Positions 1 through 64,000 of a DNA stretch of 64,000 bases are shown here, one piece after another. Positions within the stretch are counted from its first letter, which is position 1, and every line of letters starts with the position of its first letter. This stretch comes from Sphingomonas naphthae (GTDB lineage Bacteria > Pseudomonadota > Alphaproteobacteria > Sphingomonadales > Sphingomonadaceae): NCBI RefSeq assembly GCF_028607085.1, contig NZ_CP117411.1:248001-312000 (forward strand), written 5' to 3'. A program made the translations under genes and the position numbers. The notes beneath the pieces are model-generated. The model ran no database searches, was not told the origin of the DNA, and worked only from the letters and a program-made list of their open reading frames with translations.

Positions 1-1325
1 TCCTGCGGCACTGTCTTATCCTCCAGGTTCAGGCGCGGCATGATCCGCCGCACCGCCTCGATCGCGGCCTCGCGGGCCAGCGCCGCCAGATCCGCCCCGA
101 CGAACCCGTAGGTGGTGCGCGACAGCTCCGCCAGATCGACCTTGTCGCCCAGCGGCATGCCGCGCGTGTGGATGCCCAGGATCTCGCGCCGCCCGCGCTC
201 GTCGGGCACGCCGATCACGATCTCGCGATCGAACCGGCCCGGCCGGCGCAGCGCCTCGTCGATCGCCTCCGGCCGGTTGGTGGCGGCGATGATGACGGTG
301 TTCTGCCGCGCCTCCAGCCCATCCATCAAGGTCAGCAGCTGCGCGACGAGGCGCTTCTCCGCCTCGCCGGTCGCCTGCCCGCGCTTGGGGGCGATCGAAT
401 CGATCTCGTCGATGAAGATGATCGAGGGCGCGGCCTTGGCGGCCTCCTCGAACACTTCGCGCAGCCGCTTCTCGCTCTCGCCATAGGCCGATCCCATGAT
501 CTCCGGGCCGGCGATCGAGAAGAAGCTGGCGTGGCTTTCGTTGGCGACGGCGCGGGCCAGGCGCGTCTTGCCGGTGCCGGGCGGGCCATAGAGCAGCACG
601 CCCTTGGGCGGATCGACGCCCAGCCGCTGGAACAGCTCCGGGTAGCGCAGCGGCAGCTCGACCATCTCGCGCACCTGATCGATCGTCGTGCCGAGCCCGC
701 CGATATCGTCATAGGTCACGTCCGCACGCCGCTCGCCGGTGGCGGCGACATATTCGGCGCGCAATTCCACCTCGGTATCGGCGTCGATATGCACGATGCC
801 CTTGGCCGGCACGGTCGAGACCACGGTGAGGCGGATTTCCTGCAAGGCATAGGCCGGCGCGTTCAGCATCTGGCGCAGTTGGGGCGGGATATTGCCCTGC
901 TCCACCCTTTGCTGGCCTGCCGTCGCGACCACGTCGCCGGCGGTCAGGGGGCGCATGCCGAAGGTGCGCTTCAGCGCCGCGCCCGATCCCTGGAGCCGCA
1001 GATTTTCTTGTGCAGGTGCGAACACGACCCGCTGGGCCGCGACCGAAACCGCGCGCCGCACCTCGACGAAATCGCCCGATCCGACCCCGGCGTTGGCGCG
1101 CTGGAGCCCGTCGAGCCGCAGGATGTCGAGCCCCTCGTCCTCGGGGTAGGGCAGCACCGCGCGGGCCGGCGTGGCGCGCTTGCCCTCGATCTCAACCACG
1201 TCGCCTTCGGACAGGCCGAGCGCGTTCATCGTCGATCGCGACAGGCGGGCCAGTCCTCGCCCCGAATCATCGGGCCGGGCATTCGCCACCTGCAACCTGC
1301 GCGTCGTCACCTCACCGTCGGCCAT
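1..1325 (-). CDS. CDC48/VCP-family AAA ATPase (N-terminal 441 codons, cut by window edge)
   Basis: ATP-driven protein unfoldase of the CDC48/p97 family. The reading frame begins at ATG 1325 (GGAG about six bases upstream) and runs off the left edge. About 180 residues match the CDC48 N-domain (start [16 protein letters not shown]). The first AAA module follows: a Walker A GPPGTGKT encoded near 563-586, a Walker B IIFIDEID near 390-415, and the second region of homology with an arginine-finger stretch ([13 protein letters not shown]). The second AAA module would lie outside the window. It stands alone on the minus strand, divergent from the LysR gene. The bacterial substrate is not known. The family assignment is secure; completeness cannot be judged. 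Confidence 0.9.
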
Positions 1326-1391
1326 CTCGCTCTCCGATCTTCTCGGGAACGAAATAAGTAGCGATGGCCGGGTTACGATCCCCCGGCGGCC

Positions 1392-1422
1392 AAAAAAAGG
1401 GCCGGTCCGTGAGGACCAGCCC
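1392..1422 (-). terminator. Rho-independent terminator-like hairpin upstream of the CDC48 gene
   Basis: Read on the minus strand, a ten-base-pair stem with one mismatch (GGGCTGGTCC / GGACCGGCCC, loop TCAC) is followed by seven T. No protein gene ends here on that strand, so it may end a short RNA made from about 1430-1600 or act as an attenuator in the CDC48 leader. The whole 298-base gap (1326-1623) otherwise holds only the inverted repeat at 1484-1515. Confidence 0.6.
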
Positions 1423-1483
1423 TGAAAGTTTTAGGAGAGGATGCCTGAAAGGCCCGACCTTTGTGACCCGGCGCCCGCCATTG

Positions 1484-1515
1484 TGCAAGTGCAAAATAAT
1501 CTGTTCGCACTTGCA
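1484..1515. promoter_or_regulatory. Perfect 9-bp inverted repeat between divergent genes
   Basis: TGCAAGTGC (1484-1492) and GCACTTGCA (1507-1515) form a perfect inverted repeat with a 14-base AT-rich spacer, and a related ACACTTGCCA follows at about 1525. It lies 108 bases before the LysR start and about 160 bases before the CDC48 start. A dimeric regulator, perhaps the LysR protein itself, is the likely reader. No consensus was recognised with certainty. Confidence 0.45.
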
Positions 1516-1623
1516 AAATTCTCAACACTTGCCAGTTGGGTTTCCACGGCGGATGCGATGGCGCTTGCCAGCGCCCGCCGCGGCGCAATATCGTTTCGCC
1601 ATGGAGAAGGAAGGAGAGGCGCA

Positions 1624-2508
1624 ATGCGGCGCTTGCCCCCGCTGACGGCGGTCGAAGCCTTCGTGCAGGTCGCGCGGCTCGGATCGGTCAAGGCCGCGGC
1701 GGAAGCCCTGGCGCTGTCGTCGCCCGCGCTCAGCCGCCGGGTCCAGGCGCTCGAACGCTTCGTCGGCAAGTCCCTGTTCGAGCGGCGCCATCAGGCGATG
1801 GTGCTGAACGTCGATGGCGACGTGCTGCTGGCGCGCATCGCCCCGGCGCTCGATTCACTGGCCGCCGCGATCGAATCGGCGACAGGCGAGACCGAGCAGC
1901 TGCGCCTGCGCATCAACGTGCCGCCGCTGTTCGCCTCGCAGCGGCTGATGGCCAATCTGCCGACCCTGCGCGAGCGCCACCCCGAATTCCATCTCGATAT
2001 CGACACCGCCCCGCAAGGCCTGTCGCGCCTCGGCGACGGGCTCGACGCGGCGATCGTGCTGGGCCGCGATGTCGATAGCTCGCTCTATTCGCGGCGGCTG
2101 GATCGGCCGAAGATCGCCGCCATCGCTTCGCGCAAGCTGCTCGAGGGCGCCAACCCGATCACCGGCCCCAGGGATCTGGAGCGGCTGACGGTCTATGCCC
2201 ACCGCGATCTGCCCGATCTCTTCTCGGTCTGGCGCGAGCAGGTCGGCCTGCCCCGGCTGGAGCCCGCCTCGATCGACCATTTCGATTCGGGCTTCCTGAT
2301 GCTCGACGCCGCCTCGCGCGGGATGGGCGTGGCCTTCATGCTCGACGATCACCTGCGCGGCGCGACCGATCCCAACCTCGTCCATCTCTTCGGCGACGAG
2401 GTCGAAAGCCCCTACAGCTACTGGTTCGCCTGCCGCCGCCCGGCGCTGTCGAGCAAGGCGATGCGCATCTTCCAGCAATGGCTGATGGAGACGGTGGGGG
2501 CGGAATAG
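1624..2508 (+). CDS. LysR-family transcriptional regulator
   Basis: 294-residue LysR-type regulator. The N-terminal winged helix-turn-helix is clear (PPLTAVEAFVQVARLGSVKAA, then SSPALSRRVQALERFVG at residues 30-50). The rest looks like a periplasmic-binding-type effector domain, and the order resembles the GcvA-like branch. ATG 1624 is chosen because a GGAG/AGG-rich stretch precedes it and the HTH starts at once; in-frame codons further upstream run through the palindromic intergenic region. It diverges from the CDC48 gene. The effector and targets cannot be read from the sequence. Confidence 0.85.
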   Translation: MRRLPPLTAVEAFVQVARLGSVKAAAEALALSSPALSRRVQALERFVGKSLFERRHQAMVLNVDGDVLLARIAPALDSLAAAIESATGETEQLRLRINVPPLFASQRLMANLPTLRERHPEFHLDIDTAPQGLSRLGDGLDAAIVLGRDVDSSLYSRRLDRPKIAAIASRKLLEGANPITGPRDLERLTVYAHRDLPDLFSVWREQVGLPRLEPASIDHFDSGFLMLDAASRGMGVAFMLDDHLRGATDPNLVHLFGDEVESPYSYWFACRRPALSSKAMRIFQQWLMETVGAE

Positions 2509-2636
2509 CCCCGACTGTCCACTCCTTCCCGCGCCCGCTTGCCTTCCGCGCGCGATGGGTATTCATTCCCCCCGCATAGCCGGCGGGAGTCCTCCAGCCC
2601 GCCGGTATGATAACCGGGGGAACAGGAGAGAGAGGC

Positions 2637-4784
2637 ATGCTCATCGTTGAGGCAGCCATGGTCTGCGGCCTGATCGCCGTCGTCTATGGCCTCATCACCA
2701 GCCGCCAGGTGCTGAACGCGCCGGCCGGCAATCAGAAGATGCAGGATATCGCCGCCGCCATCCAGGAAGGCGCGCGCGCCTATCTCGGGCGGCAATATCG
2801 CACCATCGCCGTCGTCGGCATCATCGTCGTCGCGATCGTCTGGGCCTTTCTGGGCGCCACGTCCGCGATCGGCTTCATCCTCGGCGCGCTGCTGTCGGGG
2901 CTGACCGGCTTCATCGGCATGAACATTTCGGTAAAGGCCAACGTCCGCACCGCCGAGGCCGCGCGCACCAGCCTGCAAGGCGGGCTGACGATGGCGTTCC
3001 GATCCGGCGCCGTCACGGGCATGCTGGTCGCGGGTCTAGGCCTGCTCTCCATCTCGGTCTTCTTCTGGTATCTGGCGGGGCCGGCGGGGCATGTGCCGGG
3101 CGATCCGGCCGATCGCACGATCGTCAACGCGCTGGTCGCCTTGTCGTTCGGCGCCTCGCTGATCTCGATCTTCGCGCGGCTGGGCGGCGGCATCTTCACC
3201 AAGGCGGCGGACGTGGGCGCCGATCTGGTCGGCAAGGTCGAGGCGGGCATCCCCGAGGACGACCCCCGCAACCCCGCCGTGATCGCCGATAACGTCGGCG
3301 ACAATGTCGGCGACTGCGCCGGCATGGCGGCCGATCTGTTCGAAACCTATGTCGTCACCCTCGGCGTGACGATGGTGTCGATCGCGCTGTTCATGGGGCC
3401 GGGGCCGGACACGCTGGCGCTGATGGCGCTGCCGCTGATCGTGGGTGGGGTGTGCATCCTCACCTCGATCCTCGGCACCTATATGGTCAAGCTCGGCAGC
3501 AGCGGGTCGATCATGGGGGCGCTCTACAAGGGCTTCTGGACCTCGGCGATCCTGGCGGTGCCGGCCATCTATGCCGTCACGCACTATACGCTGGGCGACA
3601 TGAACGCGGTGATCGGCGGCGCGGCGCAGGCCAGCGGCGCGGATGTCGCGACGCATGTGAAGGCGGGCGGCGACAGCTTCACCGGCATGGACCTGTTCTG
3701 GTGCATGATGATCGGCCTGGGCGTGACGGGCGCGCTGGTGTGGATCACCGAATATTATACCGGCACCAATTATCGCCCGGTGCGATCGATCGCCAGGGCC
3801 AGCGAGACCGGCCATGGCACCAACGTGATCCAGGGCCTCGCCATCAGCCTCGAGGCGACGGCGCTGCCGACGTTGGTGATCGTCGTCGCGGTGATCGCCG
3901 CCTATCAGCTCGCCGGCATCATAGGCATTGCCTTCGCCGCGACGGCGATGCTGGCGCTGGCCGGCATGGTGGTGGCGCTGGATGCGTATGGCCCCGTCAC
4001 CGACAATGCCGGCGGCATCGCCGAAATGGCGGGGCTGGACGATAGCGTGCGCGAGCGGACCGATGCGCTCGACGCGGTCGGCAACACCACCAAGGCGGTG
4101 ACCAAGGGCTATGCGATCGGCTCGGCGGGGCTTGCCGCGCTGGTGCTGTTCGGCGCCTACACCACCGATCTCAGGGAATTCTTCCCCGGCCTGGCGGTCG
4201 ATTTCTCGCTGTCCAACCCGTACGTCATCGTCGGGCTGCTGCTGGGGGCGCTGCTGCCCTATCTGTTCGGCGCGTTCGGCATGACGGCGGTGGGCCGCGC
4301 GGCGGGCGCGGTGGTCGAGGAGGTGCGCCAGCAATTCCGCGACAATCCGGGCATCATGGAAGGCACCAGCCGGCCGAACTATGCCCGCACGGTCGATCTG
4401 GTGACGCGCGCCGCGATCAAGGAGATGATCGTGCCGTCGCTGCTGCCGGTGCTGGCGCCGGTGGCGGTCTATTATGTGATCTTCGCCGTCGCGGGGCAGG
4501 CCAATGGCTTCGCCGCGCTGGGGGCTTTGCTGCTGGGCGTGATCGTGTCGGGGCTATTCGTGGCCCTTTCGATGACCTCGGGCGGAGGCGCGTGGGACAA
4601 TGCCAAGAAATATATCGAGGACGGCCACCACGGCGGCAAGGGATCCGACGCGCACAAGGCGGCGGTGACCGGCGACACGGTGGGCGATCCCTACAAGGAC
4701 ACCGCCGGGCCGGCGGTGAACCCGATGATCAAGATCACCAACATCGTGGCGCTGCTGCTGCTCGCGGCATTGGCGGCGCATTGA
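2637..4784 (+). CDS. hppA: K+-independent proton-translocating membrane pyrophosphatase
   Basis: 715-residue integral membrane pump that couples hydrolysis of pyrophosphate to proton export, with about 16 membrane segments. The substrate-binding loop is present around residues 205-250 ([20 protein letters not shown], then [21 protein letters not shown], cut in two here). In the loop [16 protein letters not shown] the residue after the second threonine is lysine; in this family lysine there marks the K+-independent class and alanine the K+-dependent one. Start ATG 2637 follows AGGAGAGAGAGGC. A hairpin directly downstream may end the transcript. Length and motifs are typical. Confidence 0.96.
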
Positions 4785-4790
4785 GCGGGT

Positions 4791-4820
4791 AATCCCCCTT
4801 CTTCTCAGCGGAGGGGGATT
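4791..4820 (+). terminator. hppA terminator hairpin
   Basis: AATCCCCCT (4791-4799) pairs perfectly with AGGGGGATT (4812-4820), seven bases after the hppA stop codon. The T tract after the stem is weak, so termination may be partial. Confidence 0.55.
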
Positions 4821-4875
4821 TGCTCGCCACCCGGCGGCCATGATAGCCTCCCGGCTTTCCGGGGGGGATGCGATC

Positions 4876-5583
4876 ATGGCGCTCAGGGTTCCGGCCTATC
4901 TGTGGTTCCTGCTCGCCTTCGCGGTGATCCTGGCGGGCTTCTGGCCGAGTTTCTTCAGCCAGCCCGCCGGCAACGATGCCGCCCATGCCGCGCACGGCCT
5001 GTTCGCGACGCTCTGGCTGATCCTGCTGGTGGCGCAATCGGCGCTGATCCGGGCGCGCCGCCGGGCGCTCCACCGCCGGATCGGCTGGGCCTCGATCGGG
5101 CTGGCGGTGCTGCTGGTCGCGACGAGCCTCAATCTGGTGCGGATCATGCTCGCCGATCCGGCCGGCTTCCCGATCTGGCTGCGGCTGACCCTGGCCTATA
5201 TCGATCTGACGACGATCACGCTGTTCGTCGGGCTGTACGCCGCCGCGATCCTGTGGCGGCGCGATCGGGTGGTGCACAGCCGGCTGGCGGGGTCGACCGT
5301 GCTGGTGGCGATGATCCCGGCGCTCGGCCGCTTCTACGGTATGAATTACCCGGTGGGCGGGCTGCCGGGGGCGCTCGATCCCAGCTTCTGGACGGTCGAG
5401 GTGATCCTGCTGGTGGCGGTTTTGCTCGATTGGCGCGGCGGGCGGCTGCGCTGGCCCTTCCCGGTCGCACTGGCGGCCTTCGTGGCGATTCACCTGACTT
5501 ATCCGATCGGATCGCAATCGGCCGCGTTCGCCGTTCTCGCCCGCGCGATGGGCGGGTCTGCCTTGCCACTTGGTGCGGAATAG
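4876..5583 (+). CDS. Multi-pass membrane protein of unknown function
   Basis: 235 residues with about six hydrophobic segments and short arginine-rich cytoplasmic loops (for example RARRRALHRRIGWASIG). Start ATG 4876 is preferred over an in-frame ATG at 4840 because a G-rich GGGGGGGA lies eight bases upstream. No catalytic motif was recognised. It follows hppA after its hairpin and converges on rplL, so it is probably a separate transcript. Confidence 0.7.
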   Translation: MALRVPAYLWFLLAFAVILAGFWPSFFSQPAGNDAAHAAHGLFATLWLILLVAQSALIRARRRALHRRIGWASIGLAVLLVATSLNLVRIMLADPAGFPIWLRLTLAYIDLTTITLFVGLYAAAILWRRDRVVHSRLAGSTVLVAMIPALGRFYGMNYPVGGLPGALDPSFWTVEVILLVAVLLDWRGGRLRWPFPVALAAFVAIHLTYPIGSQSAAFAVLARAMGGSALPLGAE

Positions 5584-5640
5584 CGTCCGGCTGCCGCTCG
5601 GAAACCGCCAACGCCGGATCTGACGCCTTCTCGAGCGGCC

Positions 5641-5676
5641 AAAACAAAAGGGCGGCCCGTTGCCGGACCGCCCTTC
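5641..5676 (-). terminator. Terminator of the ribosomal-protein operon
   Basis: On the minus strand the stem AAGGGCGG...CCGCCCTT is followed by TTTTGTTTT. It lies 44 bases beyond the rplL stop codon and is the natural end of the rplJL transcript. Confidence 0.8.
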
Positions 5677-5719
5677 CATCTCCGCCCGAAGGCGGATGCA
5701 TATGGCCGAAGCCAGACGC

Positions 5720-6094
5720 TTACTTGAGTTCGACGGTCGCGCCGGCGGCCTCGAGCTGCGCCTTGATCTTGGCGGCTTCGTCCTTGTTGACGCCTTCCTT
5801 GACGGCCTTCGGCGCGGACTCGACGAGAGTCTTCGCTTCGGTCAGGCCCAGGCCGGTGATCGCGCGGACTTCCTTGATGACGTTGATCTTCTTGCCACCG
5901 TCGCCGGTGAGGATCACGTCGAACTCGGTCTGCTCTTCGGCAGCCGGAGCGGCGGCGCCGCCGGCCGGGGCCGCAACCGCGACCGCCGCAGCGGCCGAAA
6001 CGCCCCACTTCTCTTCGAGAAGCTTCGAAAGCTCGGCCGCCTCGAGGACGGTGAGAGCCGAAAGATCGTCAACAATCTTCTGCAGGTCTGCCAT
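5720..6094 (-). CDS. rplL: 50S ribosomal protein L7/L12
   Basis: 124 residues, the usual length. The N-terminal dimerisation helices ([20 protein letters not shown]) are joined by an alanine/proline-rich hinge (residues 35-55) to the C-terminal factor-binding domain ([20 protein letters not shown] and VEKAPK-like VESAPKAVK). It forms the ribosomal stalk that recruits translation factors. Start ATG 6094 has GGAG eight bases upstream. It is downstream of rplJ as in most bacteria and is followed by a strong terminator. Confidence 0.98.
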
Positions 6095-6157
6095 TGTCTT
6101 CACTCCATGCGGGCCGCCGTGCGGCCCAAAGGTCAGTTGTTAAGTCTTCGAGGTACG

Positions 6158-6679
6158 TCAGGCCGCTTGCGCGTCCTTGTCGGCATAAGCCGCGAACACC
6201 CGTGCCAGCTGGCCGGCCGGCGCCTGGACGATCTGCACCACCTTGGTCGCGGGCGCCTGGATGAGGCCCACGATCTTGGCACGCAGCGCGTCGAGCGACG
6301 GCAGTTCGGCCAGCGCCTTGACGCCAGCGACGTCGAGGACGGTATCGCCCATCGCACCGCCCACGATTTCCAACTTGTCGTTGGTCTTCGCGAATTCGAC
6401 CACCACCTTGGCGGCGGCGACCGGGTCGGCCGATGTCGAGAGCGCCGTCGGCCCCGTCAGCAGATCGCTGAGCGTGGTGTACGGCGTGCCCTCGGCGGCA
6501 ATGCGGACGAGACGGTTCTTGGTCACCTTGTAGCTGGCGCCGGCTTCCAGCATCTTCACGCGCAGGGCCGTGGACTGTGCCACGGTCATGCCGAGATTGC
6601 GGGTGACAACCACCACGCTGGTCTCGGTGAAGGTGCGGTTCAGGGCGGCGACCTGCTCGGACTTTTGAGCGCGATCCAT
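6158..6679 (-). CDS. rplJ: 50S ribosomal protein L10
   Basis: 173 residues, the usual length. L10 anchors the L7/L12 dimers on the ribosome and represses its own operon by binding the mRNA leader. The N-terminal domain is typical (MDRAQKSEQVAALNRTF, then VTKNRLVRIAAEGT), and the C-terminal helix for L12 binding ends in QLARVFAAYADKDAQAA. Two ATGs six bases apart (6685 and 6679) both have a purine-rich upstream sequence; 6679 gives the usual MDRAQK start. In most bacteria rplA lies directly upstream, but here a glycosyltransferase gene separates them. Confidence 0.97.
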   Translation of the reverse strand: MDRAQKSEQVAALNRTFTETSVVVVTRNLGMTVAQSTALRVKMLEAGASYKVTKNRLVRIAAEGTPYTTLSDLLTGPTALSTSADPVAAAKVVVEFAKTNDKLEIVGGAMGDTVLDVAGVKALAELPSLDALRAKIVGLIQAPATKVVQIVQAPAGQLARVFAAYADKDAQAA

Positions 6680-6689
6680 TCCCATTCTC

Positions 6690-6800
6690 CACTCCGCCCG
6701 GCGGACGATCCGCCGGACGCATACGAACCGCGCGAACGGGCGAGCCCGGCCACGCGGCAAAGGTCCGACAAGGGAATGGACGCCTGACCCGATCGCGAAC
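6690..6800 (-). promoter_or_regulatory. Possible L10 autoregulatory leader of rplJL
   Basis: A perfect eight-base-pair hairpin (CCGGCGGA / TCCGCCGG, 6698-6716) sits just upstream of the rplJ ribosome binding site, inside a GC-rich leader. L10 leaders are widespread in bacteria. I did not resolve the kink-turn that L10 would bind, so this is an inference from position and the hairpin. The rest of 6800-7017 holds no gene; a GCGGGG/CCCCGC hairpin at about 6874-6890 has no T tract. Confidence 0.4.
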
Positions 6801-7017
6801 GATGGGCAGACCGGAGGGCCACCCCATAAGGGCGATCCCCGGAAAATCTCTTCCCCGTCTTGGCGAGATATCAAGCGGGGCAAAATCCCCGCACTCGCTG
6901 TCTCGGACGGCGAACCCCCGGAGGGGTTCGGTGGCGGGCCGATACAGGAATATCAGTCGGCTGTCACGCCAAATCGCGGTCTGGAGCCGGGTTTGTCCGG
7001 GCGACGCGGTTGAGCGG

Positions 7018-7800
7018 TCAGCGCGCCAGCGCGCGATCGATCGCGGAGCGCGAAAGCGGTTCTATACCATGTTCGCGACAGAAGACATTCGCGGCTAATA
7101 TCATCTGGCCCAGATGATCCTGGGGAAACTGATCGAACCAAAAGGCATTTGTTCCAAAGCGGAAGTGCTTGTACACCAGCCCCTTCAGCGTCAAATAATA
7201 ATAGAGCTTCTGCTTTTCATTGATGTCGCCCGGCTTGAAGGCGCTCAAATGGTGCAGGGTTATTCCACTTTCGACAGAATGGGATGCGGCGGTGTCTTCA
7301 TGAAACATGATTTCTTCATGAATAAGGCCAGCCCAGCGCACCAGAGGGCTCACCTGATAGATCCGGCAATGCCCCTCTTCGCCAAAGCCACCATCCGCCA
7401 TGAGCGCGCCCACGTCATGCAGACCGAAATTGGCGTCCGCATAATAATTGCGTCGACGAACTCGATAGGCTGCGGGGGTTTCAGGCGGCGACGCCATGAA
7501 GGCGAGGATCTCATCCTTGACGACGAGTTCGTCGCTGTCGATCGCGAAGACCCAGTCGTTTCGTGCGTATCCCGCCCCATAATTACGAGGATGCGCGAAG
7601 CCGAACTTGAAGAGTGATTCGCGTGGATAGGAAACGACCATATCCTGCTCGCGCAGCAGCGACCTGAGCAGTTCGGGCGTTCCGTCCGTCGATCCCATCT
7701 CCACAACGATGATCTGATCGACGATTTCGAGCAGGGGTGGAATTGTGATGCTCAATGAACTTGCGTCATTGTAGCTCAGCATCACGACCGAAAGCTTCAT
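7018..7800 (-). CDS. Family 2 glycosyltransferase inserted in the ribosomal-protein cluster
   Basis: 260-residue GT-A type glycosyltransferase. The N-terminus MKLSVVMLSYNDASSL and the nucleotide-binding strand IIVVEMGSTDGT are typical of family 2. The metal-binding DxD-like element is AIDSDE near residue 88, and a WAGLIHEEIM stretch follows. It probably transfers a sugar to a surface glycan. Its base composition is visibly more AT-rich than its neighbours and it breaks the usual rplA-rplJ adjacency, both signs of late acquisition. The ribosome binding site is weak. The acceptor sugar cannot be predicted. Confidence 0.85.
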   Translation of the reverse strand: MKLSVVMLSYNDASSLSITIPPLLEIVDQIIVVEMGSTDGTPELLRSLLREQDMVVSYPRESLFKFGFAHPRNYGAGYARNDWVFAIDSDELVVKDEILAFMASPPETPAAYRVRRRNYYADANFGLHDVGALMADGGFGEEGHCRIYQVSPLVRWAGLIHEEIMFHEDTAASHSVESGITLHHLSAFKPGDINEKQKLYYYLTLKGLVYKHFRFGTNAFWFDQFPQDHLGQMILAANVFCREHGIEPLSRSAIDRALAR

Positions 7801-7968
7801 TGGAATCCGCCCCGTCTTCTACCTTATCGGAAAGGCGACGGATCACCGCAATGACCTGCCGGACTCTCTCCCGCTATCGACCGGCGGCAATTGGGACGCC
7901 ATCTGCCGGAACGTAGTCGGTCGGTGACGGAAAGGGCAACCTCCGATCGCCCTTTCCGTCATCCATTA

Positions 7969-8667
7969 TCAGGCGGCCGAAACCTCGGCCACGTCCACCT
8001 TGATGCCCGGGCCCATCGAGGAGCTGACGGCGACCTTCTTGAGGTACTTGCCCTTGGCGCCGGTCGGCTTGGCGCGCACGATCGCGTCGACGAAGGCGTC
8101 GAAGTTGGCGCGCAGGTCCTCGGCCGGGAAGCTGGCCTTGCCGATACCGGAGTGGATGATGCCGGCCTTTTCGACGCGGAACTCCACCTGGCCGCCCTTG
8201 GCGTCCTTGACCGCCTGGCCGACGTTCATGGTGACCGTGCCGAGCTTCGGGTTCGGCATCAGGCCCTTCGGACCCAGCACCTTACCGAGGCGGCCGACGA
8301 GGCCCATCATGTCCGGGGTCGCGATGCAGCGATCGAAATCGATCGTGCCGCCCTGGATCGTCTCCAGCAGGTCTTCGGCGCCGACGATCTCGGCACCCGC
8401 CGCCGTGGCTTCCTCTGCCTTGGCGCCGCGCGCGAACACCGCGACGCGGACGTCTTTGCCGGTGCCCTTGGGCAGGGTGACGACGCCACGGACCATCTGG
8501 TCGGCGTGGCGCGGATCGACGCCGAGGTTCAGCGCGACTTCGATCGTCTCGTCGAACTTGGCGGTCGCATGGGTCTTGGCGAGACCGATGGCCTCATCCA
8601 CGCCATGCAGCTTCAGCGCGTCGACCGCTGCGGCCATCGCCTTGGCCTTCTTGCTCTGCTTTGCCAT
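7969..8667 (-). CDS. rplA: 50S ribosomal protein L1
   Basis: 232 residues, the normal length. L1 forms the mobile L1 stalk at the ribosomal E site and in many bacteria represses the rplKA mRNA. Typical segments are visible: [20 protein letters not shown], the hinge [34 protein letters not shown], and a C-terminus with [17 protein letters not shown] 8667 is four bases after the rplK stop region, so the two are cotranslated. Confidence 0.98.
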
Positions 8668-8671
8668 CGGA

Positions 8672-9103
8672 TCAGCCCTCCACAACCTGAAGGCCCATCG
8701 CGCGGGCCGAGCCTTCGATCGTCTTGGTCGCTGCCTCGATGTCGTTGGCGTTCAAATCCTTCATCTTCTGCTCGGCGATCTGGGCCAGCGCGGAACGCTT
8801 GATCGTGCCCGCCGACACCTTGCCCGGCTCCTTCGAGCCCGACTTCAGGTTGGCCGCCTTCTTGATGAGGTACGAGGCCGGCGGCGTCTTCGTCGCGAAC
8901 GAGAAGCTGCGGTCGGCATAGACGGTGATGACGGTGGGAAGCGGCGTGCCGACTTCCTCGCCACCGGTCTGCGCGTTGAACGCCTTGCAGAACTCCATGA
9001 TGTTCACGCCGCGCTGGCCCAGCGCCGGGCCGATCGGCGGCGACGGGTTGGCCTTTCCGGCGGGGACCTGGAGCTTGATATAGCCCGTGATCTTCTTAGC
9101 CAT
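8672..9103 (-). CDS. rplK: 50S ribosomal protein L11
   Basis: 143 residues, the normal length. L11 binds the GTPase-associated centre of 23S rRNA. The N-terminal domain carries the conserved proline-rich loop ([20 protein letters not shown]), and the RNA-binding C-terminal domain runs through [20 protein letters not shown]. It follows nusG in the usual order, but a 206-base gap with a palindromic repeat separates them, so rplKA may have its own promoter. Confidence 0.98.
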
Positions 9104-9211
9104 GATGACTCACTCTGTTGCTGGGCGCCCCCTTGGCGGAGGCCACCCGGTTCAAGTTTAGCGGTGGTGACGGAGGGCCGAAGCCCGCCTCCCGCGCTTT
9201 TGCCCCACAAC

Positions 9212-9304
9212 CGTCATGCTGAACTTGTTTCAGCATCCACCCATCCACCGCATCGGCGGCGCGTGGGGCGAGATGGACCCTGAAACGAGTTCAGGGTGAC
9301 GAAA
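9212..9304. repeat. Sphingomonad-type intergenic palindromic repeat
   Basis: The unit starts CGTCATGCTGAACTTGTTTC and ends with a related inverted arm ACCCTGAAACGAGTTCAGGG, which ends next to the nusG stop codon. Such paired CTGAACTCGTTTCAG-type sequences are dispersed in sphingomonad genomes, from general knowledge. It may form a hairpin between nusG and rplK. Confidence 0.65.
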
Positions 9305-9309
9305 CCGAA

Positions 9310-9849
9310 TTACTTTACGCGCTCGACCTGCTCGAATTCCAGCTCGACCGGGGTGGCGCGGCCGAAGATCGACACCGACACCTTCACGCGGCTGCGATCG
9401 AAATCCAGTTCCTCGACCAGACCGTTGAAGCTGGCGAACGGGCCGTCCAGCACCTTGACCTGATCGCCGATCTCGAAATCGACCTTGATCTTCTGCTTCG
9501 GCGCGGCTGCGGCGGCTTCCTCCTTGGTGTTGAGGATGCGCGCGGCCTCCGCCTCGCTGATCGGCTGCGGCTTGCCGGAGGAGCCGAGGAAGCCCGTCAC
9601 CTTCGGCGTGTTCTTCACCAGGTGATAGACGTCGTCGTTCATGCTCAGCTTCGCCAGCACGTAGCCGGGGAAGAATTTGCGATCCGACGTCACCTTCTTG
9701 CCGCGGCGGACCTCGGTGATCTTCTCGGTCGGAACCTCGACCGATTCGACGAGCTGCTCGAGGCCCAGGCGGGTGGCGTCGGCGAGGATCGCCTCACGCA
9801 CCTTGTTCTCGAAGCCCGAATAGGCGTGGATGATGTACCAGCGCGACAT
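9310..9849 (-). CDS. nusG: Transcription elongation/antitermination factor NusG
   Basis: 179 residues. NusG bridges RNA polymerase with Rho or the ribosome. The N-terminal NGN domain begins SRWYIIHAYSGFENKVREAI and includes KFFPGYVLAKL. The C-terminal KOW domain is VDFEIGDQVKVLDGPFASFN, ending LEFEQVERVK. Start ATG 9849. It lies 12 bases after secE, as in nearly all bacteria. Confidence 0.98.
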   Translation of the reverse strand: MSRWYIIHAYSGFENKVREAILADATRLGLEQLVESVEVPTEKITEVRRGKKVTSDRKFFPGYVLAKLSMNDDVYHLVKNTPKVTGFLGSSGKPQPISEAEAARILNTKEEAAAAAPKQKIKVDFEIGDQVKVLDGPFASFNGLVEELDFDRSRVKVSVSIFGRATPVELEFEQVERVK

Positions 9850-9861
9850 GAGATCCCCGAA

Positions 9862-10089
9862 TTAGGCCAGCAGCGACAGCAGGAACTGGACGATGTGGCT
9901 GAACGCCTGATCGACCCCGAAGAAGAACACCGACAGCACGAGCGTCAGGATGACGACCATGATCGCCGTCGTCACGGTTTCCCGGCGCGTCGGCCAGGAG
10001 ACCTTGCCGGCCTCGGTCTTCACCTGATTGGCGAACTCGGGGATGTTGCGGAAGAAAGCCGCTATTCCCTTGTTCTCTGATGCCGCCAC
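9862..10089 (-). CDS. secE: Preprotein translocase subunit SecE
   Basis: 75 residues: a short alphaproteobacterial-type SecE with one membrane segment (residues 42-62) preceded by the conserved amphipathic helix and hinge ([19 protein letters not shown]). It clamps SecY in the SecYEG translocon. The start is GTG 10089. It precedes nusG and follows tRNA-Trp, the classical arrangement. Confidence 0.96.
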
Positions 10090-10223
10090 TGTCGTTCCTC
10101 AGAAATCGAACACGTCAATCGAACACGTTTTGCGAGGCCATGCGCCGCCGCCCGGCTTGCAGCCAGGCATCGCGCCCACGACCCCGCATACTCTTCCGAA
10201 CCCGAGCCTACGCTCTTACCCGA

Positions 10224-10299
10224 TGGCAGGAGTGGAGGGACTCGAACCCACGGCCCTCGGTTTTGGAGACCGATGCTCTACCAACTGAGCTACACTCCT
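10224..10299 (-). tRNA. tRNA-Trp (anticodon CCA)
   Basis: 76-nucleotide cloverleaf on the minus strand. The acceptor arms AGGAGTG/CACTCCT pair perfectly, the D-arm is GCTCAGTTGGTAGAGC, the anticodon stem-loop is TCGGT-CTCCAAA-ACCGA with anticodon CCA, and the T-loop is GTTCGAGTC. The 3' CCA is encoded. A tRNA-Trp just before secE-nusG is a common bacterial arrangement. Confidence 0.98.
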
Positions 10300-10449
10300 C
10301 CGGGTTCGGAGAGCGGCGCACATACCGGGCGGTGCGGCGTTATGCAAGCGGTGCGCGGCCCCCAAGCCAGCATCGGTCGCTCGATAGTTTTTTCCGTTAG
10401 TCTTTCACGGCGAAAGACAATAGCCCGGCCCGCCACAGGAGGAATGCAG

Positions 10450-11460
10450 ATGCGGTTCAAACGGCTGATCGGATGGGCGGCTCTGGCCTCTCTCGGCGCG
10501 GGTACTCTGGCGGCGGCGCCGGTCGAACTGCTCAACGTCTCCTACGATCCGACGCGCGAACTCTATAAGGAGATCGACGCCAGATTCGCCGCCGTGTGGA
10601 AGGCCAGGACCGGCCAGTCCGTCACCCTGCGCCAGAGCCACGGTGGTTCGGGCAAACAGGCCCGCTCGGTGATCGACGGGCTGCCCGCCGATGTTGTGAC
10701 GCTGGCGCTCTCGTATGACATCGACGAGATCGCGGCGCGCTCCAAGGCGATCGCGCGCAACTGGCAGGCGCGCCTGCCGCACCGCTCGACGCCTTATTAT
10801 TCCACGATCGTGTTCCTCGTCCGCAAGGGCAATCCCAAGGCCATCAAGGATTGGGGCGATCTGGTGAAGCCGGGCGTGCAGGTCATCACGCCCAACCCCA
10901 AGACCGGCGGCGGCGCGCGGTGGAATTATCTGGCGGCGTGGGGCTATGCCCGCAAGGCGACCGGATCGGACGCCGGCGCGCGCGACTACATCACCAGGCT
11001 GCTCCGCAACGTGCCCGTCCTCGATTCGGGCGCGCGCGGATCGACCACCACCTTCGTCGAGCGCGGGCAGGGCGACGTCCTCATCACCTGGGAGAATGAG
11101 GCGCAGATGGCGATCCAGGAGCTTGGCAAGGGCAAGTTCGAGATCGTCGTGCCCTCGGTCTCGATCATGGCCGAGCCGCCGGTGGCGGTGGTGGACCGGG
11201 TGGTGGAGCGCAAGGGCACCCGCGCGGTGGCGACGGCGTACCTCCAGTACCTCTACACGCCCGAGGGGCAGGCGATCATCGCCAAGCATCATTACCGCCC
11301 GCGCGACCCGGCGGTGGCCAGGGCCCACGCCAGGGATTTTCCGGCGATCCCGATGTTCCAGATCGACCGCAACTTCGGCGGCTGGGCGCGCGCGCAGGCG
11401 GCGCATTTCGCGGACGGCGGCAGCTTCGACAAATTGTTCGCGGCGTCGAAGGGGCGGTAA
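10450..11460 (+). CDS. Sulfate/thiosulfate ABC transporter periplasmic binding protein
   Basis: 336 residues with a signal peptide ([20 protein letters not shown], cleaved near AAA). The mature part matches the Sbp/CysP family: [20 protein letters not shown], the anion-binding [12 protein letters not shown] segment, [13 protein letters not shown], and [16 protein letters not shown]. It captures sulfate or thiosulfate for an ATP-driven importer. ATG 10450 is chosen because AGGAGG lies seven bases upstream; ATG 10444 would be too close. No permease or ATPase genes follow, so the partners must be elsewhere. Confidence 0.93.
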
Positions 11461-11485
11461 CCTCGGACCGTCACCCATTGCCGGC

Positions 11486-11701
11486 CGTCATCCCAGCGAA
11501 AGCTGGGAACTCGTGAGGCTGGAGGGTAGATTTTGTTCGCGCGGAGACGCTGAGACGCGGAGAGAAAAAGAGGGAATGGGACGTGGCTCCCGATCGTTCG
11601 GAGAGCCACGTCCCATTCCTGATCTCTTCTTACTTCTCTCCGCGCCTCAGCGTCTCCGCGCGAACAAACCTTCTTGAGGCCCCAGCTTTCGCTGGGGCGA
11701 C
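11486..11701. repeat. Nested intergenic palindromes between the sulfate-binding gene and pccA
   Basis: Outer arms CATCCCAGCGAAAGCTGGGA (from about 11488) and CCCCAGCTTTCGCTGGGGCG (11680-11699) each form a hairpin. Between them lies a long near-perfect palindrome (11532-11668): TTTGTTCGCGCGGAGACGCT at one end, the reverse complement at the other, and an inner pair GGAATGGGACGTGGCTC / GAGCCACGTCCCATTCC. This gap has no gene. The element could terminate both converging transcripts or be a non-autonomous mobile repeat. Confidence 0.75.
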
Positions 11702-11712
11702 GATCAGGAGTC

Positions 11713-13695
11713 TCACTCGAACTCCATGATCACCGCATCCACCGCCAGGCTCTCGCCCGCCGTGGCCGCCACCTCCTTCACCGTCCCGGCCTTCTCGGCG
11801 CGCAGGATATTCTCCATCTTCATCGCCTCGACCACGGCGAGCGGCTGGCCCGCCTCGACCTTGTCGCCCGCCTTGACGTGGATCGCGGTCACCAGCCCCG
11901 GCATCGGGCACAGCAGGAAGCGCGACAGATCCGGCGGGATCTTCTCGATCATATATTCGGCCAGCTTCGCCACGCTGGTCGGCAGCGCGCGGACCTTGTG
12001 GGTCGCGCCGCGCGTCGTGATCGTCCAGCCGCCGCGCACCTTGTCGATCCTGACCGCGATCGGATCGCCATCGACCAGCGCCTCGATCAGCCGCTGGCCG
12101 GGCACGAAGGCCATGTCGACGATCATCGGCGTGCCATCCACCGTCACCGTCTCATTCTCGATCGAGACGGCATGGTCGGTGCCCGAAATGCGGACGACCC
12201 AGTCGACCGGCGCCGTTATGCCGCGCCCCAACTGGCCGTCGATCGTGGCGGCGCGCGTCGCCTCGCACACCGCGACCGAGCCGACGATGCCGGCGATGCG
12301 GCGGGTCAGCCGCTCGTCATGGGCCGATCCCTGGAAGCCATCGGGATATTCCTCGGCGATGAAGCCCGTCGTGATGTTGCCCGAACGGAAGCGTTCGTGC
12401 TGCATCAGCGCCGACAGGAAATCGACATTGTGGCCGATGCCGTCGATCTCGAACCGGTCGAGCGCGTCGATCTGGCGGTCGATCGCCTCCAGCCGGGTCT
12501 CGCCATAGGTGATGAGCTTGGCGATCATCGGATCGTAGAACATCGAGATTTCGGAGCCCTCGGTCACGCCGTCGTCCACCCGCACGTCGGCGCTGGTGGC
12601 GGGCGGGCGATAGCGCACGAGGCGGCCGGTGGAGGGCAGGAAGCCGCGATAGGGATCCTCGGCATAGACCCGGTTCTCGACCGACCAGCCCTTAATGCCG
12701 ATATCCTCCTGCGCGAAGGCCAGCTTCTCCCCGTAAGCCACGCGGATCATCTGCTCCACCAGATCGATGCCGGTGATATATTCGGTCACCGGATGCTCCA
12801 CCTGGAGCCGCGTGTTCATCTCGAGGAAGTAGAAGCCCTCGCCGGTGGTGTCCGCGCCCGACACGATCAGCTCGACCGTGCCCGCGCTGTGATAGCCCAC
12901 CGCCCGCGCCAGCGCGACGGCCTGCTCACCCATGGCTTTCCGCATCTTCGGCGTCACGAAGGGGGAGGGAGCCTCCTCGACGACCTTCTGGTGGCGCCGC
13001 TGGACCGAACATTCGCGTTCGTTGAGGTAGAGGATGTTGCCGTGCTTGTCGCCGAGCACCTGAATCTCGATGTGGCGCGGGCTCTCGATGAACTTCTCGA
13101 TGAAGACGCGGTCGTCGCCGAAGCTGTTCAGCCCCTCGCGCTTCACGCTCTCGAAATTCTCGCGGACGTCCTTCTCGTGATAGGCGAGCCGCATCCCCTT
13201 GCCGCCGCCGCCGGCCGAGGCCTTCATCATCACCGGATAGCCTATGCCGTTGGCGATCTCGACGGCATGGTCGGTCGACGTGATCTCGCCGACGAAGCCC
13301 GGCACCACGTTCACGCCGGCGAGCTTGGCCAGCTTCTTCGATTCGATCTTGTCGCCCATCGCCGCGATCGCGCCCACCGGCGGGCCGATGAAGGCGATGC
13401 CGGCATCCTCCAGCGCCTGCGCGAAGCTGGTCCGTTCGGAGAGGAAGCCATAGCCCGGATGCACCGCCTCGGCGCCGGTCTCCTTGGCAGCAAGGATGAT
13501 CGCCTCGGCCAGCAGATAGCTTTCGGAGGCCGGCGGCGGCCCGAGGCGCACCTTCTCGTCCGCCATCTCGACATGCTTGGCCCGCGCGTCGGCATCCGAA
13601 TAGACCGCAACGGTCTTGATGCCCATCTTCTTCGCGGTGCGGATGACGCGGCAGGCGATCTCGCCACGATTGGCGATCAGGATTTTCTTGAACAT
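11713..13695 (-). CDS. pccA: Propionyl-CoA carboxylase alpha subunit (biotin carboxylase/biotin carrier)
   Basis: 660 residues. It carboxylates its own biotin with ATP and bicarbonate; PccB then moves the carboxylate to propionyl-CoA, giving methylmalonyl-CoA. The biotin carboxylase domain starts [20 protein letters not shown], the ATP-grasp glycine loop is KASAGGGGKGMR near residue 160, and FLEMNTRLQVEHPVTE is near 290. The biotin carrier domain at the C-terminus has the biotinylated lysine in EAMKMEN. ATG 13695 overlaps the stop of the upstream small membrane protein gene (TGATG), so they are translationally coupled. Confidence 0.96.
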   Translation of the reverse strand: MFKKILIANRGEIACRVIRTAKKMGIKTVAVYSDADARAKHVEMADEKVRLGPPPASESYLLAEAIILAAKETGAEAVHPGYGFLSERTSFAQALEDAGIAFIGPPVGAIAAMGDKIESKKLAKLAGVNVVPGFVGEITSTDHAVEIANGIGYPVMMKASAGGGGKGMRLAYHEKDVRENFESVKREGLNSFGDDRVFIEKFIESPRHIEIQVLGDKHGNILYLNERECSVQRRHQKVVEEAPSPFVTPKMRKAMGEQAVALARAVGYHSAGTVELIVSGADTTGEGFYFLEMNTRLQVEHPVTEYITGIDLVEQMIRVAYGEKLAFAQEDIGIKGWSVENRVYAEDPYRGFLPSTGRLVRYRPPATSADVRVDDGVTEGSEISMFYDPMIAKLITYGETRLEAIDRQIDALDRFEIDGIGHNVDFLSALMQHERFRSGNITTGFIAEEYPDGFQGSAHDERLTRRIAGIVGSVAVCEATRAATIDGQLGRGITAPVDWVVRISGTDHAVSIENETVTVDGTPMIVDMAFVPGQRLIEALVDGDPIAVRIDKVRGGWTITTRGATHKVRALPTSVAKLAEYMIEKIPPDLSRFLLCPMPGLVTAIHVKAGDKVEAGQPLAVVEAMKMENILRAEKAGTVKEVAATAGESLAVDAVIMEFE

Positions 13696-13955
13696 CAACG
13701 AGCCTTCTTTTTCTCGTGCTTAAGCCAAATCGCTGCCGCCCACATCAAAGCGAGGTAGACGACCCCGGCCAGAAAGAGGACGCCATTAGAGCCAAGGGCC
13801 GCCAATATTCTGCCGGTCAGGGGCGGGCCGGGATCGTCGCACCAACTCTCTGGGGCGAGGCCACAGGGGGCCATCGCCGCCATCGCCATCAACAGGAGGG
13901 CGACAAGCCAATACACGACGCTGAGGAGCACTATGCTGACGAGCCTGATCGTCAC
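13695..13955 (-). CDS. Small two-segment membrane protein between scpA and pccA
   Basis: 86 residues with two hydrophobic segments (about 5-27 and 56-78), a cysteine-containing loop ([17 protein letters not shown]) and a basic tail (KHEKKKAR). Start GTG 13955 overlaps the scpA stop (GTGA), and its own stop overlaps the pccA start (TGATG), so it is embedded in the methylmalonyl-CoA operon by double coupling. No family was recognised. Perhaps it is a membrane tether, but nothing shows this. Confidence 0.75.
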
Positions 13956-16099
13956 TCCGCCGCCTCGCTCACATCGGCCGGTGGCATATTGTGGCCGAGC
14001 AGCTTCAGCACTTCCTCCGCCGCGAGGACGAGATTGGTGCCCGGCCCGAAGATCGCCTGCACGCCCGCGTCGCGGAGCGTCTGGTAATCCTGCGCGGGGA
14101 TTACACCGCCCGCCACCACCTTGATGTCGCTGCGGCCCGCCTCGCGCAGATGGCCGATCAATTCGGGGATCAAGGTCTTGTGGCCCGCCGCCAGCGAGGA
14201 GGCGCCGACGACGTCGACGTCGGCCTCGATCGCCATGCGCGCGGCTTCGGAGGGCGTCTGGAACAGCGGTCCGGCGACCACGTCGAAGCCGAGATCGCCA
14301 AACGCCGAGCTGACGAGGTTGGCGCCGCGATCGTGGCCGTCCTGCCCCATCTTGGCGACGAACATCTTGGGGGATCGGCCCTTGGCGCGGCCGACGGCCT
14401 GCACGCCATCCTTCAGCCCCGCCCATTGGCGATCCTCGCCATAGGCGCCGCCGTAGATGCCCTTCACCGGGGTCGGCGCGGTGCCGTAGCGGCCGAACAC
14501 ATCCTCCATCGCCAGGCTGATCTCGCCGAGCGTGGCGCGGTGGCGGGCCGCCTCGACGGCGAGCGCGAGAAGGTTCTCCCGGCCCCGCGCGCCCTCACGC
14601 AAGGCATCCAGCGCGGCCTGGCAGGCGGCTTCGTCGCGGCCGGCCTTCACCTTCTCGATGCGGCGGATCTGCGCCTCGCGCACGGCGACGTTATCGACAT
14701 CGAGAATGTCGATCGGGTCTTCGGCGTCCTTGCGATATTTGTTGACGCCCACGATCACCTGATCGCCGCGATCGATCCGCGCGGCGGTGGCGGCCGACGC
14801 TTCCTCGATCATCGCCTTGGGCCAGCCGGCGGCGACTGCCTTGGCCATGCCGCCCTCGGCCTCAACCTTCTCGATGATCTCCCACGCGCGATCGACCAGA
14901 TCCTTGGTCAGCGCCTCGATATAATAGCTGCCGCCCAGCGGATCGACGACGTTGCACATGCCCGTCTCCTCCTGGATGACGAGCTGGGTGTTGCGGGCGA
15001 TGCGGGCGGAGAAGTCGGTCGGCAGCGCGATCGCCTCGTCCAGCGCGTTGGTGTGGAGGCTCTGGGTTCCGCCCAGCATCGCCGCCATCGCCTCGATCGT
15101 GGTGCGCATCACATTGTTATACGGATCCTGCTCGGTCAGCGAGACGCCGCTCGTCTGGCAATGCGTGCGCAGCATCTTGCTGCGCTCGTCCTTGGCGCCC
15201 AGCTGGGTCATCACCCGGTGCCACAGCACGCGCGCGGCGCGCAGCTTGGCGATCTCCATGAAGAAGTTCATGCCGATCGCGAAGAAGAAGCTGAGCCGCC
15301 CGGCGAACTTGTCGATATCGAGCCCGCTCGCCACGCCATATTTCACATATTCCGCGCCGTCGGCGATGGTGAAGGCCAGCTCCTGCACCTGCGTCGCCCC
15401 GGCCTCCTGCATGTGATAGCCGGAGATGGAGATGCTGTTGAACTTGGGCATCTCGCGGCTGGTATAGCCGAAGATGTCCGAGATGATCCGCATCGAGGGT
15501 TCGGGCGGGTAGATGTAGGTGTTGCGGACCATGAACTCCTTGAGGATGTCGTTCTGGATGGTCCCGTCCAGCAGCGACCGGGGCACGCCCTGCTCCTCGC
15601 CCGCCACGATAAAGAAGGCGAGGATCGGGATCACCGCGCCGTTCATCGTCATCGAGACGGACATCTTGTCGAGCGGGATGCCGTCGAACAGGATCTTCAT
15701 GTCGTCGATCGTGTCGATCGCGACGCCCGCCTTGCCGACGTCGCCGGTGACGCGCGGATGATCGCTGTCATAGCCGCGATGCGTCGCCAGATCGAAGGCC
15801 ACCGAAAGCCCCTTCTGCCCCGCCTTCAGATTGCGGTGGTAGAAAGCGTTGGAGGCTTCGGCGGTGGAGAAACCCGCATATTGCCGGATCGTCCACGGCC
15901 GCCCCGCATACATCGACGCGCGCACCCCGCGCGTGAAGGGCGCGAAGCCGGGCAGGCCGGGTTCCCAGCCATCCACATCCTCGGCGGTGTACAGCGGCTT
16001 GACCGCGATACCCTCGGGCGTGTTCCAGGTGAGATCCTTGCCCTTCACCTCCTTGGCGGCGGCGGCGGACCATTGGTCTAGGGTGGGCTTGTCGGTCAC
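13952..16099 (-). CDS. scpA: Methylmalonyl-CoA mutase
   Basis: 715 residues, the length of the single-chain enzyme. It converts (R)-methylmalonyl-CoA to succinyl-CoA with adenosylcobalamin. The N-terminal TIM barrel carries [20 protein letters not shown] near residue 70 and [20 protein letters not shown], and the C-terminal B12 domain carries the histidine ligand motif DGHDRG ([19 protein letters not shown]) near residue 590. GTG 16099 is preferred: GGAG lies nine bases upstream, while in-frame codons further up run into a palindromic repeat. It is coupled to the downstream small membrane gene. Confidence 0.96.
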
Positions 16100-16110
16100 G
16101 ACGAGATACT

Positions 16111-16194
16111 CCGTTCGTCCTGAGCGAAGTCGAAGGACGTGCCCCAAGCGGTGCGTCCGGCCGCACGTGCTTCGACTGCGCTCAGCACGAACGG
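16111..16194. repeat. Palindromic repeat upstream of scpA
   Basis: Inverted arms CCGTTCGTCCTGAGCGAAGT (from 16111) and the related TGCGCTCAGCACGAACGG (ending 16194) fold into a long hairpin. It is the CGTCCTGAGCGAAGTCGAAGG type that is common between sphingomonad genes. It lies between mce and scpA and reaches to within 12 bases of the scpA start. Confidence 0.7.
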
Positions 16195-16217
16195 GGTGGG
16201 GTATGTCGAAAGACGCA

Positions 16218-16658
16218 TCAATGCCCGCCCTCCTTGGGCGTCTCCATGATCTCGGTCAGCACCCCGTTCATGTCCTTGGGGTGGACGAAGAAGATCAACG
16301 TGCCGTGCGCGCCGATGCGCGGCTCGCCCAGCACGCGCGCGCCCTTGCCCTCGAACCAGGCCTTGGCCTCGTGGATGTCGGGCACTTCGTAGCACATGTG
16401 ATGCTGCCCCCCGGCGGGGTTCTTGGCGATGAAGGCGGTGATCGGGCTCGATGCGTCGAACGGCTCGATCAGTTCGATCTGCGTGCCAGCCGTGCCATTT
16501 TCGCCCGGCGTATCGACGAAGCACACCTTCACCCCCTGCGCGGGCAGGTCGAACGGTTCGTGGATCTTCGTCGCGCCCATCACGTCGCGATAATAAGCGA
16601 TCGACGCTTCGAGCGACGGTGTGGCGACACCGATATGGTTGAGCCGGCCGAGTTTCAT
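16218..16658 (-). CDS. mce: Methylmalonyl-CoA epimerase
   Basis: 146 residues, glyoxalase fold. It interconverts (S)- and (R)-methylmalonyl-CoA, linking propionyl-CoA carboxylase to the mutase. Metal ligands are visible in the two halves: the first histidine in [14 protein letters not shown], the histidines in [12 protein letters not shown], and the glutamate in [12 protein letters not shown] 16658 has GGAGAGGA just upstream. It sits with scpA and pccA/B, completing the pathway to succinyl-CoA. Confidence 0.95.
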
Positions 16659-16670
16659 TCTGTCCTCTCC

Positions 16671-16701
16671 GTCATTGCGAGCGCAGCGAAGCAATCCAGC
16701 C
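16671..16701. repeat. Left arm of 31-bp perfect inverted repeat flanking the GIY-YIG gene
   Basis: Thirty-one bases beginning GTCATTGCGAGCGCAGCGAA recur in exact reverse complement at 17056-17086. The arm abuts the 3' end of the GIY-YIG gene. Confidence 0.85.
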
Positions 16702-16703
16702 CC

Positions 16704-16997
16704 TCAGCCATGCGCAACACTCGCGAATAGATCGTCCCAATCCGGGTTCAGCCCTTCGACCAGCGCCAGTTTCTTCATGCGCGAACCAGCCTTGATCTGC
16801 TTCTCGCGAACAATCGCGGCTTCCATCGTCGGTGCCATCTCGAACCAGACCAGCGACTTGCAGCCGTAGCGCTGGGTGAAGCCTTCGACGGCGCCCTCGC
16901 GATGCTGCCACGCGCGCTGCGGCAGATTGGAGGTAACGCCGGTGTAGAGCGTGCCGTTGCGCTTGTTGGCCATGATGTAGACGGCGGGCTGTTTCAT
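16704..16997 (-). CDS. GIY-YIG nuclease domain protein (YhbQ/UPF0213 type)
   Basis: 97 residues consisting of one GIY-YIG catalytic domain: the two strands read AVYIMANKRNGTLYTGVTS (here YIM...YTG in place of GIY...YIG), followed by the catalytic-arginine helix NLPQRAWQHREG and the metal-ligand glutamate in MEAAIVREKQIKAG. It is a DNA-cutting fold; small members have no settled role. It breaks the propionate cluster between mce and pccB and is boxed by perfect inverted repeats, which suggests it arrived as a unit. Confidence 0.88.
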   Translation of the reverse strand: MKQPAVYIMANKRNGTLYTGVTSNLPQRAWQHREGAVEGFTQRYGCKSLVWFEMAPTMEAAIVREKQIKAGSRMKKLALVEGLNPDWDDLFASVAHG

Positions 16998-17010
16998 GCC
17001 TGCCCCTCAG

Positions 17011-17086
17011 CCGTCATCGCGAGGAGCAGAAGGCGACGTGGCGATCCAGCCGCGCGGCTGGATTGCTTCGCTGCGCTCGCAATGAC
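17011..17086. repeat. Right-hand palindrome with the second 31-bp inverted-repeat arm
   Basis: 17056-17086 is the exact reverse complement of 16671-16701. Directly before it a diverged copy (17011-17055, CGTCATCGCGAGGAGCAG...) pairs with it through the central palindrome CCAGCCGCGCGGCTGG, so the right side is a full hairpin element. Confidence 0.85.
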
Positions 17087-17116
17087 GAAGAAGGGAGTGA
17101 CGCCCATCGACCTATC

Positions 17117-18649
17117 TCACAGCGGAATATTATCGTGCTTCTTCCACGGGTTCTCGAGCTGCTTGTTCCGCAGCTTGCGCAAGCCGAGGGCGATGCGCTT
17201 CCGTGTCGAGTGGGGCATGATCACCTCGTCGATGAAGCCCTTGCTCGCCGCCACGAAGGGGTTGGCGAAGCGGGCTTCATATTCGGCGGTGCGGGCGGCG
17301 ATCTTGTCCTTGTCGCCGATGTCCTTGCGGAAGATGATCTCCACCGCGCCCTTGGCGCCCATCACCGCGATCTCGGCGGTCGGCCAGGCGTAATTCAGAT
17401 CGCCGCGCAGATGCTTGGAGGCCATCACGTCATAGGCGCCGCCATAGGCCTTGCGCGTGATGACGGTGATCTTGGGCACGGTCGCCTCGGCATAAGCGAA
17501 CAGCAATTTGGCGCCATGCTTGATGATGCCGTTATGCTCCTGCGCGGTGCCGGGCAGGAAGCCGGGGACATCGACGAAGGTGAGGATCGGGATCTCGAAC
17601 GCATCGCAGAAGCGGACGAACCGCGCCGCCTTCCGTGCCGAGGAGATGTCCAGCACGCCCGCCAGCACCATCGGCTGGTTGGCGATGATGCCCACCGGCC
17701 GCCCCTCGATCCGGCCGAAGCCGGTCAGGATATTGGCCGCATAGGTCGGCTGCACCTCGAAGAAATCGCCCTCGTCGACGACCTTCCGGATCAGCTCCTT
17801 CATGTCGTAGGGCTTGTTGGCGCTGTCGGGGATCAAGGTGTCGAGGCTGGCTTCGGTGCGGTCCCACGGATCATCCGTGGGCCGCTCGGGCAGTTCGGAG
17901 CGGTTGGAGAGCGGCAGGAAATCGAAGAAGTCGCGCGTCGCGAGCAGCGCCTCGATATCGTCCTCGAACGCATTGTCCGCCACGCCCGACTTGGCGGTGT
18001 GGGTCACGGCGCCGCCCAGCTCGTCCTGGGTGACGACCTCGTTGGTCACGGTCTTCACCACGTCCGGCCCGGTCACGAACATGTAGGAGCTGTCCTTCAC
18101 CATGAAGATGAAGTCGGTCATCGCCGGCGAATAGACCGCGCCGCCCGCGCACGGCCCCATGATGAGGCTGATCTGCGGCACCACGCCCGATGCCAGCACA
18201 TTGCGCTGGAACACCTCGGCATAGCCGCCCAGCGACGCGACACCCTCCTGGATGCGCGCGCCGCCGCTGTCGTTCAGGCCGATGACGGGCGCGCCTACCT
18301 TCAGCGCGGTATCCATCACCTTGCAGATCTTCTGCGCGTGGCGTTCGGAGAGCGATCCGCCGAACACCGTGAAATCCTGGCTGAACACATAGACCAGCCG
18401 GCCGTTGATCGTGCCCGATCCGGTGACCACGCCGTCGCCGGGGATCACCTGATCCTGCATCCCGAAATCGATGCAATTATGCTCGACGTACATGTCGAGT
18501 TCCTCGAAGCTGCCCGGATCGAGCAGCACGTCGAGCCGCTCGCGCGCGGTGAGCCGGCCCTTCCTGTGCTGCGCGTCGATCCGCGCCTGGCCGCCGCCGA
18601 GCGCGGCCTGCGCGCGCTTCTGTTCCAGCTTCTCGAGGATGGCGAGCAT
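17117..18649 (-). CDS. pccB: Propionyl-CoA carboxylase beta subunit (carboxyltransferase)
   Basis: 510 residues, the normal length. It transfers carboxylate from biotin on PccA to propionyl-CoA. Crotonase-fold landmarks are present: [20 protein letters not shown] with the oxyanion-hole glycines, [38 protein letters not shown], and [20 protein letters not shown] near the C-terminus. It is the first gene of the leftward block and diverges from the PccR-like regulator over 101 bases containing an inverted repeat. Confidence 0.96.
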
Positions 18650-18708
18650 CGGCCCCTATCTTCCTGTCGTCTTCAGAAGGGGGCTGTCTTTCAGCGTTGA
18701 AGCCCGCG

Positions 18709-18734
18709 CGCAAATGTGAAATTGCGAATTTGCG
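18709..18734. promoter_or_regulatory. Probable operator of the short-chain acyl-CoA regulator
   Basis: CGCAAAT (18709-18715) and ATTTGCG (18728-18734) form an inverted repeat in the pccB/regulator divergent gap, with an intervening TTGCGAA element. PccR-type regulators bind TTTGCAAA-like sequences near propionate genes, from general knowledge. Position and symmetry make this the likely site for control of both divergent genes. Confidence 0.6.
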
Positions 18735-18750
18735 AAGGAGAGGTTTGCAG

Positions 18751-20160
18751 ATGGTCACGCGGCGACGACTGTTCATGGGCGGGGAATTGCGCGCGCTGCG
18801 TGCCCGCGCCGGGCTGGGGCAGGCGGCGATGGCGGCGCGGCTCGGCCTGTCGGTTTCCTATCTGTCGCAGCTGGAGAATGACGACCGGCCCGTGACGGCG
18901 GCGGTAGAGGCGTCGCTGGCCGAAAATTTCCCGCTCGATTGGGCGCCGATCTCGTCCGACGACGCAGGTCGGCGGATCGCGGCGCTGCGCGAGGCGCTGG
19001 CCGATCCCTTGTTCGCGCCGCTCGGCTCGCCCGAGATGGTGGCGCGGGCGGCCGAGCAGCAGCCGGCTCTGGTCGATCGCTTCACCGCGCTCCACGCCGC
19101 CTACCGCCGCGCCGAGGAGAGTCGCAACATCGCCGACGAGGCCATCGCCAGCGACGTGCCCGGCGCCGACCGCCAGCCGTGGGAGGAGGTGCGCGACTGG
19201 TTTCACCAGGCCGAAAATTACGTCGGCCCGCTCGACGAGGCGGCCGAGAAGCTCGCCGACAGCCTGTCGGACGGGGCGCTGGGGGAGGCGGTGCTGGAAA
19301 GCGTGCTGCGCGACACGCATGGCATCATCGTCACGCCGATACCCGGCGAGGATGCGCGGATGCCGATGCGGCGATTCGATCCGGCGCGCGGCATCCTCTT
19401 CATCGATGGGTCGCAGCCCGCCGCCACCCGCCGCTTCATCCTCGCCCACCAGCTTGCCCGCACCGCCTTCGCCGCGCAGATCGCCGCCATCGCCGACGCG
19501 GCTGAACTGCGCGCGAGCGAGGCGCGGCGGCTGCTGCTCGTCGGTCTCGCCAATTATGCGGCCGGCGCGCTCCTCATGCCCTATCGCCGCTTCCGCGCGG
19601 CGGCGCGCGACGTGCGCCACGATATCGATCGGCTGGCACGCCGCTTCGGCACCAGCTTCGAGCAGACCTGCCACCGCCTCTCGACGCTTCAGCGCCCCGG
19701 CGCGCGCGGCATCCCCTTCTTCTTCTGCCGGGTCGACATGGCCGGCAACATCACCAAGCGCCACTCCGCCACCCGCCTGCAATTCGCCCGCTTCGGCGGC
19801 GCCTGCCCCCTGTGGATCGTCCACGAGGCGGTCGCCATCCCCGATCGGGTGGTGGTGCAGCTGGCCGAGACGCCGGACGGCGTGCGCTATGTCTCGATGG
19901 CGAAGGGGCTGGTGAAACCCTCGGGCAGCTATTCGCGCAGCCCGCGCCGCTACGCTGTGGCGCTCGGCTGCGAGGCGAGCCACGCTCCCGATTTCATCTA
20001 CGCCGACGGCCTCGACGTGGGCGGTGCCACCACCCCCATCGGCATCTCCTGCCGCCTGTGCCCCCGCCCGGATTGCGACCAGCGCGCCTTCCCCCCGGCG
20101 GACCGCCCGATCGCGATCGACCCGGATGTGCGGGAGGTGGTGCCGTACCGGGTGTTGTAG
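18751..20160 (+). CDS. Short-chain fatty acyl-CoA regulator family protein (PccR-like)
   Basis: 469 residues. The N-terminal XRE helix-turn-helix is GELRALRARAGLGQAAMAAR with SVSYLSQLENDDRPVT. The middle matches the IrrE/ImmA peptidase-like domain, but its zinc motif is degenerate: FILAHQLART where HExxH would be expected, so it is unlikely to be a protease. The C-terminal ScfR domain has CRLCPRPDCDQRAFPPADRP. ScfR/PccR proteins sense acyl-CoA and switch propionate genes. ATG 18751 follows AAGGAGAGGTTTGCAG. It diverges from pccB next to a matching operator. Confidence 0.9.
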   Translation: MVTRRRLFMGGELRALRARAGLGQAAMAARLGLSVSYLSQLENDDRPVTAAVEASLAENFPLDWAPISSDDAGRRIAALREALADPLFAPLGSPEMVARAAEQQPALVDRFTALHAAYRRAEESRNIADEAIASDVPGADRQPWEEVRDWFHQAENYVGPLDEAAEKLADSLSDGALGEAVLESVLRDTHGIIVTPIPGEDARMPMRRFDPARGILFIDGSQPAATRRFILAHQLARTAFAAQIAAIADAAELRASEARRLLLVGLANYAAGALLMPYRRFRAAARDVRHDIDRLARRFGTSFEQTCHRLSTLQRPGARGIPFFFCRVDMAGNITKRHSATRLQFARFGGACPLWIVHEAVAIPDRVVVQLAETPDGVRYVSMAKGLVKPSGSYSRSPRRYAVALGCEASHAPDFIYADGLDVGGATTPIGISCRLCPRPDCDQRAFPPADRPIAIDPDVREVVPYRVL

Positions 20161-20170
20161 GAAACTATCG

Positions 20171-20263
20171 TCATGCCAGCGAAAGCTGGCATCTCGTCAG
20201 GCTGGACGGGGCCTCACCGCTGCGCCCGGCTTCGCGAGACCCCCGCTTGCGCTGGGGTGACGG
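20171..20263. repeat. Intergenic palindromic repeat
   Basis: It begins CGTCATGCCAGCGAAAGCTG and ends with CTTGCGCTGGGGTGACGG. It is related to the outer arms of the repeat at 11486-11701 and lies between the PccR-like gene and the converging small gene. Confidence 0.65.
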
Positions 20264-20272
20264 TGTCCAGGA

Positions 20273-20524
20273 TCACCGCTGCTGCGACGGCGGCACCGTC
20301 GCATAGCCCGCCTCGGGCTGCTGCGGATGCTCCGCCGCCCATTTCCGAAATTCGTTGGCCTTCTGATACTGCTCCTCGGCCGCCGCCTGCGCCGCCGGGG
20401 AGACCTGAGGCATCGCGCTGTTGTCGGGCGGGGGCGGGGCCATTTCGGCCTGCTGGATCTTGAGCGCCACGAACGCCAGCGCGCCGAGCAGCACCACCCA
20501 CACCAGAATCGACCCGATCTTCAT
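20273..20524 (-). CDS. Small single-pass membrane protein
   Basis: 83 residues: one N-terminal membrane segment (IGSILVWVVLLGALAFVALK), then a proline/alanine/glutamine-rich, probably extended tail (QQAEMAPPPPDNSAMPQVS). No domain recognised. The coding frame is clean and the start is ATG. It may be an inner-membrane-anchored periplasmic protein. Confidence 0.6.
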   Translation of the reverse strand: MKIGSILVWVVLLGALAFVALKIQQAEMAPPPPDNSAMPQVSPAAQAAAEEQYQKANEFRKWAAEHPQQPEAGYATVPPSQQR

Positions 20525-20680
20525 CCGCCACCCTTCGCGCGCCCAGCCGGTGGAAGGAGTGTCGATCCGCCGCGCCGATCCGTCAAGCGCACCGATCCGC
20601 CGCGTTAACCATCTGTTCGCTCTCTCGACGTAGAGGCCAGGGAAAGGGCAACATATTGTAAATCAAGGAATTGTTTCGGG

Positions 20681-21328
20681 ATGCGAATGATCTTTCCGGC
20701 GCTGGTGTTGGTGGCGGCCTGTGCCGGCGAACCGGCGCTCGCCTCCAACGCGCGCTTCACCGCCGCCATCTCGGGCGGCTCGCTCGGCGTCGGACCCGAA
20801 GTCGGCATTCGGGCGAACGACTATGTCGGCGCGCGCGGCGACGCGGGCTTCCTCAACATCGCGCACAGCTTCGCGTCGGACGACCTGCGCTATCGCGGCC
20901 GCGTGCGGCTGAAGTCGATCGGCGGGATGGCCGACCTCTATCCCTTCGGCAACGGCTTCCGCATCTCGGCGGGCGCGCGGCGTAACTGGAACAAGGGCCA
21001 CATCAGCGCCATGCCGTCGCGCAACACGAGCGTCGGCCGCATGACCTATACGCCGCAGCAGATCGGCACGATCGAGGGCGATGCGATCACGAAGAAATGG
21101 GCGCCCGCGCTGACGATCGGCTATGCCGGCAAGAACCGCAGCGGCTTCGTCTTCGGCGCGGAGGCAGGCGCCTTCTTCCAGGGCCGCATCCGCATCGGCC
21201 GCTTCACCAACTCGACCGGCATGATCAGCGCCGCCGATCTCGAGGAGGAGCGCACCGCCCTCCAGAGCGACGTCAATCATTACAAGGTCTACCCGGTCCT
21301 GCGCCTGTCGGCCGGCTACCGCTTCTGA
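20681..21328 (+). CDS. Outer-membrane beta-barrel-type protein
   Basis: 215 residues. A signal peptide (MRMIFPALVLVAACAGEPAL, cut near ALA) is followed by alternating strands rich in glycine and aromatics and by a C-terminal phenylalanine (LRLSAGYRF), the signature recognised by the Bam machinery. Similar sphingomonad proteins are annotated only as porin-family or hypothetical. Start ATG 20681; a second ATG is two codons in. Function unknown. Confidence 0.7.
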   Translation: MRMIFPALVLVAACAGEPALASNARFTAAISGGSLGVGPEVGIRANDYVGARGDAGFLNIAHSFASDDLRYRGRVRLKSIGGMADLYPFGNGFRISAGARRNWNKGHISAMPSRNTSVGRMTYTPQQIGTIEGDAITKKWAPALTIGYAGKNRSGFVFGAEAGAFFQGRIRIGRFTNSTGMISAADLEEERTALQSDVNHYKVYPVLRLSAGYRF

Positions 21329-21383
21329 TCTCTGGCTGACACCGTATCCGCCGCCCGTTCAGGGCTGGCGGATGCGGCTCCTA

Positions 21384-23264
21384 TCATTTCACCACCGGCA
21401 ACTCGACATAGGACGCATCCTCTCCGCCATGGAGGATACGGTTGTCGGCCACCACGCCCCTGGCCTCGCTCTCGTTCGGCCCGCCGGTGTTGAGGTTGCG
21501 CACGAATTTCGGGAAGTTCGACGAGGTCACCTCCACCCGGATACGGTGGCCCGCGCCGAACTGGATGCTGGTCGCGATCGGGCTGGGCTTGATGGTGTAG
21601 GTCTTGCCCGGCTCCATCATCGCCGGCCTGTCGAAGCCGTCGCGATAGCGCGCGCGGAAGATGGTGTCGCCGATGATCCAGGCCGTGCCGTCGGGCGCGA
21701 CATCCACCAGCTTCACCGCGAAATCGGTATCCTTCGCGCTCGACGACACCTTCAGCACGGCATCGACGAAGCCCGAGACCTCGACGGGCTTGTCGAGCGG
21801 CGCGCTGGTATAGACCAGCACGTCGCTGCGCGCCTCGATCTCGCGCTGGTCGAAAGCGCCGGGCACGACGATCCCGCCGTTGCAGCAATCGCCGCCGCCC
21901 ACCGTCCTCACCGGGTTCATCGGATCGTAGCGATAGGCGTCCGCCGCCTCGCCCGCCGGGGGCGGCGCCGCATCCAGCCGGCCGTCGCCGTTCAGGCTGT
22001 TCGCCCGCCCGCCGCTGCGCAGATACAGCCGCATCGTGGACGTGCCCTTGGGCGGCCACTGCTCGGCCGACTTCCACTTGTTCTCGCCCATCACATAATA
22101 GCGGACATGCGGGGTGGTCGCGGGGAAGGCCTTGCGGTCGCTCTTCAGCCAGCGATCGAAAAAGCTGAAGATCGCATCGTCCACCGGGAAGCTGGTGTCG
22201 CCCATGTCGCGCTCGCCGACGACCGTCTTCGGCCCCATCTTCCAGTACTGGCAATGCGGCATCGGCGCGATCACGGCATATTGGTTGTCGGCCGCTTCCC
22301 TGTCGCCGGTGGTGGCGCGGGCGTGGTTGAACAGCTCCATGTTCGGCCCGATCGACACATCATACCAGGTGTTGAACCACAGCGACGGCACGCCCCAGCC
22401 CATGTCGTCATGATAGAGCCCGCCCTCGCGCCAGCCCGGATCGGCCGGGGTGCGGTGGATGAACTGCTCGAAGGTGGCGGGCGGCTCGTCCAGATCCGAG
22501 AGCAACGTATCGACCGGCAGGTGCCTGATCTGCTTGTTCCAGTCGACCTTGGGCTTGGTCGCGTCGAGATCGTTATAGCCCGCGATCCGCGCGCGGGTTT
22601 TCTGGTCGAGCCCGGTGGGGAGTTGCGCGCGCAAGGGATTGTCCACGCCGTACAGCCACACGAAGAACAGGTTGCGCGGTACGCCGCCGGTGTACCAGTT
22701 TCCCTGTTCCTGGAAGCGCCCGACCTTGCCGATGCCCGCGCCCGCCGACATCGGCACCATCGCGGCATGGGCCGGATGGTTCTGCGCCGCCAGCGCGAGC
22801 TGCCATTCGGCCGAGGAGGAGCAGCCGAGCGTGCCGACCTTGCCGTTCGACCAGCTCTGCCTGGCGATCCAGCTCAGCGTGTCGTAGCCATCGGTCTGCG
22901 GCTTGCCCAAAATCTCATACTTCCCTTCCGAGAAGTACCGCCCCCGCTCGTTCTGCACGATGAAGACGAAGCCGCGCTTCACCGCCTCCAGCGCCAGCCG
23001 GAAGCTCGTGCCGCGCAACTTGTGCTCGTTATACGGCGTCTTCCACAGGATGACGGGGAGCGGCCCCTTGGCGTCCTTCGGCATGTAGATGTTGGTCGAC
23101 AGGCTCACCCCGTCGCGCATCGGCACCATCACCGCCGTTTGCGAGGTGGCGGTGTCGCCCAGTTCGGATTGCATCCCCTCCGGGCTGTAGCGGCTGAAAT
23201 CCTGGGCGAGCAGCGGGCCGTGCAGGGCCAGCGCGGCCGACAGGGCGAGGACGAAACGCTTCAT
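21384..23264 (-). CDS. Secreted CocE/NonD family alpha/beta hydrolase
   Basis: 626 residues with a signal peptide (MKRFVLALSAALALHGPLLA). The layout is that of CocE/X-prolyl dipeptidyl-peptidase-like hydrolases: MRDGVSLSTNIYMPKDAKGP at the start, the nucleophile elbow GTLGCSSSAEWQLALA near residue 150, and a C-terminal jelly-roll domain (GFVDAVLKVSSSAKDTDFAV, then GHRIRVEVTSSNFPKFVRN). It acts on esters or acyl-peptides in the periplasm or outside the cell; the substrate is not predictable. Confidence 0.9.
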   Translation of the reverse strand: MKRFVLALSAALALHGPLLAQDFSRYSPEGMQSELGDTATSQTAVMVPMRDGVSLSTNIYMPKDAKGPLPVILWKTPYNEHKLRGTSFRLALEAVKRGFVFIVQNERGRYFSEGKYEILGKPQTDGYDTLSWIARQSWSNGKVGTLGCSSSAEWQLALAAQNHPAHAAMVPMSAGAGIGKVGRFQEQGNWYTGGVPRNLFFVWLYGVDNPLRAQLPTGLDQKTRARIAGYNDLDATKPKVDWNKQIRHLPVDTLLSDLDEPPATFEQFIHRTPADPGWREGGLYHDDMGWGVPSLWFNTWYDVSIGPNMELFNHARATTGDREAADNQYAVIAPMPHCQYWKMGPKTVVGERDMGDTSFPVDDAIFSFFDRWLKSDRKAFPATTPHVRYYVMGENKWKSAEQWPPKGTSTMRLYLRSGGRANSLNGDGRLDAAPPPAGEAADAYRYDPMNPVRTVGGGDCCNGGIVVPGAFDQREIEARSDVLVYTSAPLDKPVEVSGFVDAVLKVSSSAKDTDFAVKLVDVAPDGTAWIIGDTIFRARYRDGFDRPAMMEPGKTYTIKPSPIATSIQFGAGHRIRVEVTSSNFPKFVRNLNTGGPNESEARGVVADNRILHGGEDASYVELPVVK

Positions 23265-23392
23265 GGCCGGGGCTCCCCTCGGGCGAGATCGGAAAGGCGC
23301 CGGGCTTCGGACGGGCGGCCGGGCCTGTCAAGGCGGCGGGGGTTGCGCTCCGCCCCCCGGATGGCCGATCAGGGGCGGGGATCGAACGGGAG

Positions 23393-23839
23393 ATGCGTGT
23401 GACGAAAGCGATGTTCGGGCTGATGATCGCCGGCCTCGCGGCGCTGGCCGTGCCGGGCGCGGCGGTGGCGGCCAAAGCGAAGAAGCCCCCGGTCGGCAAG
23501 GTGATCCTGCCCCCGCTCAGCTACACGATCGACAAATCCGGGCCGGTGACGGGCGAACACCCCAAGCGCGCCGATACGATCCTGGCGAACTACAGCCTCA
23601 CCCTGCTCGACGGCACGGTGATCGACAGCAGCTACGAGCGCGGCGAGCCCTCCAGCTTCCCGCTCGGCCGCCTCATCCCGGCGTGGCAGATCCTGATCCA
23701 GCTGATGCGCCCCGGCGACGCCTGGACCTTCTACGTTCCGCCCGAATATGGCTATGGCGCCGTCGCGCGGGACAAATTGCCGGCCAACAGCTTCCTGATC
23801 TTCAAGGTGGAACTCGTGTCGGTCACGCCTGCGGGTTAG
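23393..23839 (+). CDS. Secreted FKBP-type peptidyl-prolyl isomerase
   Basis: 148 residues: a signal peptide up to about residue 26, then one FKBP domain (ILANYSLTLLDGTVIDSSYE, IPAWQILIQLMRPGDAWTFY, VPPEYGYGAVARDKLPANSF). Several drug-pocket residues differ from the consensus (the usual VxxVIPGW is LGRLIPAWQ). ATG 23393 has GGGAG directly against it, so GTG 23399, with a six-base spacer, may be the real start. Confidence 0.9.
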   Translation: MRVTKAMFGLMIAGLAALAVPGAAVAAKAKKPPVGKVILPPLSYTIDKSGPVTGEHPKRADTILANYSLTLLDGTVIDSSYERGEPSSFPLGRLIPAWQILIQLMRPGDAWTFYVPPEYGYGAVARDKLPANSFLIFKVELVSVTPAG

Positions 23840-23913
23840 GCGGTGGATTTGTCGGGTCGGGTGTCGGCTCTCGCCCCACTAGCGGACGTTCGCCAATGCG
23901 ATAAACTTCCGCC

Positions 23914-24345
23914 ATGGATCAAGAGTGGCTGCTTCGAATAGAACACAACCTCGTAGGTAGGTGCGGCTCGATCGCGCGGAGAGAAGCCGATTGGGTGTTC
24001 AATCTTGATGGCAGCGGAAGCATCTCCCTCCCTATTCCATGGCGGATCGTTGCCAACGGTCGTATTGCGTTCGCCGATGAGGATGACGGGCAACAGTTCG
24101 GCCTGCCCGCTCCGGTCAACGGCGAGGATCTTGTAAATCAACTGCTCGTCGGCCAGGCGATTGCTGGAATCACTATAGACGGGGAGACCGCTGATCTCTC
24201 ATTGCAATTTGAGGGCAATGTTCGCTTAGACGCCTTCAACTACTCTGCTGGCTATGAGGGATGGCAGATCAACCTGCCTGCTGAAAGTGGTGGAATGTGG
24301 GTCATCGCGCTGGGTGGCGGCGACGTGACCGTCTTCGCTGAATGA
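23914..24345 (+). CDS. DUF6188-like protein (possible immunity protein)
   Basis: 143 acidic residues (start MDQEWLLRIEHNLVGRCGSI, end GGGDVTVFAE). The fold looks beta-rich with a conserved glycine/tryptophan C-terminal part (YEGWQINLPAESGGMWVIAL), as in DUF6188 proteins that often accompany polymorphic-toxin loci. There is no toxin gene beside it here. Composition is visibly more AT-rich than its neighbours. The family call is from memory and tentative. Confidence 0.6.
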   Translation: MDQEWLLRIEHNLVGRCGSIARREADWVFNLDGSGSISLPIPWRIVANGRIAFADEDDGQQFGLPAPVNGEDLVNQLLVGQAIAGITIDGETADLSLQFEGNVRLDAFNYSAGYEGWQINLPAESGGMWVIALGGGDVTVFAE

Positions 24346-24446
24346 CCGCTTCCCACCAATAGAAGACCATCACCGCGCCACGAGCGACGATTTCAGGTCC
24401 ACGAATCGGTATATCGAGCCGCGCTGAACTTAAAGCCCGCCGCGCC

Positions 24447-26258
24447 CTACCACCCGCTCGGCTTCCCCTTGTTCTGCTGGTCCAGCCAAATCTTCAGCGG
24501 CGCGAAATAATCGACCAGCGCCTTGCCGGACATGGCGCGGGTGCCCGTCATCGCCTGCAAGGCGTCCGGCCACGGCTTCGACTGGCCCATCTCCAGCATC
24601 GCGTTCAGCTTCGTGCCGACCGCCTTGTTGCCGTAGAAGGAGCAGCGGTGGAGCGGCCCCTTCCACCCGGCCGCGTCGCACGCCGCCTTGTAGAATTGGA
24701 ATTGCAGCACCCGCGCCAGGAAATAGCGCGTGTAGGGCACCGTCGCCGGGATATGATATTTGGCGCCGGCGTCGAATTTGGTCTCGTCGCGCGCGATCGG
24801 TGGCTTGATGCCCTGATATTGCAGGCGCAGCGCATCCCAGCCCTTCTGGTAATCGCCGGTCGCGATCTTGCCGGAAAAGACGCCCCAGCGCCATTTGTCG
24901 ACCAGCAGGCCGAAGGGCAGGAACGCCACCTTGTCCATCGCCTGCCGCAACAGCAGCCCGATATCCTTGTCGGCGCTCGGCACCTGCGCAGGGGAGAGCA
25001 GGCCGATCTTGACCAGATAATCGGGCGTGATCGAGAGGGCCACGGTATCGCCGATCGCCTCGTGGAAGCCGTCGTTCGCGCCATTCTTGTAGAGGAAGGG
25101 CTGGTTCTTATAGGCGCGCTGGTAATAATTGTGGCCCAACTCGTGATGGATGGTGACGAAATCGTCGCCGTTCACCTTGGTGCACATCTTGATGCGGATA
25201 TCGTCGGCATTGTCGAGATCCCAGGCCGAGGCGTGGCAGATCACCTCGCGGTCGGCCGGCTTGGTGATCTGCGATCGCTGCCAGAATGTCGCCGGCAGGG
25301 GCGCGAAGCCGAGCGAGGAATAGAAGGCCTCGCCCTGTTTCACCATCTTGAGCGGATCATACCCCTTGGCCTTCAGCAATTCGGCCGTGTCGTAGCCGAC
25401 GTCGCCCGCGCCCTTGGGTGCGACGATATCGTAGATATTGCCCCATTCCTGCGCCCACATATTGCCGAGCAGGTCGCTGCGGATCGGCCCCGTCTTCGGC
25501 TGCACCGCATCGCCATATTTCTCGTTGAGCTTCCAGCGGACATAGGTGTGGAGCGACAGATAGAGCGGCTCCACCTCCTTCCAGATCTTGTCGGTCAGCT
25601 CGGCGAACTGCTCGGGGCTCATGTCGTAACCCGAACGCCACATCGCGCCCACGTCGGCGAAGCCCAGATCCTTCGCGCCCGCGTTGGAGATCGCGGTCAT
25701 CCGGGTATAATCGCCCCGCATCGGCGCGCCGACATTGTCGTTCCAGCTGGTCCACATCTCCTGCAACTTCGCCGGATCGCGGGTGGTGCCCATGGCGGCC
25801 TCGATATCCGATCCGTTGATCGGCTTGCCGTCGAGCGTGCCCTTGCCCTTGCCGTAGCTTGAGGACATGCGGGTCGTGAGCGTCGCCAGCTCGGTCGCGG
25901 CACTCGGCGTGGCGGGGGCGGGCAGGTTGACGCCATTCTTCAGCAGATCGAGCTTGCGCCGCGTATCGGGCGAGAGACCCGCCACCCCGTTGAACCGCGC
26001 CGCGCCTTTGGCCCATTGCACGGCCTTCTCGGTGGTCTCGGCGCCCGACTTGGCGGCCAGCGCATCGGTATCGTCGGTGATGTAGGTCGCGTTGATCCAC
26101 GCCACCCGCGACGCATTCAGCGACAGATCGGCGGCATCCTTCTCGCTCTGCGCGACATAGGCGTCGGCCTCGGCGGCGGTCGGCGTCGCGGGGGCCTGCG
26201 CGGCCAGGGGTGCGGCGAACAGCGCCGCGACGATCGCGGCCTGGGAAACGAAACGCAT
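24447..26258 (-). CDS. Secreted M2-family (ACE-like) peptidyl-dipeptidase
   Basis: 603 residues with a signal peptide (MRFVSQAAIVAALFAAPLAA). The zinc motif HHELGH near residue 370 (DDFVTIHHELGHNYYQRAY) and the third ligand in NDGFHEAIGDTVALS identify the angiotensin-converting-enzyme family; YFLARVLQFQFYKAACD at the C-terminus is also typical. It removes dipeptides from peptides in the periplasm. It is the last host gene before the prophage; its promoter lies in the gap beside the attachment site. Confidence 0.95.
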   Translation of the reverse strand: MRFVSQAAIVAALFAAPLAAQAPATPTAAEADAYVAQSEKDAADLSLNASRVAWINATYITDDTDALAAKSGAETTEKAVQWAKGAARFNGVAGLSPDTRRKLDLLKNGVNLPAPATPSAATELATLTTRMSSSYGKGKGTLDGKPINGSDIEAAMGTTRDPAKLQEMWTSWNDNVGAPMRGDYTRMTAISNAGAKDLGFADVGAMWRSGYDMSPEQFAELTDKIWKEVEPLYLSLHTYVRWKLNEKYGDAVQPKTGPIRSDLLGNMWAQEWGNIYDIVAPKGAGDVGYDTAELLKAKGYDPLKMVKQGEAFYSSLGFAPLPATFWQRSQITKPADREVICHASAWDLDNADDIRIKMCTKVNGDDFVTIHHELGHNYYQRAYKNQPFLYKNGANDGFHEAIGDTVALSITPDYLVKIGLLSPAQVPSADKDIGLLLRQAMDKVAFLPFGLLVDKWRWGVFSGKIATGDYQKGWDALRLQYQGIKPPIARDETKFDAGAKYHIPATVPYTRYFLARVLQFQFYKAACDAAGWKGPLHRCSFYGNKAVGTKLNAMLEMGQSKPWPDALQAMTGTRAMSGKALVDYFAPLKIWLDQQNKGKPSGW

Positions 26259-26381
26259 AGGAACCAAGCCCTCTCGACGGATATTGCGGCCGTCAGGATG
26301 GGCTTGCGCCACGCCCGCGGTCAAGCGCGCGTCGATCAGCGGATGGAGGGCGGTGTGGTGGCCGATCCGCGCTGTGCGGAG

Positions 26382-26430
26382 TGGCTCCCCGGGCCTGATT
26401 CGAACAGGCGACCATTCGATTAACAGTCGA
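26382..26430 (-). other. Attachment-site core: 3' half of a tRNA-Asn gene
   Basis: Read on the minus strand: anticodon stem-loop TCGA-CTGTTAA-TCGA (anticodon GTT, Asn), then the perfect T-arm GCCTG-TTCGAAT-CAGGC, the acceptor strand CCGGGGA, a G and encoded CCA. Upstream sequence (GAAAACATTGGCTTTCCACT) is not a D-arm, so only the 3' half exists here. Tyrosine integrases commonly use such tRNA halves; the intact tRNA-Asn should sit on the minus strand at the far right end of the prophage. The 134 bases to the first phage gene are AT-rich and contain only a weak promoter-like TTGTCA (26511). Confidence 0.9.
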
Positions 26431-26564
26431 GTGGAAAGCCAATGTTTTCAACGTCGGTTCTTACATTTTCCCTCTCTGTTCACGGACGCATATCTGCGGC
26501 TTCCCGACATTTGTCAGAATGCCGCCTCTTGCCCAATGTTCCGTTTTCGTTCTACCCAATCGTC

Positions 26565-26762
26565 ATGCACGACTCACCATCCCCCGAAGCATTCGCCTAT
26601 GCCGCCGAGGTGCTGATCTCCTGCGATATGGACGATGATCTGGCGGGCGATAGGATCATCGCCGCGATTGAGGCGGCGGGCCTCGACGATATCGATGAGG
26701 ACTATTGGATGGATGTCGCCGATGCGGTCGACATCCTCGTGAGCGAATGGGCGGCGCAATGA
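26565..26762 (+). CDS. Very acidic 65-residue protein, first gene of the left-end cluster
   Basis: The protein (MHDSPSPEAFAYAAEVLISC...) has 18 Asp/Glu, one Arg, one His and no Lys, so its charge is strongly negative. No family recognised. It is the first of six rightward genes at the left phage end; its stop overlaps the next start (ATGA). Small, extremely acidic phage proteins are sometimes DNA mimics that block restriction or CRISPR proteins, but that is only a possibility here. Confidence 0.65.
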   Translation: MHDSPSPEAFAYAAEVLISCDMDDDLAGDRIIAAIEAAGLDDIDEDYWMDVADAVDILVSEWAAQ

Positions 26763-27208
26763 TCTCCGAACGCGAAGAGCGGGCGGCGGTGACTGTGCGA
26801 GAACACCTGATCTTCAAGGCGTTGCTGGTCGTGGATGAGGTACGGGAAAACTGTCACGCGACCCCCGTGGCGCCGACGCTCGGCCTGCGCTTGGCGCTCG
26901 CGTTCCTCTACTCTCAGAGCGAGGGGCCGAGAAGGCACTTCGACGACTTCTGGCAGGGCGTGAAAGATCCGGGCCGGGATGAACAAGAGTGGGCGCGAAA
27001 TTATATCCGATCGACAGCCGCGAACGGCTGCTTGCTCGGAATCATTCGGGGGTTCAACTTCAACCCGAGCGTCGACCTGCTGCATATCCTGAAAGACGGG
27101 CATCAGGCGCCAAGCCCTGTTCGCGTGCGGCAGTTCTGGGGCGAGGTTGACAAGCAGGTTCGCCTTGGGCGGGCAACGAAGCCGATGAAGGACTGCGGTT
27201 GGCTATGA
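26759..27208 (+). CDS. Hypothetical phage protein, 149 residues
   Basis: The ATGA overlap with the acidic protein gene fixes the start. Mixed-charge helical protein (ISEREERAAVTVREHLIFKA, then FDDFWQGVKDPGRDEQEWAR) without signal, membrane segment or recognised motif. Its own stop overlaps the next ATG. It belongs to the left-end accessory cluster and is read against the late operon. Confidence 0.65.
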   Translation: MISEREERAAVTVREHLIFKALLVVDEVRENCHATPVAPTLGLRLALAFLYSQSEGPRRHFDDFWQGVKDPGRDEQEWARNYIRSTAANGCLLGIIRGFNFNPSVDLLHILKDGHQAPSPVRVRQFWGEVDKQVRLGRATKPMKDCGWL

Positions 27209-27468
27209 TCGACGACTGGGATCGTGAGGTTGAGCTATTCTGGCAGCCGGCCGGCCAGCTCCGCATCTGGCGGGAGAAGATGACGCTGCGCCAGGCGCTC
27301 GACGCGTTCGCGTCCTTGCCGCCATCCGTGCAGGATGGCGCGGGCATTGGCCTGCATGATCCGATCGCGGTGGTGATCGAGGGGCGGCCTGCACTGGTCG
27401 GATGGTACAATGCGCAGGTGTGTCGCGAGATTGCAGCCTTGATGCCGGCGGGCTTAGAAAGTTGTTGA
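27205..27468 (+). CDS. Hypothetical phage protein, 87 residues
   Basis: Start ATG 27205 overlaps the preceding stop (ATGA). Sequence begins MIDDWDREVELFWQPAGQLR and contains several tryptophans; no domain recognised. Third gene of the coupled left-end group. A short AT-rich gap follows before the next reading frame. Confidence 0.6.
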   Translation: MIDDWDREVELFWQPAGQLRIWREKMTLRQALDAFASLPPSVQDGAGIGLHDPIAVVIEGRPALVGWYNAQVCREIAALMPAGLESC

Positions 27469-27510
27469 CAGTGTTCCTCTAAAAGTGGAAAAGAGGATCA
27501 ACGCAGCGGG

Positions 27511-27921
27511 ATGGCCCGCCGCATGGATGGGATAGCCCAGATGATCACCAAGGTTCGCACCTTCTCCGCCTCCAAATTTCTCGCCGCCGCCCGCGAAGCT
27601 CGTGAGGACGCGGTTTCGCTGTTCGAGCGTGAGGGCGGTTCGAAGTATATCGCCAACCTGCGCGACGCCTACCGCTTCGTCATGGATGAGGACGACTACA
27701 TGGTCGCGAGCTATTTTGAGGCAGCCCGCACCGCCGGCGACCTTCGCGCCGAACTGCATGTCGCCGCCAGCAACGCCTACACCGCCGGCGCTTCAGAGCA
27801 GCAGATCGATCGGATCGTCACGCTCTGCACCTCGCTCAACGACTTTGCGCCGATGGGCTACACCCGCCTCACCACCACCCAGGCGGACAACCTGATCAAT
27901 GATCTCCTCCGCAACCGCTGA
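27511..27921 (+). CDS. Hypothetical phage protein, up to 136 residues
   Basis: Largely helical protein (FSASKFLAAAREAREDAVSL, later AYTAGASEQQIDRIVTLCTS). Three in-frame ATGs (27511, 27526, 27541) compete and none has a strong ribosome binding site, so the N-terminus is uncertain by ten residues. No family recognised. Confidence 0.6.
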   Translation: MARRMDGIAQMITKVRTFSASKFLAAAREAREDAVSLFEREGGSKYIANLRDAYRFVMDEDDYMVASYFEAARTAGDLRAELHVAASNAYTAGASEQQIDRIVTLCTSLNDFAPMGYTRLTTTQADNLINDLLRNR

Positions 27922-27937
27922 TCGAAAGGGATAGACG

Positions 27938-28237
27938 ATGGATGCCGCCGCTCTGATCGCTGCCAAACGCGCCGCGATCGCCTATGACGCGGACCTGATG
28001 GCCCGCCGTCCCGAGGGTTGCCCCCGCGCCGCCTGGAGGATGGAGAACACGAACCCCGCCGCGATCCGCCTGATCGTTCGCGACACGAAGCTCAAGACGC
28101 AGCCTCAGCGTGTCATCGTCTCCGACGCGACAGCGCAGTTCGAGGTGAAAGTCTACGGCGACAAGCGCCTGATCGAGAGCATCGACCTGCGCGCGGCCGA
28201 CGCCGAGCATCGCCTCGCGCGCTATATGCCGGCCTGA
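27938..28237 (+). CDS. Hypothetical phage protein, 99 residues
   Basis: ATG 27938 follows GAAAGGGA. Starts MDAAALIAAKRAAIAYDADL and has a C-terminal half with alternating strand pattern (RVIVSDATAQFEVKVYGDKR). No known motif. Three bases separate it from the next gene, so they are likely cotranslated. Confidence 0.6.
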   Translation: MDAAALIAAKRAAIAYDADLMARRPEGCPRAAWRMENTNPAAIRLIVRDTKLKTQPQRVIVSDATAQFEVKVYGDKRLIESIDLRAADAEHRLARYMPA

Positions 28238-28240
28238 TCG

Positions 28241-28600
28241 ATGAACGGTTTTCGCGAGGCACTGTCCATGCTGTGCCTGACATTCGAGGAGGCGGCCGAG
28301 CTGTTGCCCGGCCGGGAGCCCGGAAGCCTGCTCAGCGTCACGATGATCAAGGACTATGCGCGAGGCAAGAGCCGCGTGCCGGCCGACGTATGGGAGACGC
28401 TGGGCAATCTGTTCGAGGCTGTCGACCAGGCGACCGACGAGATCATCGCCGATCAGGGCGAAGCCGATGGCGGGACGGCAACGCTACCGCTCGACGTAGA
28501 TGTCTGGGCGATCGACCTACCGCACGATTCGCTTAAGCGTGCGGCTTTCGCACGAGCGCGGCTTATCCTCGGGCCGTCGCTCATTGTCGCCGTATCCTAG
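28241..28600 (+). CDS. Putative HTH DNA-binding protein, last gene of the left-end cluster
   Basis: 119 residues. Residues 10-50 look like a helix-turn-helix: LTFEEAAELLPGREPGS, then SVTMIKDYARGKSRVPADVW, followed by an acidic helix and a hydrophobic C-terminus. The call rests on pattern only. As the one regulator-like protein of the cluster it could control it, in the way Aca proteins control anti-CRISPR genes, but no such link is shown. Its stop overlaps the stop of the converging late operon by a shared CTAG. Confidence 0.5.
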   Translation: MNGFREALSMLCLTFEEAAELLPGREPGSLLSVTMIKDYARGKSRVPADVWETLGNLFEAVDQATDEIIADQGEADGGTATLPLDVDVWAIDLPHDSLKRAAFARARLILGPSLIVAVS

Positions 28601-29115
28601 CTCCCCGGCAACGCCAGCACATCGAACTGCACCCCCGCGCCAGCCGCCTCAGACGGTAGAACCCCCAAGGCAAGCAGCGACTTGTCCACGAAGCATTTGA
28701 TCGTCGCCCCTGTGGTGGTGACCGTTCCGATCACCGGATAGCAGCGCGGCGGCTTGGTCTCCGTCGATGAGACATAGGGCGTGACGGTCAGTTTCCCGAC
28801 GCTTGGCAGCGCCGCCCAAGTGACGATCGCGGTCCCCGCCGCACCGGTCACCCCGCTCACCGTGCGGGAGATACGCGGCTGCACGTCGTCCGCCCGGCGG
28901 TATACGAGGCTGTTCCCCACAGCCCCGCCGATCATCTCCATGGGAGGCGCGCTGGATGAGGGCTGGGGGATGGGCGCCTGCACCACCGCCGTCGCCTGCG
29001 CGGCGGCGGTGGCGGCTATCACAGATTGGTCGATCTGGCCGTTGATGTAGACCTGCGCTCGCGCCGCCGTGGCCGACAGCATGAGCGGGGCGAGGCAAAG
29101 CGCGAGCCGGATCAT
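28597..29115 (-). CDS. Secreted hypothetical protein at the end of the late operon
   Basis: 172 residues with a clear signal peptide (MIRLALCLAPLMLSATAARA, cut before QVY). The mature part has alternating polar/valine strands and two cysteines (RCYPVIGTVTTTGATIKCFV). ATG 29115 follows GGAGA. It is the distal gene of the late operon, three bases after another secreted protein. A host-exported phage product is unusual; function unknown. Confidence 0.7.
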   Translation of the reverse strand: MIRLALCLAPLMLSATAARAQVYINGQIDQSVIAATAAAQATAVVQAPIPQPSSSAPPMEMIGGAVGNSLVYRRADDVQPRISRTVSGVTGAAGTAIVTWAALPSVGKLTVTPYVSSTETKPPRCYPVIGTVTTTGATIKCFVDKSLLALGVLPSEAAGAGVQFDVLALPGS

Positions 29116-29118
29116 CGA

Positions 29119-30441
29119 TCAATCTCCGGTGAAGCTGCTGTAGACGTGGAGTGCGGCGAGCGCGTTCGCCCCGTTGGCAAAACGACAGCGATAGTTCGCC
29201 GCGCGCACCCGGACATTGAGATCGAGGGTCGCACCGGCCGTCACGGCGGCGCCTGCGGCGATGATCCAGAAGCTCCCGTCGTGCGACATGTCGACATAGG
29301 CGGTGCCGCCCGAAGCATCGGCCAGGAAGGTGCAGCCGAAATAGGATGCGTTGCCGGGCTGTGCGATAGCGGTGCTGGTGTAGGTCGCGCTCGCCGCCAG
29401 CGCGGCGTTGTTCAAGCGTCCACCGGTGCCATTCAGACCGGCCATCTTCACATAGAGGCCGTTGGTGTCGCCGCGCTGGCGGACCGTCGAGATGCCATCG
29501 GGCGCAAGCAGGACAGGATAGCTTACACCAAACACGCCAGTGAAACTGATGCTGGAGCCATCCACCGGCCAGCCGCTTGCGGTGATGTCGTTGCCGGAGG
29601 GCGCAACAAGCGTCGCGGTGGGCGAGCCGTTCAGGCGATACCAGGCCCGAATGTAGTTACCGGCCGTCGTCGCGGTGGGCGCAACATTGCTGGCGTAGCC
29701 CAATACCCCTGCGCCAAGCAGACCGGTGCCGACGGCGCCGCTTGCCGAAGTGACGTCGCGCTGGCGATCCCAACTTGAGCCGTTGTATACTTGGCCCCGG
29801 CCAGAAACGAACAAGCTGTTGTAGCTATTTGCTTGAGCGTCGCCCGTAGCCGAATTTATAGCTAACAGGGTGCCAACGGAGTCAGTCAGAAACGTAGCGC
29901 CAGCACCCGTCGTGGACATCTGCCAGTTGACCCACTGCCCCGACGTGCGCGCCTGAGGGCCGACGATACCGCCAGACGGGAACAGGGTGGTAGTTGCAGT
30001 CGTGCCACCCTGAATAGGAGATGCGACGTTGAACTGACCAAACTCAGGATTGACCGAGATAGCACCGGTGGCGCTGGTCCGCAGCGTCCGCGTCACTCCA
30101 CCGCTATCCGTACCAGCCACGACATTCGGGTTACCGACAGCGGCTGCGCCGTTGGCAGCTTGGCCACCGACCGCCACTGGCTTCCCGTTCGTCACCCCCT
30201 GGACCGCCTGCGCGTTGGTCGCGTCGGAGCCGGGAGCGGCGGTGGTCCCATTGGAGGGGGTCGAGACCGGCAACGGATCGGCGGCGCTGACCGTCTTGGC
30301 CTTGCCGTCCGGCCCGGCGAATACCTGCGCCTGCTTGGGCACGAAGCCAGCCGGCGCGGTGATCGTCTCCTGAGCCGAGAGCGGCCCACAGAGACACAGG
30401 GCCATCGCGGCAAGGAAGCCGCGCACGAGGAAATCACGCAT
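29119..30441 (-). CDS. Secreted, tail-fibre-like protein, 440 residues
   Basis: Strong signal peptide (RGFLAAMALCLCGPLSAQ). The mature protein starts with a segment seen in phage distal-tail proteins (FVPKQAQVFAGPDGKAKTVS, then AADPLPVSTPSNG), continues with Gly/Ala/Thr-rich strands and ends FANGANALAALHVYSSFTGD. The start overlaps the stop of the 48-residue gene. It may be a surface-exposed or particle-attached adhesin-like protein; the signal peptide argues for export from the lysogen or infected cell. Confidence 0.65.
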   Translation of the reverse strand: MRDFLVRGFLAAMALCLCGPLSAQETITAPAGFVPKQAQVFAGPDGKAKTVSAADPLPVSTPSNGTTAAPGSDATNAQAVQGVTNGKPVAVGGQAANGAAAVGNPNVVAGTDSGGVTRTLRTSATGAISVNPEFGQFNVASPIQGGTTATTTLFPSGGIVGPQARTSGQWVNWQMSTTGAGATFLTDSVGTLLAINSATGDAQANSYNSLFVSGRGQVYNGSSWDRQRDVTSASGAVGTGLLGAGVLGYASNVAPTATTAGNYIRAWYRLNGSPTATLVAPSGNDITASGWPVDGSSISFTGVFGVSYPVLLAPDGISTVRQRGDTNGLYVKMAGLNGTGGRLNNAALAASATYTSTAIAQPGNASYFGCTFLADASGGTAYVDMSHDGSFWIIAAGAAVTAGATLDLNVRVRAANYRCRFANGANALAALHVYSSFTGD

Positions 30442-30580
30442 TGGGGGTGGGCTCCTTGGGTTCGGTCGCCGGCTCGGGCGCCTTGGGCTTGATGATCTTG
30501 TTGGCGAGGGCGGTGCCGACGGCCAGGATGAGCTGGGCGAGCGCGGCGGCGAGGGCCTCGCGGGCGAGGCGGCCGATCAT
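30434..30580 (-). CDS. 48-residue protein between endolysin and secreted fibre-like gene
   Basis: An amphipathic alanine/leucine-rich N-terminal half (MIGRLAREALAAALAQLILA) is followed by a Lys/Pro/Glu-rich tail ending TPNA. It overlaps the endolysin stop (ATGA) and the next start by eight bases, and this tight packing is the main support. It may belong to the lysis set, for example as a small membrane-active peptide. Confidence 0.6.
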   Translation of the reverse strand: MIGRLAREALAAALAQLILAVGTALANKIIKPKAPEPATEPKEPTPNA

Positions 30581-31212
30581 GCGGCCTTGCTCCATGCCGC
30601 CCACCAGCGGGTTCCGGGTAAGAAACTGCGGGTCCGGTTGTGCCAGCCGCCCACGAAGGCCTTGTCGGGGTCGTTCGGCCCCTCGTTGCTAGCCAGATAC
30701 TCGTCGAAGGCGATGCGGGCATCGGCCCATCGTGCAGCCGCCTCGGGCTCCCCGTAGCGATCGAGGAAGCCGGAATAGGCCGCCACCGTCTTCGGTCCGA
30801 TGTCGCCGTCCTGCACGACGCCGATCATCTTCTGCATCATCTTGATCGCGCGATCGGGGCCGGAGCCCCAGCCCTTGTCCATGATGGAAGCGGTGACGCG
30901 ATTCCACCGGAGCCGGCCGAAACCGGGATCCGTGTAGTAGAGCTTCACGCCGATGCTGATCGCTTCCTCAATCGTGAGGTCGCGGATCGCGATCCGCATC
31001 GCCGCAGCCTCCAGCACGACGCCGCGAAAGGCGTTGAGCGCATAGGCGGTGACACCGAACTTGGAGCCGACCAGCGAGCCGACGTTGCGCTGCTGCTTCC
31101 AGCCCTTTCGATACGACGCGGGATCGTACCAATTGCCGTTGTCGGCGGGGTGGAGGCTGAGGCCACCCTCGTGCGCGCGGATGTATCCGGCGATGAAGTC
31201 GCGGGCGAGCAT
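30577..31212 (-). CDS. Endolysin: GH108 N-acetylmuramidase with peptidoglycan-binding domain
   Basis: 211 residues. The catalytic glutamate of family GH108 lies in AHEGGLS (Glu15), followed by FGVTAYALNAFRG and IGVKLYYTDPGFGRLRWNRV, as in bacterial and phage GH108 enzymes. The C-terminal part (MMQKMIGVVQDGDIGPKTVA) matches the PG_binding_3 domain. It cuts the glycan backbone at lysis. ATG 31212; an in-frame GTG at 31218 overlaps the holin stop (GTGA) and could also serve. No signal peptide, so a holin is needed. Confidence 0.93.
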   Translation of the reverse strand: MLARDFIAGYIRAHEGGLSLHPADNGNWYDPASYRKGWKQQRNVGSLVGSKFGVTAYALNAFRGVVLEAAAMRIAIRDLTIEEAISIGVKLYYTDPGFGRLRWNRVTASIMDKGWGSGPDRAIKMMQKMIGVVQDGDIGPKTVAAYSGFLDRYGEPEAAARWADARIAFDEYLASNEGPNDPDKAFVGGWHNRTRSFLPGTRWWAAWSKAA

Positions 31213-31214
31213 GG

Positions 31215-31496
31215 TCACTCCCCCTTCACGCGGGCTACGCTGTCGTCAGCAGCGCGGGCGACGGTGACGAGCTGGGCTTTGGCGGAATGGCTGCGCCAGA
31301 GCGCATAGCCCGTCGTGACGATCGCCAGCACCAGGCCGGAGATCAGGGCTTCGTCGGCGTGGCCGATATAGCCCCGGCGGATCAGCCAGCCGGCCAGCAG
31401 GGCGGCGGCGTAGCGGGCTGCGGTCGCCAGCATCGCGGGCACGGGGTCGGGATTGACGACCAGCGGGGTGCTGGTCGCCTCGGGGGCGTCGGTCAT
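31215..31496 (-). CDS. Putative holin (Pam3-gp28-like)
   Basis: 93 residues with two hydrophobic segments (about 22-40, LATAARYAAALLAGWLIRRG, and 50-66, ISGLVLAIVTTGYALW) and a charged C-terminus. Size, topology and its place directly before the endolysin match alphaproteobacterial phage holins of the Pam3-gp28 type. ATG 31496 follows GGGAG. It would open the membrane for the endolysin at a set time. Confidence 0.75.
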   Translation of the reverse strand: MTDAPEATSTPLVVNPDPVPAMLATAARYAAALLAGWLIRRGYIGHADEALISGLVLAIVTTGYALWRSHSAKAQLVTVARAADDSVARVKGE

Positions 31497-31514
31497 GTTG
31501 GTCTCCCTGTTGGG

Positions 31515-31946
31515 CTAGGTTGCCGGCTTCTCGTCGAACACGGCGGCTTGGATGATCGCGGCGGAAACACCCGCTTTCTCGGTGGCCTCGGCCACGAGTT
31601 GCTGGCCGCGCATCGCCTTCACCTTGGCGGCGGCCTCGCTGGCGCGCTTCGGATCCTGCTCGATCAGCAGGAGCAGGGCGTCGAGGCAGGCGGTCAGATT
31701 ATTGATGCGATGTCGGTCGAGCGCCCGCTCGGCGGCGTGCTGCGCGTCCTTCTGCTCAAGCACCTTTTCCAGTTTCTCGACGCGGTGGAGCAGGTCGGTG
31801 CGCAGCTTTTCCTCCGCGTCGATGGTGATTTTTCGCCACGGATTGATCTGGCGTACGATGATGCCGAGCAGGGCGAAGAAGGCGCCCGACGTCGCCACGG
31901 CCGTGATCCAGCCATAAGGCGAGGTGACATGCACCGCGCCGCCCAT
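31515..31946 (-). CDS. Membrane-anchored coiled-coil protein (possible i-spanin)
   Basis: 143 residues: one N-terminal membrane segment (WITAVATSGAFFALLGIIVR), then a basic stretch and a long heptad-rich helix (EKLRTDLLHRVEKLEKVLEQ). Inner-membrane anchor plus periplasmic coiled coil is the plan of i-spanins. No lipoprotein o-spanin frame was found inside it, so the assignment is tentative. The start overlaps the preceding stop (TGATG). Confidence 0.6.
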   Translation of the reverse strand: MGGAVHVTSPYGWITAVATSGAFFALLGIIVRQINPWRKITIDAEEKLRTDLLHRVEKLEKVLEQKDAQHAAERALDRHRINNLTACLDALLLLIEQDPKRASEAAAKVKAMRGQQLVAEATEKAGVSAAIIQAAVFDEKPAT

Positions 31947-32221
31947 CACCGCGAGCCTTGGCGGATCAGGATGAGGACGTAGACTGCCAGCGCGCCGCAC
32001 AGAGCGTAGAGCGCCGCCCACGACGCCTCATCGCCCGGAGCGACATACCACCGCCCGACGAAGCCCACGATCAGAAGCGCGGTGAAGAAGAGGGCGGCAA
32101 GGTAGCTGTCGTTGCCGCGCGGCCTGCCGGCCAGCGTCCGCCATGCGCTGGCCGCCAACAGGGCGAGCGGCGGCAGCCACAGGATCAGGCACAGGAGGCG
32201 GGTGATCTCGAGGAGCGTCAT
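31946..32221 (-). CDS. Three-segment small membrane protein of the lysis module
   Basis: 91 residues with hydrophobic segments at about 6-26, 41-60 and 68-87 and short charged loops (RTLAGRPRGNDSYLA). Start ATG 32221 overlaps the S74-fibre stop. Its position between fibre and holin suggests a second holin or antiholin; the sequence does not decide. Confidence 0.6.
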   Translation of the reverse strand: MTLLEITRLLCLILWLPPLALLAASAWRTLAGRPRGNDSYLAALFFTALLIVGFVGRWYVAPGDEASWAALYALCGALAVYVLILIRQGSR

Positions 32222-33477
32222 CACGCCGCCTCCAGCGCCGCAAGCCGCTGCTCCTGGCCGGCCATCAGGAAGAACATCAGCTCATCCGGGCGGATGCCGT
32301 ACAGGTCGCCCGCCGAGCGCGCCTTCGTCGGGGGCTGCGCGGGTTGGCCAGGGTTCGGCGGCGCGATCATCCGGCCATCCTCGTCCATCACCGCCGGCGA
32401 AGGCGGGACGGCGGCGGTACAGGCCTTGGCCTCCACCGCATCCCACTTCTCATAGGTCAGGAAGGCATAGCGGCTCGACGAGGCCGAGGGGGTGATCGGG
32501 TCGATCAGCCCGTGCGCCGCCATGATCGCCCACACCTGCTGCGCTTTCACGCCGACATGCAGGCGCGCATTGGCTTCGCCCTTTTCGGCGATGGCATCGA
32601 GCAGCTGGTAGACGCCGATCGTGGCCGCGATCTCCCTGGCGGCGGCAAGCTCCGCCGTCTCCAGCGCCCCGCGCCACTTCTTCGTCCGCGCATCCGAGGT
32701 GACGATCGAGCCGGAGGCGGCGGCGACATAGCTCCAGCGAAAGCCGCTGGTGCCAAGGGCCACCGCATTGTCGGTGCCCGGCCGAAAGGCGGCGGCCGTG
32801 GCCAGCGCCACGTCGTTCGCGCCGACCCGCAGGTAGCATGCGCCGTCCGACAGCGATGCAAGGCCGATCGAGCCGAGGCCGGACGAGATGCGCGTTCCGA
32901 ACCCCGGCACGAACGCCATCACCGCGAGATTGAGGCTGTAGTCGTTGCGAAGGAGGCGAAGCTGGACGGTATCGTCCACCGCCCGGCCGAGCAGATCGAG
33001 CGTGTAGCCGTCGGCGCTGGTATTGAGCCGGGTGAAGTCACTGATGACGCCGCGAACCACGCCGCCCGCAACCAGCGCGAACATGTTGGCGCCGATGCGG
33101 TACAGGCCCGTGTCCTGATCGCTGGCGAAGCGGATCGCCGGCGCGGCGACACTGCCGTCGGGGAAGAGCCCCTGGCCGACCCCATCGCGAACATTCTGGT
33201 AGCTGTCACGTAGGGCGGAGACTGCAATGGCGAGATCGCGGGCGAAGCTGGCGGTCGGCAGAACCGCATATGCCTGACCGGTGGCGTTGCCCCCCAGGTA
33301 AGGCGATACAAGAACGATCTGCGTTGCCGAGACGACATGATCGATCTCGATCACGGACCCATTCGGGCCGACAAATGCCTCCCCGCCGTTCAGATTGGAG
33401 ACGAAATCGGTCCCGACGCCCGACACAGTCGTCGATCCATTGGTCACGGTGACCGTCCCCGCGCGATACCAGCCCAT
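32221..33477 (-). CDS. Tail fibre with S74 intramolecular chaperone
   Basis: 418 residues. The N-terminal part is beta-rich and binds the tail (MGWYRAGTVTVTNGSTTVSG). The C-terminal part starts with the S74 auto-cleavage site TSDARTK near residue 260, where the serine-aspartate pair cuts the chain after trimer folding, and continues with helices (YQLLDAIAEKGEANARLHVG, later FFLMAGQEQRLAALEAA) of the released chaperone. It probably recognises the host surface. It follows the J-like gene by nine bases. Confidence 0.88.
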   Translation of the reverse strand: MGWYRAGTVTVTNGSTTVSGVGTDFVSNLNGGEAFVGPNGSVIEIDHVVSATQIVLVSPYLGGNATGQAYAVLPTASFARDLAIAVSALRDSYQNVRDGVGQGLFPDGSVAAPAIRFASDQDTGLYRIGANMFALVAGGVVRGVISDFTRLNTSADGYTLDLLGRAVDDTVQLRLLRNDYSLNLAVMAFVPGFGTRISSGLGSIGLASLSDGACYLRVGANDVALATAAAFRPGTDNAVALGTSGFRWSYVAAASGSIVTSDARTKKWRGALETAELAAAREIAATIGVYQLLDAIAEKGEANARLHVGVKAQQVWAIMAAHGLIDPITPSASSSRYAFLTYEKWDAVEAKACTAAVPPSPAVMDEDGRMIAPPNPGQPAQPPTKARSAGDLYGIRPDELMFFLMAGQEQRLAALEAA

Positions 33478-33486
33478 ACTATTCTC

Positions 33487-36400
33487 CTATTGGATGGTGG
33501 TGGCGTTGAAGCCGAAAGCCTGAAGATCGATCGACAGCAGGGTCGCGCTGGCAGTGGCCGCAAATTCGATCTTGATCTCGCGGTCACCCGGAGCGCACTC
33601 GCGCGCATGGTACAGCGGCACGATCTGCTGATTATCGAGGGCGCCGTACTCACGGGCGTTGCCGTCGATCGTGATCCGAAACGCCCAGTCGCCCTGCGGC
33701 GCGGTGAAGCCCACGACCGCCACACTGCCCCCGATCGTTACAACGCCGCGCTTCTTGACTCCGATCGTGCGCGTCAGTGCGGTCTGCCACACCTGACGGC
33801 CCTGTCCGACGAGGCCGGCGTTCACGCGGGCGATCACCGGCACGACGGCCGAATTGTCCGTCAGCATGTCCGCTTCGATGCTGTTCGCCAGCAGCCGGCC
33901 GTAGAACATCGCGACGGGCTCGCCATCGACCAGTTCCAGGCCAAGCGCGCGAGTGAAACTGCCGTCCGCCGACTGAAGCCACAGGCCGATCGACGAACCC
34001 AGGAGCGCCAGATCGCTGGTGAAGCTACCATCCTCCAACTGCACGATCGCACGGACGCCTGCATAGACGCCGCCGACGCTGGCGATCTGCTGGAACCGCG
34101 CGGTGAGCTTGCCGGCCGCATCGGCGTAAGCGGCCTGAAGCGACACCACATCCGCCGAGAGCCCGCCAGCGGCGGCCTGAACGGCCGAGATGGCTTGCGC
34201 GTTCGCGCTGTCACCATTCGCTCGGGCGAGGGCTTCCGTCGAGACATCCGCGCGGGTCTTCGCGAGGCCCGTCGCCGGGTCGTTAACCTGGGCGGCCACA
34301 AGCGCCACGGCGGTGGCATTCGCGGAGTCGCCGTCGGCACGGGCGTTCTGTTCGGTGAAAAGATCAGCACGGGTCTTAGGCAGGCCGGTCGCAGGATCGT
34401 TTACCTGCGCGGACAGCCCTGCAATCGCCGTCGCGTTCGCACTATCGCCGTCTGCGCGGGCTGTTTCCTCCTGGGCGACGCGAGCGAGCGTCGCCGGGAG
34501 GCCTGTCGCCGGATGATTGACCTGGGCGGAAAGGCCAGAGATCGCCGTCGCATTGGCTCCATCCCCATCCGCGCGAGCAGTCTGCTCGCTGAACAGGTCC
34601 GCCCGCGTTCTGGGTAATCCGGTCGCCGGGTCGTTCACCTGGGCGGAAAGCCCGGCGATCTCCTGCGCGCGAGCTTCATTCTCGCCCGCGAAGACGCTGA
34701 CCTGCTGATATAGGTCAGCGCGCGTCTTCGCGAGGCCGGTGCCTGGATCGTTGACGATCGCCGCCAGGGCCTGACGGGCGAACGCCTCAGCCTCGATCGC
34801 GGAGGCCCGCGTCCCTTCCTCCGCCACAATCCGCGCTTCGGCCGCCCCGAGCCGGCTTTCCGCCGCATCAAGGCGGCTCGTGGTAGCTTGGGTGAGCGAG
34901 GTGAGAGCCTGCTGCGCGGAGATGATCGCCGCCTCGGCCTGTCCGGTACGGGCGGCCAATGAGAGCCGGGCCGATGCCTCGGCCGAGAAGCCGGCAACGA
35001 TGGTCGTGGTGAGATCAAACTGTATCTGAGCAACCTGAGCGCGGGCGGTGCGGGCGTCCTCGTCTCCCGACACGATGGCCCGGAGCGCGGCGTCCGCCGT
35101 CAGATCGTCGCCGAACGATGCCTGCCTGATGGTGGTAGACAGACCGGCGATCGAGGTTCCCGCCGAAATCTGCTGCTGCGCCAATTGCGAGATAAGCGAG
35201 GCCTGTTGTCCAAGCGCCGCGAGCGCGACCGTGATCTGCTCGGTCGTAACGCTGTCGGCGGTCACCAGTGCGCGCACCTGCTGATCCACCGATGCGAAGC
35301 CGCCCGCCATCTGCGCGGCGAGGCGCAGCCGTGAAGCGGCCTCTGCGGAGAGCCCGGCGACGATCGTGCTGGTCAGCTGAAAATGGACGTCAGCTTGCTG
35401 GGTGACGACCGACCGGGCCGACGCATCATCCGACAGAATGTCGCGAAGGAGAGTGGTATCGCTTGCGTCCCGCTCCGCGCGCAAACGGCGAATGGTCAGA
35501 TCGAAGCTCGAAACATCGCCATAGCTGCCGAGGGTCGACTCGATCGCCGAAAGGGTTGTGCTGAGAGCATCGACCGTGGTCTGGTCAGCCTTCGTCGTGA
35601 TCGTGCCAGCGAGCGCGTCATATTGCGTGCTGAGCGAGGTGACGACGGCCGATAGCCCGGTCAGCGTGGCCGCGTCCGCCTTCAGCGCGATCGTGGCATT
35701 GAGGCCGTCGAGCGCGATCTCCGCCGATGTCAGTCGCGCGATGATCGCGGTCAGGTCGGCCACCTGCGACGGGTCCAGTACCGCCAGCGCGATCTGTTCC
35801 TGGACGTAATTGACCGTCGCTTTCAGGTTGAGCGTGGCAGAGACCGCGTCCAGCGCCACCGTCACCTGGCTCAGTCGCTCGGCCTGCTGGTCGGTCGCGT
35901 AGAGGCGGGCCTTGCCGGTCAGCGGATCGATATAGATCCCCGCATCGCGCATCGCCGTCCGCGTCCGCTCGGCCTCCGCGATGGCGCGCAGCAAGGTGTC
36001 GGCCACGCTCGCCTCGGCGGCGGCGATCTGCCGCCCGGCGGCCTCGCGATCCAGCACCTCCACCGTGATGCGATCCGACAGGTCGGGGAGCTTCGTCTCG
36101 TTGATCGCCGAGATATCCGCCGTGAGGCCAGGCAGGCGCTCGTCGAAGATTTCATCAATGCGCCCGGTGATGTCGGGCACGGTGATGTCGATCAGATCGC
36201 CGACGGCGGCCGTGCGCTGGGCGACCAGCTCGGCCGGGACGCCAGCAACATTCGTACCTGCGGGAGCGCCGACCGTGGCGTTGTCCTCGGGCTTGGTGCC
36301 CTCATCATCCGCAATTCCCGACCAGTTCGCATCGTAGCCGGGCGTCGGCAGTGTCGTGCGATCAATTACTTGCAGGCTGGGGGTGGGCGGCGCGGTGCCG

Positions 36401-37878
36401 GTTTCGCCGAGGCAGAAGGCGTGCTTTGCGTAGGTCTCCGACCTGCTCGTCAGGGTCACCGCGCCCGACGTCGGGTCGAAATGACGTTTCGTCACAACGA
36501 TGTCCTGCCCATCCATCCCCAATTCCGGGGAGGCGAGATGGAGGCAGTCGCCGGGTTTGTAGCCGGCCGCCTTCAGCTTCAGGGGCGTGATTATCGGGCC
36601 GAATTCACGGCTGTTAGCGATCTCGTAGGCTGCGAGTTCGGCGACCTGATCCTTGTCCTGCACAAGCTCCCAGGTCTGCGCGCGGGTGCGCGGCTTTCCG
36701 TCCTCCTCTAGATACGTGCCGACGCGCACCAATTCGCCGGGGACGAGCGACCAATCATGCTCTTCCGATCGATAGGTCGGGATGATCCCGTTGATGCGGT
36801 CGCGGCTCGCCTGCGTTCCCGTAACTGAAGCGCGACCGATGATGTCTGCCGTGGTGATAGTGGCGAGCGGGGCGCGCGGCTTGTTTACGAGGCAGGAGAG
36901 CTGGCCGCCGAGTTGCAGCGGCTCCCCGCCGCCGGCCGCCATTATCTTCTTCAGGATGTCGTATTTGCCGTCGGTGCTGTAAACCACGCCGCCGACGGTC
37001 CATTCGTTGACGTCGGCGACGTTGGCGGCGGACACCATCGCCGGCACGTCGAGGGCGGTCAGCGCCATACCGATGCCGAGGACGCGCTTGCCGTTCTGGA
37101 AGCGGCCGCGCGCCCAGGTGATCGCGTGGAGCCATGGGTTTTCGGTATAGGGCCAAGTGCTTTCGTCGGCCCACCGCACCGGCCCCACGCCACCGGGATA
37201 GGTGTCATCGAGCCGGGGATCCCACGCCCGCGCGCCCTTCAGCACCGCCAGCACCTTCGGCACCCCGGAGGGGTAGACCTTACCCTTCTCGTCATACTTC
37301 ATGGTCAAAGCGAAGCCAGCGTAGCCGGTCATCTTCGATGCCGCCGACCAACCTGCGGGGTAGGGATAGAAGCCGGTGGCGTGCAGGGCGGGGTCTGTCA
37401 CGGCGCCGAGCTGCGTTTGCAGCCACATGCTCCCGCTATAGGCGCCCGTCGCCACATCGCCGGCGAAGGTGACCGTGCCACCCTCGACCTGATAGGATTC
37501 GACACCTTCGATCGGCCCGCCGCCGCCCCAGACACCGAAGATGGTCTGGAAGGCGTTCGCCGGCTTGCTGCCTGCGTGATCGAAGGTCTGGCGGTGGACC
37601 GGCCAGCCGGCCACGCCGGTTCGGCCAAGGATGTAGGGGATGCCTTGGTCTTTGTTCAGGGTGAGACGGGTTTGGTCGCCGGAGGCGGAAGTTGACGGAG
37701 CCTTTCGTGTCACGGTGGCCGCGAGGCCTAGCAACCCCGCCCCCACGCTAGCGAGCGTGCCTATCGTGCTTGCAGTTGTTGCCGCAATAATCCCGAGGCC
37801 GCCGGCAGCGCCTACGCCCGTCGCGACAAGGGCGACCGCGCCGACAACGATAGCCGCCTTCGCAAAAGCGTTGCTCAT
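33487..37878 (-). CDS. J-like central tail-tip protein (host specificity)
   Basis: 1463 residues. A hydrophobic N-terminal region (residues 1-55) precedes the tail-hub segment (DQTRLTLNKDQGIPYILGRT, GDCLHLASPELGMDGQDIVV). Residues about 640-1240 are a long helical stalk with five 39-residue repeats, and the C-terminus is beta-rich (VKKRGVVTIGGSVAVVGFTA). It closes the tail tip and contacts the receptor. ATG 37878 has GGGAG eight bases upstream. It is the largest phage gene and sits where lambda J does, but separated from the K-like gene by rightward genes. Confidence 0.9.
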   Translation of the reverse strand: MSNAFAKAAIVVGAVALVATGVGAAGGLGIIAATTASTIGTLASVGAGLLGLAATVTRKAPSTSASGDQTRLTLNKDQGIPYILGRTGVAGWPVHRQTFDHAGSKPANAFQTIFGVWGGGGPIEGVESYQVEGGTVTFAGDVATGAYSGSMWLQTQLGAVTDPALHATGFYPYPAGWSAASKMTGYAGFALTMKYDEKGKVYPSGVPKVLAVLKGARAWDPRLDDTYPGGVGPVRWADESTWPYTENPWLHAITWARGRFQNGKRVLGIGMALTALDVPAMVSAANVADVNEWTVGGVVYSTDGKYDILKKIMAAGGGEPLQLGGQLSCLVNKPRAPLATITTADIIGRASVTGTQASRDRINGIIPTYRSEEHDWSLVPGELVRVGTYLEEDGKPRTRAQTWELVQDKDQVAELAAYEIANSREFGPIITPLKLKAAGYKPGDCLHLASPELGMDGQDIVVTKRHFDPTSGAVTLTSRSETYAKHAFCLGETGTAPPTPSLQVIDRTTLPTPGYDANWSGIADDEGTKPEDNATVGAPAGTNVAGVPAELVAQRTAAVGDLIDITVPDITGRIDEIFDERLPGLTADISAINETKLPDLSDRITVEVLDREAAGRQIAAAEASVADTLLRAIAEAERTRTAMRDAGIYIDPLTGKARLYATDQQAERLSQVTVALDAVSATLNLKATVNYVQEQIALAVLDPSQVADLTAIIARLTSAEIALDGLNATIALKADAATLTGLSAVVTSLSTQYDALAGTITTKADQTTVDALSTTLSAIESTLGSYGDVSSFDLTIRRLRAERDASDTTLLRDILSDDASARSVVTQQADVHFQLTSTIVAGLSAEAASRLRLAAQMAGGFASVDQQVRALVTADSVTTEQITVALAALGQQASLISQLAQQQISAGTSIAGLSTTIRQASFGDDLTADAALRAIVSGDEDARTARAQVAQIQFDLTTTIVAGFSAEASARLSLAARTGQAEAAIISAQQALTSLTQATTSRLDAAESRLGAAEARIVAEEGTRASAIEAEAFARQALAAIVNDPGTGLAKTRADLYQQVSVFAGENEARAQEIAGLSAQVNDPATGLPRTRADLFSEQTARADGDGANATAISGLSAQVNHPATGLPATLARVAQEETARADGDSANATAIAGLSAQVNDPATGLPKTRADLFTEQNARADGDSANATAVALVAAQVNDPATGLAKTRADVSTEALARANGDSANAQAISAVQAAAGGLSADVVSLQAAYADAAGKLTARFQQIASVGGVYAGVRAIVQLEDGSFTSDLALLGSSIGLWLQSADGSFTRALGLELVDGEPVAMFYGRLLANSIEADMLTDNSAVVPVIARVNAGLVGQGRQVWQTALTRTIGVKKRGVVTIGGSVAVVGFTAPQGDWAFRITIDGNAREYGALDNQQIVPLYHARECAPGDREIKIEFAATASATLLSIDLQAFGFNATTIQ
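34177..34761 (-). repeat. Five tandem 117-bp (39-codon) repeats in the J-like gene
   Basis: Units begin AQVNDPATGLPKTRADLF or close variants and end SANATAIAGLS-like. The first unit (34761 downward) is the most diverged (AIVNDPGTGLAKTRADLY); the middle three are most alike. Phase is kept, so repeat number can change without breaking the protein. They probably form stacked helical hairpins of the stalk. Confidence 0.85.
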
Positions 37879-37922
37879 AGGGGCATCTCCCTGTGATATC
37901 GCACGCTCAAAGGAGGCGGACG

Positions 37923-38255
37923 ATGCGGACGGTATTGGGATTGATATTGGGCGCAGGGCTGTTGATCGGCGCAGGCCCAATCTCGAAGTTCGATGACCAC
38001 GGGTTAAGCGCGGACTACGTCAGCCGCGCGAAGCTGGAGGATGTCGAACGGTGCCTGATGGATATGAAGGGATGGCTTATCCCTAATGTATATCGCCAGC
38101 CCGACAGGCCTGATGACGTTATGCTGATCTGGATCGGCGGAGGCCTTGCCGGTGGCATTGCAGCGGCAAGGGTCGATCTCCGTCGTGAAATCGCTGGCAC
38201 GCACATCAGGTCATGGATGCCGGCGAAGCAGGTGGAGGCCTGCGCCCCTAAATAG
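37923..38255 (+). CDS. Moron-like gene 1: small exported or membrane-anchored protein
   Basis: 110 residues, N-terminal hydrophobic signal (MRTVLGLILGAGLLIGAGPI), a second hydrophobic stretch near 74-88 (LIWIGGGLAGGIAAAR) and two cysteines. AAAGGAGG nine bases upstream fixes ATG 37923. It diverges from the J-like gene over only 44 bases and is read against the late operon. No family recognised. Superinfection exclusion or surface change are common jobs of such genes, but nothing specific is visible. Confidence 0.65.
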   Translation: MRTVLGLILGAGLLIGAGPISKFDDHGLSADYVSRAKLEDVERCLMDMKGWLIPNVYRQPDRPDDVMLIWIGGGLAGGIAAARVDLRREIAGTHIRSWMPAKQVEACAPK

Positions 38256-38320
38256 CTGACTAGACTCGGGTTTTATCCGGGCCATTCTCCAACGAGAGAC
38301 GACTCGGGGAAGCGGCGCGA

Positions 38321-38791
38321 ATGAGGCAGGATGTGGTCACGTTCGGCGGAGCCGATGAGGGCGGCGAAATATTCAACATGCATTTCGAGCGTCCGGCGGG
38401 CGATCGGGCGAGCGGCTTAGCTACCTCGCGGATGATCAACAGCGTGGCCGCTTTCTATGGCCTGGATCTAGGCGATGATGCAGCGCGCAACGAGGTGCAC
38501 GCCCTTCTGGCCTATCGCGACTATGCGAAGGCATCTGCCGAGGCGATCTTCGCCGAGATATATGGAGCCAGCCGAGTTTTCATGCTCGCCCGGTTCATTG
38601 CCGCGTTCATCGGGTCACAGGCAAACATAGCCGATGACGTCACCCGTTGGTCGAACAACCGCTGGCGGGCGGGCGCGGACCCCGACACAGCGCCTCGCGA
38701 CGTCCGTCGCACCAAGCATTTTCCCGCGATTGAGGTGTTCGCGCGTTGCGCCGTCATGGATATGCGTGATGCTGGATCGAAGGCGTTCTAG
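38321..38791 (+). CDS. Moron-like gene 2: hypothetical 156-residue protein
   Basis: Starts MRQDVVTFGGADEGGEIFNM. A helical middle contains SRVFMLARFIAAFIGSQA, which could bind a membrane, and the C-terminus is FARCAVMDMRDAGSKAF. No known domain. Second gene of the rightward group inside the tail module. Confidence 0.6.
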   Translation: MRQDVVTFGGADEGGEIFNMHFERPAGDRASGLATSRMINSVAAFYGLDLGDDAARNEVHALLAYRDYAKASAEAIFAEIYGASRVFMLARFIAAFIGSQANIADDVTRWSNNRWRAGADPDTAPRDVRRTKHFPAIEVFARCAVMDMRDAGSKAF

Positions 38792-38845
38792 ATTGGGAGG
38801 CTCTATAAGATGACCGGTCTTATTAAAGAGGGGCTTTGACGACGG

Positions 38846-39232
38846 ATGAGATCGATTGAAGCTTGGGCCGCCAGCCATCAGGACTGGATTGCGGCGTTCT
38901 CTGGTGCCGGCGCGTTCGCTGTCGCCGTCGTGTATCTTTGGGTCGAAGTCCGCTTGGTCCGCAATCGCGCGACTCCCCGGAAGCCGGTTTCCGCGAGCGA
39001 GGCCAAGAGGCGGGCGAAGCGCGAGAATGAGCGCGTGAAGCTGTCCGCGACTTTCCTGAATGGCATCGGGATCGCGGCGGTTATCGCGACGGCAGTCATC
39101 CCCATATTCAAGACGATCGGGCCGCATCCAGAGCCGGTGTCATGGAGACAGGCCTTGGCCGGAGTTGGCGTAGGTTTCTGTTTCCACCTTTTCGGTCTAT
39201 GGGTGCTGAGCTTTTGGAGGAGTGAGGACTGA
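38846..39232 (+). CDS. Moron-like gene 3: three-segment membrane protein
   Basis: 128 residues with hydrophobic segments at about 15-34, 71-88 and 103-123 and a strongly basic cytoplasmic loop (SEAKRRAKRENERVKLSATF). Its stop overlaps the start of the next 39-residue membrane peptide (TGATG), so the two are made together and may work as a pair. Confidence 0.65.
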   Translation: MRSIEAWAASHQDWIAAFSGAGAFAVAVVYLWVEVRLVRNRATPRKPVSASEAKRRAKRENERVKLSATFLNGIGIAAVIATAVIPIFKTIGPHPEPVSWRQALAGVGVGFCFHLFGLWVLSFWRSED

Positions 39233-39351
39233 TGGAACAGCTTCTGGCTATCGGCATCGTCGCGGCAATGGGCGGCACGCTCCTTGCGCTCTACACCCGC
39301 CTCCGCAGCGCCAAGCTTGATCGCGATCTCGGATCGTCCCGCAAAGGTTGA
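39232..39351 (+). CDS. Moron-like gene 4: 39-residue membrane peptide
   Basis: MEQLLAIGIVAAMGGTLLAL followed by a basic tail ending RKG: one membrane segment and a positive C-terminus. ATG 39232 overlaps the preceding stop. Size and shape recall small membrane toxins or regulatory peptides that bind a larger membrane partner. It ends 13 bases before the converging K-like gene. Confidence 0.6.
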   Translation: MEQLLAIGIVAAMGGTLLALYTRLRSAKLDRDLGSSRKG

Positions 39352-39364
39352 TTCGTAGATCGAC

Positions 39365-39820
39365 TTAAGTCTGGGCGGTTGCATAGGCTGCCGGCACTAC
39401 CCGCCACGCCCTGACCCATTCCAAGGGCTGAAGAACCTCGACTTTGCCGGCGTAGTACCCCAGCACCCGGCCGTTGCCGACTTCGACGGTCAGGCAGCCA
39501 AGCCCATTGTCCGACGGCAGTTCGACCAGATCGCCGTCCACCGCAGCTGCCGGCGGGATGCACTCAAGTCCCAGGCTGTCGACAGCCTCCGCCAGCGTGG
39601 CGAAACCCCGCGCCGACAATTCCCGCTCGCCCGACCGGATCGAGGCATAGGAACCGGACGGCGGCAGCTTCACCTTGTGGCCCATCTTCCGGAGGTGAAA
39701 CGCAGCCATGCGGACACAATCATTCGTGCCGAAACGCAAGGGCTTGCCCTTGAAGCGGGCGAGCGTCGCGCGCACCGCCGCGACCCGAAGCTCCATCTCG
39801 GTCAGCTTGCGGTCGGTCAT
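39365..39820 (-). CDS. DUF6950/NlpC-P60-like tail-tip protein (lambda K position)
   Basis: 151 residues. The segment KPLRFGTNDCVRMAAFHLRK carries the likely nucleophile cysteine of an NlpC/P60-type fold, as in DUF6950 tail proteins. A later histidine is not clear, so activity is uncertain. Tail-tip hydrolases of this class help the phage through the cell wall. The start overlaps the upstream stop (ATGA). Confidence 0.75.
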   Translation of the reverse strand: MTDRKLTEMELRVAAVRATLARFKGKPLRFGTNDCVRMAAFHLRKMGHKVKLPPSGSYASIRSGERELSARGFATLAEAVDSLGLECIPPAAAVDGDLVELPSDNGLGCLTVEVGNGRVLGYYAGKVEVLQPLEWVRAWRVVPAAYATAQT

Positions 39821-40452
39821 GCTGCCTCGAAATTGCCTGCGGAAGCGCCGGACCCGCCGGTCGCGAGCGCGCCAGCCGGAGTGGCGACGCCCCAATAGAT
39901 CGTCTTCTCGATGCCGGTGATGTTGGCAAAACCGGTTTCACCCGGCCAGATCGACTGGTGGAAGGCGTCCGACAGGCGGGCGCCCTCGTCGTCGTCCAGC
40001 AGGCGCTCCATCGCGCTCACGCAGTCGAAATCCACCTGCCGCTGGCCGCGATCGATGGTGAGCGTGGGCTGATCCAGTTCTCCAGAGAACAGTAGGTAGG
40101 GGTCCGGCACGACATTGCCGGTCGTCGGATAGACCCCGGCCAGCCAGACGTAGACCGGCGAGCCTTGGTAAGTCGGCGAGGACAGTAGGGCGGCGGCGGT
40201 GTCGCTGGGCGGAAGCAGCGAGAAGCCGAGGGCGGGGGCCTCATCGCCCGTTCCATCCGAAATGTCGTCGATCGCCTTAAGCGTGCCGAACAGCGGGTCC
40301 GCGCCGCTGAAGGTGTTGCCGTTCCAGAGCAACACCCCGCTGCCCGCGATGAGGCGAATGGTGTGATCCGGTAGCTGAACCTCGATCAGCAGCGTCACCA
40401 GCGCGCGGTCGGCGTCGAGGACCGCGTCCATCGCGGCGGTCATCGCGCTCAT
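39817..40452 (-). CDS. Tail-tip protein in the lambda L position
   Basis: 211 residues (start MSAMTAAMDAVLDADRALVT). Beta-rich with YPTTGNVVPDPYLLFSGELD and VDFDCVSAMERLLDDDEGAR, as in distal tail proteins joining the tube to the hub. The order after the tape measure (M-like, this, K-like, J-like) copies lambda H-M-L-K-J. Overlaps of one and four bases on its two sides. Unlike lambda L no four-cysteine cluster is seen. Confidence 0.7.
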   Translation of the reverse strand: MSAMTAAMDAVLDADRALVTLLIEVQLPDHTIRLIAGSGVLLWNGNTFSGADPLFGTLKAIDDISDGTGDEAPALGFSLLPPSDTAAALLSSPTYQGSPVYVWLAGVYPTTGNVVPDPYLLFSGELDQPTLTIDRGQRQVDFDCVSAMERLLDDDEGARLSDAFHQSIWPGETGFANITGIEKTIYWGVATPAGALATGGSGASAGNFEAA

Positions 40453-41051
40453 CAGCGAAGCTCCGTGATCGTGAAGGAGAGGCCCTGGTTGCCAGCTCGC
40501 GCGAGCGTCCACCCCTGCGCCGCACCCTCCAGTCGCCCCTCGATCGTCGGCACGTCGAAGATCAGGCTCGCGCCGTCGGCCACCGCCACTCGCAACATCG
40601 GCCAGATCGACAGCGTCGCCTTGCCATCCGACCCAACGATGACGTCACCGCCTTGGGTCGCATGGAGATACCGCATCCCCGTGCTGTCCACGACGTTGAA
40701 GAATCGGCCTTCGACGATCCGCTCGCCGGCGGTGTAGCCGCGCAGCTTCAGCGTCGTGCCGGCTTGCCCGCCGGTGTCCATCACCGGCGTGCCGGGGCTG
40801 CCCATGAGGACGCCCGGCTGCGGGAAAGGCACCCGCGCGGCCTGTCCGATAGCGGCCAACAACCGCGCCACCCAGATCCGGCCATCGGGCTCCGGTCTGA
40901 GCCGGGGCGTGGTGATCTGGATGGCGAATCGGTTGCCCATCCGATCGAGCCGGAAGAGGGACCCGCCGGCGATAGGCTCCTGCCACCCGCCGTGATCCAC
41001 CGGCATCGGGGTTGCCGATTTCGGCAGCGGCGACGTGGGCATCAGGATCAT
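40452..41051 (-). CDS. Minor tail protein in the lambda M position
   Basis: 199 residues (start MILMPTSPLPKSATPMPVDH), beta-rich, with GGSLFRLDRMGNRFAIQITT. It immediately follows the tape measure with an ATGA overlap. No firm family was recognised; the call is positional. A second ATG at 41042 is possible. Confidence 0.65.
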   Translation of the reverse strand: MILMPTSPLPKSATPMPVDHGGWQEPIAGGSLFRLDRMGNRFAIQITTPRLRPEPDGRIWVARLLAAIGQAARVPFPQPGVLMGSPGTPVMDTGGQAGTTLKLRGYTAGERIVEGRFFNVVDSTGMRYLHATQGGDVIVGSDGKATLSIWPMLRVAVADGASLIFDVPTIEGRLEGAAQGWTLARAGNQGLSFTITELR

Positions 41052-43591
41052 CGGCGGATTGTCCGACGGGCGAGGCGAGCGCGTCGCGTCTCGGCGATCT
41101 GCGCACCGCCATAAGCTCCCCGGATCGCGGCCTGGTCGGCCATGGCCTGGATTCGAGCGTAGAGCTCTTCGGTCACGATCGCACCGCGCATATCGAAGGT
41201 CTGATAGGTCGGCGAGCCGCCACCCTGCATCAGCCGCCGGGTCTCGGCCGCGCTGGTGACGCGCGAGCCGCGCGGCAGATTGACCAGCTCCTTGCCGTTC
41301 TCGTTCAGCCACGCGAGCCCGCCGGGCGCATATTCGGTGCCACTCGCGAAAGCTGGTGCCGAAAGCTGTGCGATCTGCGCGGCCTGGTTGAAGCTGACGG
41401 AGCCAGCGCCGGTGATCGCCGATGACACGCCGGTGAGCCCTCGGCCGCCGCCGAACAGACCTGCGAGGGACGTGGCGAGCGAGGATATCGTACCCAAGCC
41501 GGACTTCCCGCCGCTGATCCAGTTCTTCAGCGGGTTGATCAGCGCCAGCTTGATCGCCTCGTCTCGAAGCTCGCGCAGCACCCCCTTGATGAGATTGCCG
41601 CCCTGGCGCCACGATGATGGATCCAGGAAGCGATCGACGAACTGGACACCTGCGTCCCGCAGCTTCTCCATCTCGGGGCTCGCGGTCTTCGCGGCCATGG
41701 TCACGGCGCTCAGCCGCGCTTCGATCGACTTCTGGAGGCCGTCGACGGCAATGCCGTCGAGTCCGCCCGCACCAAGAAGGGTGCTGCTGAGCCGGCCCCT
41801 GCTGGCCTGTCCGGCGGCTTCGAAGGACCGAAAATAATTGTCGCTGAGCGCGCGTCCGGCGGCGGCGGCATCATTCTCCGCCGCCGCATAGGCGGCTTCG
41901 GCAGCGTCCCCGGTCAAGGCCCTTGCGATGTCTGCCCGGCGCTCGGCGAGGACCGCCGCGATATTGGCGCGCCCGTCCGACATGGCGCGCTCGGCGGCGG
42001 AAAGCGGGTCTCCCTGCTCGGCGAGCCGCTTGACCGCATCGAGCAGCTGTTCATGCGCGCGGGCGGCATCTCGCGTGTCCTTCGCCAGATCACGACGCGA
42101 AGCGGAGGCGGCGCGGTCGCTGGCGATGGCGCTGTTCAGGGTCTCCTTTGCTGCGGTCAGATCCGATCGATACTGTGCAAGCGCGTCACCGCCAGCGCGA
42201 ACCGCCGCCGCCTCTCGCGCCTTGACGATGCCCAGCTCCGCGCGGGCGCGGGCCGTGGCGGTGGTCGCGGTGGCAAGATCCGTTTCCCTGCCAACCAGGG
42301 AGGCGGTCGCCGAGCCGCTCTCTCGCACGGATTTCACCTCGGCGTCGCGTTGCTTGGCCGCTTCGGTCAGCAGCTGATTTAGCTTCTCTTGGGTGGGGAT
42401 CGCGCCGCTGCTGTAGGACGCGCGCAGCATCCGCACCCGCTGATCGTATCGCTCCGTCGCTGCGGCGGCCTTATCCGTCGCGCGCGTCACTTCGCTCAGC
42501 GCGTCGGTGAAACCGACGTCACGCAAGGCGGTCTCCGCCATCGTGATCGCGGCTTCATTGATCCTGATCTGCCGCGCCAGAATGGCGTCGCCCACGGCGG
42601 CAGACCCGGAAGCGCCAGCATCGCCGCCGCCGCCATATCCTCCATATGCAGGCTGATTACTGTTCTGTTCGAGCGTGGCCGCCAGCACTGCGCGGACAGC
42701 TAGCGCCTCCTTCAGCTGCGCCCGAGTTGCTGCCTCCGACAGGGAAATCTGCTGCTGCTTCGTTTTGGCAAGTCGCCCAGTCGCCTCGTCCAACGAAGCG
42801 GTCGCCTTCTGAAGAGTGGCAAACGAAGAGGCTTCACCCTCCGCTGCATCACCGCCGGACAGCATGATGCTGGCGAGACCGGTCGCAAGCGTAATCGCGG
42901 CGGTGATCGCGACACCGTAGGGGCCTCCCATGAATGTCGCGAACTTGGCGAACTTGCCGGTGGAGGCCTCGGCGCCGCTCCCCATCGCTGCAATGGCGCT
43001 CAGCGCCTGTGGAGCCTGCTGTGACAACGCCCGCAGAACCGACGTGCCGCCGGTCACCTGAACGGCGAAGTCCTGAAATTGAAAGCCGACGTTCTGGATG
43101 GCCGCGCGACGCGCATTGTCGTTGGCCGCTCCCTTGACCTGCTCGGCACGGGCTTGTGTGAGCGCTTGGGTGGAGCGTCGCACAGCCTCTGCATGCTCGG
43201 CTTCGGTGATCTTGTTCAGCCGCAACAGGTTATTCGCGGTAGCGATCTCCTGATCGTAATTCGCCTGCGCGACGCGGAGCGGGTTCAGCGTGTTGAGAAG
43301 CGCCTGCGCCTGCCGCTCGGCATCCGCCAGATATCGGGTGTACGCCATCGCCGCAGCGTTCTGGTCCTGGCCGATCCGGTAGCCGCCTGTCATTGCCCCC
43401 AGCTTGGCACCGGCGGCGTCGCGCTGGTTCAAAGCGCGGTCGATATCCCGGTTCGCCTGTTCATACTGCGCCACCAGCTTGCGCGCGGCGGCCTTGCCCT
43501 CAGCATTGATGGCCTCGAAGGTGTTCTTGACCGAGGAATCGGCCTCCATCCCGAGACGAAGGGCGACGCTGCCGGCGGTGCGTGCGGCCAT
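41048..43591 (-). CDS. Tail tape-measure protein
   Basis: 847 residues. The N-terminal half is long helices rich in Ala, Gln and Arg (KKLVAQYEQ-type heptads, EQANRDIDRALNQRDAAGAK). A hydrophobic patch (GVAITAAITLATGLASIML) is near residue 230, and FQFQDFAVQVTGGTSVLRAL matches lambda-family tape measures. Length sets tail length, and the protein is ejected with the DNA. ATG 43591 overlaps the stop of the frameshifted chaperone frame, as lambda H follows GT. Confidence 0.92.
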   Translation of the reverse strand: MAARTAGSVALRLGMEADSSVKNTFEAINAEGKAAARKLVAQYEQANRDIDRALNQRDAAGAKLGAMTGGYRIGQDQNAAAMAYTRYLADAERQAQALLNTLNPLRVAQANYDQEIATANNLLRLNKITEAEHAEAVRRSTQALTQARAEQVKGAANDNARRAAIQNVGFQFQDFAVQVTGGTSVLRALSQQAPQALSAIAAMGSGAEASTGKFAKFATFMGGPYGVAITAAITLATGLASIMLSGGDAAEGEASSFATLQKATASLDEATGRLAKTKQQQISLSEAATRAQLKEALAVRAVLAATLEQNSNQPAYGGYGGGGDAGASGSAAVGDAILARQIRINEAAITMAETALRDVGFTDALSEVTRATDKAAAATERYDQRVRMLRASYSSGAIPTQEKLNQLLTEAAKQRDAEVKSVRESGSATASLVGRETDLATATTATARARAELGIVKAREAAAVRAGGDALAQYRSDLTAAKETLNSAIASDRAASASRRDLAKDTRDAARAHEQLLDAVKRLAEQGDPLSAAERAMSDGRANIAAVLAERRADIARALTGDAAEAAYAAAENDAAAAGRALSDNYFRSFEAAGQASRGRLSSTLLGAGGLDGIAVDGLQKSIEARLSAVTMAAKTASPEMEKLRDAGVQFVDRFLDPSSWRQGGNLIKGVLRELRDEAIKLALINPLKNWISGGKSGLGTISSLATSLAGLFGGGRGLTGVSSAITGAGSVSFNQAAQIAQLSAPAFASGTEYAPGGLAWLNENGKELVNLPRGSRVTSAAETRRLMQGGGSPTYQTFDMRGAIVTEELYARIQAMADQAAIRGAYGGAQIAETRRARLARRTIRR

Positions 43592-44324
43592 CACTCACCC
43601 CCTTCGTCATCAGGTTCATCCGGCTCGGCTTCAGCGCCTATCAGCACGCAGGCTTCGATATCCGGGAGCACGTCGGCGAGCAGATCGAGGTCAACCCGCC
43701 GGGCGGCGCCAACCGCCATCACCGCTCCGAAATCGAGCCCATAAGGGCCAGCGATCGACGCGCGCAGCTGTGACCCGCAGGTAGCGATTACGTCCCAGAC
43801 CGCTTCGGCTTCGTCGGTGAGACACTCGTGCTGTCGGTACTCGCAGGGGTCTGCGGGGTCTGCTGCATCGTCTCGTCCTTCACATCGGCCCACACGTCCT
43901 GCGTCGCAGACGAGGTGGCAGTATCGCTCGCCGGCGTCGCCTCCGCTCCAGTGCCATCGAGCGAGCCGGCGAAGCCGTTTCCCTCCGCGTTCCGAATGAA
44001 GAACGGAGTGGTATAGACCGAGCAGGCGGCGGCGAACGCAAGCGGATCGGAGAGGAAGAGCTCGACCGCCTCCGGCGTCACGGCGACGGGGTCGCCATGG
44101 GCATTACCTACGCCCTCCCACGCCATGATGCCGCGCCGGATCAGCTCGCGCGACATTTCGTCGCTGGCCTCTTCCTTGTCTTCGGCATCCGCGTTGAGCG
44201 CGGTCAGGCATGCCTGTTGCGCGGCGCGAAAGGACTTCGGCCCGATCGGGGCGAACTGGACACGGACGCCGGGAAGGACGTCGAGCCATTCGGCCTCGGG
44301 CATCTTGGGGGGAAGGCGCAGCAT
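43591..44324 (-). CDS. Frameshifted tail assembly chaperone (GT-like), 244 residues
   Basis: Predicted product if ribosomes slip -1 at GGGAAAC (43977-43983): 116 residues shared with the G-like protein, then 128 residues from the other frame ending EPDEPDDEGGE at 43591. The second frame is open without stops from the heptamer to 43591 and encodes a plausible domain (TDEAEAVWDVIATCGSQLRA, RRVDLDLLADVLPDIEACVL). In lambda the G and GT chaperones are made this way and coat the tape measure before tube assembly. Confidence 0.82.
43788..44324 (-). CDS. Tail assembly chaperone (G-like), 178 residues
   Basis: Begins MLRLPPKMPEAEWLDVLPGV and lies between the tail tube and the tape measure, the place of lambda gene G. 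The last third (Ser/Thr/Pro/Glu-rich, DSTSVSPTKPKRSGT) is low complexity and overlaps the second chaperone frame. The start overlaps the tail-tube stop (TGATG). Only residues 1-116 are shared with the frameshifted product. Confidence 0.85.
   Translation of the reverse strand: MLRLPPKMPEAEWLDVLPGVRVQFAPIGPKSFRAAQQACLTALNADAEDKEEASDEMSRELIRRGIMAWEGVGNAHGDPVAVTPEAVELFLSDPLAFAAACSVYTTPFFIRNAEGNGFAGSLDGTGAEATPASDTATSSATQDVWADVKDETMQQTPQTPASTDSTSVSPTKPKRSGT
43977..43983 (-). promoter_or_regulatory. Programmed -1 frameshift site GGGAAAC
   Basis: On the minus strand the sequence GAG-GGA-AAC-GGC places G-GGA-AAC exactly in the zero frame of the chaperone gene (X-XXY-YYZ). A -1 slip re-pairs Gly and Asn tRNAs on GGG and AAA and enters the open second frame. 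Lambda G/GT uses the related GGGAAAG. A short CGGC-TTC-GCCG stem follows directly; no strong pseudoknot was identified by eye. Confidence 0.85.
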
Positions 44325-45262
44325 CAGTACGAGGCTCCCGAGACGTCGTTGGTGAGGACGGCGGTCACCGCCGCGCCGGAAGCACCGGATGCCTGCCAGC
44401 TGAACTCGACCATGATCCCGTTCGGGCCTGGAATCGGCTTCTTGGGCTTGGGCAGGAACACACGTTGCACGTTGAAGGAGAGGCTGTGCGCGCCGATGGC
44501 CCACCCGAACGACAGCGACACCGGCGTCCCGTTGGTGGCGGCGGTGAGCAGTGTCGTATCCTTGAAACGGACGCGGATCGTGCCCGTCATCCCGACCATG
44601 CCGGGGTCGCTGTCCTCGATTCGCCCGTCCGACTTGATCGTCTCGACCTTCTCGAGCGAGTTCGAATAGGCGAAGTCGGCGGACACCACCGACCCGAGGG
44701 CGGAGCCACCCTGGCTGACCTGCCCTACCGCCTGCGGGAAGCGCGCGACGACCTTGGTCGACGGCGTCCCCGCGACCGTGGCGCTGACTATATCGGTCTC
44801 GCCGATGCAGATCAGGCTGCACGTGGCGTTGAGTTGTCCCGAACGGGACATGCCGATGCGCATCTGATTGCCTCGCGCGCCCCGATTGACGCTGAAGGCA
44901 GGCACCTCGGGCGAGCCGATCTCGATTGACATCGAGGGAAGGGTGGTCGCGCCCGACGTGAAGGTGTGCACGTAGGGACCGCTGCCGCTGATCGTCGGCG
45001 AGCCGAAATAGAGCTTCAGCCAGTACCAGAAGTTGCGGGCATCCACCGGAACGACGATGTCGCCATCGTTGGTTGCCACGTCCGGCGTCGGATCCTGCAT
45101 CTCACGGCCCTGGCCGAGAAGATCGCTTTCGATCAACGGACGCTCTTCGCCGAGCGTGTGGCTGACGAACGGGATGCTGAAGAAGCCGGAACCCGGCACG
45201 GTGCCGGGCGTCGTCTCGAACGCGCCGGCCGCTTTCGCGTTGGCGCCACGGGCTCGTGCCAT
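44324..45262 (-). CDS. Major tail tube protein
   Basis: 312 residues (start MARARGANAKAAGAFETTPG). Beta-rich with GGSALGSVVSADFAYSNSLE and TIRVRFKDTTLLTAATNGTP, as in the Phage_tube_2 type tail-tube family. It polymerises around the tape measure. ATG 45262 follows AGGAG. Its stop overlaps the chaperone start, which links their expression. Confidence 0.9.
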   Translation of the reverse strand: MARARGANAKAAGAFETTPGTVPGSGFFSIPFVSHTLGEERPLIESDLLGQGREMQDPTPDVATNDGDIVVPVDARNFWYWLKLYFGSPTISGSGPYVHTFTSGATTLPSMSIEIGSPEVPAFSVNRGARGNQMRIGMSRSGQLNATCSLICIGETDIVSATVAGTPSTKVVARFPQAVGQVSQGGSALGSVVSADFAYSNSLEKVETIKSDGRIEDSDPGMVGMTGTIRVRFKDTTLLTAATNGTPVSLSFGWAIGAHSLSFNVQRVFLPKPKKPIPGPNGIMVEFSWQASGASGAAVTAVLTNDVSGASY

Positions 45263-45271
45263 GTGGGTCTC

Positions 45272-45718
45272 CTAGAGTGGGTCGGTGGTCGAATAGATGG
45301 CGGTGAGCACCGCCTGGGCCTGCCGCGCGGACGATGCGCCGAGCGTGAAGATGTCGCCGATGGGCGGCGCATAGGCGTCGAGATGATCGACAAGGCCGCC
45401 GAGCGTGCGGTTGGCCTTGATCGCCGCCGCGATGTCGCTGAGCATGTCCGCAACGATCATCGCCGCGCTGTCGCCGCTGGAACTGTGCGGCGCCGTAATC
45501 GTCACCGGGAAGGCGTGCTCGTAATTGTAGGTGAGAGGCGAGAGGTCAATTTCGGGGTCGCCGGGGTCGCCATATTCGATCTCGACCCGGCCGCCGGGCG
45601 CCAGCCGCTCCGGCGCGACCCGATCACCATCCGCCTCGATCACATCCACATCGGAGGAGGGCAGGGCGGTACGTATCATCAGTCGAAGAGCGGCAAGGAT
45701 GTCGAGCTGGCGGCTCAT
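45272..45718 (-). CDS. Tail terminator-like protein (lambda U position)
   Basis: 148 residues (start MSRQLDILAALRLMIRTALP). Alpha/beta pattern with VEIEYGDPGDPEIDLSPLTY and DHLDAYAPPIGDIFTLGASS, seen in proteins that cap the tail tube in this order of genes. ATG 45718 overlaps the upstream stop (TGATG). Family name not certain. Confidence 0.7.
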   Translation of the reverse strand: MSRQLDILAALRLMIRTALPSSDVDVIEADGDRVAPERLAPGGRVEIEYGDPGDPEIDLSPLTYNYEHAFPVTITAPHSSSGDSAAMIVADMLSDIAAAIKANRTLGGLVDHLDAYAPPIGDIFTLGASSARQAQAVLTAIYSTTDPL

Positions 45719-46422
45719 CAGCGGCTCCATTCGGCATCAAGAAGCTGGGGTAGGGACGCGGCCGCGCGATCAAGCGCCCCTTGCAGATCAAGTTTCTTCG
45801 GCACCTTCACCGAGGCAACGAGGGTGAACATGACGACCGACTGCGGCTGCTTGGTCGGCGACTTCGACCGGCCCTTGCCCGCTAGGGCCGCAGCGGATGC
45901 CCGGCGGAAGCTATTGGTGCGGTCGCGCTTCACGAGCCCGTCCATCACGAGATAACCGACGGCACGCCCTCTGATCTGCGATCCCTGCGCGCTAGCGCGC
46001 CAGATCGGGCGAAGGCGTTGGCCGTAGCGCGCCTCTACCTCGATCGGCGTCATGGCCCGCGCCTGCCGATCCTGGCCGCCGCTCCGCTTGCGCGGCGCAT
46101 CTTCGGTGGGGATCGCCAGCAACCGCCGGCCCGCCCTCGCGACGATCGTCACGCCACGCGCGTAAGCGTCGATGATCGACGGGGCTTTGCTGAACACATA
46201 TGCCGCCGGGCTCATCGTCGGTCGATTGGTCGGATAGACCTTGCCCTGCCACGTCTTGGCGAAACGCTCACTGAAGCCGGCGGCCAGAACTTGGTCGCGC
46301 AATTCCTCTTTCAGCCCAGCTTCCGCCTGCTGCATGGCCTTCATCGCGGCCATGCGGGCGCGGATTGATGTCTTCTCGATCGCTTCGGCGAAACCGGTCG
46401 CCGTGGCGCTGGCCCGGATCAT
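45718..46422 (-). CDS. DUF6441-like tail completion protein
   Basis: 234 basic residues. The sequence AMTPIEVEARYGQRLRPIWR and MSPAAYVFSKAPSIIDAYAR resembles DUF6441 proteins, found between head-tail joining and tail-tube genes in many alphaproteobacterial phages. It probably completes the tail end that meets the head (lambda Z position). The ATGA overlap with the upstream gene supports the start. Confidence 0.72.
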   Translation of the reverse strand: MIRASATATGFAEAIEKTSIRARMAAMKAMQQAEAGLKEELRDQVLAAGFSERFAKTWQGKVYPTNRPTMSPAAYVFSKAPSIIDAYARGVTIVARAGRRLLAIPTEDAPRKRSGGQDRQARAMTPIEVEARYGQRLRPIWRASAQGSQIRGRAVGYLVMDGLVKRDRTNSFRRASAAALAGKGRSKSPTKQPQSVVMFTLVASVKVPKKLDLQGALDRAAASLPQLLDAEWSR

Positions 46423-46718
46423 GCCGCTTCGAGAGCGCAGTTCCAGGCCACACCCTCAACGTCGAGGGTGGGGTCGCCTTGGATGACATAGTCGACGCCG
46501 GCGATGGTGATCCCGTCTCCGCGCTGCGGGTTGGCTACCGACGCCCGAAGGACCTGCAGGCCGTTGCCCGCCAGAACGATGTTGCCGATGACCTCGTCGG
46601 ACTGGTCGCGGATCACGCGGATCGCGACCGGCGCACCGCCTGCGGGGGTGAATACCGCCGCCACAGCAAGCGGGCTCGCAAAGAGAGCTGCTGCTGCCGT
46701 GGCGAACGGGTCGGTCAT
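46419..46718 (-). CDS. Head-tail joining protein (lambda FII-like)
   Basis: 99 residues (start MTDPFATAAAALFASPLAVA). The C-terminal GDGITIAGVDYVIQGDPTLD is typical of small head-tail connector proteins of the gpFII type, which form the ring that receives the tail. Two bases separate it from the decoration gene. Confidence 0.75.
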   Translation of the reverse strand: MTDPFATAAAALFASPLAVAAVFTPAGGAPVAIRVIRDQSDEVIGNIVLAGNGLQVLRASVANPQRGDGITIAGVDYVIQGDPTLDVEGVAWNCALEAA

Positions 46719-46720
46719 AA

Positions 46721-47047
46721 CTAGGCGACGACGCCGAGCTTGACACGGGCAGTCGCGTCACCGGAGGCGGCGGCCTGCGTGGCGACACCGATCAGGGTAT
46801 TGCCGCTGGCCGTGGTGGTGACGACGAAGTTGGTGTTGTCCCAATAAAGCTTGGCGCCTTGGGTCACCGCACCGGCCGCCTTCGGCAGATCGAACACGCC
46901 ACGCGTGACGCCGGCCAGCGCCGCGCCACTGACAGCGTCCACCGACGCGACTGCGAAGATGGAGCCGACGAGGAAGGCCGCGCCAGAGGTGAGGTTGCGC
47001 GGGGCGACGAGATCGAGATTATCGCCCTGCTGAACGAAATTCTTCAT
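46721..47047 (-). CDS. DUF2190 capsid decoration protein
   Basis: 108 residues (start MKNFVQQGDNLDLVAPRNLT). The strand pattern GAAFLVGSIFAVASVDAVSG and ITQGAKLYWD-like VTQGAKLYWDNTNFVVTT identifies DUF2190, whose members decorate capsids beside the major capsid gene. ATG 47047. It should stabilise the expanded head. Confidence 0.9.
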   Translation of the reverse strand: MKNFVQQGDNLDLVAPRNLTSGAAFLVGSIFAVASVDAVSGAALAGVTRGVFDLPKAAGAVTQGAKLYWDNTNFVVTTTASGNTLIGVATQAAASGDATARVKLGVVA

Positions 47048-47050
47048 GGC

Positions 47051-47218
47051 TTACGCCTCCTTGCCGGCCGCAGCCGGCTTCTTCGTGGTGTCCTTCTCGA
47101 GCGACCCGCTTTCTTCGAGGCGCTTGGCCTCGGCGTCGGAGACGGTCAGCGGGTTCTCGACCGGATAGCGCAGGACATCGGCGATGATCGCCGGCCTGCA
47201 GAGGTTCACTTCCTTCAT
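47051..47218 (-). CDS. Small charged protein between capsid and decoration genes, 55 residues
   Basis: MKEVNLCRPAIIADVLRYPV, then a charged tail with VSDAEAKRLEESGSLEKDTT, ending AAAGKEA. It starts 23 bases after the capsid stop with GGAG-like sequence close by and ends three bases before the decoration gene. Possibly a lambda FI-like packaging accessory, judged from position and charge only. Confidence 0.65.
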   Translation of the reverse strand: MKEVNLCRPAIIADVLRYPVENPLTVSDAEAKRLEESGSLEKDTTKKPAAAGKEA

Positions 47219-47241
47219 GGATATGCTCCTTGCGTCGCGGC

Positions 47242-49200
47242 TCAGTTGCCGGGGTTCTTGTAGGCGCCGCGCCAGTCGATGGCCTTGCCGCCGAAATCAT
47301 GGCGGCCCTTCCATTCGGTGCCGTCGACATCGAAGCCGGTGCGGGTGTCGAGGAAGACCTCCTCGCAGCCCGCCAGGAGCAGGGCGAGCAGGGTGGGGAT
47401 CGCTGCCGGATCGGCGATGAGATACCAACTGTTGTCCGTGATGCGCGGATCGACGATGATCTGCATCCGGCCCGCGAAGGGATTCACGCCGCTGTTCGTA
47501 TTCGGCACGATCTGCGCCATGAACTGCTCGGCCTCGGTCTGCTTGGCGGGGCCGACCACGAGGAACTTGGGGTAATTGCCGCCGATGTAGCGGCCACCCT
47601 CGCCCTTCTGCGTCATCATCGCCTGCCGGCCGAGCGCGAGGCTCGCCACCGTGATCGGCTGCCCGCTGGCGGCCAAATTGCCGTGCGCCGTCGAGAACAA
47701 CGGATTGCCATCATAGGTGTTCGGGTTGCCGTTGAGCAGCGCGTAGATGGTGTCCGATTCCAGGTCGGCGGCGAGGCGACCCATCTCGGCCGGGACTTCG
47801 GCGAAGATACCCGCATCATCATTGATGATCGCCTGGCGCGTGATCGCGAAGATACCTCCGTAGGTGCCCAGCTTGAAGCTGTCGCCGGTATCGCGCGCGG
47901 TCAGGCGCTTGAACTCGGCGTTTTCCAGCACCGCCAGGAATGGCGAGAGGGCGGACAGGCTGACGAGCGTCGCGGGCTTGAAGTCGGGCAGCGTCTTGCG
48001 GCGCACCAGCGGCCAGAACGTCTGCTCGGCGGCGACATAGCCATCGCGCATCGACTTGTTCGCCGTGTTGGCGAGCGCCGTGCCAAAATCGCTGGTGGTG
48101 TGCGCGCCGTAGCGGGTGCCGGTCGCTTCGACGAAGAGATCGACACCGCGCAGGCCGACGCTGCTGCGACCTTGGGCTTCCAGAGCGAACCGGGCCATCT
48201 CGGAGAGGCGCATACCTCGGAAGTGTCGGGCCTCTTCCGGCGTCTCCGACGGACGCTTGCCGTGCGAGAGGATCGCCTGCTCGATCGCCGAACGGAACTT
48301 CTCGCCCGAAGCGACCGGGTTGCCGACCTTCACGCGCGTGTCGTTGTTGTCGATCGGCTTCGGGGCGGCGGTGCGCTTGGCATATTCCTCGGTCACCGCC
48401 TCGAGCAGCGACACTTCGGTGAAGGGCGTTGCGGCGTGGCGCTTGACGAGATCGAGGGCAAAGTCGGCGCCGAGCTTGTCGGCGCGGGCGATGATCGTGT
48501 CAGTGCTGACTGCGCGGACTGCCGGCGTCGGATCGGCGACGGGCGCAGGCGCGGGAGCCGGAGCGGGTTCGGCCGCCGGCTCGATCACGGGATCGGGCAT
48601 GGTTTCTTTCTCCTGGGGGGCGGCGGCGCCGCGGATGATGCAGGGGTGCGTGCCGCCCTGTTCGGCGCTCCGGGCGCGCACCTGCGCGCCGGCATCGAAG
48701 GGCACGGTCACCATCGAGAGCTCTACGGGCTCCCAATCGGTGGCGAGGAGGTGCGGATAAGCGCCCTCCGTCTCCGTGCGAAGGTAGGTGAAGACGTTAT
48801 ATCCGACGCTCACAAAACGAATGTGGCCGTCGATGATCTTCTGAACGGTGTCGGCGACGTCGGGCGTTGTGGCGAGCCGCACGCGACACACGCCCTGCGC
48901 GCCGTTGACGCTGGCCGACGCCGGGAGGACGGATCCGAGAACGCTCCGCAGCGTGTACTGCTCGTGGCTATCAAGGAGACAGATGCCGGCGTTCATCCGG
49001 TCCAGGCGCACCGCCTGCGGCTCAACGCTCAGCTCCTCGACATAGAAAGTGCCGTCCATCCAGTCGAAGCGCGTGCCCGCCGCGCCGGTCGTCCAGCAGA
49101 CTTCAATCGAATTGTCCTCAGCCCGGTATGAAGAGGGCCGCACTTCGGCGGCCCGCAACATCATTGGCGCGGGGGATGCCCGCTCTTGGAAGTCAGGCAT
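47242..49200 (-). CDS. Prohead protease/major capsid protein fusion
   Basis: 652 residues. Residues 1 to about 180 are an HK97/herpes-type assembly protease: FYVEELSVEPQAVRLDRMNA, the catalytic histidine in CLLDSHEQYTLRSVLGSV near residue 75 and the serine in RFVSVGYNV near 125. A Pro/Ala-rich linker (EPAAEPAPAPAPAPVADP) leads to the capsid domain (AATPFTEVSLLEAVTEEYAK, ending GGKAIDWRGAYKNPGN). Cis-cleavage should free the shell protein. ATG 49200 is preferred over 49209 for its AAGGA at eight bases. It overlaps the portal gene end. Confidence 0.92.
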   Translation of the reverse strand: MPDFQERASPAPMMLRAAEVRPSSYRAEDNSIEVCWTTGAAGTRFDWMDGTFYVEELSVEPQAVRLDRMNAGICLLDSHEQYTLRSVLGSVLPASASVNGAQGVCRVRLATTPDVADTVQKIIDGHIRFVSVGYNVFTYLRTETEGAYPHLLATDWEPVELSMVTVPFDAGAQVRARSAEQGGTHPCIIRGAAAPQEKETMPDPVIEPAAEPAPAPAPAPVADPTPAVRAVSTDTIIARADKLGADFALDLVKRHAATPFTEVSLLEAVTEEYAKRTAAPKPIDNNDTRVKVGNPVASGEKFRSAIEQAILSHGKRPSETPEEARHFRGMRLSEMARFALEAQGRSSVGLRGVDLFVEATGTRYGAHTTSDFGTALANTANKSMRDGYVAAEQTFWPLVRRKTLPDFKPATLVSLSALSPFLAVLENAEFKRLTARDTGDSFKLGTYGGIFAITRQAIINDDAGIFAEVPAEMGRLAADLESDTIYALLNGNPNTYDGNPLFSTAHGNLAASGQPITVASLALGRQAMMTQKGEGGRYIGGNYPKFLVVGPAKQTEAEQFMAQIVPNTNSGVNPFAGRMQIIVDPRITDNSWYLIADPAAIPTLLALLLAGCEEVFLDTRTGFDVDGTEWKGRHDFGGKAIDWRGAYKNPGN

Positions 49201-50629
49201 CTTCGTCATCCTTTCGCACCGGCGCATCGGCTGCCGGAGCACCGGGCTGGGCCGGCTCGGGTAGGCCGCGCGCCTCATCTGCCTTGCGGTCAGCGGCAAT
49301 CTCGTCCTGCAGTTCGTCGTAACCATAGCCCGCGGCGGTCACGATCTTGCGGCGGCTGTTCGTGCGGTTCGCAATCTCGGCCGCGTCGGCGTTCGCCTCC
49401 TTGAGCCGGTCGATCGATTCGAAAGGCGGGGGCGTCCACTCGATGGTTGCCCGCGCAATCCCGGGACCTCGCCCCGTCATATCGTGCGCCTCGCACCACC
49501 AGGACCAGATCACGTCCAGACAGCGAGGGATGAGGTGCAGATACTGCAGCCGGCCGACGAACCGCTTCTTGTTGAGCGCGCCAGCCTTGAAGCTGCTGAA
49601 ATTCACGTTTGAGAGGTCGCCGGTCGCGTCCTCATAGGTCGTGCCGGCGCTACCAGCGGCCACGCGCAGGCCGCCCCACTTCATGAATTCGCCCATGCCG
49701 CCAAGCGCCTTGGGCTCTCCGAAAGCAATCGTCTCGCCGGGCCGAAGGCGGGTTAGCATCCCGGGCGCCAGGCTCTCTGTGTCGAAGTCTCCATCGGCGC
49801 CACGCTGCACGGCGCCGACATCGCCATCATCACCCTCGGCCGGCGTGATGAAGCCCGCGAAGCAAGCCTCGATGCGCTTTCGCATCGTCTCGGCCTCGAG
49901 ATAACCGTCGATCTCCTCGATGGGATCAAGGATTGCCTCGAAGAAGCTACGGCCCCGCCGGCGGCCCGGCTCATCTCGGCGAAAAAGGTGAATGACGTGC
50001 TCTGCCGGGATCCGCTGCGTACCACCGAAATTGCCGGCCTCCCGGCTCGTGCGGAAATGGTACGCTACCGGGCGATGATGGCTGTCGTACTCCACGCCGT
50101 CACGGACGCGCCCGCCGAGGAAGCCCGCGCCCAAAGTGGTGTCGAGCATATCGGCATCGTTGACCTGAAGGCGCAGAGGGTTGCCGGGCGCCTTCTTGTC
50201 GATCAGGCGTATGATGAACACCTCGCCGTCGACGAGCAGCGTGCGGGCGATCAACTCTTGCAGGCCGTAGAGATCCAGGACCTCGTCGTGATCGCAAACG
50301 GCGATCCATGCCTTCCAATCAGCGACGATCCGCTTGTTCGCCTTCGGGATGCCCGTGATCCCCCAGCCGATTAGGTCATTCAGCAGCGACGACAGCATCT
50401 TCACCCCGAATGGGTTCGACACCATCAGATCGCGAATCCGCGCGCGGTCATCGCGGGAGTGGGGCTTGTCTTTGCTCCGCTCAAGCCGCCGCGCGGCGGG
50501 ATCGTTTCGCGACCAGCTATCGACATACCGCTGCTGCGCCACCGCAAGGGCGCGGTCGGCATGTGCGCGCGCCCGCCGGGCGGCGGCCTGGGGGGCCACC
50601 GCCGCGAAGGCTTCACCCATCCAGCCCAT
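49193..50629 (-). CDS. Portal protein (lambda gpB family)
   Basis: 478 residues. WSRNDPAARRLERSKDKPHS, RDLMVSNPFGVKMLSSLLND and the TLLVDGEVFIIRLIDKKAPG segment match lambda-type portals; PAEHVIHLFRRDEPGRRRGR is the conserved wing/stem region. It forms the twelve-subunit ring at the packaging vertex. ATG 50629 overlaps the gpW stop. C-terminal residues are acidic and overlap the protease start. Confidence 0.93.
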   Translation of the reverse strand: MGWMGEAFAAVAPQAAARRARAHADRALAVAQQRYVDSWSRNDPAARRLERSKDKPHSRDDRARIRDLMVSNPFGVKMLSSLLNDLIGWGITGIPKANKRIVADWKAWIAVCDHDEVLDLYGLQELIARTLLVDGEVFIIRLIDKKAPGNPLRLQVNDADMLDTTLGAGFLGGRVRDGVEYDSHHRPVAYHFRTSREAGNFGGTQRIPAEHVIHLFRRDEPGRRRGRSFFEAILDPIEEIDGYLEAETMRKRIEACFAGFITPAEGDDGDVGAVQRGADGDFDTESLAPGMLTRLRPGETIAFGEPKALGGMGEFMKWGGLRVAAGSAGTTYEDATGDLSNVNFSSFKAGALNKKRFVGRLQYLHLIPRCLDVIWSWWCEAHDMTGRGPGIARATIEWTPPPFESIDRLKEANADAAEIANRTNSRRKIVTAAGYGYDELQDEIAADRKADEARGLPEPAQPGAPAADAPVRKDDEDA

Positions 50630-50838
50630 CAGCGGCCGAACACTACGCGGGTGACACGTCGGCGGGGCGAAATCTGGCTTGCCGCCGCCGCGACCTCCGC
50701 CTTCATATCATTGCGCAAGGCCCGCATATCGGCGAGGCTTTGGTAGCGAATCTTGCGGCCGTCGGCGTAAGTGACCTCTTGGATGCCGCCAGTGATGGCA
50801 GAGCTCAAAGCATCGAGGTCGGCTTGATTGTAGGCCAT
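50629..50838 (-). CDS. gpW-like head-tail connector protein
   Basis: 69 residues (start MAYNQADLDALSSAITGGIQ), nearly the size of lambda gpW (68). The EVTYADGRKIRYQSLADMRA segment is the strand-helix part characteristic of the family. It plugs the filled head below the portal. One-base overlaps on both sides join terminase, this gene and the portal. Confidence 0.88.
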   Translation of the reverse strand: MAYNQADLDALSSAITGGIQEVTYADGRKIRYQSLADMRALRNDMKAEVAAAASQISPRRRVTRVVFGR

Positions 50839-52826
50839 CAGCGCCTCCTCTTCACCCAATCCGATCGGGGTGGGCTGATCCATTGCTTCTTGGCAGGCGG
50901 CGGCGGGGGCAGCGGGTCCGGCTCCAAGGCTTGCGGAGAGCTCGTCGCGGGCTCGGACGCCGGTCGGTCATATTCACCCTTGGCCAGCGCCCAACGACTG
51001 AGCGACCAGCGATCGGCGCCCAACGAGATCGCGACCGCCCGGGCATAGACCGCGTTGTCGAGCGCCTCGTTGCGGTCCCGCGTCTTGTGCCATTCCCGCC
51101 GGAAGCCGCCCTTGCGTTGCTTGATCAGCCGCAATTCCTCGGCGACAAGCTGTTTGATCCATTCGTCGCCGGTGCCGTCGGGCAGGAACACGTAGCCGTC
51201 GGGATACTCTTCCCCGTCGATCGGCTTCTCCAGCGCGAGCTGGCCGTACAGCTCCATCTTCAGCATCGACGTGCCGATGTTCCAGAGCCGCACGCCCCGC
51301 TTCATCTTGCGGCCGTTGACCGTGACATCCTGCCAGGATGGCTGGCCGATCGCCTGTTGCGCGGCGATGGCCTCGCGCCCCTTCACCGCCATGACGAAGC
51401 CGGGATGCCGGCGCGCCCAGCGGTAGACCTCCATGGTGTTTTCGCCATCGCCGGAATCGATGGCGACGCGGGTCAACCGCATGTTCCGGCCGTCCTCGGT
51501 TCGCCATTCGCGGCCGACCTCAGCGTCCAGCTTCTTCCACGTTCTTTCATCGGCGATCGGGCCGAAGACTTCGATCCGCTCTACAAACGCTCGCCGCCGA
51601 CCGGGGCCGAAGGCCCATATGTCGACGTCGATGCGGCCGCCGCCGCCGCGCTGCACGTCCGCTGCCGCAACCAGCAGCCCAGCCCATGCCGGCGGCGTGC
51701 CGAGCTTCATGGCCATCTCCCGACGGTCATATAGGCGCTGCCATTCCGGCGCTTCGCCGCTCTCCGCGAAAGCCTCGCCGAGCACCTGATTGACAAACGT
51801 CTTCAGGAGGTTCGGATCCTTCCGCACCTCGATGAACTCGCGGGCGATCTCCAACCAAGCTGCGCCGGGAAACTGGCTATAGGCGGCCCATATGTGAAAT
51901 GACCGATGGCGCGGGCCGGCATCGGGATTGTGCGCCCGCCACTCGCCATGTTCGTCCATCCACGGCTTATGCGATTCCTCGATCTCGCAGCCGTTTTCGC
52001 ATTGATACCAGGCCCGCGTCGGCCGCTCTCTCGGCCCCCACCGAATGCCCGCCGCCGATCCATCGCCGAACACCAAGATCTGCATGTGGCCGCAATGCGG
52101 GCAAGGGACGTAGCGATATTCCTGGCTGCCCTGCTCGAACAGAGCATCGATCCGGCTGAAGCCCTTGATCTTCGGCGTCGATCCGGCGGCGTTGAATGCG
52201 CGCGGCGAGGTCAGACTGCGCTTGAACGCCAGCCGGGCGGGGTCGCCCTCCTCTCGGGCCGACCACGGATAGCCATCGGGCTCCTCGAGCAGCACGTCGT
52301 CAGCGGTGACGCGGCGGAATTCCTTCGGGCTGTTAGCGCCCTTGATCTGGATCCAACCGCCTTTGTACCGCTTGGCCCGGATCTGGTTATCGCGGTGTCG
52401 CGCCTTGAACGTGGCGACCGCGCGCACCGCCGGCCATTGCAGCACCGGGTCAAGATCGTCCCGGCTATACTTCTCGGCGTCGTCGATTGTGGGCTGGTAG
52501 ATCAGCGACCGGGCCGGATCGACGCTGATCCGATAGCCCAGGAAGCACTGGACGATCGTCGAATAGCCGATGCGGCTGCTCTTCCTGACCGACACCTGAG
52601 GCGTGGCCGGGTCGGTGAAGGCGTCGGCAATCCCGTTCTGGAAGGGGAAGGGCCGGAACCGAGCGCCGTTATCGAGCCGTCCCTCCGCTGCCATCCATTC
52701 CGATAGCGGAACCCGCTTCTTCGGTTTGAAGGCAGCCCACCACTCCCTGACCGCAGAGGCGATAGCGACGCCGGCAACAGCGAATGTCCTACTCTTCTCC
52801 GTCTTCTCCGGGGGTGTCGTCGTCAT
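50838..52826 (-). CDS. Terminase large subunit (lambda GpA family)
   Basis: 662 residues. The N-terminal motor has the GpA-type ATPase loop VRKSSRIGYSTIVQCFLGYR, a DDVLLEEPDGYP Walker B-like segment and a four-cysteine zinc ribbon (CPHCGHM, then CENGCE). The C-terminal nuclease has AAADVQRGGGGRIDVDIWAF and VAIDSGDGENTMEVYRWARR with the acidic metal ligands. It cuts concatemers at cos and drives packaging. It overlaps the small subunit gene by 38 bases. Confidence 0.95.
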   Translation of the reverse strand: MTTTPPEKTEKSRTFAVAGVAIASAVREWWAAFKPKKRVPLSEWMAAEGRLDNGARFRPFPFQNGIADAFTDPATPQVSVRKSSRIGYSTIVQCFLGYRISVDPARSLIYQPTIDDAEKYSRDDLDPVLQWPAVRAVATFKARHRDNQIRAKRYKGGWIQIKGANSPKEFRRVTADDVLLEEPDGYPWSAREEGDPARLAFKRSLTSPRAFNAAGSTPKIKGFSRIDALFEQGSQEYRYVPCPHCGHMQILVFGDGSAAGIRWGPRERPTRAWYQCENGCEIEESHKPWMDEHGEWRAHNPDAGPRHRSFHIWAAYSQFPGAAWLEIAREFIEVRKDPNLLKTFVNQVLGEAFAESGEAPEWQRLYDRREMAMKLGTPPAWAGLLVAAADVQRGGGGRIDVDIWAFGPGRRRAFVERIEVFGPIADERTWKKLDAEVGREWRTEDGRNMRLTRVAIDSGDGENTMEVYRWARRHPGFVMAVKGREAIAAQQAIGQPSWQDVTVNGRKMKRGVRLWNIGTSMLKMELYGQLALEKPIDGEEYPDGYVFLPDGTGDEWIKQLVAEELRLIKQRKGGFRREWHKTRDRNEALDNAVYARAVAISLGADRWSLSRWALAKGEYDRPASEPATSSPQALEPDPLPPPPPAKKQWISPPRSDWVKRRR

Positions 52827-53253
52827 CCACGCCCCCGCCCATCGCCTCCTCGACCCGCGTCATGCTCAGTTCGTCGAGCGCATCGGTGACTGCGACCTCG
52901 ATCCGCTTGCGCAATTTCTCATCGCCCTTGGCCACCAGGCCGGGGATCTGCATCAGGCGGGATACGGCCATCGAGATCACGCCAACGACGGCCATCGTCA
53001 TGTCGGGCAGCGACGCCAGCTCCCGCCGGCGCTCTGCATTGTCCATCGCCTTCTCGTCGGCCTGCTCTTTCGCAAGCCGCGCTCGCTCCGCGCTCAGATC
53101 CAAATCGTCGCCGGCATCCCGTTCGAGCTTCTTCAGCCGGAACGTGACGTAGGCCTCGACATATTCCTCGGCGGTGGTGCCGGGGCGAGGAAGGTCTCCC
53201 GCCTGCATCCGGTCGCGAACCCAGCTGTCGGACATGCCGACCAGCCAAGCCAC
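52789..53253 (-). CDS. Terminase small subunit (lambda Nu1-like), start uncertain
   Basis: 154 residues from GTG 53253. The recognition HTH seems to begin before this start: in-frame upstream codons read LTRAEVAWLVGMSDSWVRDR and the frame is open back to a TAA near 53305, but no ATG, GTG or TTG lies there (CTG at 53268 is the only near-cognate). The rest matches Nu1: a helical middle (RLAKEQADEKAMDNAERRRE) and an acidic C-terminus that binds the large subunit. It marks cos for packaging. Confidence 0.78.
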   Translation of the reverse strand: MAWLVGMSDSWVRDRMQAGDLPRPGTTAEEYVEAYVTFRLKKLERDAGDDLDLSAERARLAKEQADEKAMDNAERRRELASLPDMTMAVVGVISMAVSRLMQIPGLVAKGDEKLRKRIEVAVTDALDELSMTRVEEAMGGGVDDDDTPGEDGEE

Positions 53254-53261
53254 TTCCGCTC

Positions 53262-53345
53262 TTGTCAGGGGGACAGTGTCTATATTGGAAACTGCCGCCT
53301 CCCATTATTTGGAAACGGCGGAAATCCGCCAAATCTATTCTGAAG
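53262..53345. other. Candidate terminase recognition region (cosB-like repeats)
   Basis: Beside the Nu1-like gene the minus strand reads GGCGGATTTCCGCCGTTTCC, then AAATAATGGGAGGCGGCA and GTTTCCAATATA. It has a perfect GGCGGA/TCCGCC hairpin, two direct GTTTCCAA copies 26 bases apart and flanking ATTTGG/CCAAAT. In lambda the Nu1 binding sites lie just upstream of Nu1. The 308-base gap 53254-53561 also holds a 29-codon frame and GC-rich sequence where the cut site might be; I cannot place it. Confidence 0.45.
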
Positions 53346-53490
53346 GCGGCGGCACCCTATGCAATCTCGCGCCTAGCCAGAAACTGCGCCTCTGACACCC
53401 GTATTGATCCAGATGCGCGGAAGGACCCGAAGGGGCGGGGCTGGCGCTCACCCGGCCCGTCCGTCATGAGGGTGGACCCGAGAACAGGAG

Positions 53491-53580
53491 ATGAACATGA
53501 AGGACATTCCCGGTTATCCGGCGAATCCGCTTGGTCGCGATGCCGCAGGGGGTGAGAACCGCTACGGCCTATCCGCTTGA
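53491..53580 (+). CDS. 29-residue peptide resembling a NUMOD4 start (possible HNH gene remnant)
   Basis: GGAG precedes ATG 53491; the peptide is MNMKDIPGYPANPLGRDAAG..., ending GLSA. The KDIPGY...N.LGR pattern recalls the NUMOD4 motif that opens many phage HNH endonucleases, and HNH genes often sit next to terminase in cos phages. The frame ends at once, so this is either a remnant or chance. It overlaps the end of the methyltransferase gene on the other strand. Confidence 0.3.
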   Translation: MNMKDIPGYPANPLGRDAAGGENRYGLSA

Positions 53581-54596
53581 TGAACGTCCATCAGCGCGCC
53601 GATGACTTCCGCCGCGAGGACGGGCGAGATCGCATTGCCCGCGATGCGCCAGAGACCCACTCGGCCGGGAAGCCCATCAACCAGCAAGGGTGTGCCGGGT
53701 TGGGTGCGCCGCGCTTTGCCGTCGTGACAGACGATCCACTCGTGATCGGCCCACCAGCTTCCGTTGCGGCCGTGATGTGCATCTGCATGTCGAGCGGCGT
53801 CCCCATGCCACCCTTTGTCGGATGCCGGAGCTTCATGCGCTCGCGGTGAGCCATCCATGCCTCCGGCTCCTGCCCTGAAAGGGTGGTTGTCGGCGTCACC
53901 CATGATGCCGCTTGATGCATCTGCGCCGGCATTGGCTGACCGCCCGCTCCGAAGCTCTGGTTCGGCCCGCCCTTCTCGCCGTCCGACGCGCGAGGCGTGC
54001 TCCAAGTCATGAGCCCGTTCAACAGCGGTTCGTTCGAGCGAGAGCCGCTGCGCGTCTTCCTGCCGCCCTGCACATCCGCCACTGTCGGCGTCGGCCAGTG
54101 CGACCCAGTAGAGGCGTTGTCGGATATGGGGGGCGTCCACGGCGCAAGCCGGGATATCGACGCCCCGCCCGGCGTATCCTTCTCGCGCCAGATCAGCGCG
54201 CACTCCGTCGAGCCAACCGTAGCCAGCCTTTCCCGCAACCTGCTCTCCCACGACGACAGCGGGCCGTCTGGAACTGATGAGGCGAAAGAAGTCGGGCCAC
54301 AGATGCCGAGCATCGTCGACACCGCCTCCCTTGCCCGCGACCGAGAACGGCTGACATGGACACGAGCCGGTCCACAATTCTCGATCGTCGGGCCATCCAG
54401 CCAGTCGAGCTGCGACGGACCAGAGTCCTCCGCCTGCGAAGAAGTGGCACTGCCTGTATGAGCGGAGGTCATCGGGCTGAACATCCTTGATTGATCGTGT
54501 GTCCACATCACCAGGTGCGATCACGCCGTCATCAATGAGCGCTTTCAGCACCAGAGCCGCATCGGGATCAATCTCATTGTAATACGCGACGGCCAC
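53562..54596 (-). CDS. DNA (cytosine-5) methyltransferase
   Basis: 344 residues. Motif I CHFFAGGGLWSVAARLAGWP, catalytic motif IV GSCPCQPFSVAGKG, motif VI VVGEQVAG (usual ENV is EQV), motif VIII IRQRLYWVALAD and motif X RIAGNAISPVLAAEVI are in order. It methylates cytosine at C5, probably shielding phage DNA from host restriction. Start GTG 54596 has GGAGG seven bases upstream, and translation upstream of it would cross operator repeats. The variable region is unusually rich in DAD/ANA motifs. It diverges from the RHH gene. Confidence 0.9.
   Translation of the reverse strand: MAVAYYNEIDPDAALVLKALIDDGVIAPGDVDTRSIKDVQPDDLRSYRQCHFFAGGGLWSVAARLAGWPDDRELWTGSCPCQPFSVAGKGGGVDDARHLWPDFFRLISSRRPAVVVGEQVAGKAGYGWLDGVRADLAREGYAGRGVDIPACAVDAPHIRQRLYWVALADADSGGCAGRQEDAQRLSLERTAVERAHDLEHASRVGRREGRAEPELRSGRSANAGADASSGIMGDADNHPFRAGAGGMDGSPRAHEAPASDKGWHGDAARHADAHHGRNGSWWADHEWIVCHDGKARRTQPGTPLLVDGLPGRVGLWRIAGNAISPVLAAEVIGALMDVHQADRP
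53591..54511 (-). other. 306-codon open frame overlapping the cytosine methyltransferase in the +1 frame
   Basis: Fully nested in the methyltransferase gene. The predicted protein (MMWTHDQSRMFSPMTSAHTG...) carries repeated WPTPT/WSTPRASD/WVTPT motifs and NPAHPCWLMGFPAEW near its C-terminus. From memory, proteins with exactly these features are predicted in many phages, often at cytosine-methyltransferase loci. Either the two frames are both used, or such predictions are shadows of conserved methyltransferase DNA (LADAD in one frame gives WPTPT in the other). Not counted as a gene here. Confidence 0.35.
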
Positions 54597-54612
54597 AAAT
54601 GCGCCTCCAAGG

Positions 54613-54702
54613 TGATATCTTGTTGCGACCTTAGATGATATCACCTACGGGTCAATAGAAGATATCATCTTGGAGGATGGTTTGACCGAATACATGATAT
54701 CA
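54613..54702. promoter_or_regulatory. Operator cluster: four TGATATCA-type sites between divergent genes
   Basis: Sites: TGATATCT (54613-54620), TGATATCA (54636-54643), AGATATCA (54660-54667) and TGATATCA (54695-54702); the consensus is an 8-bp palindrome. Spacings are 23, 24 and 35 bases. The array covers the start region of both the cytosine methyltransferase and the RHH gene, so the RHH protein is the likely binder, repressing both. The last site lies inside the RHH coding start. Confidence 0.75.
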
Positions 54703-54879
54703 CGCACACATCGTCCGGTGGGGCAGAAGCGAATCAATCACGAGCAGATGCCAGCGCGGCTGGCGGAGGGCACCCTTGCGAGGATGGACGCGGTCCTTGT
54801 GCCGCCTGAGAAACGCGCCGAGTTCGTCAGGGTAGCAATCGAACGAGAGATAAAGAGGCGTGAAAAGGCGGCGAAATGA
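54682..54879 (+). CDS. Ribbon-helix-helix-like regulator
   Basis: 65 residues from TTG 54682, which has GGAGG five bases upstream; ATG 54694 lacks this. A basic N-terminus (ISRTHRPVGQKRINHEQ) precedes a strand-helix-helix pattern (MPARLAEGTLARMDAVLVPP, EKRAEFVRVAIEREIKRREK) like RHH repressors. The TGATATCA array in front suggests autoregulation. Its stop overlaps the transposase-like gene start (ATGA). Confidence 0.7.
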   Translation: MTEYMISRTHRPVGQKRINHEQMPARLAEGTLARMDAVLVPPEKRAEFVRVAIEREIKRREKAAK

Positions 54880-56249
54880 ACTGGTTGCGACTTGATGGCT
54901 TCGACGTTGGCGATCCTCGCGAGATCCGCGACGAGGACGGCCGGCTGACAGAAATTCAGGTCGATTGCGTCCCGAACACGTTCGACGTCGACCTCTGCTG
55001 CCTGGCCCGCAAGCTGGTGAAGAACGGCACGCGGATCGTGAAGTATCGCGACCTGCGCCTTGATGCCGCGCCGACCTTTCTGCACGTCACGCGCCAGCAG
55101 TATCAGTGCAAGAGCTGCGACAGCACGCTCTACCAGGGCGTCCCGCACGTCGACGGCAAGCACTTCATGACCGAGCGCCTGCGCGACGCGGTCGTGCTGT
55201 CGTCGATCAAGCGGACCTTCGCGGATGTCGAGCACGTCCACGGCGTCGATGAGAAGATGGCCCGGCTGCTGTTTCGCGCCCATGCTGACCGCGAGCTGCT
55301 GAACTACCGATACAAGGCCCCGCGCGTCCTAGGCATCGACGAGAACGCGCTGATGGGCGACCAGCGTGCCGTGATCTGCGACGTCGAGAAGGGCCTGCTG
55401 CTCGACATGCATCCGGGCTGCACCCAGTCGGACGTGCGGCGGGGTCTGGACCGCATGGAGAACTGGGGCAACGTCGAGGTGTGGTGCCAGGACATGGCCG
55501 GCCACTACAAGGGGCTGGCCAAGGATCTGTTCCCGAAGGCCGCGATCGTCGTCGACAAGTTCCACCTGCTGAAGATGGCGAACCATTGGTGAGGCGTCGT
55601 GCGCCGGGCCGAGACGCCCAAGCTGCCGGGCGAGGTGAAGAAGAAGATGCCCGGAATGGTCCGGTTGTTCGACAAGCACTGGGAGACCATGACGGACCGC
55701 CAGCAGGACCGGGTGGCCGAGATACTGGAGATGAGCCCGCGCATGAAGATGGCGTGGACCATCAAGGAATCGTTCTACTACTTCTACGACGCACCCAACC
55801 GCGAGGACGCCGAGAGCGCCTACAAGCAATGGGTCCAGTTCGCGAAGGCCGACCAGCACGAGGTGTGGAAGCCGCTGATGCTGACCGTCGCGCGCTGGCG
55901 GAAGGAGATTTTCAACTACTTCGACCACCCCTACACGAGCGGGATGGTCGAGCGGATGAACCGGTCGATCGGCGACATCAACCGGGCTGGCAATGGCATG
56001 GATTTCCAGACGCTGCGCGCCAAGGCAATCCTGCGCTACAGCCACCTGATCCCGGACTGGCGCTTCCACATGCACTTCGTCGAGATCGGCACCGACTGGC
56101 TGGACGAATACCTCGACGAGGACGCGCACGAGGAGGACGCCCTCTATGACGACCGCTACATGATCGGGTCCGGCTTCGACCCATCAATCTTGGCGGCCGA
56201 TCTGGAGGCAGGCACGTTCGACGTTCCATCAAGCAGATTCGCCGGATAA
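54876..56249 (+). pseudogene. ISL3-type transposase gene interrupted by in-frame UGA
   Basis: Two in-frame parts, 54876-55592 (238 residues) and 55593-56249, together give a 457-codon ISL3-like transposase: a degenerate zinc-binding N-terminus (QYQCKSCDSTLYQ), first Asp in VLGIDENALMGDQRAV, second in WCQDMAGHYKGLAKDLFPKA, Glu in GMVERMNRSIGDINRAGNGM. The UGA at 55590-55592 lies between the second Asp and the Glu, so an active site cannot form without readthrough; GTG 55599 could restart. No terminal inverted repeats or target duplication were seen, and the start is coupled to the RHH gene, so this looks like a resident operon gene, not a recent IS. Confidence 0.8.
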
Positions 56250-56292
56250 CCACATTCCCAAGCCCGAGTCCCGCATCGAGACCCTTGCCGTC

Positions 56293-56388
56293 ATGCAGAT
56301 CGAGTTGCTCTGCGAGATCGTCGCCGAACTGCGCGAGATCAAGAAGCGCCTGCCTCAGTGGGTGCCGGTGATCCCGAAGGAAGACTGA
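56293..56388 (+). CDS. Possible 31-residue peptide downstream of the transposase
   Basis: MQIELLCEIVAELREIKKRL followed by PQWVPVIPKED: an amphipathic helix and a short tail. It starts 43 bases after the transposase stop with no clear ribosome binding site, and the frame is open upstream. Could be the last gene of the RHH operon. The 353 bases after it (56389-56741) hold no convincing gene, only a GGGGAGG/CCTCCCC hairpin (about 56597-56617), a CGATCATGATCG palindrome (about 56509) and the terminator below. Confidence 0.35.
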   Translation: MQIELLCEIVAELREIKKRLPQWVPVIPKED

Positions 56389-56653
56389 CAATGCGCGGCT
56401 ACTGCGCCCGCCCGCATGGCTGGCCAGTAGCCGTCTTCCTATAGGTTCGGCGTTCCCATGCTTCCCGGTTATGTCAGCCCACCTGAGTGGGAGCCTGCCA
56501 CCGAGTTACGATCATGATCGAGCATGGGCCTCACACCCGCCGCCGTGGTCGGGTGGATAAGGCGGCAGGCCTTTGGTGCAACTGGATGAACGATGTGGGG
56601 AGGCGCGCTACCTCCCCGAGAGCCCGATATGGTTACGGGCTGACCTGGATATG

Positions 56654-56688
56654 AAAACGCCCGCGAGCGGGGTTATCCGCTGCGGGCG
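56654..56688 (-). terminator. Terminator of the leftward early operon
   Basis: On the minus strand CGCCCGC (56688-56682) pairs with GCGGGCG (56664-56658), followed by TTTTC. It lies 54 bases past the last gene of the replication block and separates it from the transposase/methyltransferase region. Confidence 0.75.
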
Positions 56689-56741
56689 CAATTCGATGTT
56701 TGGGAAGATTGTCATTTTTCATGGCCACCCGCAAGCCCTTT

Positions 56742-57512
56742 TCACGCGGCATCTCGGGATGCGGCGATCTCATCGTCACTCCACAGGCGGTAAACCCGAT
56801 CGACGCAGGCCGGCCAGCGGTTGAGGGCCTCAATCAGCAGCCGCCGGGCCCGTCGGTGATGGACGCCATGCCGCTTGGCCGCGACGCTGTAACCGATCGC
56901 ATCGCCGACGATCATGTCCAGCACGAGCTGGCGCGGCATAGGTAGCTGCTCGCGCCATTGGCCATAGGCCATGTGCAGACGGATGCGGCGGATGCTCTCG
57001 CCGACCCTGTTGCGGTTGCCGCCTCCATTATCGACGCGAGCTTCGAGGCTGGCCACGCTCACCGCAACGTCGCTCTCAATCGAACGATGGACATTGGCGA
57101 TCTCGGCCGCCCATTCGAGCTGGTCGGCGTCGATCGTGCCATTGGCTTTCATCTGCACGAGCGCGTCGGAGTGCGTACCCTGAGCCTTCTCCAGCGTCTC
57201 GGGCGTACCGGCGAATCCAGTGAAGCGCGAGCCCTTCATGGCCTCCGACCGCAGGCGAGCCTTTTCCACCTTCCATTCCGCCTTGCTCATACCAGCCGGC
57301 TTGGATCCCAACTTGGGCGGATCGGGTCGGTAGCCCATGACGCGCTCGTCAACGCGCTGGCGCTGGCGGCGCATTGCATCTGCCAGCCGCCCTTGGCGCG
57401 CCTGATAGCGCGCGACTGCGGCCGGGTCCGCCGCGTAGCGAGCGGCCAAGGCGGCGCGGGCCGCCCTGATCCGCTCGGCTCGCTCCTTCGGTGTCTCGCT
57501 TCCCCGCCCCAT
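56742..57512 (-). CDS. HTH protein at the end of the early operon (possible late regulator)
   Basis: 256 basic residues. The N-terminal half is a long charged helix region (SETPKERAERIRAARAALAA). The C-terminal part has MPRQLVLDMIVGDAIGYSVA followed by AAKRHGVHHRRARRLLIEAL, a helix-turn-helix pattern. As the last gene before the terminator it occupies the place of antiterminator or late activator genes in lambda-type phages; that role is inferred. ATG 57512 (GGAG nine bases upstream) is preferred over GTG 57518. Confidence 0.6.
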   Translation of the reverse strand: MGRGSETPKERAERIRAARAALAARYAADPAAVARYQARQGRLADAMRRQRQRVDERVMGYRPDPPKLGSKPAGMSKAEWKVEKARLRSEAMKGSRFTGFAGTPETLEKAQGTHSDALVQMKANGTIDADQLEWAAEIANVHRSIESDVAVSVASLEARVDNGGGNRNRVGESIRRIRLHMAYGQWREQLPMPRQLVLDMIVGDAIGYSVAAKRHGVHHRRARRLLIEALNRWPACVDRVYRLWSDDEIAASRDAA

Positions 57513-57565
57513 ACTCACTTACTCCGATCCCGTTCTCTCTATGTACTGATGATGCAGGTGGTGGG

Positions 57566-58204
57566 CTACGCCGCTTCCCGTGATTGGTCGGGTTCGGCTG
57601 CCGGAAGGCGATAGGTTCCGCCGTCCGGCTTGAACCGGATACGGGAGCCCATGGCCTCCATCTCCGCATTGGCCGCGTCGACGTCGAATGGATCGGCCGC
57701 CTCGGGCTCCGGCGCGGCGCGGAGAATCTGGCGCAGCCGCCAAGCGCGCACCACACGGAGCGGGGCCGGCAGCTTCGCCGCGTGCTCGCGGATCTCGGCG
57801 ATCGTCGGAAAGAACCGGTTCGCATTGATCGCCGCGCTGAAGGCGTCCGCGAGGATGTCGGCGTCGATATCCGCCAACTGGCGCTGATACAGGTCGATAC
57901 GCGCCGCCGCCTCATCGTCACTGACCCGCTGCGCCGGGAAGGCGACGGCGGCCGCACCGACGAGCGCGGCGATCTTCCGTGGTCCGGTGCCTCGCGGCGC
58001 CTGATCGTAGGCCGCCAGAGCGTCGACCGCCGCCGCCCTATCCTCGCCCGTCAACGCCGGCAGCCGGGCGGCGCCATCGGCCCACAGGCCATGGTCATCC
58101 ACCACCGCCGCGAGCGATGGCGGCAGCAGCGGCGCGGACCATCGGGTTGCAAGGCTCGTCGTTCGCTGGTCGGCGAGGGCGGTGCTGGGAGGTCTGTCGG
58201 TCAT
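57566..58204 (-). CDS. Replication protein, probable helicase loader (lambda P-like position)
   Basis: 212 residues. RIDLYQRQLADIDADILADA with NANRFFPTIAEIREHAAKLP is a pattern I know from phage replication proteins that follow an initiator gene and recruit the host helicase. ATG 58204 has GAGGG six bases upstream but gives a 110-base overlap with the initiator; GTG 58105 would cut the overlap to 11. Function is by position and pattern. Confidence 0.65.
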   Translation of the reverse strand: MTDRPPSTALADQRTTSLATRWSAPLLPPSLAAVVDDHGLWADGAARLPALTGEDRAAAVDALAAYDQAPRGTGPRKIAALVGAAAVAFPAQRVSDDEAAARIDLYQRQLADIDADILADAFSAAINANRFFPTIAEIREHAAKLPAPLRVVRAWRLRQILRAAPEPEAADPFDVDAANAEMEAMGSRIRFKPDGGTYRLPAAEPDQSREAA

Positions 58205-58880
58205 AGGAACCCTCGATCAGGCGGGTGAAGCTCTTGGGCTGAAGGAGGAAGTCGAAATCGGCTCGCCACCCTCGGTCGCTGTCGCCACGGCAGAATGGCG
58301 ACCGCTCGATGGCGGCGATGGCCTCGGTGAAGGCGTCGGGGCCGAACTCGGCAAGGCGGGCGCGGAGACGGCCCTTGCGCTCGGCGGTGAGTTTCACGAC
58401 CGCGCTCAGGCCGGTACGCTTCGCCATGTCGTTCCAGGCGGCCACCGCGCCGTCGAGGGCTGCGGCTTCGCGCTGACCCGCCGCCATGGCTGCCAGCGTT
58501 GCCAGTGCCAGGCGATTGGCCATGATCCGGGAGGTGATCGGAACCGAAATCGGATCGGCCTCGCGCTCGTGCGGTACACACACACACGGGGTGGGGGTTA
58601 ATTTTTGGGGGTCTGGGGGGCTTTTATTGGGGGTAGGGGGCGCGGTGACGGATTCCGTCACATCGGCGTCACGGGCGTCACATGTGACGCTCTGTGACGA
58701 CTGGTGACGCTCCCGCCAGCGGCGAGTGCGCAGTGCCCCCTTGCTCGGGAGCGCGGCCGCTTCGATCGCAGATCGCGCCTCCGCCTCTGCACGCGCGAGG
58801 GCTGCCGCCACCTCGCCGACAAGGGCGAGTGGCGTGCCGGCCTCTATGAGGCGCGCGAGCAGGGCGGCGGAGTCGACCAC
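58095..58880 (-). CDS. Replication initiator (lambda O-like)
   Basis: 261 residues. The C-terminal half (WNDMAKRTGLSAVVKLTAER, then RSPFCRGDSDRGWRADFDFL and LLQPKSFTRLIEGSYD) is characteristic of phage O-like initiators. A Pro/Thr/Cys-rich linker (SVTAPPTPNKSPPDPQKLTP) separates it from a helical N-terminus with TRRWRERHQ. The linker DNA carries the presumed origin, as in lambda O. GTG 58880 follows directly on the preceding stop. Confidence 0.82.
   Translation of the reverse strand: MVDSAALLARLIEAGTPLALVGEVAAALARAEAEARSAIEAAALPSKGALRTRRWRERHQSSQSVTCDARDADVTESVTAPPTPNKSPPDPQKLTPTPCVCVPHEREADPISVPITSRIMANRLALATLAAMAAGQREAAALDGAVAAWNDMAKRTGLSAVVKLTAERKGRLRARLAEFGPDAFTEAIAAIERSPFCRGDSDRGWRADFDFLLQPKSFTRLIEGSYDRQTSQHRPRRPANDEPCNPMVRAAAAAIARGGGG
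58588..58709. other. Putative phage replication origin: six G-tracts plus seven phased iterons
   Basis: Seven TGACG/CGTCA copies start at 58646, 58656, 58667, 58676, 58685, 58695 and 58705, spaced 9-11 bases, that is about one helical turn. Directly to the left the plus strand has six tracts of four to six G between 58588 and 58640, broken by AT-rich TTAATTTTT and CTTTTATT. Iterons beside an unwinding element inside the initiator gene is the lambda plan. Confidence 0.75.
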
Positions 58881-59069
58881 CTACCCGCGCACCTCGCGCA
58901 CGAGCGGATCCGCACGATAGGCCTGATGGACCTTCGTGGCGGCGCCGCGACGGGCTGCGTCCTGACGGGCAAGGCGGTCAGCCTTGCGCGCCGCCAGTGC
59001 CGCCAGCGTGTCACGGATGACGCGCTGGCGGGCTGGGGAGCGGCCGAGGGGCTCGAGCGCGCTCGGCAT
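58881..59069 (-). CDS. Small basic protein before the initiator, 62 residues
   Basis: Arg/Ala-rich helix (RVIRDTLAALAARKADRLAR, then QDAARRGAATKVHQ). ATG 59069 overlaps the preceding stop (TGATG) and its own stop abuts the initiator GTG, so it is tightly built into the operon. No family recognised; a nucleic-acid-binding role would fit the charge. Confidence 0.6.
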   Translation of the reverse strand: MPSALEPLGRSPARQRVIRDTLAALAARKADRLARQDAARRGAATKVHQAYRADPLVREVRG

Positions 59070-59506
59070 CACGCGACAACCTTCGCCGACACCTGGGCCA
59101 GCTTAGAGCGGAGCGAGGCAATCTCACTCTGCACGATGGCTTGGTGTTCGCGGGAAAGCTGATCGAGGGCGTTGATGTCGGCGCGCAGGGCGCAGATCGC
59201 TGCCGGCTCCTTGATCTCGCCGAAGCCGGCGAGGCGGAACTCGGCGACGGTGGCCGGGGAAACGCCAGTCTCGTCGGCGATCTTCTTATCCGACCAGCCC
59301 ACCGCGTAGGCGCCGGCATCGGTATCGAAATGCTCGCTCAGCAGGCCGATCATCTGGACCTGCGCCTTCATTGCGGCGGGCGATGGCTTTGACGCCATGG
59401 GCTTCTCCTTGGTGCGCGAGGCGCGGCAATCGGGGCAGACGTGGGGGTCGATCGACCATCCGGCCTGCGTGAACTTCTGGTCGATTTGCTCGGGCGGCAT
59501 CAGCAT
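59069..59506 (-). CDS. Zinc-ribbon plus HTH early protein; true start unresolved
   Basis: From ATG 59506 the protein has 145 residues, with HVCPDCR near residue 24 and an HTH-like part (SDKKIADETGVSPATVAEFR). In-frame codons upstream of 59506 read CSTCAKRGERKLRM, giving the other half of a four-cysteine ribbon, but no usual start codon exists between there and the DUF2303 stop at 59650. Alternatively ATG 59398, with AAGGAG six bases upstream, starts a protein lacking the ribbon. A start-codon change or non-canonical start is possible. Confidence 0.6.
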   Translation of the reverse strand: MLMPPEQIDQKFTQAGWSIDPHVCPDCRASRTKEKPMASKPSPAAMKAQVQMIGLLSEHFDTDAGAYAVGWSDKKIADETGVSPATVAEFRLAGFGEIKEPAAICALRADINALDQLSREHQAIVQSEIASLRSKLAQVSAKVVA

Positions 59507-59649
59507 CCGCAGTTTCCGCTCGCCGCGTTTCGCGCAGGTCGAGCATTGCAGATGCGCGGTGATGGTGGGCGCGCCAATGCCGGGGCGGGTCGTGACCGAC
59601 CTGCCCCGGTTGGCGAGCTTGTAACTATGGCCCTGATGGCCCGTATTCC

Positions 59650-60585
59650 TCAGGCTTCCGGACGACCGAGGAATACGGGCAAATCGGTCTCCGCCCGCAC
59701 CTGATTGATGGCGCCTCTGAAGGCCGCGTCGAAGGTGCGATCGAGCCGGAACAGCTCGTACCAGAACACGATGGCACCGGCGTTGACGCGGTAGCGCAGG
59801 CGGGCGGCGATGCGCCAGAAGAGCCCGTGCCGGAAGATCGGGATCCCGATCATGAACACCTTCGGCACCTTCACCGGCGCGCCGGTGTCATCGGTGTGGG
59901 TCGCGTTCCAGTGGACCTGTCCTTCGCCGCTGGCGAGGTTGACGACCTGCCGGACGGTGCTCTGCTCGTTGACGGAGAGACCCCGCGCCAGTTCCATCAG
60001 CCGCGTAGGGCCGGCGATGATGTCGGGGCCGCCCAGCTCGTTGACGAGGTGCTGGATATCCTCGCTCAGCTCGTCCTCGCCGGGAATGAGCATCATCAGG
60101 TCGGGCAGGCGATCTTCGAGGAACGCCGCGAAGTCGGTCATCGACATCTTCTTACCGTCGGTCGCCAGCCACGCCCTCCATTCGTCCGACATGGGAAAGG
60201 CGAAGGTCGCGCGGTGCTTGCCGAACCTGGGCGCCGTGCCCGGCCCGCCGGTCGGGTGATAGTCCAGCACCGCCGTCATGCTCGGCTTCGTCCGCTCATC
60301 GTCGGCGAAGATGACGCTCTCGGCATCCTTGAAGCGGTTCACGTGCGCCATCAGGCTTTCGAGGGAGAGCATGACGGCCGTGCCGTGGCGGTGCAGCGGC
60401 GCTTCCCGGTAGAGATCGAACAGCAACGGCGACAACGCCCGCACATCGTTGCCTGAGCGGATGACGAGGGCCTCGGCGCCGGTGCCCGGCTCCTTGGCGG
60501 TAAGGATGTCCGCCTTCACATATTCTTCGACGAGGCTGCGGGCCTCGGCGACCACGCCGCCGTGCGGATCGGTGAAATCGACCAT
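59650..60585 (-). CDS. DUF2303 (YfdQ-like) phage protein
   Basis: 311 residues (start MVDFTDPHGGVVAEARSLVE). SLESLMAHVNRFKDAESVIF, TAVLDYHPTGG and RFGKHRATFAFPMSDEWRAW are hallmark segments of DUF2303, a family common in phage early regions and of unknown function. ATG 60585 has AAGGA upstream. It follows a 133-residue early gene. Confidence 0.9.
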   Translation of the reverse strand: MVDFTDPHGGVVAEARSLVEEYVKADILTAKEPGTGAEALVIRSGNDVRALSPLLFDLYREAPLHRHGTAVMLSLESLMAHVNRFKDAESVIFADDERTKPSMTAVLDYHPTGGPGTAPRFGKHRATFAFPMSDEWRAWLATDGKKMSMTDFAAFLEDRLPDLMMLIPGEDELSEDIQHLVNELGGPDIIAGPTRLMELARGLSVNEQSTVRQVVNLASGEGQVHWNATHTDDTGAPVKVPKVFMIGIPIFRHGLFWRIAARLRYRVNAGAIVFWYELFRLDRTFDAAFRGAINQVRAETDLPVFLGRPEA

Positions 60586-60623
60586 TGGGTCAGTCCTTCT
60601 GCTGGTGTTGAAAGGGGGTGGCG

Positions 60624-61025
60624 TCAGTTGCCGAAGTTGCGTTCGCCACGGACTTCGCGGGCGCCGAACAGATTGCCTTGGTGCGGATTGTTCGGGGTGA
60701 AGCGACCGTCCTCGGTCTGCCACATGATCGACTTCGGCCGCTTCGGCGTGGGCACATCGAACTTGTACTTCGAGGCGATCTCGGTGACCCGGCCGTCGAG
60801 CGCGAAGTCGAGGCTGATGGTCAGCTTGCCCTTGGCCTTGCCGCCGGAGATGATGGCCGCGTTCGCCAGATCGGACGCGAACGTGCGCATCTCCTCCGTC
60901 ATCTCGCGGTTGAACTCGCCGTCCTCCAACATGCGGATGAACATGTCGAAGGTGTTGGCCGCCGGGACGTTGGCCTTGCCGTCCGCCGCATAGCTCGACG
61001 GTGGGTTTTCGGGATCGATCAGCAT
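60624..61025 (-). CDS. Hypothetical early phage protein, 133 residues
   Basis: Starts MLIDPENPPSSYAADGKANV. The part KGKLTISLDFALDGRVTEIA and MWQTEDGRFTPNNPHQGNLF is seen in phage proteins encoded next to DUF2303, possibly nucleic-acid binding, but I cannot name a family. ATG 61025, four bases after the methyltransferase stop. Confidence 0.65.
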   Translation of the reverse strand: MLIDPENPPSSYAADGKANVPAANTFDMFIRMLEDGEFNREMTEEMRTFASDLANAAIISGGKAKGKLTISLDFALDGRVTEIASKYKFDVPTPKRPKSIMWQTEDGRFTPNNPHQGNLFGAREVRGERNFGN

Positions 61026-61029
61026 CGTG

Positions 61030-61647
61030 TCAGGCTCCTTTGGTTTCGGTGGTGGTGGAGGGGGTGGGCAGGCTCTTCCAATCGAGCCAGCCGAGGTGGG
61101 GCGGGCCATCATGGTCGCGGTCCCAGACGAACCAGGCGAAGGCGATCACGCCGTGGCCGTCGCCGGCTTCAGAAAGGCGGCCGCGCTGCATCGGGACGCG
61201 CCGTGACATGATCCAGACGCGGGCGAGGGGTGTCGTCGGCAGCCATTCGCCGCGCATCACGCCTTCGAGGAAGGCGAGGCGCAGGAACATCGCGACCTTG
61301 CCGCTGGCCAGTTGCAGCGCGCGTTCGATGAACTCGAAGGCCAGGCCGAAAGGAGGGTTGGTGACGATGTTCGGCGCGCGGGCCTGCCACTCCATCAGGA
61401 AGTCGACGCGAGCCTCACCATGCCCACGGTCGACGAGATCGGTGCTGATGACCTCGTAGCCGGCAGCGGCCAGGACGGCGGCCATGTCGCCCTCGCCCGC
61501 CGCGCACTCCCAGATGGCACCCTCAAATCGCTCGACGCTCAACAGCGCCGCCGTCGCAGCCGGCCACGTCGGGTAGAAGTCATCCTTCTCCCGGTTGATG
61601 TGGTCGACCGTCTGAGCGGCCGAATAGGCGACGGCGGCAGTCGCCAT
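61030..61647 (-). CDS. SAM-dependent DNA methyltransferase-like protein (adenine type)
   Basis: 205 residues. The SAM-binding motif is WECAAGEGDMAAVLAAAGYE (usual E.x.G.G is AGEG), then STDLVD and the catalytic motif IVTNPPFGLA typical of N6-adenine methyltransferases. Start YPTWPAATAALL is a pattern of small phage methylases. It probably marks phage DNA against restriction. ATG 61647 overlaps the upstream stop. Confidence 0.85.
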   Translation of the reverse strand: MATAAVAYSAAQTVDHINREKDDFYPTWPAATAALLSVERFEGAIWECAAGEGDMAAVLAAAGYEVISTDLVDRGHGEARVDFLMEWQARAPNIVTNPPFGLAFEFIERALQLASGKVAMFLRLAFLEGVMRGEWLPTTPLARVWIMSRRVPMQRGRLSEAGDGHGVIAFAWFVWDRDHDGPPHLGWLDWKSLPTPSTTTETKGA

Positions 61648-62432
61648 CAGATCGCCGCCCAAGCGCGCTGATCGAAGCCCTTGGACTCCGCGAGGGCGAT
61701 CAGGTCATTGGCGGGGAGAGTGCCGCGACCGGCGACGACCCACATGTCGCGGCCGAATCCAGGCAGGCGCTTGCGCTCCTTCAGATCGAGGATCGCGGCA
61801 GGGTAGACGTTGGGGAAGAACCGGCGGAGATGCTGCGCCGCCTGCGCCGCCGCGCCGGCGGGCAAGGCCGGAATTGGCGGGGTGCGCGGGACGCCAGCCT
61901 TGGCGATGCTGGGCGCGTCTTTGGTTTTGGCGACAGGCCGCCCCTTGAGGCGGATGCCGGCATTGACTGCCCAGCGGGTGATCGTGTCCCGGGCAACGCC
62001 ATAACGCGCCGCCAGCTCGCGCAGGCTGTAATAGGCCGCGTCCTCCCGAAACTGGTCCGGCATCGGCCGCCGAACCGACGAGATGGTCACGATGCCGCAG
62101 GCCTTCCGCCACCGCGAAATCATGCTGTCGGAACAGCGATAGATTATCTGAAGCTGCGCGATCGTCTTGCCGGGGGCGACGACCTCGAAATCCTTCGGGG
62201 CGTCGCGGCGCCCATTGCCGCCGCGCGGGCGGGTCTTCGCGCCGCTCACCTTGAGCCAACGGCGCATGGTGCTGGACCCGACGCCATAGTGGCGCTGGAG
62301 GGTGAGCGTCGTGTGGCTCAGGGCGACCGAGACGATGTCCGGCGGACAAGGTTTGGCGTGCACCCGGAGCGGGCGCGGTTTCGGGCTCGCGGAAACGGTC
62401 TCACCCGCCTCCGCGCTATTGCGCATATCCAT
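61647..62432 (-). CDS. Multi-HTH DNA-binding early protein
   Basis: 261 residues with three helix-turn-helix-like segments: TLTLQRHYGVGSSTMRRWLK, AQLQIIYRCSDSMISRWRKA and YYSLRELAARYGVARDTITR (WAVNAG follows). The C-terminus (FGRDMWVVAGRGTLPANDLI) is not assigned. Such repeated HTH proteins are usually phage regulators. ATG 62432 has GGAGG nine bases upstream. Confidence 0.72.
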   Translation of the reverse strand: MDMRNSAEAGETVSASPKPRPLRVHAKPCPPDIVSVALSHTTLTLQRHYGVGSSTMRRWLKVSGAKTRPRGGNGRRDAPKDFEVVAPGKTIAQLQIIYRCSDSMISRWRKACGIVTISSVRRPMPDQFREDAAYYSLRELAARYGVARDTITRWAVNAGIRLKGRPVAKTKDAPSIAKAGVPRTPPIPALPAGAAAQAAQHLRRFFPNVYPAAILDLKERKRLPGFGRDMWVVAGRGTLPANDLIALAESKGFDQRAWAAI

Positions 62433-62459
62433 CGTCAATGTCCTCCGTGGAGCCGGGTG

Positions 62460-62684
62460 TTAGACCGGCTGCTGACCTTCGTGTTCGGGGTGGGAAACGG
62501 GAGCCGGGGTGGCGGCGATCTGGTTGAGCTTGCGGGTGATGTTACCGGAGCGGGCGCCCTGCGAGCGGCGGTAGCGGATGCCCTCTAGCTCGCGCTCAAG
62601 CTCACCCAAGCGGGCGCAGACGCTCGCGTAGAGGGCGCGGAGCTGGCGGAGTTCGCGCCACGGGTTCAGCCACGCGGGGATCAT
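62460..62684 (-). CDS. Small helical early protein, 74 residues
   Basis: MIPAWLNPWRELRQLRALYA followed by a heptad-like helix (VCARLGELERELEGIRYRRS) and a polar tail. A coiled coil is likely. The ATGA overlap with the upstream gene supports its start. No function recognised. Confidence 0.6.
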   Translation of the reverse strand: MIPAWLNPWRELRQLRALYASVCARLGELERELEGIRYRRSQGARSGNITRKLNQIAATPAPVSHPEHEGQQPV

Positions 62685-63151
62685 GCCACGCTCCGCAGGC
62701 GAAGCCGCTCGCGCAGCATATCGATCGCGCGGCCCGCGCTCTCCAGCTCAGGCCGCATCGCCATCAACTCGCGATCGTCGATCTTGCCGTCATCGGCCAG
62801 CGCCACGGCCACCTCGTGCAGCAGGCCGGTGATCGCCGGCAGCGCGTCCCGATCCGTCGCGGCGGAGGATTCGAGTGGCACCAGCTTCATGCCGACCAGC
62901 GCGAGCGCGTCGTTGGCGAAGCGACCGTCGAACTTTTCGACACCCCGGAAGAACGACGTCACCGGCATCTCGGCGAAGCCGGTGCGGTAGGCCTTGCCCT
63001 GATCGGCACCGGACTTCCCGAGGAAGCGGCCGAGCTCCCCGTCGGTCAGATTGTCCTCGCGCTTGATGCGCTCCAGGCTCTCCGCAAGCGCGGAAATCAG
63101 GTCAGAACCCGATGCGGCCCGGTAATGTCGGTGGATTGCCCCAGTCTTCAT
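62681..63151 (-). CDS. Early regulatory-type protein, 156 residues
   Basis: NLTDGELGRFLGKSGADQGK with AYRTGFAEMPVTSFFRGVEK resembles a group of sphingomonad and related phage proteins with an N-terminal HTH-like part. The C-terminus (DDGKIDDRELMAMRPELESA) is helical and acidic. It overlaps the upstream small gene by four bases (ATGA). CII-like control is possible but not shown. Confidence 0.62.
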   Translation of the reverse strand: MKTGAIHRHYRAASGSDLISALAESLERIKREDNLTDGELGRFLGKSGADQGKAYRTGFAEMPVTSFFRGVEKFDGRFANDALALVGMKLVPLESSAATDRDALPAITGLLHEVAVALADDGKIDDRELMAMRPELESAGRAIDMLRERLRLRSVA

Positions 63152-63345
63152 GCTGCACCTGCGTTGGAATGAAGAGAAGCCCGGCCATGTCCGACACCAT
63201 CATGATCGCTGACGCTGCGGCGGTCGGTGGAGATGGAGCGATCGTTCGCGGGACGGCCGATGGCGTCCTGATCGGGCAGACGAACGACCCGAAGTGGGGT
63301 GGTGAGGATCCAGCCGTTGCGGCGGGTGATGAGGGCGGCGGCCAC
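63148..63345 (-). CDS. First gene of the leftward early operon, 65 residues
   Basis: GTG 63345 has GGAAGG eight bases upstream. MAAALITRRNGWILTTPLRV then a charged tail (RRSVSDHDGVGHGRASLHSN). Its stop overlaps the next ATG (ATGA). It starts the leftward early operon next to a divergent operator. No family known. Confidence 0.55.
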   Translation of the reverse strand: MAAALITRRNGWILTTPLRVVRLPDQDAIGRPANDRSISTDRRSVSDHDGVGHGRASLHSNAGAA

Positions 63346-63394
63346 GTCAGCAACCTTCCGGGGCCGGGCTTGCGGCCCGACCCCTTCCGGCTAT

Positions 63395-63415
63395 CGTGTG
63401 AAAGGCGCACACACG
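63395..63415. promoter_or_regulatory. Inverted repeat between divergent early genes
   Basis: CGTGTG (63395-63400) and CACACG (63410-63415) are perfect inverted arms with a nine-base spacer, in the 83-base gap between the leftward operon (63345) and the rightward gene (63429). It is a good candidate for a phage repressor operator. Confidence 0.55.
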
Positions 63416-63428
63416 AAGGGGAAAAATC

Positions 63429-63726
63429 TTGGACGAAAGCACGGAGCGGGCATTCGCGCAGATTGCCGAGCAGAATGCGATTGCCGACCGGCAACAGAGA
63501 GAGGCGGAGCGGGCATTGGCGAGCTTGGCTATCTGGGGGGCAAACTGCCCTCGACGGCCTGTTCGCGCTCTGCAACCGGCTGGCCATCTCAGGCGCGCTC
63601 AAGCCAGATGACATTTCCGCCGTGTTCGACTTTATGGAGCCTGACGCTGGCGATCCAGGCGCCGCAAGCGTCAGCAAAATGCTCGCCGCGCGCCGGGAAG
63701 AGATACTGGAGGGGCTCACGGAATAG
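63429..63726 (+). pseudogene. Early rightward gene with single-base frameshift at a G6 run
   Basis: From TTG 63429 (AAGGGG eight bases upstream) the frame reads LDESTERAFAQIAEQNAIAD and breaks down after AIWG; the continuation, QTALDGLFALCNRLAISGAL to EEILEGLTE at 63726, is in another frame. Reading five instead of six G at 63535-63540 restores one 98-residue helical protein. This may be a sequencing error, a mutation or a phase-variable tract. Function unknown. Confidence 0.65.
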
Positions 63727-63877
63727 CCTTCCGCTGACGCCGCACCACCGCCTCGCTGGAGACGCGGTGACCAGCCAGAACCTCCTCCCGGACGATCTCC
63801 CGCACCCGCTCTTCTTGAACGAGGGTGAGGGGACGCGGCGACGGTTCGTCGTCGCTGACGTACATCCATGCGTCCAT
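63716..63877 (-). CDS. Small protein downstream of the XRE-type regulator, 53 residues
   Basis: MDAWMYVSDDEPSPRPLTLV then a charged helix (QEERVREIVREEVLAGHRVS). GGAGG is seven bases before ATG 63877, which overlaps the regulator stop (TAATG). It ends 11 bases inside the converging gene. Confidence 0.6.
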   Translation of the reverse strand: MDAWMYVSDDEPSPRPLTLVQEERVREIVREEVLAGHRVSSEAVVRRQRKAIP

Positions 63878-64000
63878 TATGCTGCCTCCGCCTTGGTGGG
63901 GGTGGGGCGGGTGCGGAGTGCGCGGACCAAGGGAGCCCACGTTCCATCCAGGCGCGGGTCAACGTCGCCGCTTTCGATCCGCAGGACCGTTGTCTCGTTG
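63877..64000 (-). CDS. XRE-family regulator, C-terminal part (cut by window edge)
   Basis: The frame enters from the right edge: NETTVLRIESGDVDPRLDGT, then WAPLVRALRTRPTPTKAEAA and stop. The N-E-T-T-V-x-R-I-E-S-G pattern is the recognition helix region of an XRE/Cro-like HTH. It is probably a phage repressor or Cro-type protein; the N-terminus lies beyond the window. Confidence 0.7.
   Translation of the reverse strand, partial: NETTVLRIESGDVDPRLDGTWAPLVRALRTRPTPTKAEAA

Follow-up and report, generated by a model that had tools for sequence, protein, structure and literature searches.

The prophage in this region quite probably carries its origin of replication inside its own initiator gene, built as in lambda from initiator sites and an adjacent opening region. 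The window, by which we mean the whole stretch of 64,000 nucleotides analyzed, holds the initiator gene together with a locus of repeats and G-runs within it, and family matches place both in a prophage: leftward of the initiator gene, we found matches for an endolysin (30577-31218), tail fibre, tape measure, major head and protease, portal, and large terminase. The prophage span in the window (30577-63962) also takes in two methyltransferase genes and the replication region. An ISL3-family transposase (54876-56249, plus strand) also falls inside the prophage, with a DNA methyltransferase gene on one side and the replication genes on the other; its sequence is broken into two open frames, 54876-55592 and 55599-56249.

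The initiator gene (58095-58880, minus strand) encodes a protein of 261 amino acids that matched phrog_345 (replication initiation, O-like) with an E value of 3.6e-19 over residues 48-232. The match reached profile positions 95-295 of 297 and left residues 1-47 of the initiator outside, and thus the N-terminal domain of the phrog_345 family was not found in the window initiator. Pfam gave no match to the 261-residue protein at E values up to 0.05, a profile search of PDB sequences returned nothing convincing (best E, 0.051), and Foldseek with the structure model found no PDB match at an E value of 0.001 or better (best E, 1.6). The protein was matched in 20 of 50,697 annotated phage records, in none of them over 80% of its length. 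The AlphaFold2 model, whose alignment drew on 67 of 103 sequences (a pool of the window protein, 57 homologues, and 45 N-terminal fragments), had a mean pLDDT of 80.5, and it predicts helices at residues 4-13, 18-43, and 47-62, the last of which is basic by sequence, followed by a low-confidence linker (63-114) and a helical C-domain (115-228). By arithmetic, the repeat array codes for residues 58-79 and the G-tract for residues 81-98. The earlier note had located both in the linker of an O-like gene, in agreement with the phrog_345 match and with the low-confidence stretch between two helical parts. An alternating AC run (58576-58587) abuts the G-tract and codes for a CVCV part of the linker.

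The array itself (58645-58709) is iteron-like and consists of seven GTGACG/CGTCAC hexamers in mixed orientation, starting at 58645, 58656, 58667, 58676, 58684, 58694, and 58704, with spacings of 11, 11, 9, 8, 10, and 10 bp; on the plus strand, one forward copy is followed by three reverse and three forward copies. The two hexamers nearest the G-tract form a perfect palindrome (58645-58661), and so does the middle pair (58675-58690). Indeed, seven copies in 70 bp make this the densest 6-mer cluster in the window, with five copies in the runner-up, and the description from which we started, seven TGACG/CGTCA elements phased by the helical turn in mixed orientation, was borne out with steps of 8 to 11 bp. 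When the codons of the initiator gene were shuffled synonymously, seven copies of the hexamer were reached in 0 of 5,000 shuffles (mean, 2.07; maximum, 6), and seven copies of the 5-mer TGACG/CGTCA were reached in 56 of 5,000. Computation shows that the number of repeats goes beyond coding constraint. The single strand from 58580 to 58720 folded better than dinucleotide shuffles (z = -4.73), with pairing mostly from the palindromic array.

Next to the array lies the presumed opening region (58588-58640, G-rich on the plus strand, C-rich on the gene strand), in which three pairs of G-runs are split by A/T patches. The six runs have lengths of 4, 5, 5, 6, 5, and 5 bases, just as had been described for six G-tracts of four to six bases alternating with A/T patches. 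Six runs per 60 bp are the maximum of the window, and elsewhere in it up to three occur. The whole initiator gene has seven C-runs of at least four bases, an ordinary number for its codons (shuffle mean, 6.7), and therefore the G-tracts stand out by their clustering and conservation, not by their number. Recurrence in relatives defined a conserved core, CCCCAGACCCC (58608-58618, minus strand), which is read in frame 1 as PPDP, and the consensus of the relatives defined two A/T patches on the same strand, AATAAAAG (58621-58628) before and AAAAATTAA (58598-58606) after the core as the gene is read. A BLAST search with a 201-bp segment gave no match to any plasmid or phage.

Relatives of the initiator were collected by protein search (66 loci in viral contigs and 8 in genomes). 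Removal of L076 to L080, in which a pattern search found no GWRADFDF motif, of the fragments L050 and L063 (<300 bp), and of near-duplicates left 62 distinct motif-bearing genes, each 300 bp or longer, the window included; the counts do not include relatives from plasmids (7 records), phage records (20), or a search of the family (78 of 396 genomes). The 11-mer CCCCAGACCCC occurred on the gene strand in 8 of the 62 genes, whereas 500 rounds of synonymous shuffling gave 0.43 such genes on average and never more than 4, and AGA was the commonest triplet within CCCCNNNCCCC (8 genes; any other triplet, at most 2). Since 54 of the 62 genes have no core, the core is not needed with this C-domain. 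Five coreless O-like genes (L024, L053, L056, L058, and L061) have other simple linkers (TETETE, NNIIYNNN, SQSQSQ, and EQEQEQ), hinting that linkers of low complexity may be general in this gene type. Two Sphingomonas genomes hold relatives at the protein level, both without the core.

We then scanned viral contigs at the DNA level with CCCCAGACCCC followed by ATTAA within 12 bases (69 stretches), with CCCCAGACCCCCCAAC, called the CCAAC pattern (48 stretches), and, as a control, with the ATTAA pattern read backwards (52 stretches). By an N-terminal profile, the ATTAA pattern fell in O-like genes in 32 of 69 cases and the CCAAC pattern in 27 of 48, but the backward control in 0 of 52 (Fisher P = 3.6e-10 for ATTAA against control). 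The first N-terminal profile had been seeded from the scan hits, and therefore it was rebuilt from proteins of the protein search alone; this gave 32, 26, and 0 placements in O-like genes, with 29 in place of 32 when the contigs that supplied seeds were removed. A looser pattern (CCCCAGACCCC, 7 to 24 bases, CCCC) gave mostly chance matches: combined with the C-domain profile, it put the core in an O-like gene at 3 of 150 listed loci (L081 to L230), none of them new: one was the window, and the other two were contigs that the protein search had already given. Others carry other C-termini. In the order to which the window belongs, 30 of 296 genomes hold the loose pattern, and 6 of the 30 loci kept from that scan, the window included, have an O-like N-terminus by the N-terminal profile. 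The ATTAA pattern was found in 3 of 385 genomes of the class, the window's own included; thus, the exact element is rare among the genomes scanned. At four further loci (L238 to L241), the same core lies in proteins with another N-terminus that looks HNH-type by eye.

The scan matches in O-like genes, the window, and three relatives found by protein search add up to 63 places, 52 of which are distinct (differing by more than 12 positions in 150 bp). Among these 52, the core is read in frame 0 at 31 places, in frame 1 at 9, and in frame 2 at 12, giving the peptides PQTP, PPDP (or SPDP or TPDP), and PRP. Frame 0 owes 21 of its 31 places to the CCAAC pattern, which falls in no other frame in O-like genes; taken by itself, the ATTAA pattern gave 10, 5, and 12 places in frames 0, 1, and 2. 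The core was the same in the consensus of each frame, and the A/T patches resembled one another, although both scan sets fix the core and one flank by the pattern, so that part of the conservation at these positions is built in. Ten more proteins with the element were compared with phage protein families. Two had no match, seven of the other eight had a replication initiation family as the best match (phrog_678 four times, phrog_1408 twice, and phrog_270 once), and the eighth had a best family of unknown function with a replication family in second place; Pfam gave no matches for these proteins. Together with phrog_345, four main C-terminal types of initiator are joined to the core. Three reading frames and four C-terminal families point to selection on DNA or RNA and not only on protein: protein constraint cannot keep one core in three frames, but constraint on DNA or RNA can. 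The computations show that the core element goes beyond coding constraint and is common to initiators with different C-termini, and they likewise show modular exchange between initiators.

The opening region was compared in 49 O-like genes with the core and enough sequence. The least stable 40-bp window of the gene overlapped the element in 29 of the 49, with 9.1 expected from position. In the group made up of the ATTAA genes, the window, and the relatives found by protein search, the overlap was seen in 26 of 31 genes, in contrast to 3 of 18 in the CCAAC class. The least stable 40-bp window of our initiator gene also overlaps the element, yet 32 of the 53 bp of the tract are G or C. This base composition and the low count in the CCAAC class weigh against the tract and its counterparts as parts of an origin. 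The conserved feature is a pair of C-runs around AGA with A/T patches as flanks.

The repeats upstream of the core vary from phage to phage (CGTCAC, CGTCAG, CGTGAC, CGTTAC, and others). Distances between copies of the commonest 6-mer, pooled over the 52 distinct relatives, peaked at 10, 20, and 30 bp (54, 34, and 17 pairs), and lesser maxima lay at 6 and 28 bp; these are raw distances without a shuffle control, and the genes are related. A step of 10 bp breaks the reading frame. In 23 of the 52 relatives, the top 6-mer exceeded synonymous shuffles (matched by 3 or fewer of 300), the rest being weaker in this exact-match test. A Mantel test on the 42 of 52 genes that were long enough correlated the repeat spectrum with the peptide that immediately precedes the array (r = 0.37; 0 of 2,000 permutations), some of these peptides possibly overlapping the array by a few residues, and with the C-terminus (r = 0.11; 3 of 2,000 permutations). 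The correlation with the N-terminal peptide was 0.36 as a partial correlation on the C-terminus, which is the sole way in which shared ancestry was handled. Since the repeats track the N-terminal peptide, the helical and basic N-terminal module may be what reads them, as the correlation suggests.

From these features, we infer three steps, namely binding, opening, and recruitment of the helicase. The helical/basic module at the N-terminus of the initiator would bind the seven phased hexamers coded just downstream in the same gene, and the assembled complex would strain the neighboring tract so that the A/T patches around CCCC-AGA-CCCC open. The C-domain would then recruit a loader, perhaps the product of 57566-58204, and the DnaB helicase of the host. 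The gene at 57566-58204 (minus strand) overlaps the end of the initiator gene and is a possible helicase loader gene by weak matches, to Pfam Inhibitor_G39P (E = 0.025, below the family cut-off) and to the helicase loader family phrog_2289 (E = 0.0076); its top family is phrog_9804 (E = 2.2e-10), whose function is unknown. With phmmer (E up to 1e-3), a homologue was seen 3' of the gene in 9 of the 42 other element-bearing genes with 600 bp downstream, or in 10 of 43 with the window. This count replaced one by a regular expression, which had matched the window alone (1 of 43).

How the tract would open, and whether the locus acts as an origin at all, can be read in other ways. The earlier note had proposed quadruplex unwinding, in which the G-rich template strand folds and keeps the duplex open. 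For the window this part stood: its six G-runs, separated by loops of 1, 9, 3, 8, and 2 bases, suffice for a quadruplex (G4Hunter, 2.36). As a general mechanism it did not, because four C-runs were found in 30 of the 49 core-bearing genes, where synonymous shuffles predict 23.9, and the 12 frame-2 genes included no such case; a quadruplex is thus possible in the window but is not a conserved property, and we consider opening driven by it quite unlikely. Slightly better placed, but still unlikely, is an element at the RNA level, with the C-rich, G-poor transcript serving for Rho loading or as another RNA signal in the early operon. The C-rich strand was indeed the coding strand wherever the element fell in an O-like gene, the three scan sets having yielded 223 antisense peptides with no O-like match among them, and independence of frame suits RNA as well as DNA. 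However, the core directly follows a repeat array in two orientations, as suits DNA binding, the region 57500-60000 had no Rfam match up to an E value of 1, and translation would normally shield a Rho-loading site or RNA signal.

An operator in place of an origin, that is, an autoregulatory site of the initiator or a site of another phage regulator, would also account for short palindromic repeats, which suit a repressor too. But the array lies in the middle of the gene and adjoins a less stable region, the arrangement seen in lambda, and the sole promoter-like match in 57500-59500 (58499-58526, plus strand; 0.1 expected) runs against the direction of the gene, so that we regard an operator as very unlikely. 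Most improbable of all is that protein low complexity alone explains the tract, as a proline-rich disordered linker whose GC-rich codons yield C-runs by chance. The C-run count per gene is what the codons would lead one to expect, and the linker has low confidence in the model, but one 11-mer read as three different peptides in three frames, its count in the 62 genes (twice the shuffle maximum), and the empty backward control largely refute an explanation at the protein level.

An origin inside the initiator gene would also permit a wider reading, to which we give less than even chances: that the origin is a portable cassette in which a basic helix, its repeats, and the common CCCC-AGA-CCCC opening element with its A/T flanks move as a unit of about 200 bp of coding DNA between phages, acquire a new set of repeats whenever the basic helix changes, and are joined to unrelated C-termini that recruit the helicase. 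If so, the G/C core would represent a new type of origin element, perhaps one that a host factor binds or a stiff hinge that directs melting to the A/T patches. The locus would place origins in a phage group with few relatives in annotated records, and it would offer a natural experiment on the coevolution of initiator specificity and origin specificity within a single gene. A conserved G/C element that is independent of frame in an opening region raises the question of what a GC-rich motif does where the strands part. Among the matches listed in a literature search, no title or abstract opening dealt with this element in phages, which is not proof of absence, and of 17 papers that contain the 11-mer CCCCAGACCCC, none of the 12 whose titles were listed concerned a phage.

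The closest known counterpart is the lambda origin. The lambda record has four annotated iterons inside gene O, whose half-sites, picked by eye, have mixed orientation and spacings of 8, 11, 12, or 13 bp; of the 41 bp that follow the iterons, 32 are A or T. The likeness to lambda that had been claimed for our locus thus holds in its main lines: repeats lie within the initiator gene as half-sites of mixed orientation (8 to 13 bp in lambda and 8 to 11 bp in the window), a less stable region follows them in the direction of the gene, and the C-terminal part belongs to an O-like family. Unlike lambda, the window has GTGACG hexamers, G/C runs in the opening region, and a 53-bp tract that is far less A/T rich, and residues 1-47 of its initiator, outside phrog_345, are predicted to form helices followed by the basic helix. 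SPP1 oriL, by the description in the extract of PMC6316719, lies within gene 38 and has direct repeats, an unwinding element, and the loader gp39; the putative origin in the window likewise lies in the initiator gene, next to which there is a weakly G39P-like gene. The origins of Stx phages, as described in the extract of PMC7466680, have iterons and a plain A/T-rich tract in the middle of gene O, and in the window, too, iteron-like repeats and tract lie in the middle of the initiator gene. The window locus is built like the origins of lambda, SPP1, and the Stx phages and differs from them in its repeats, its N-terminus, and its C-run core.
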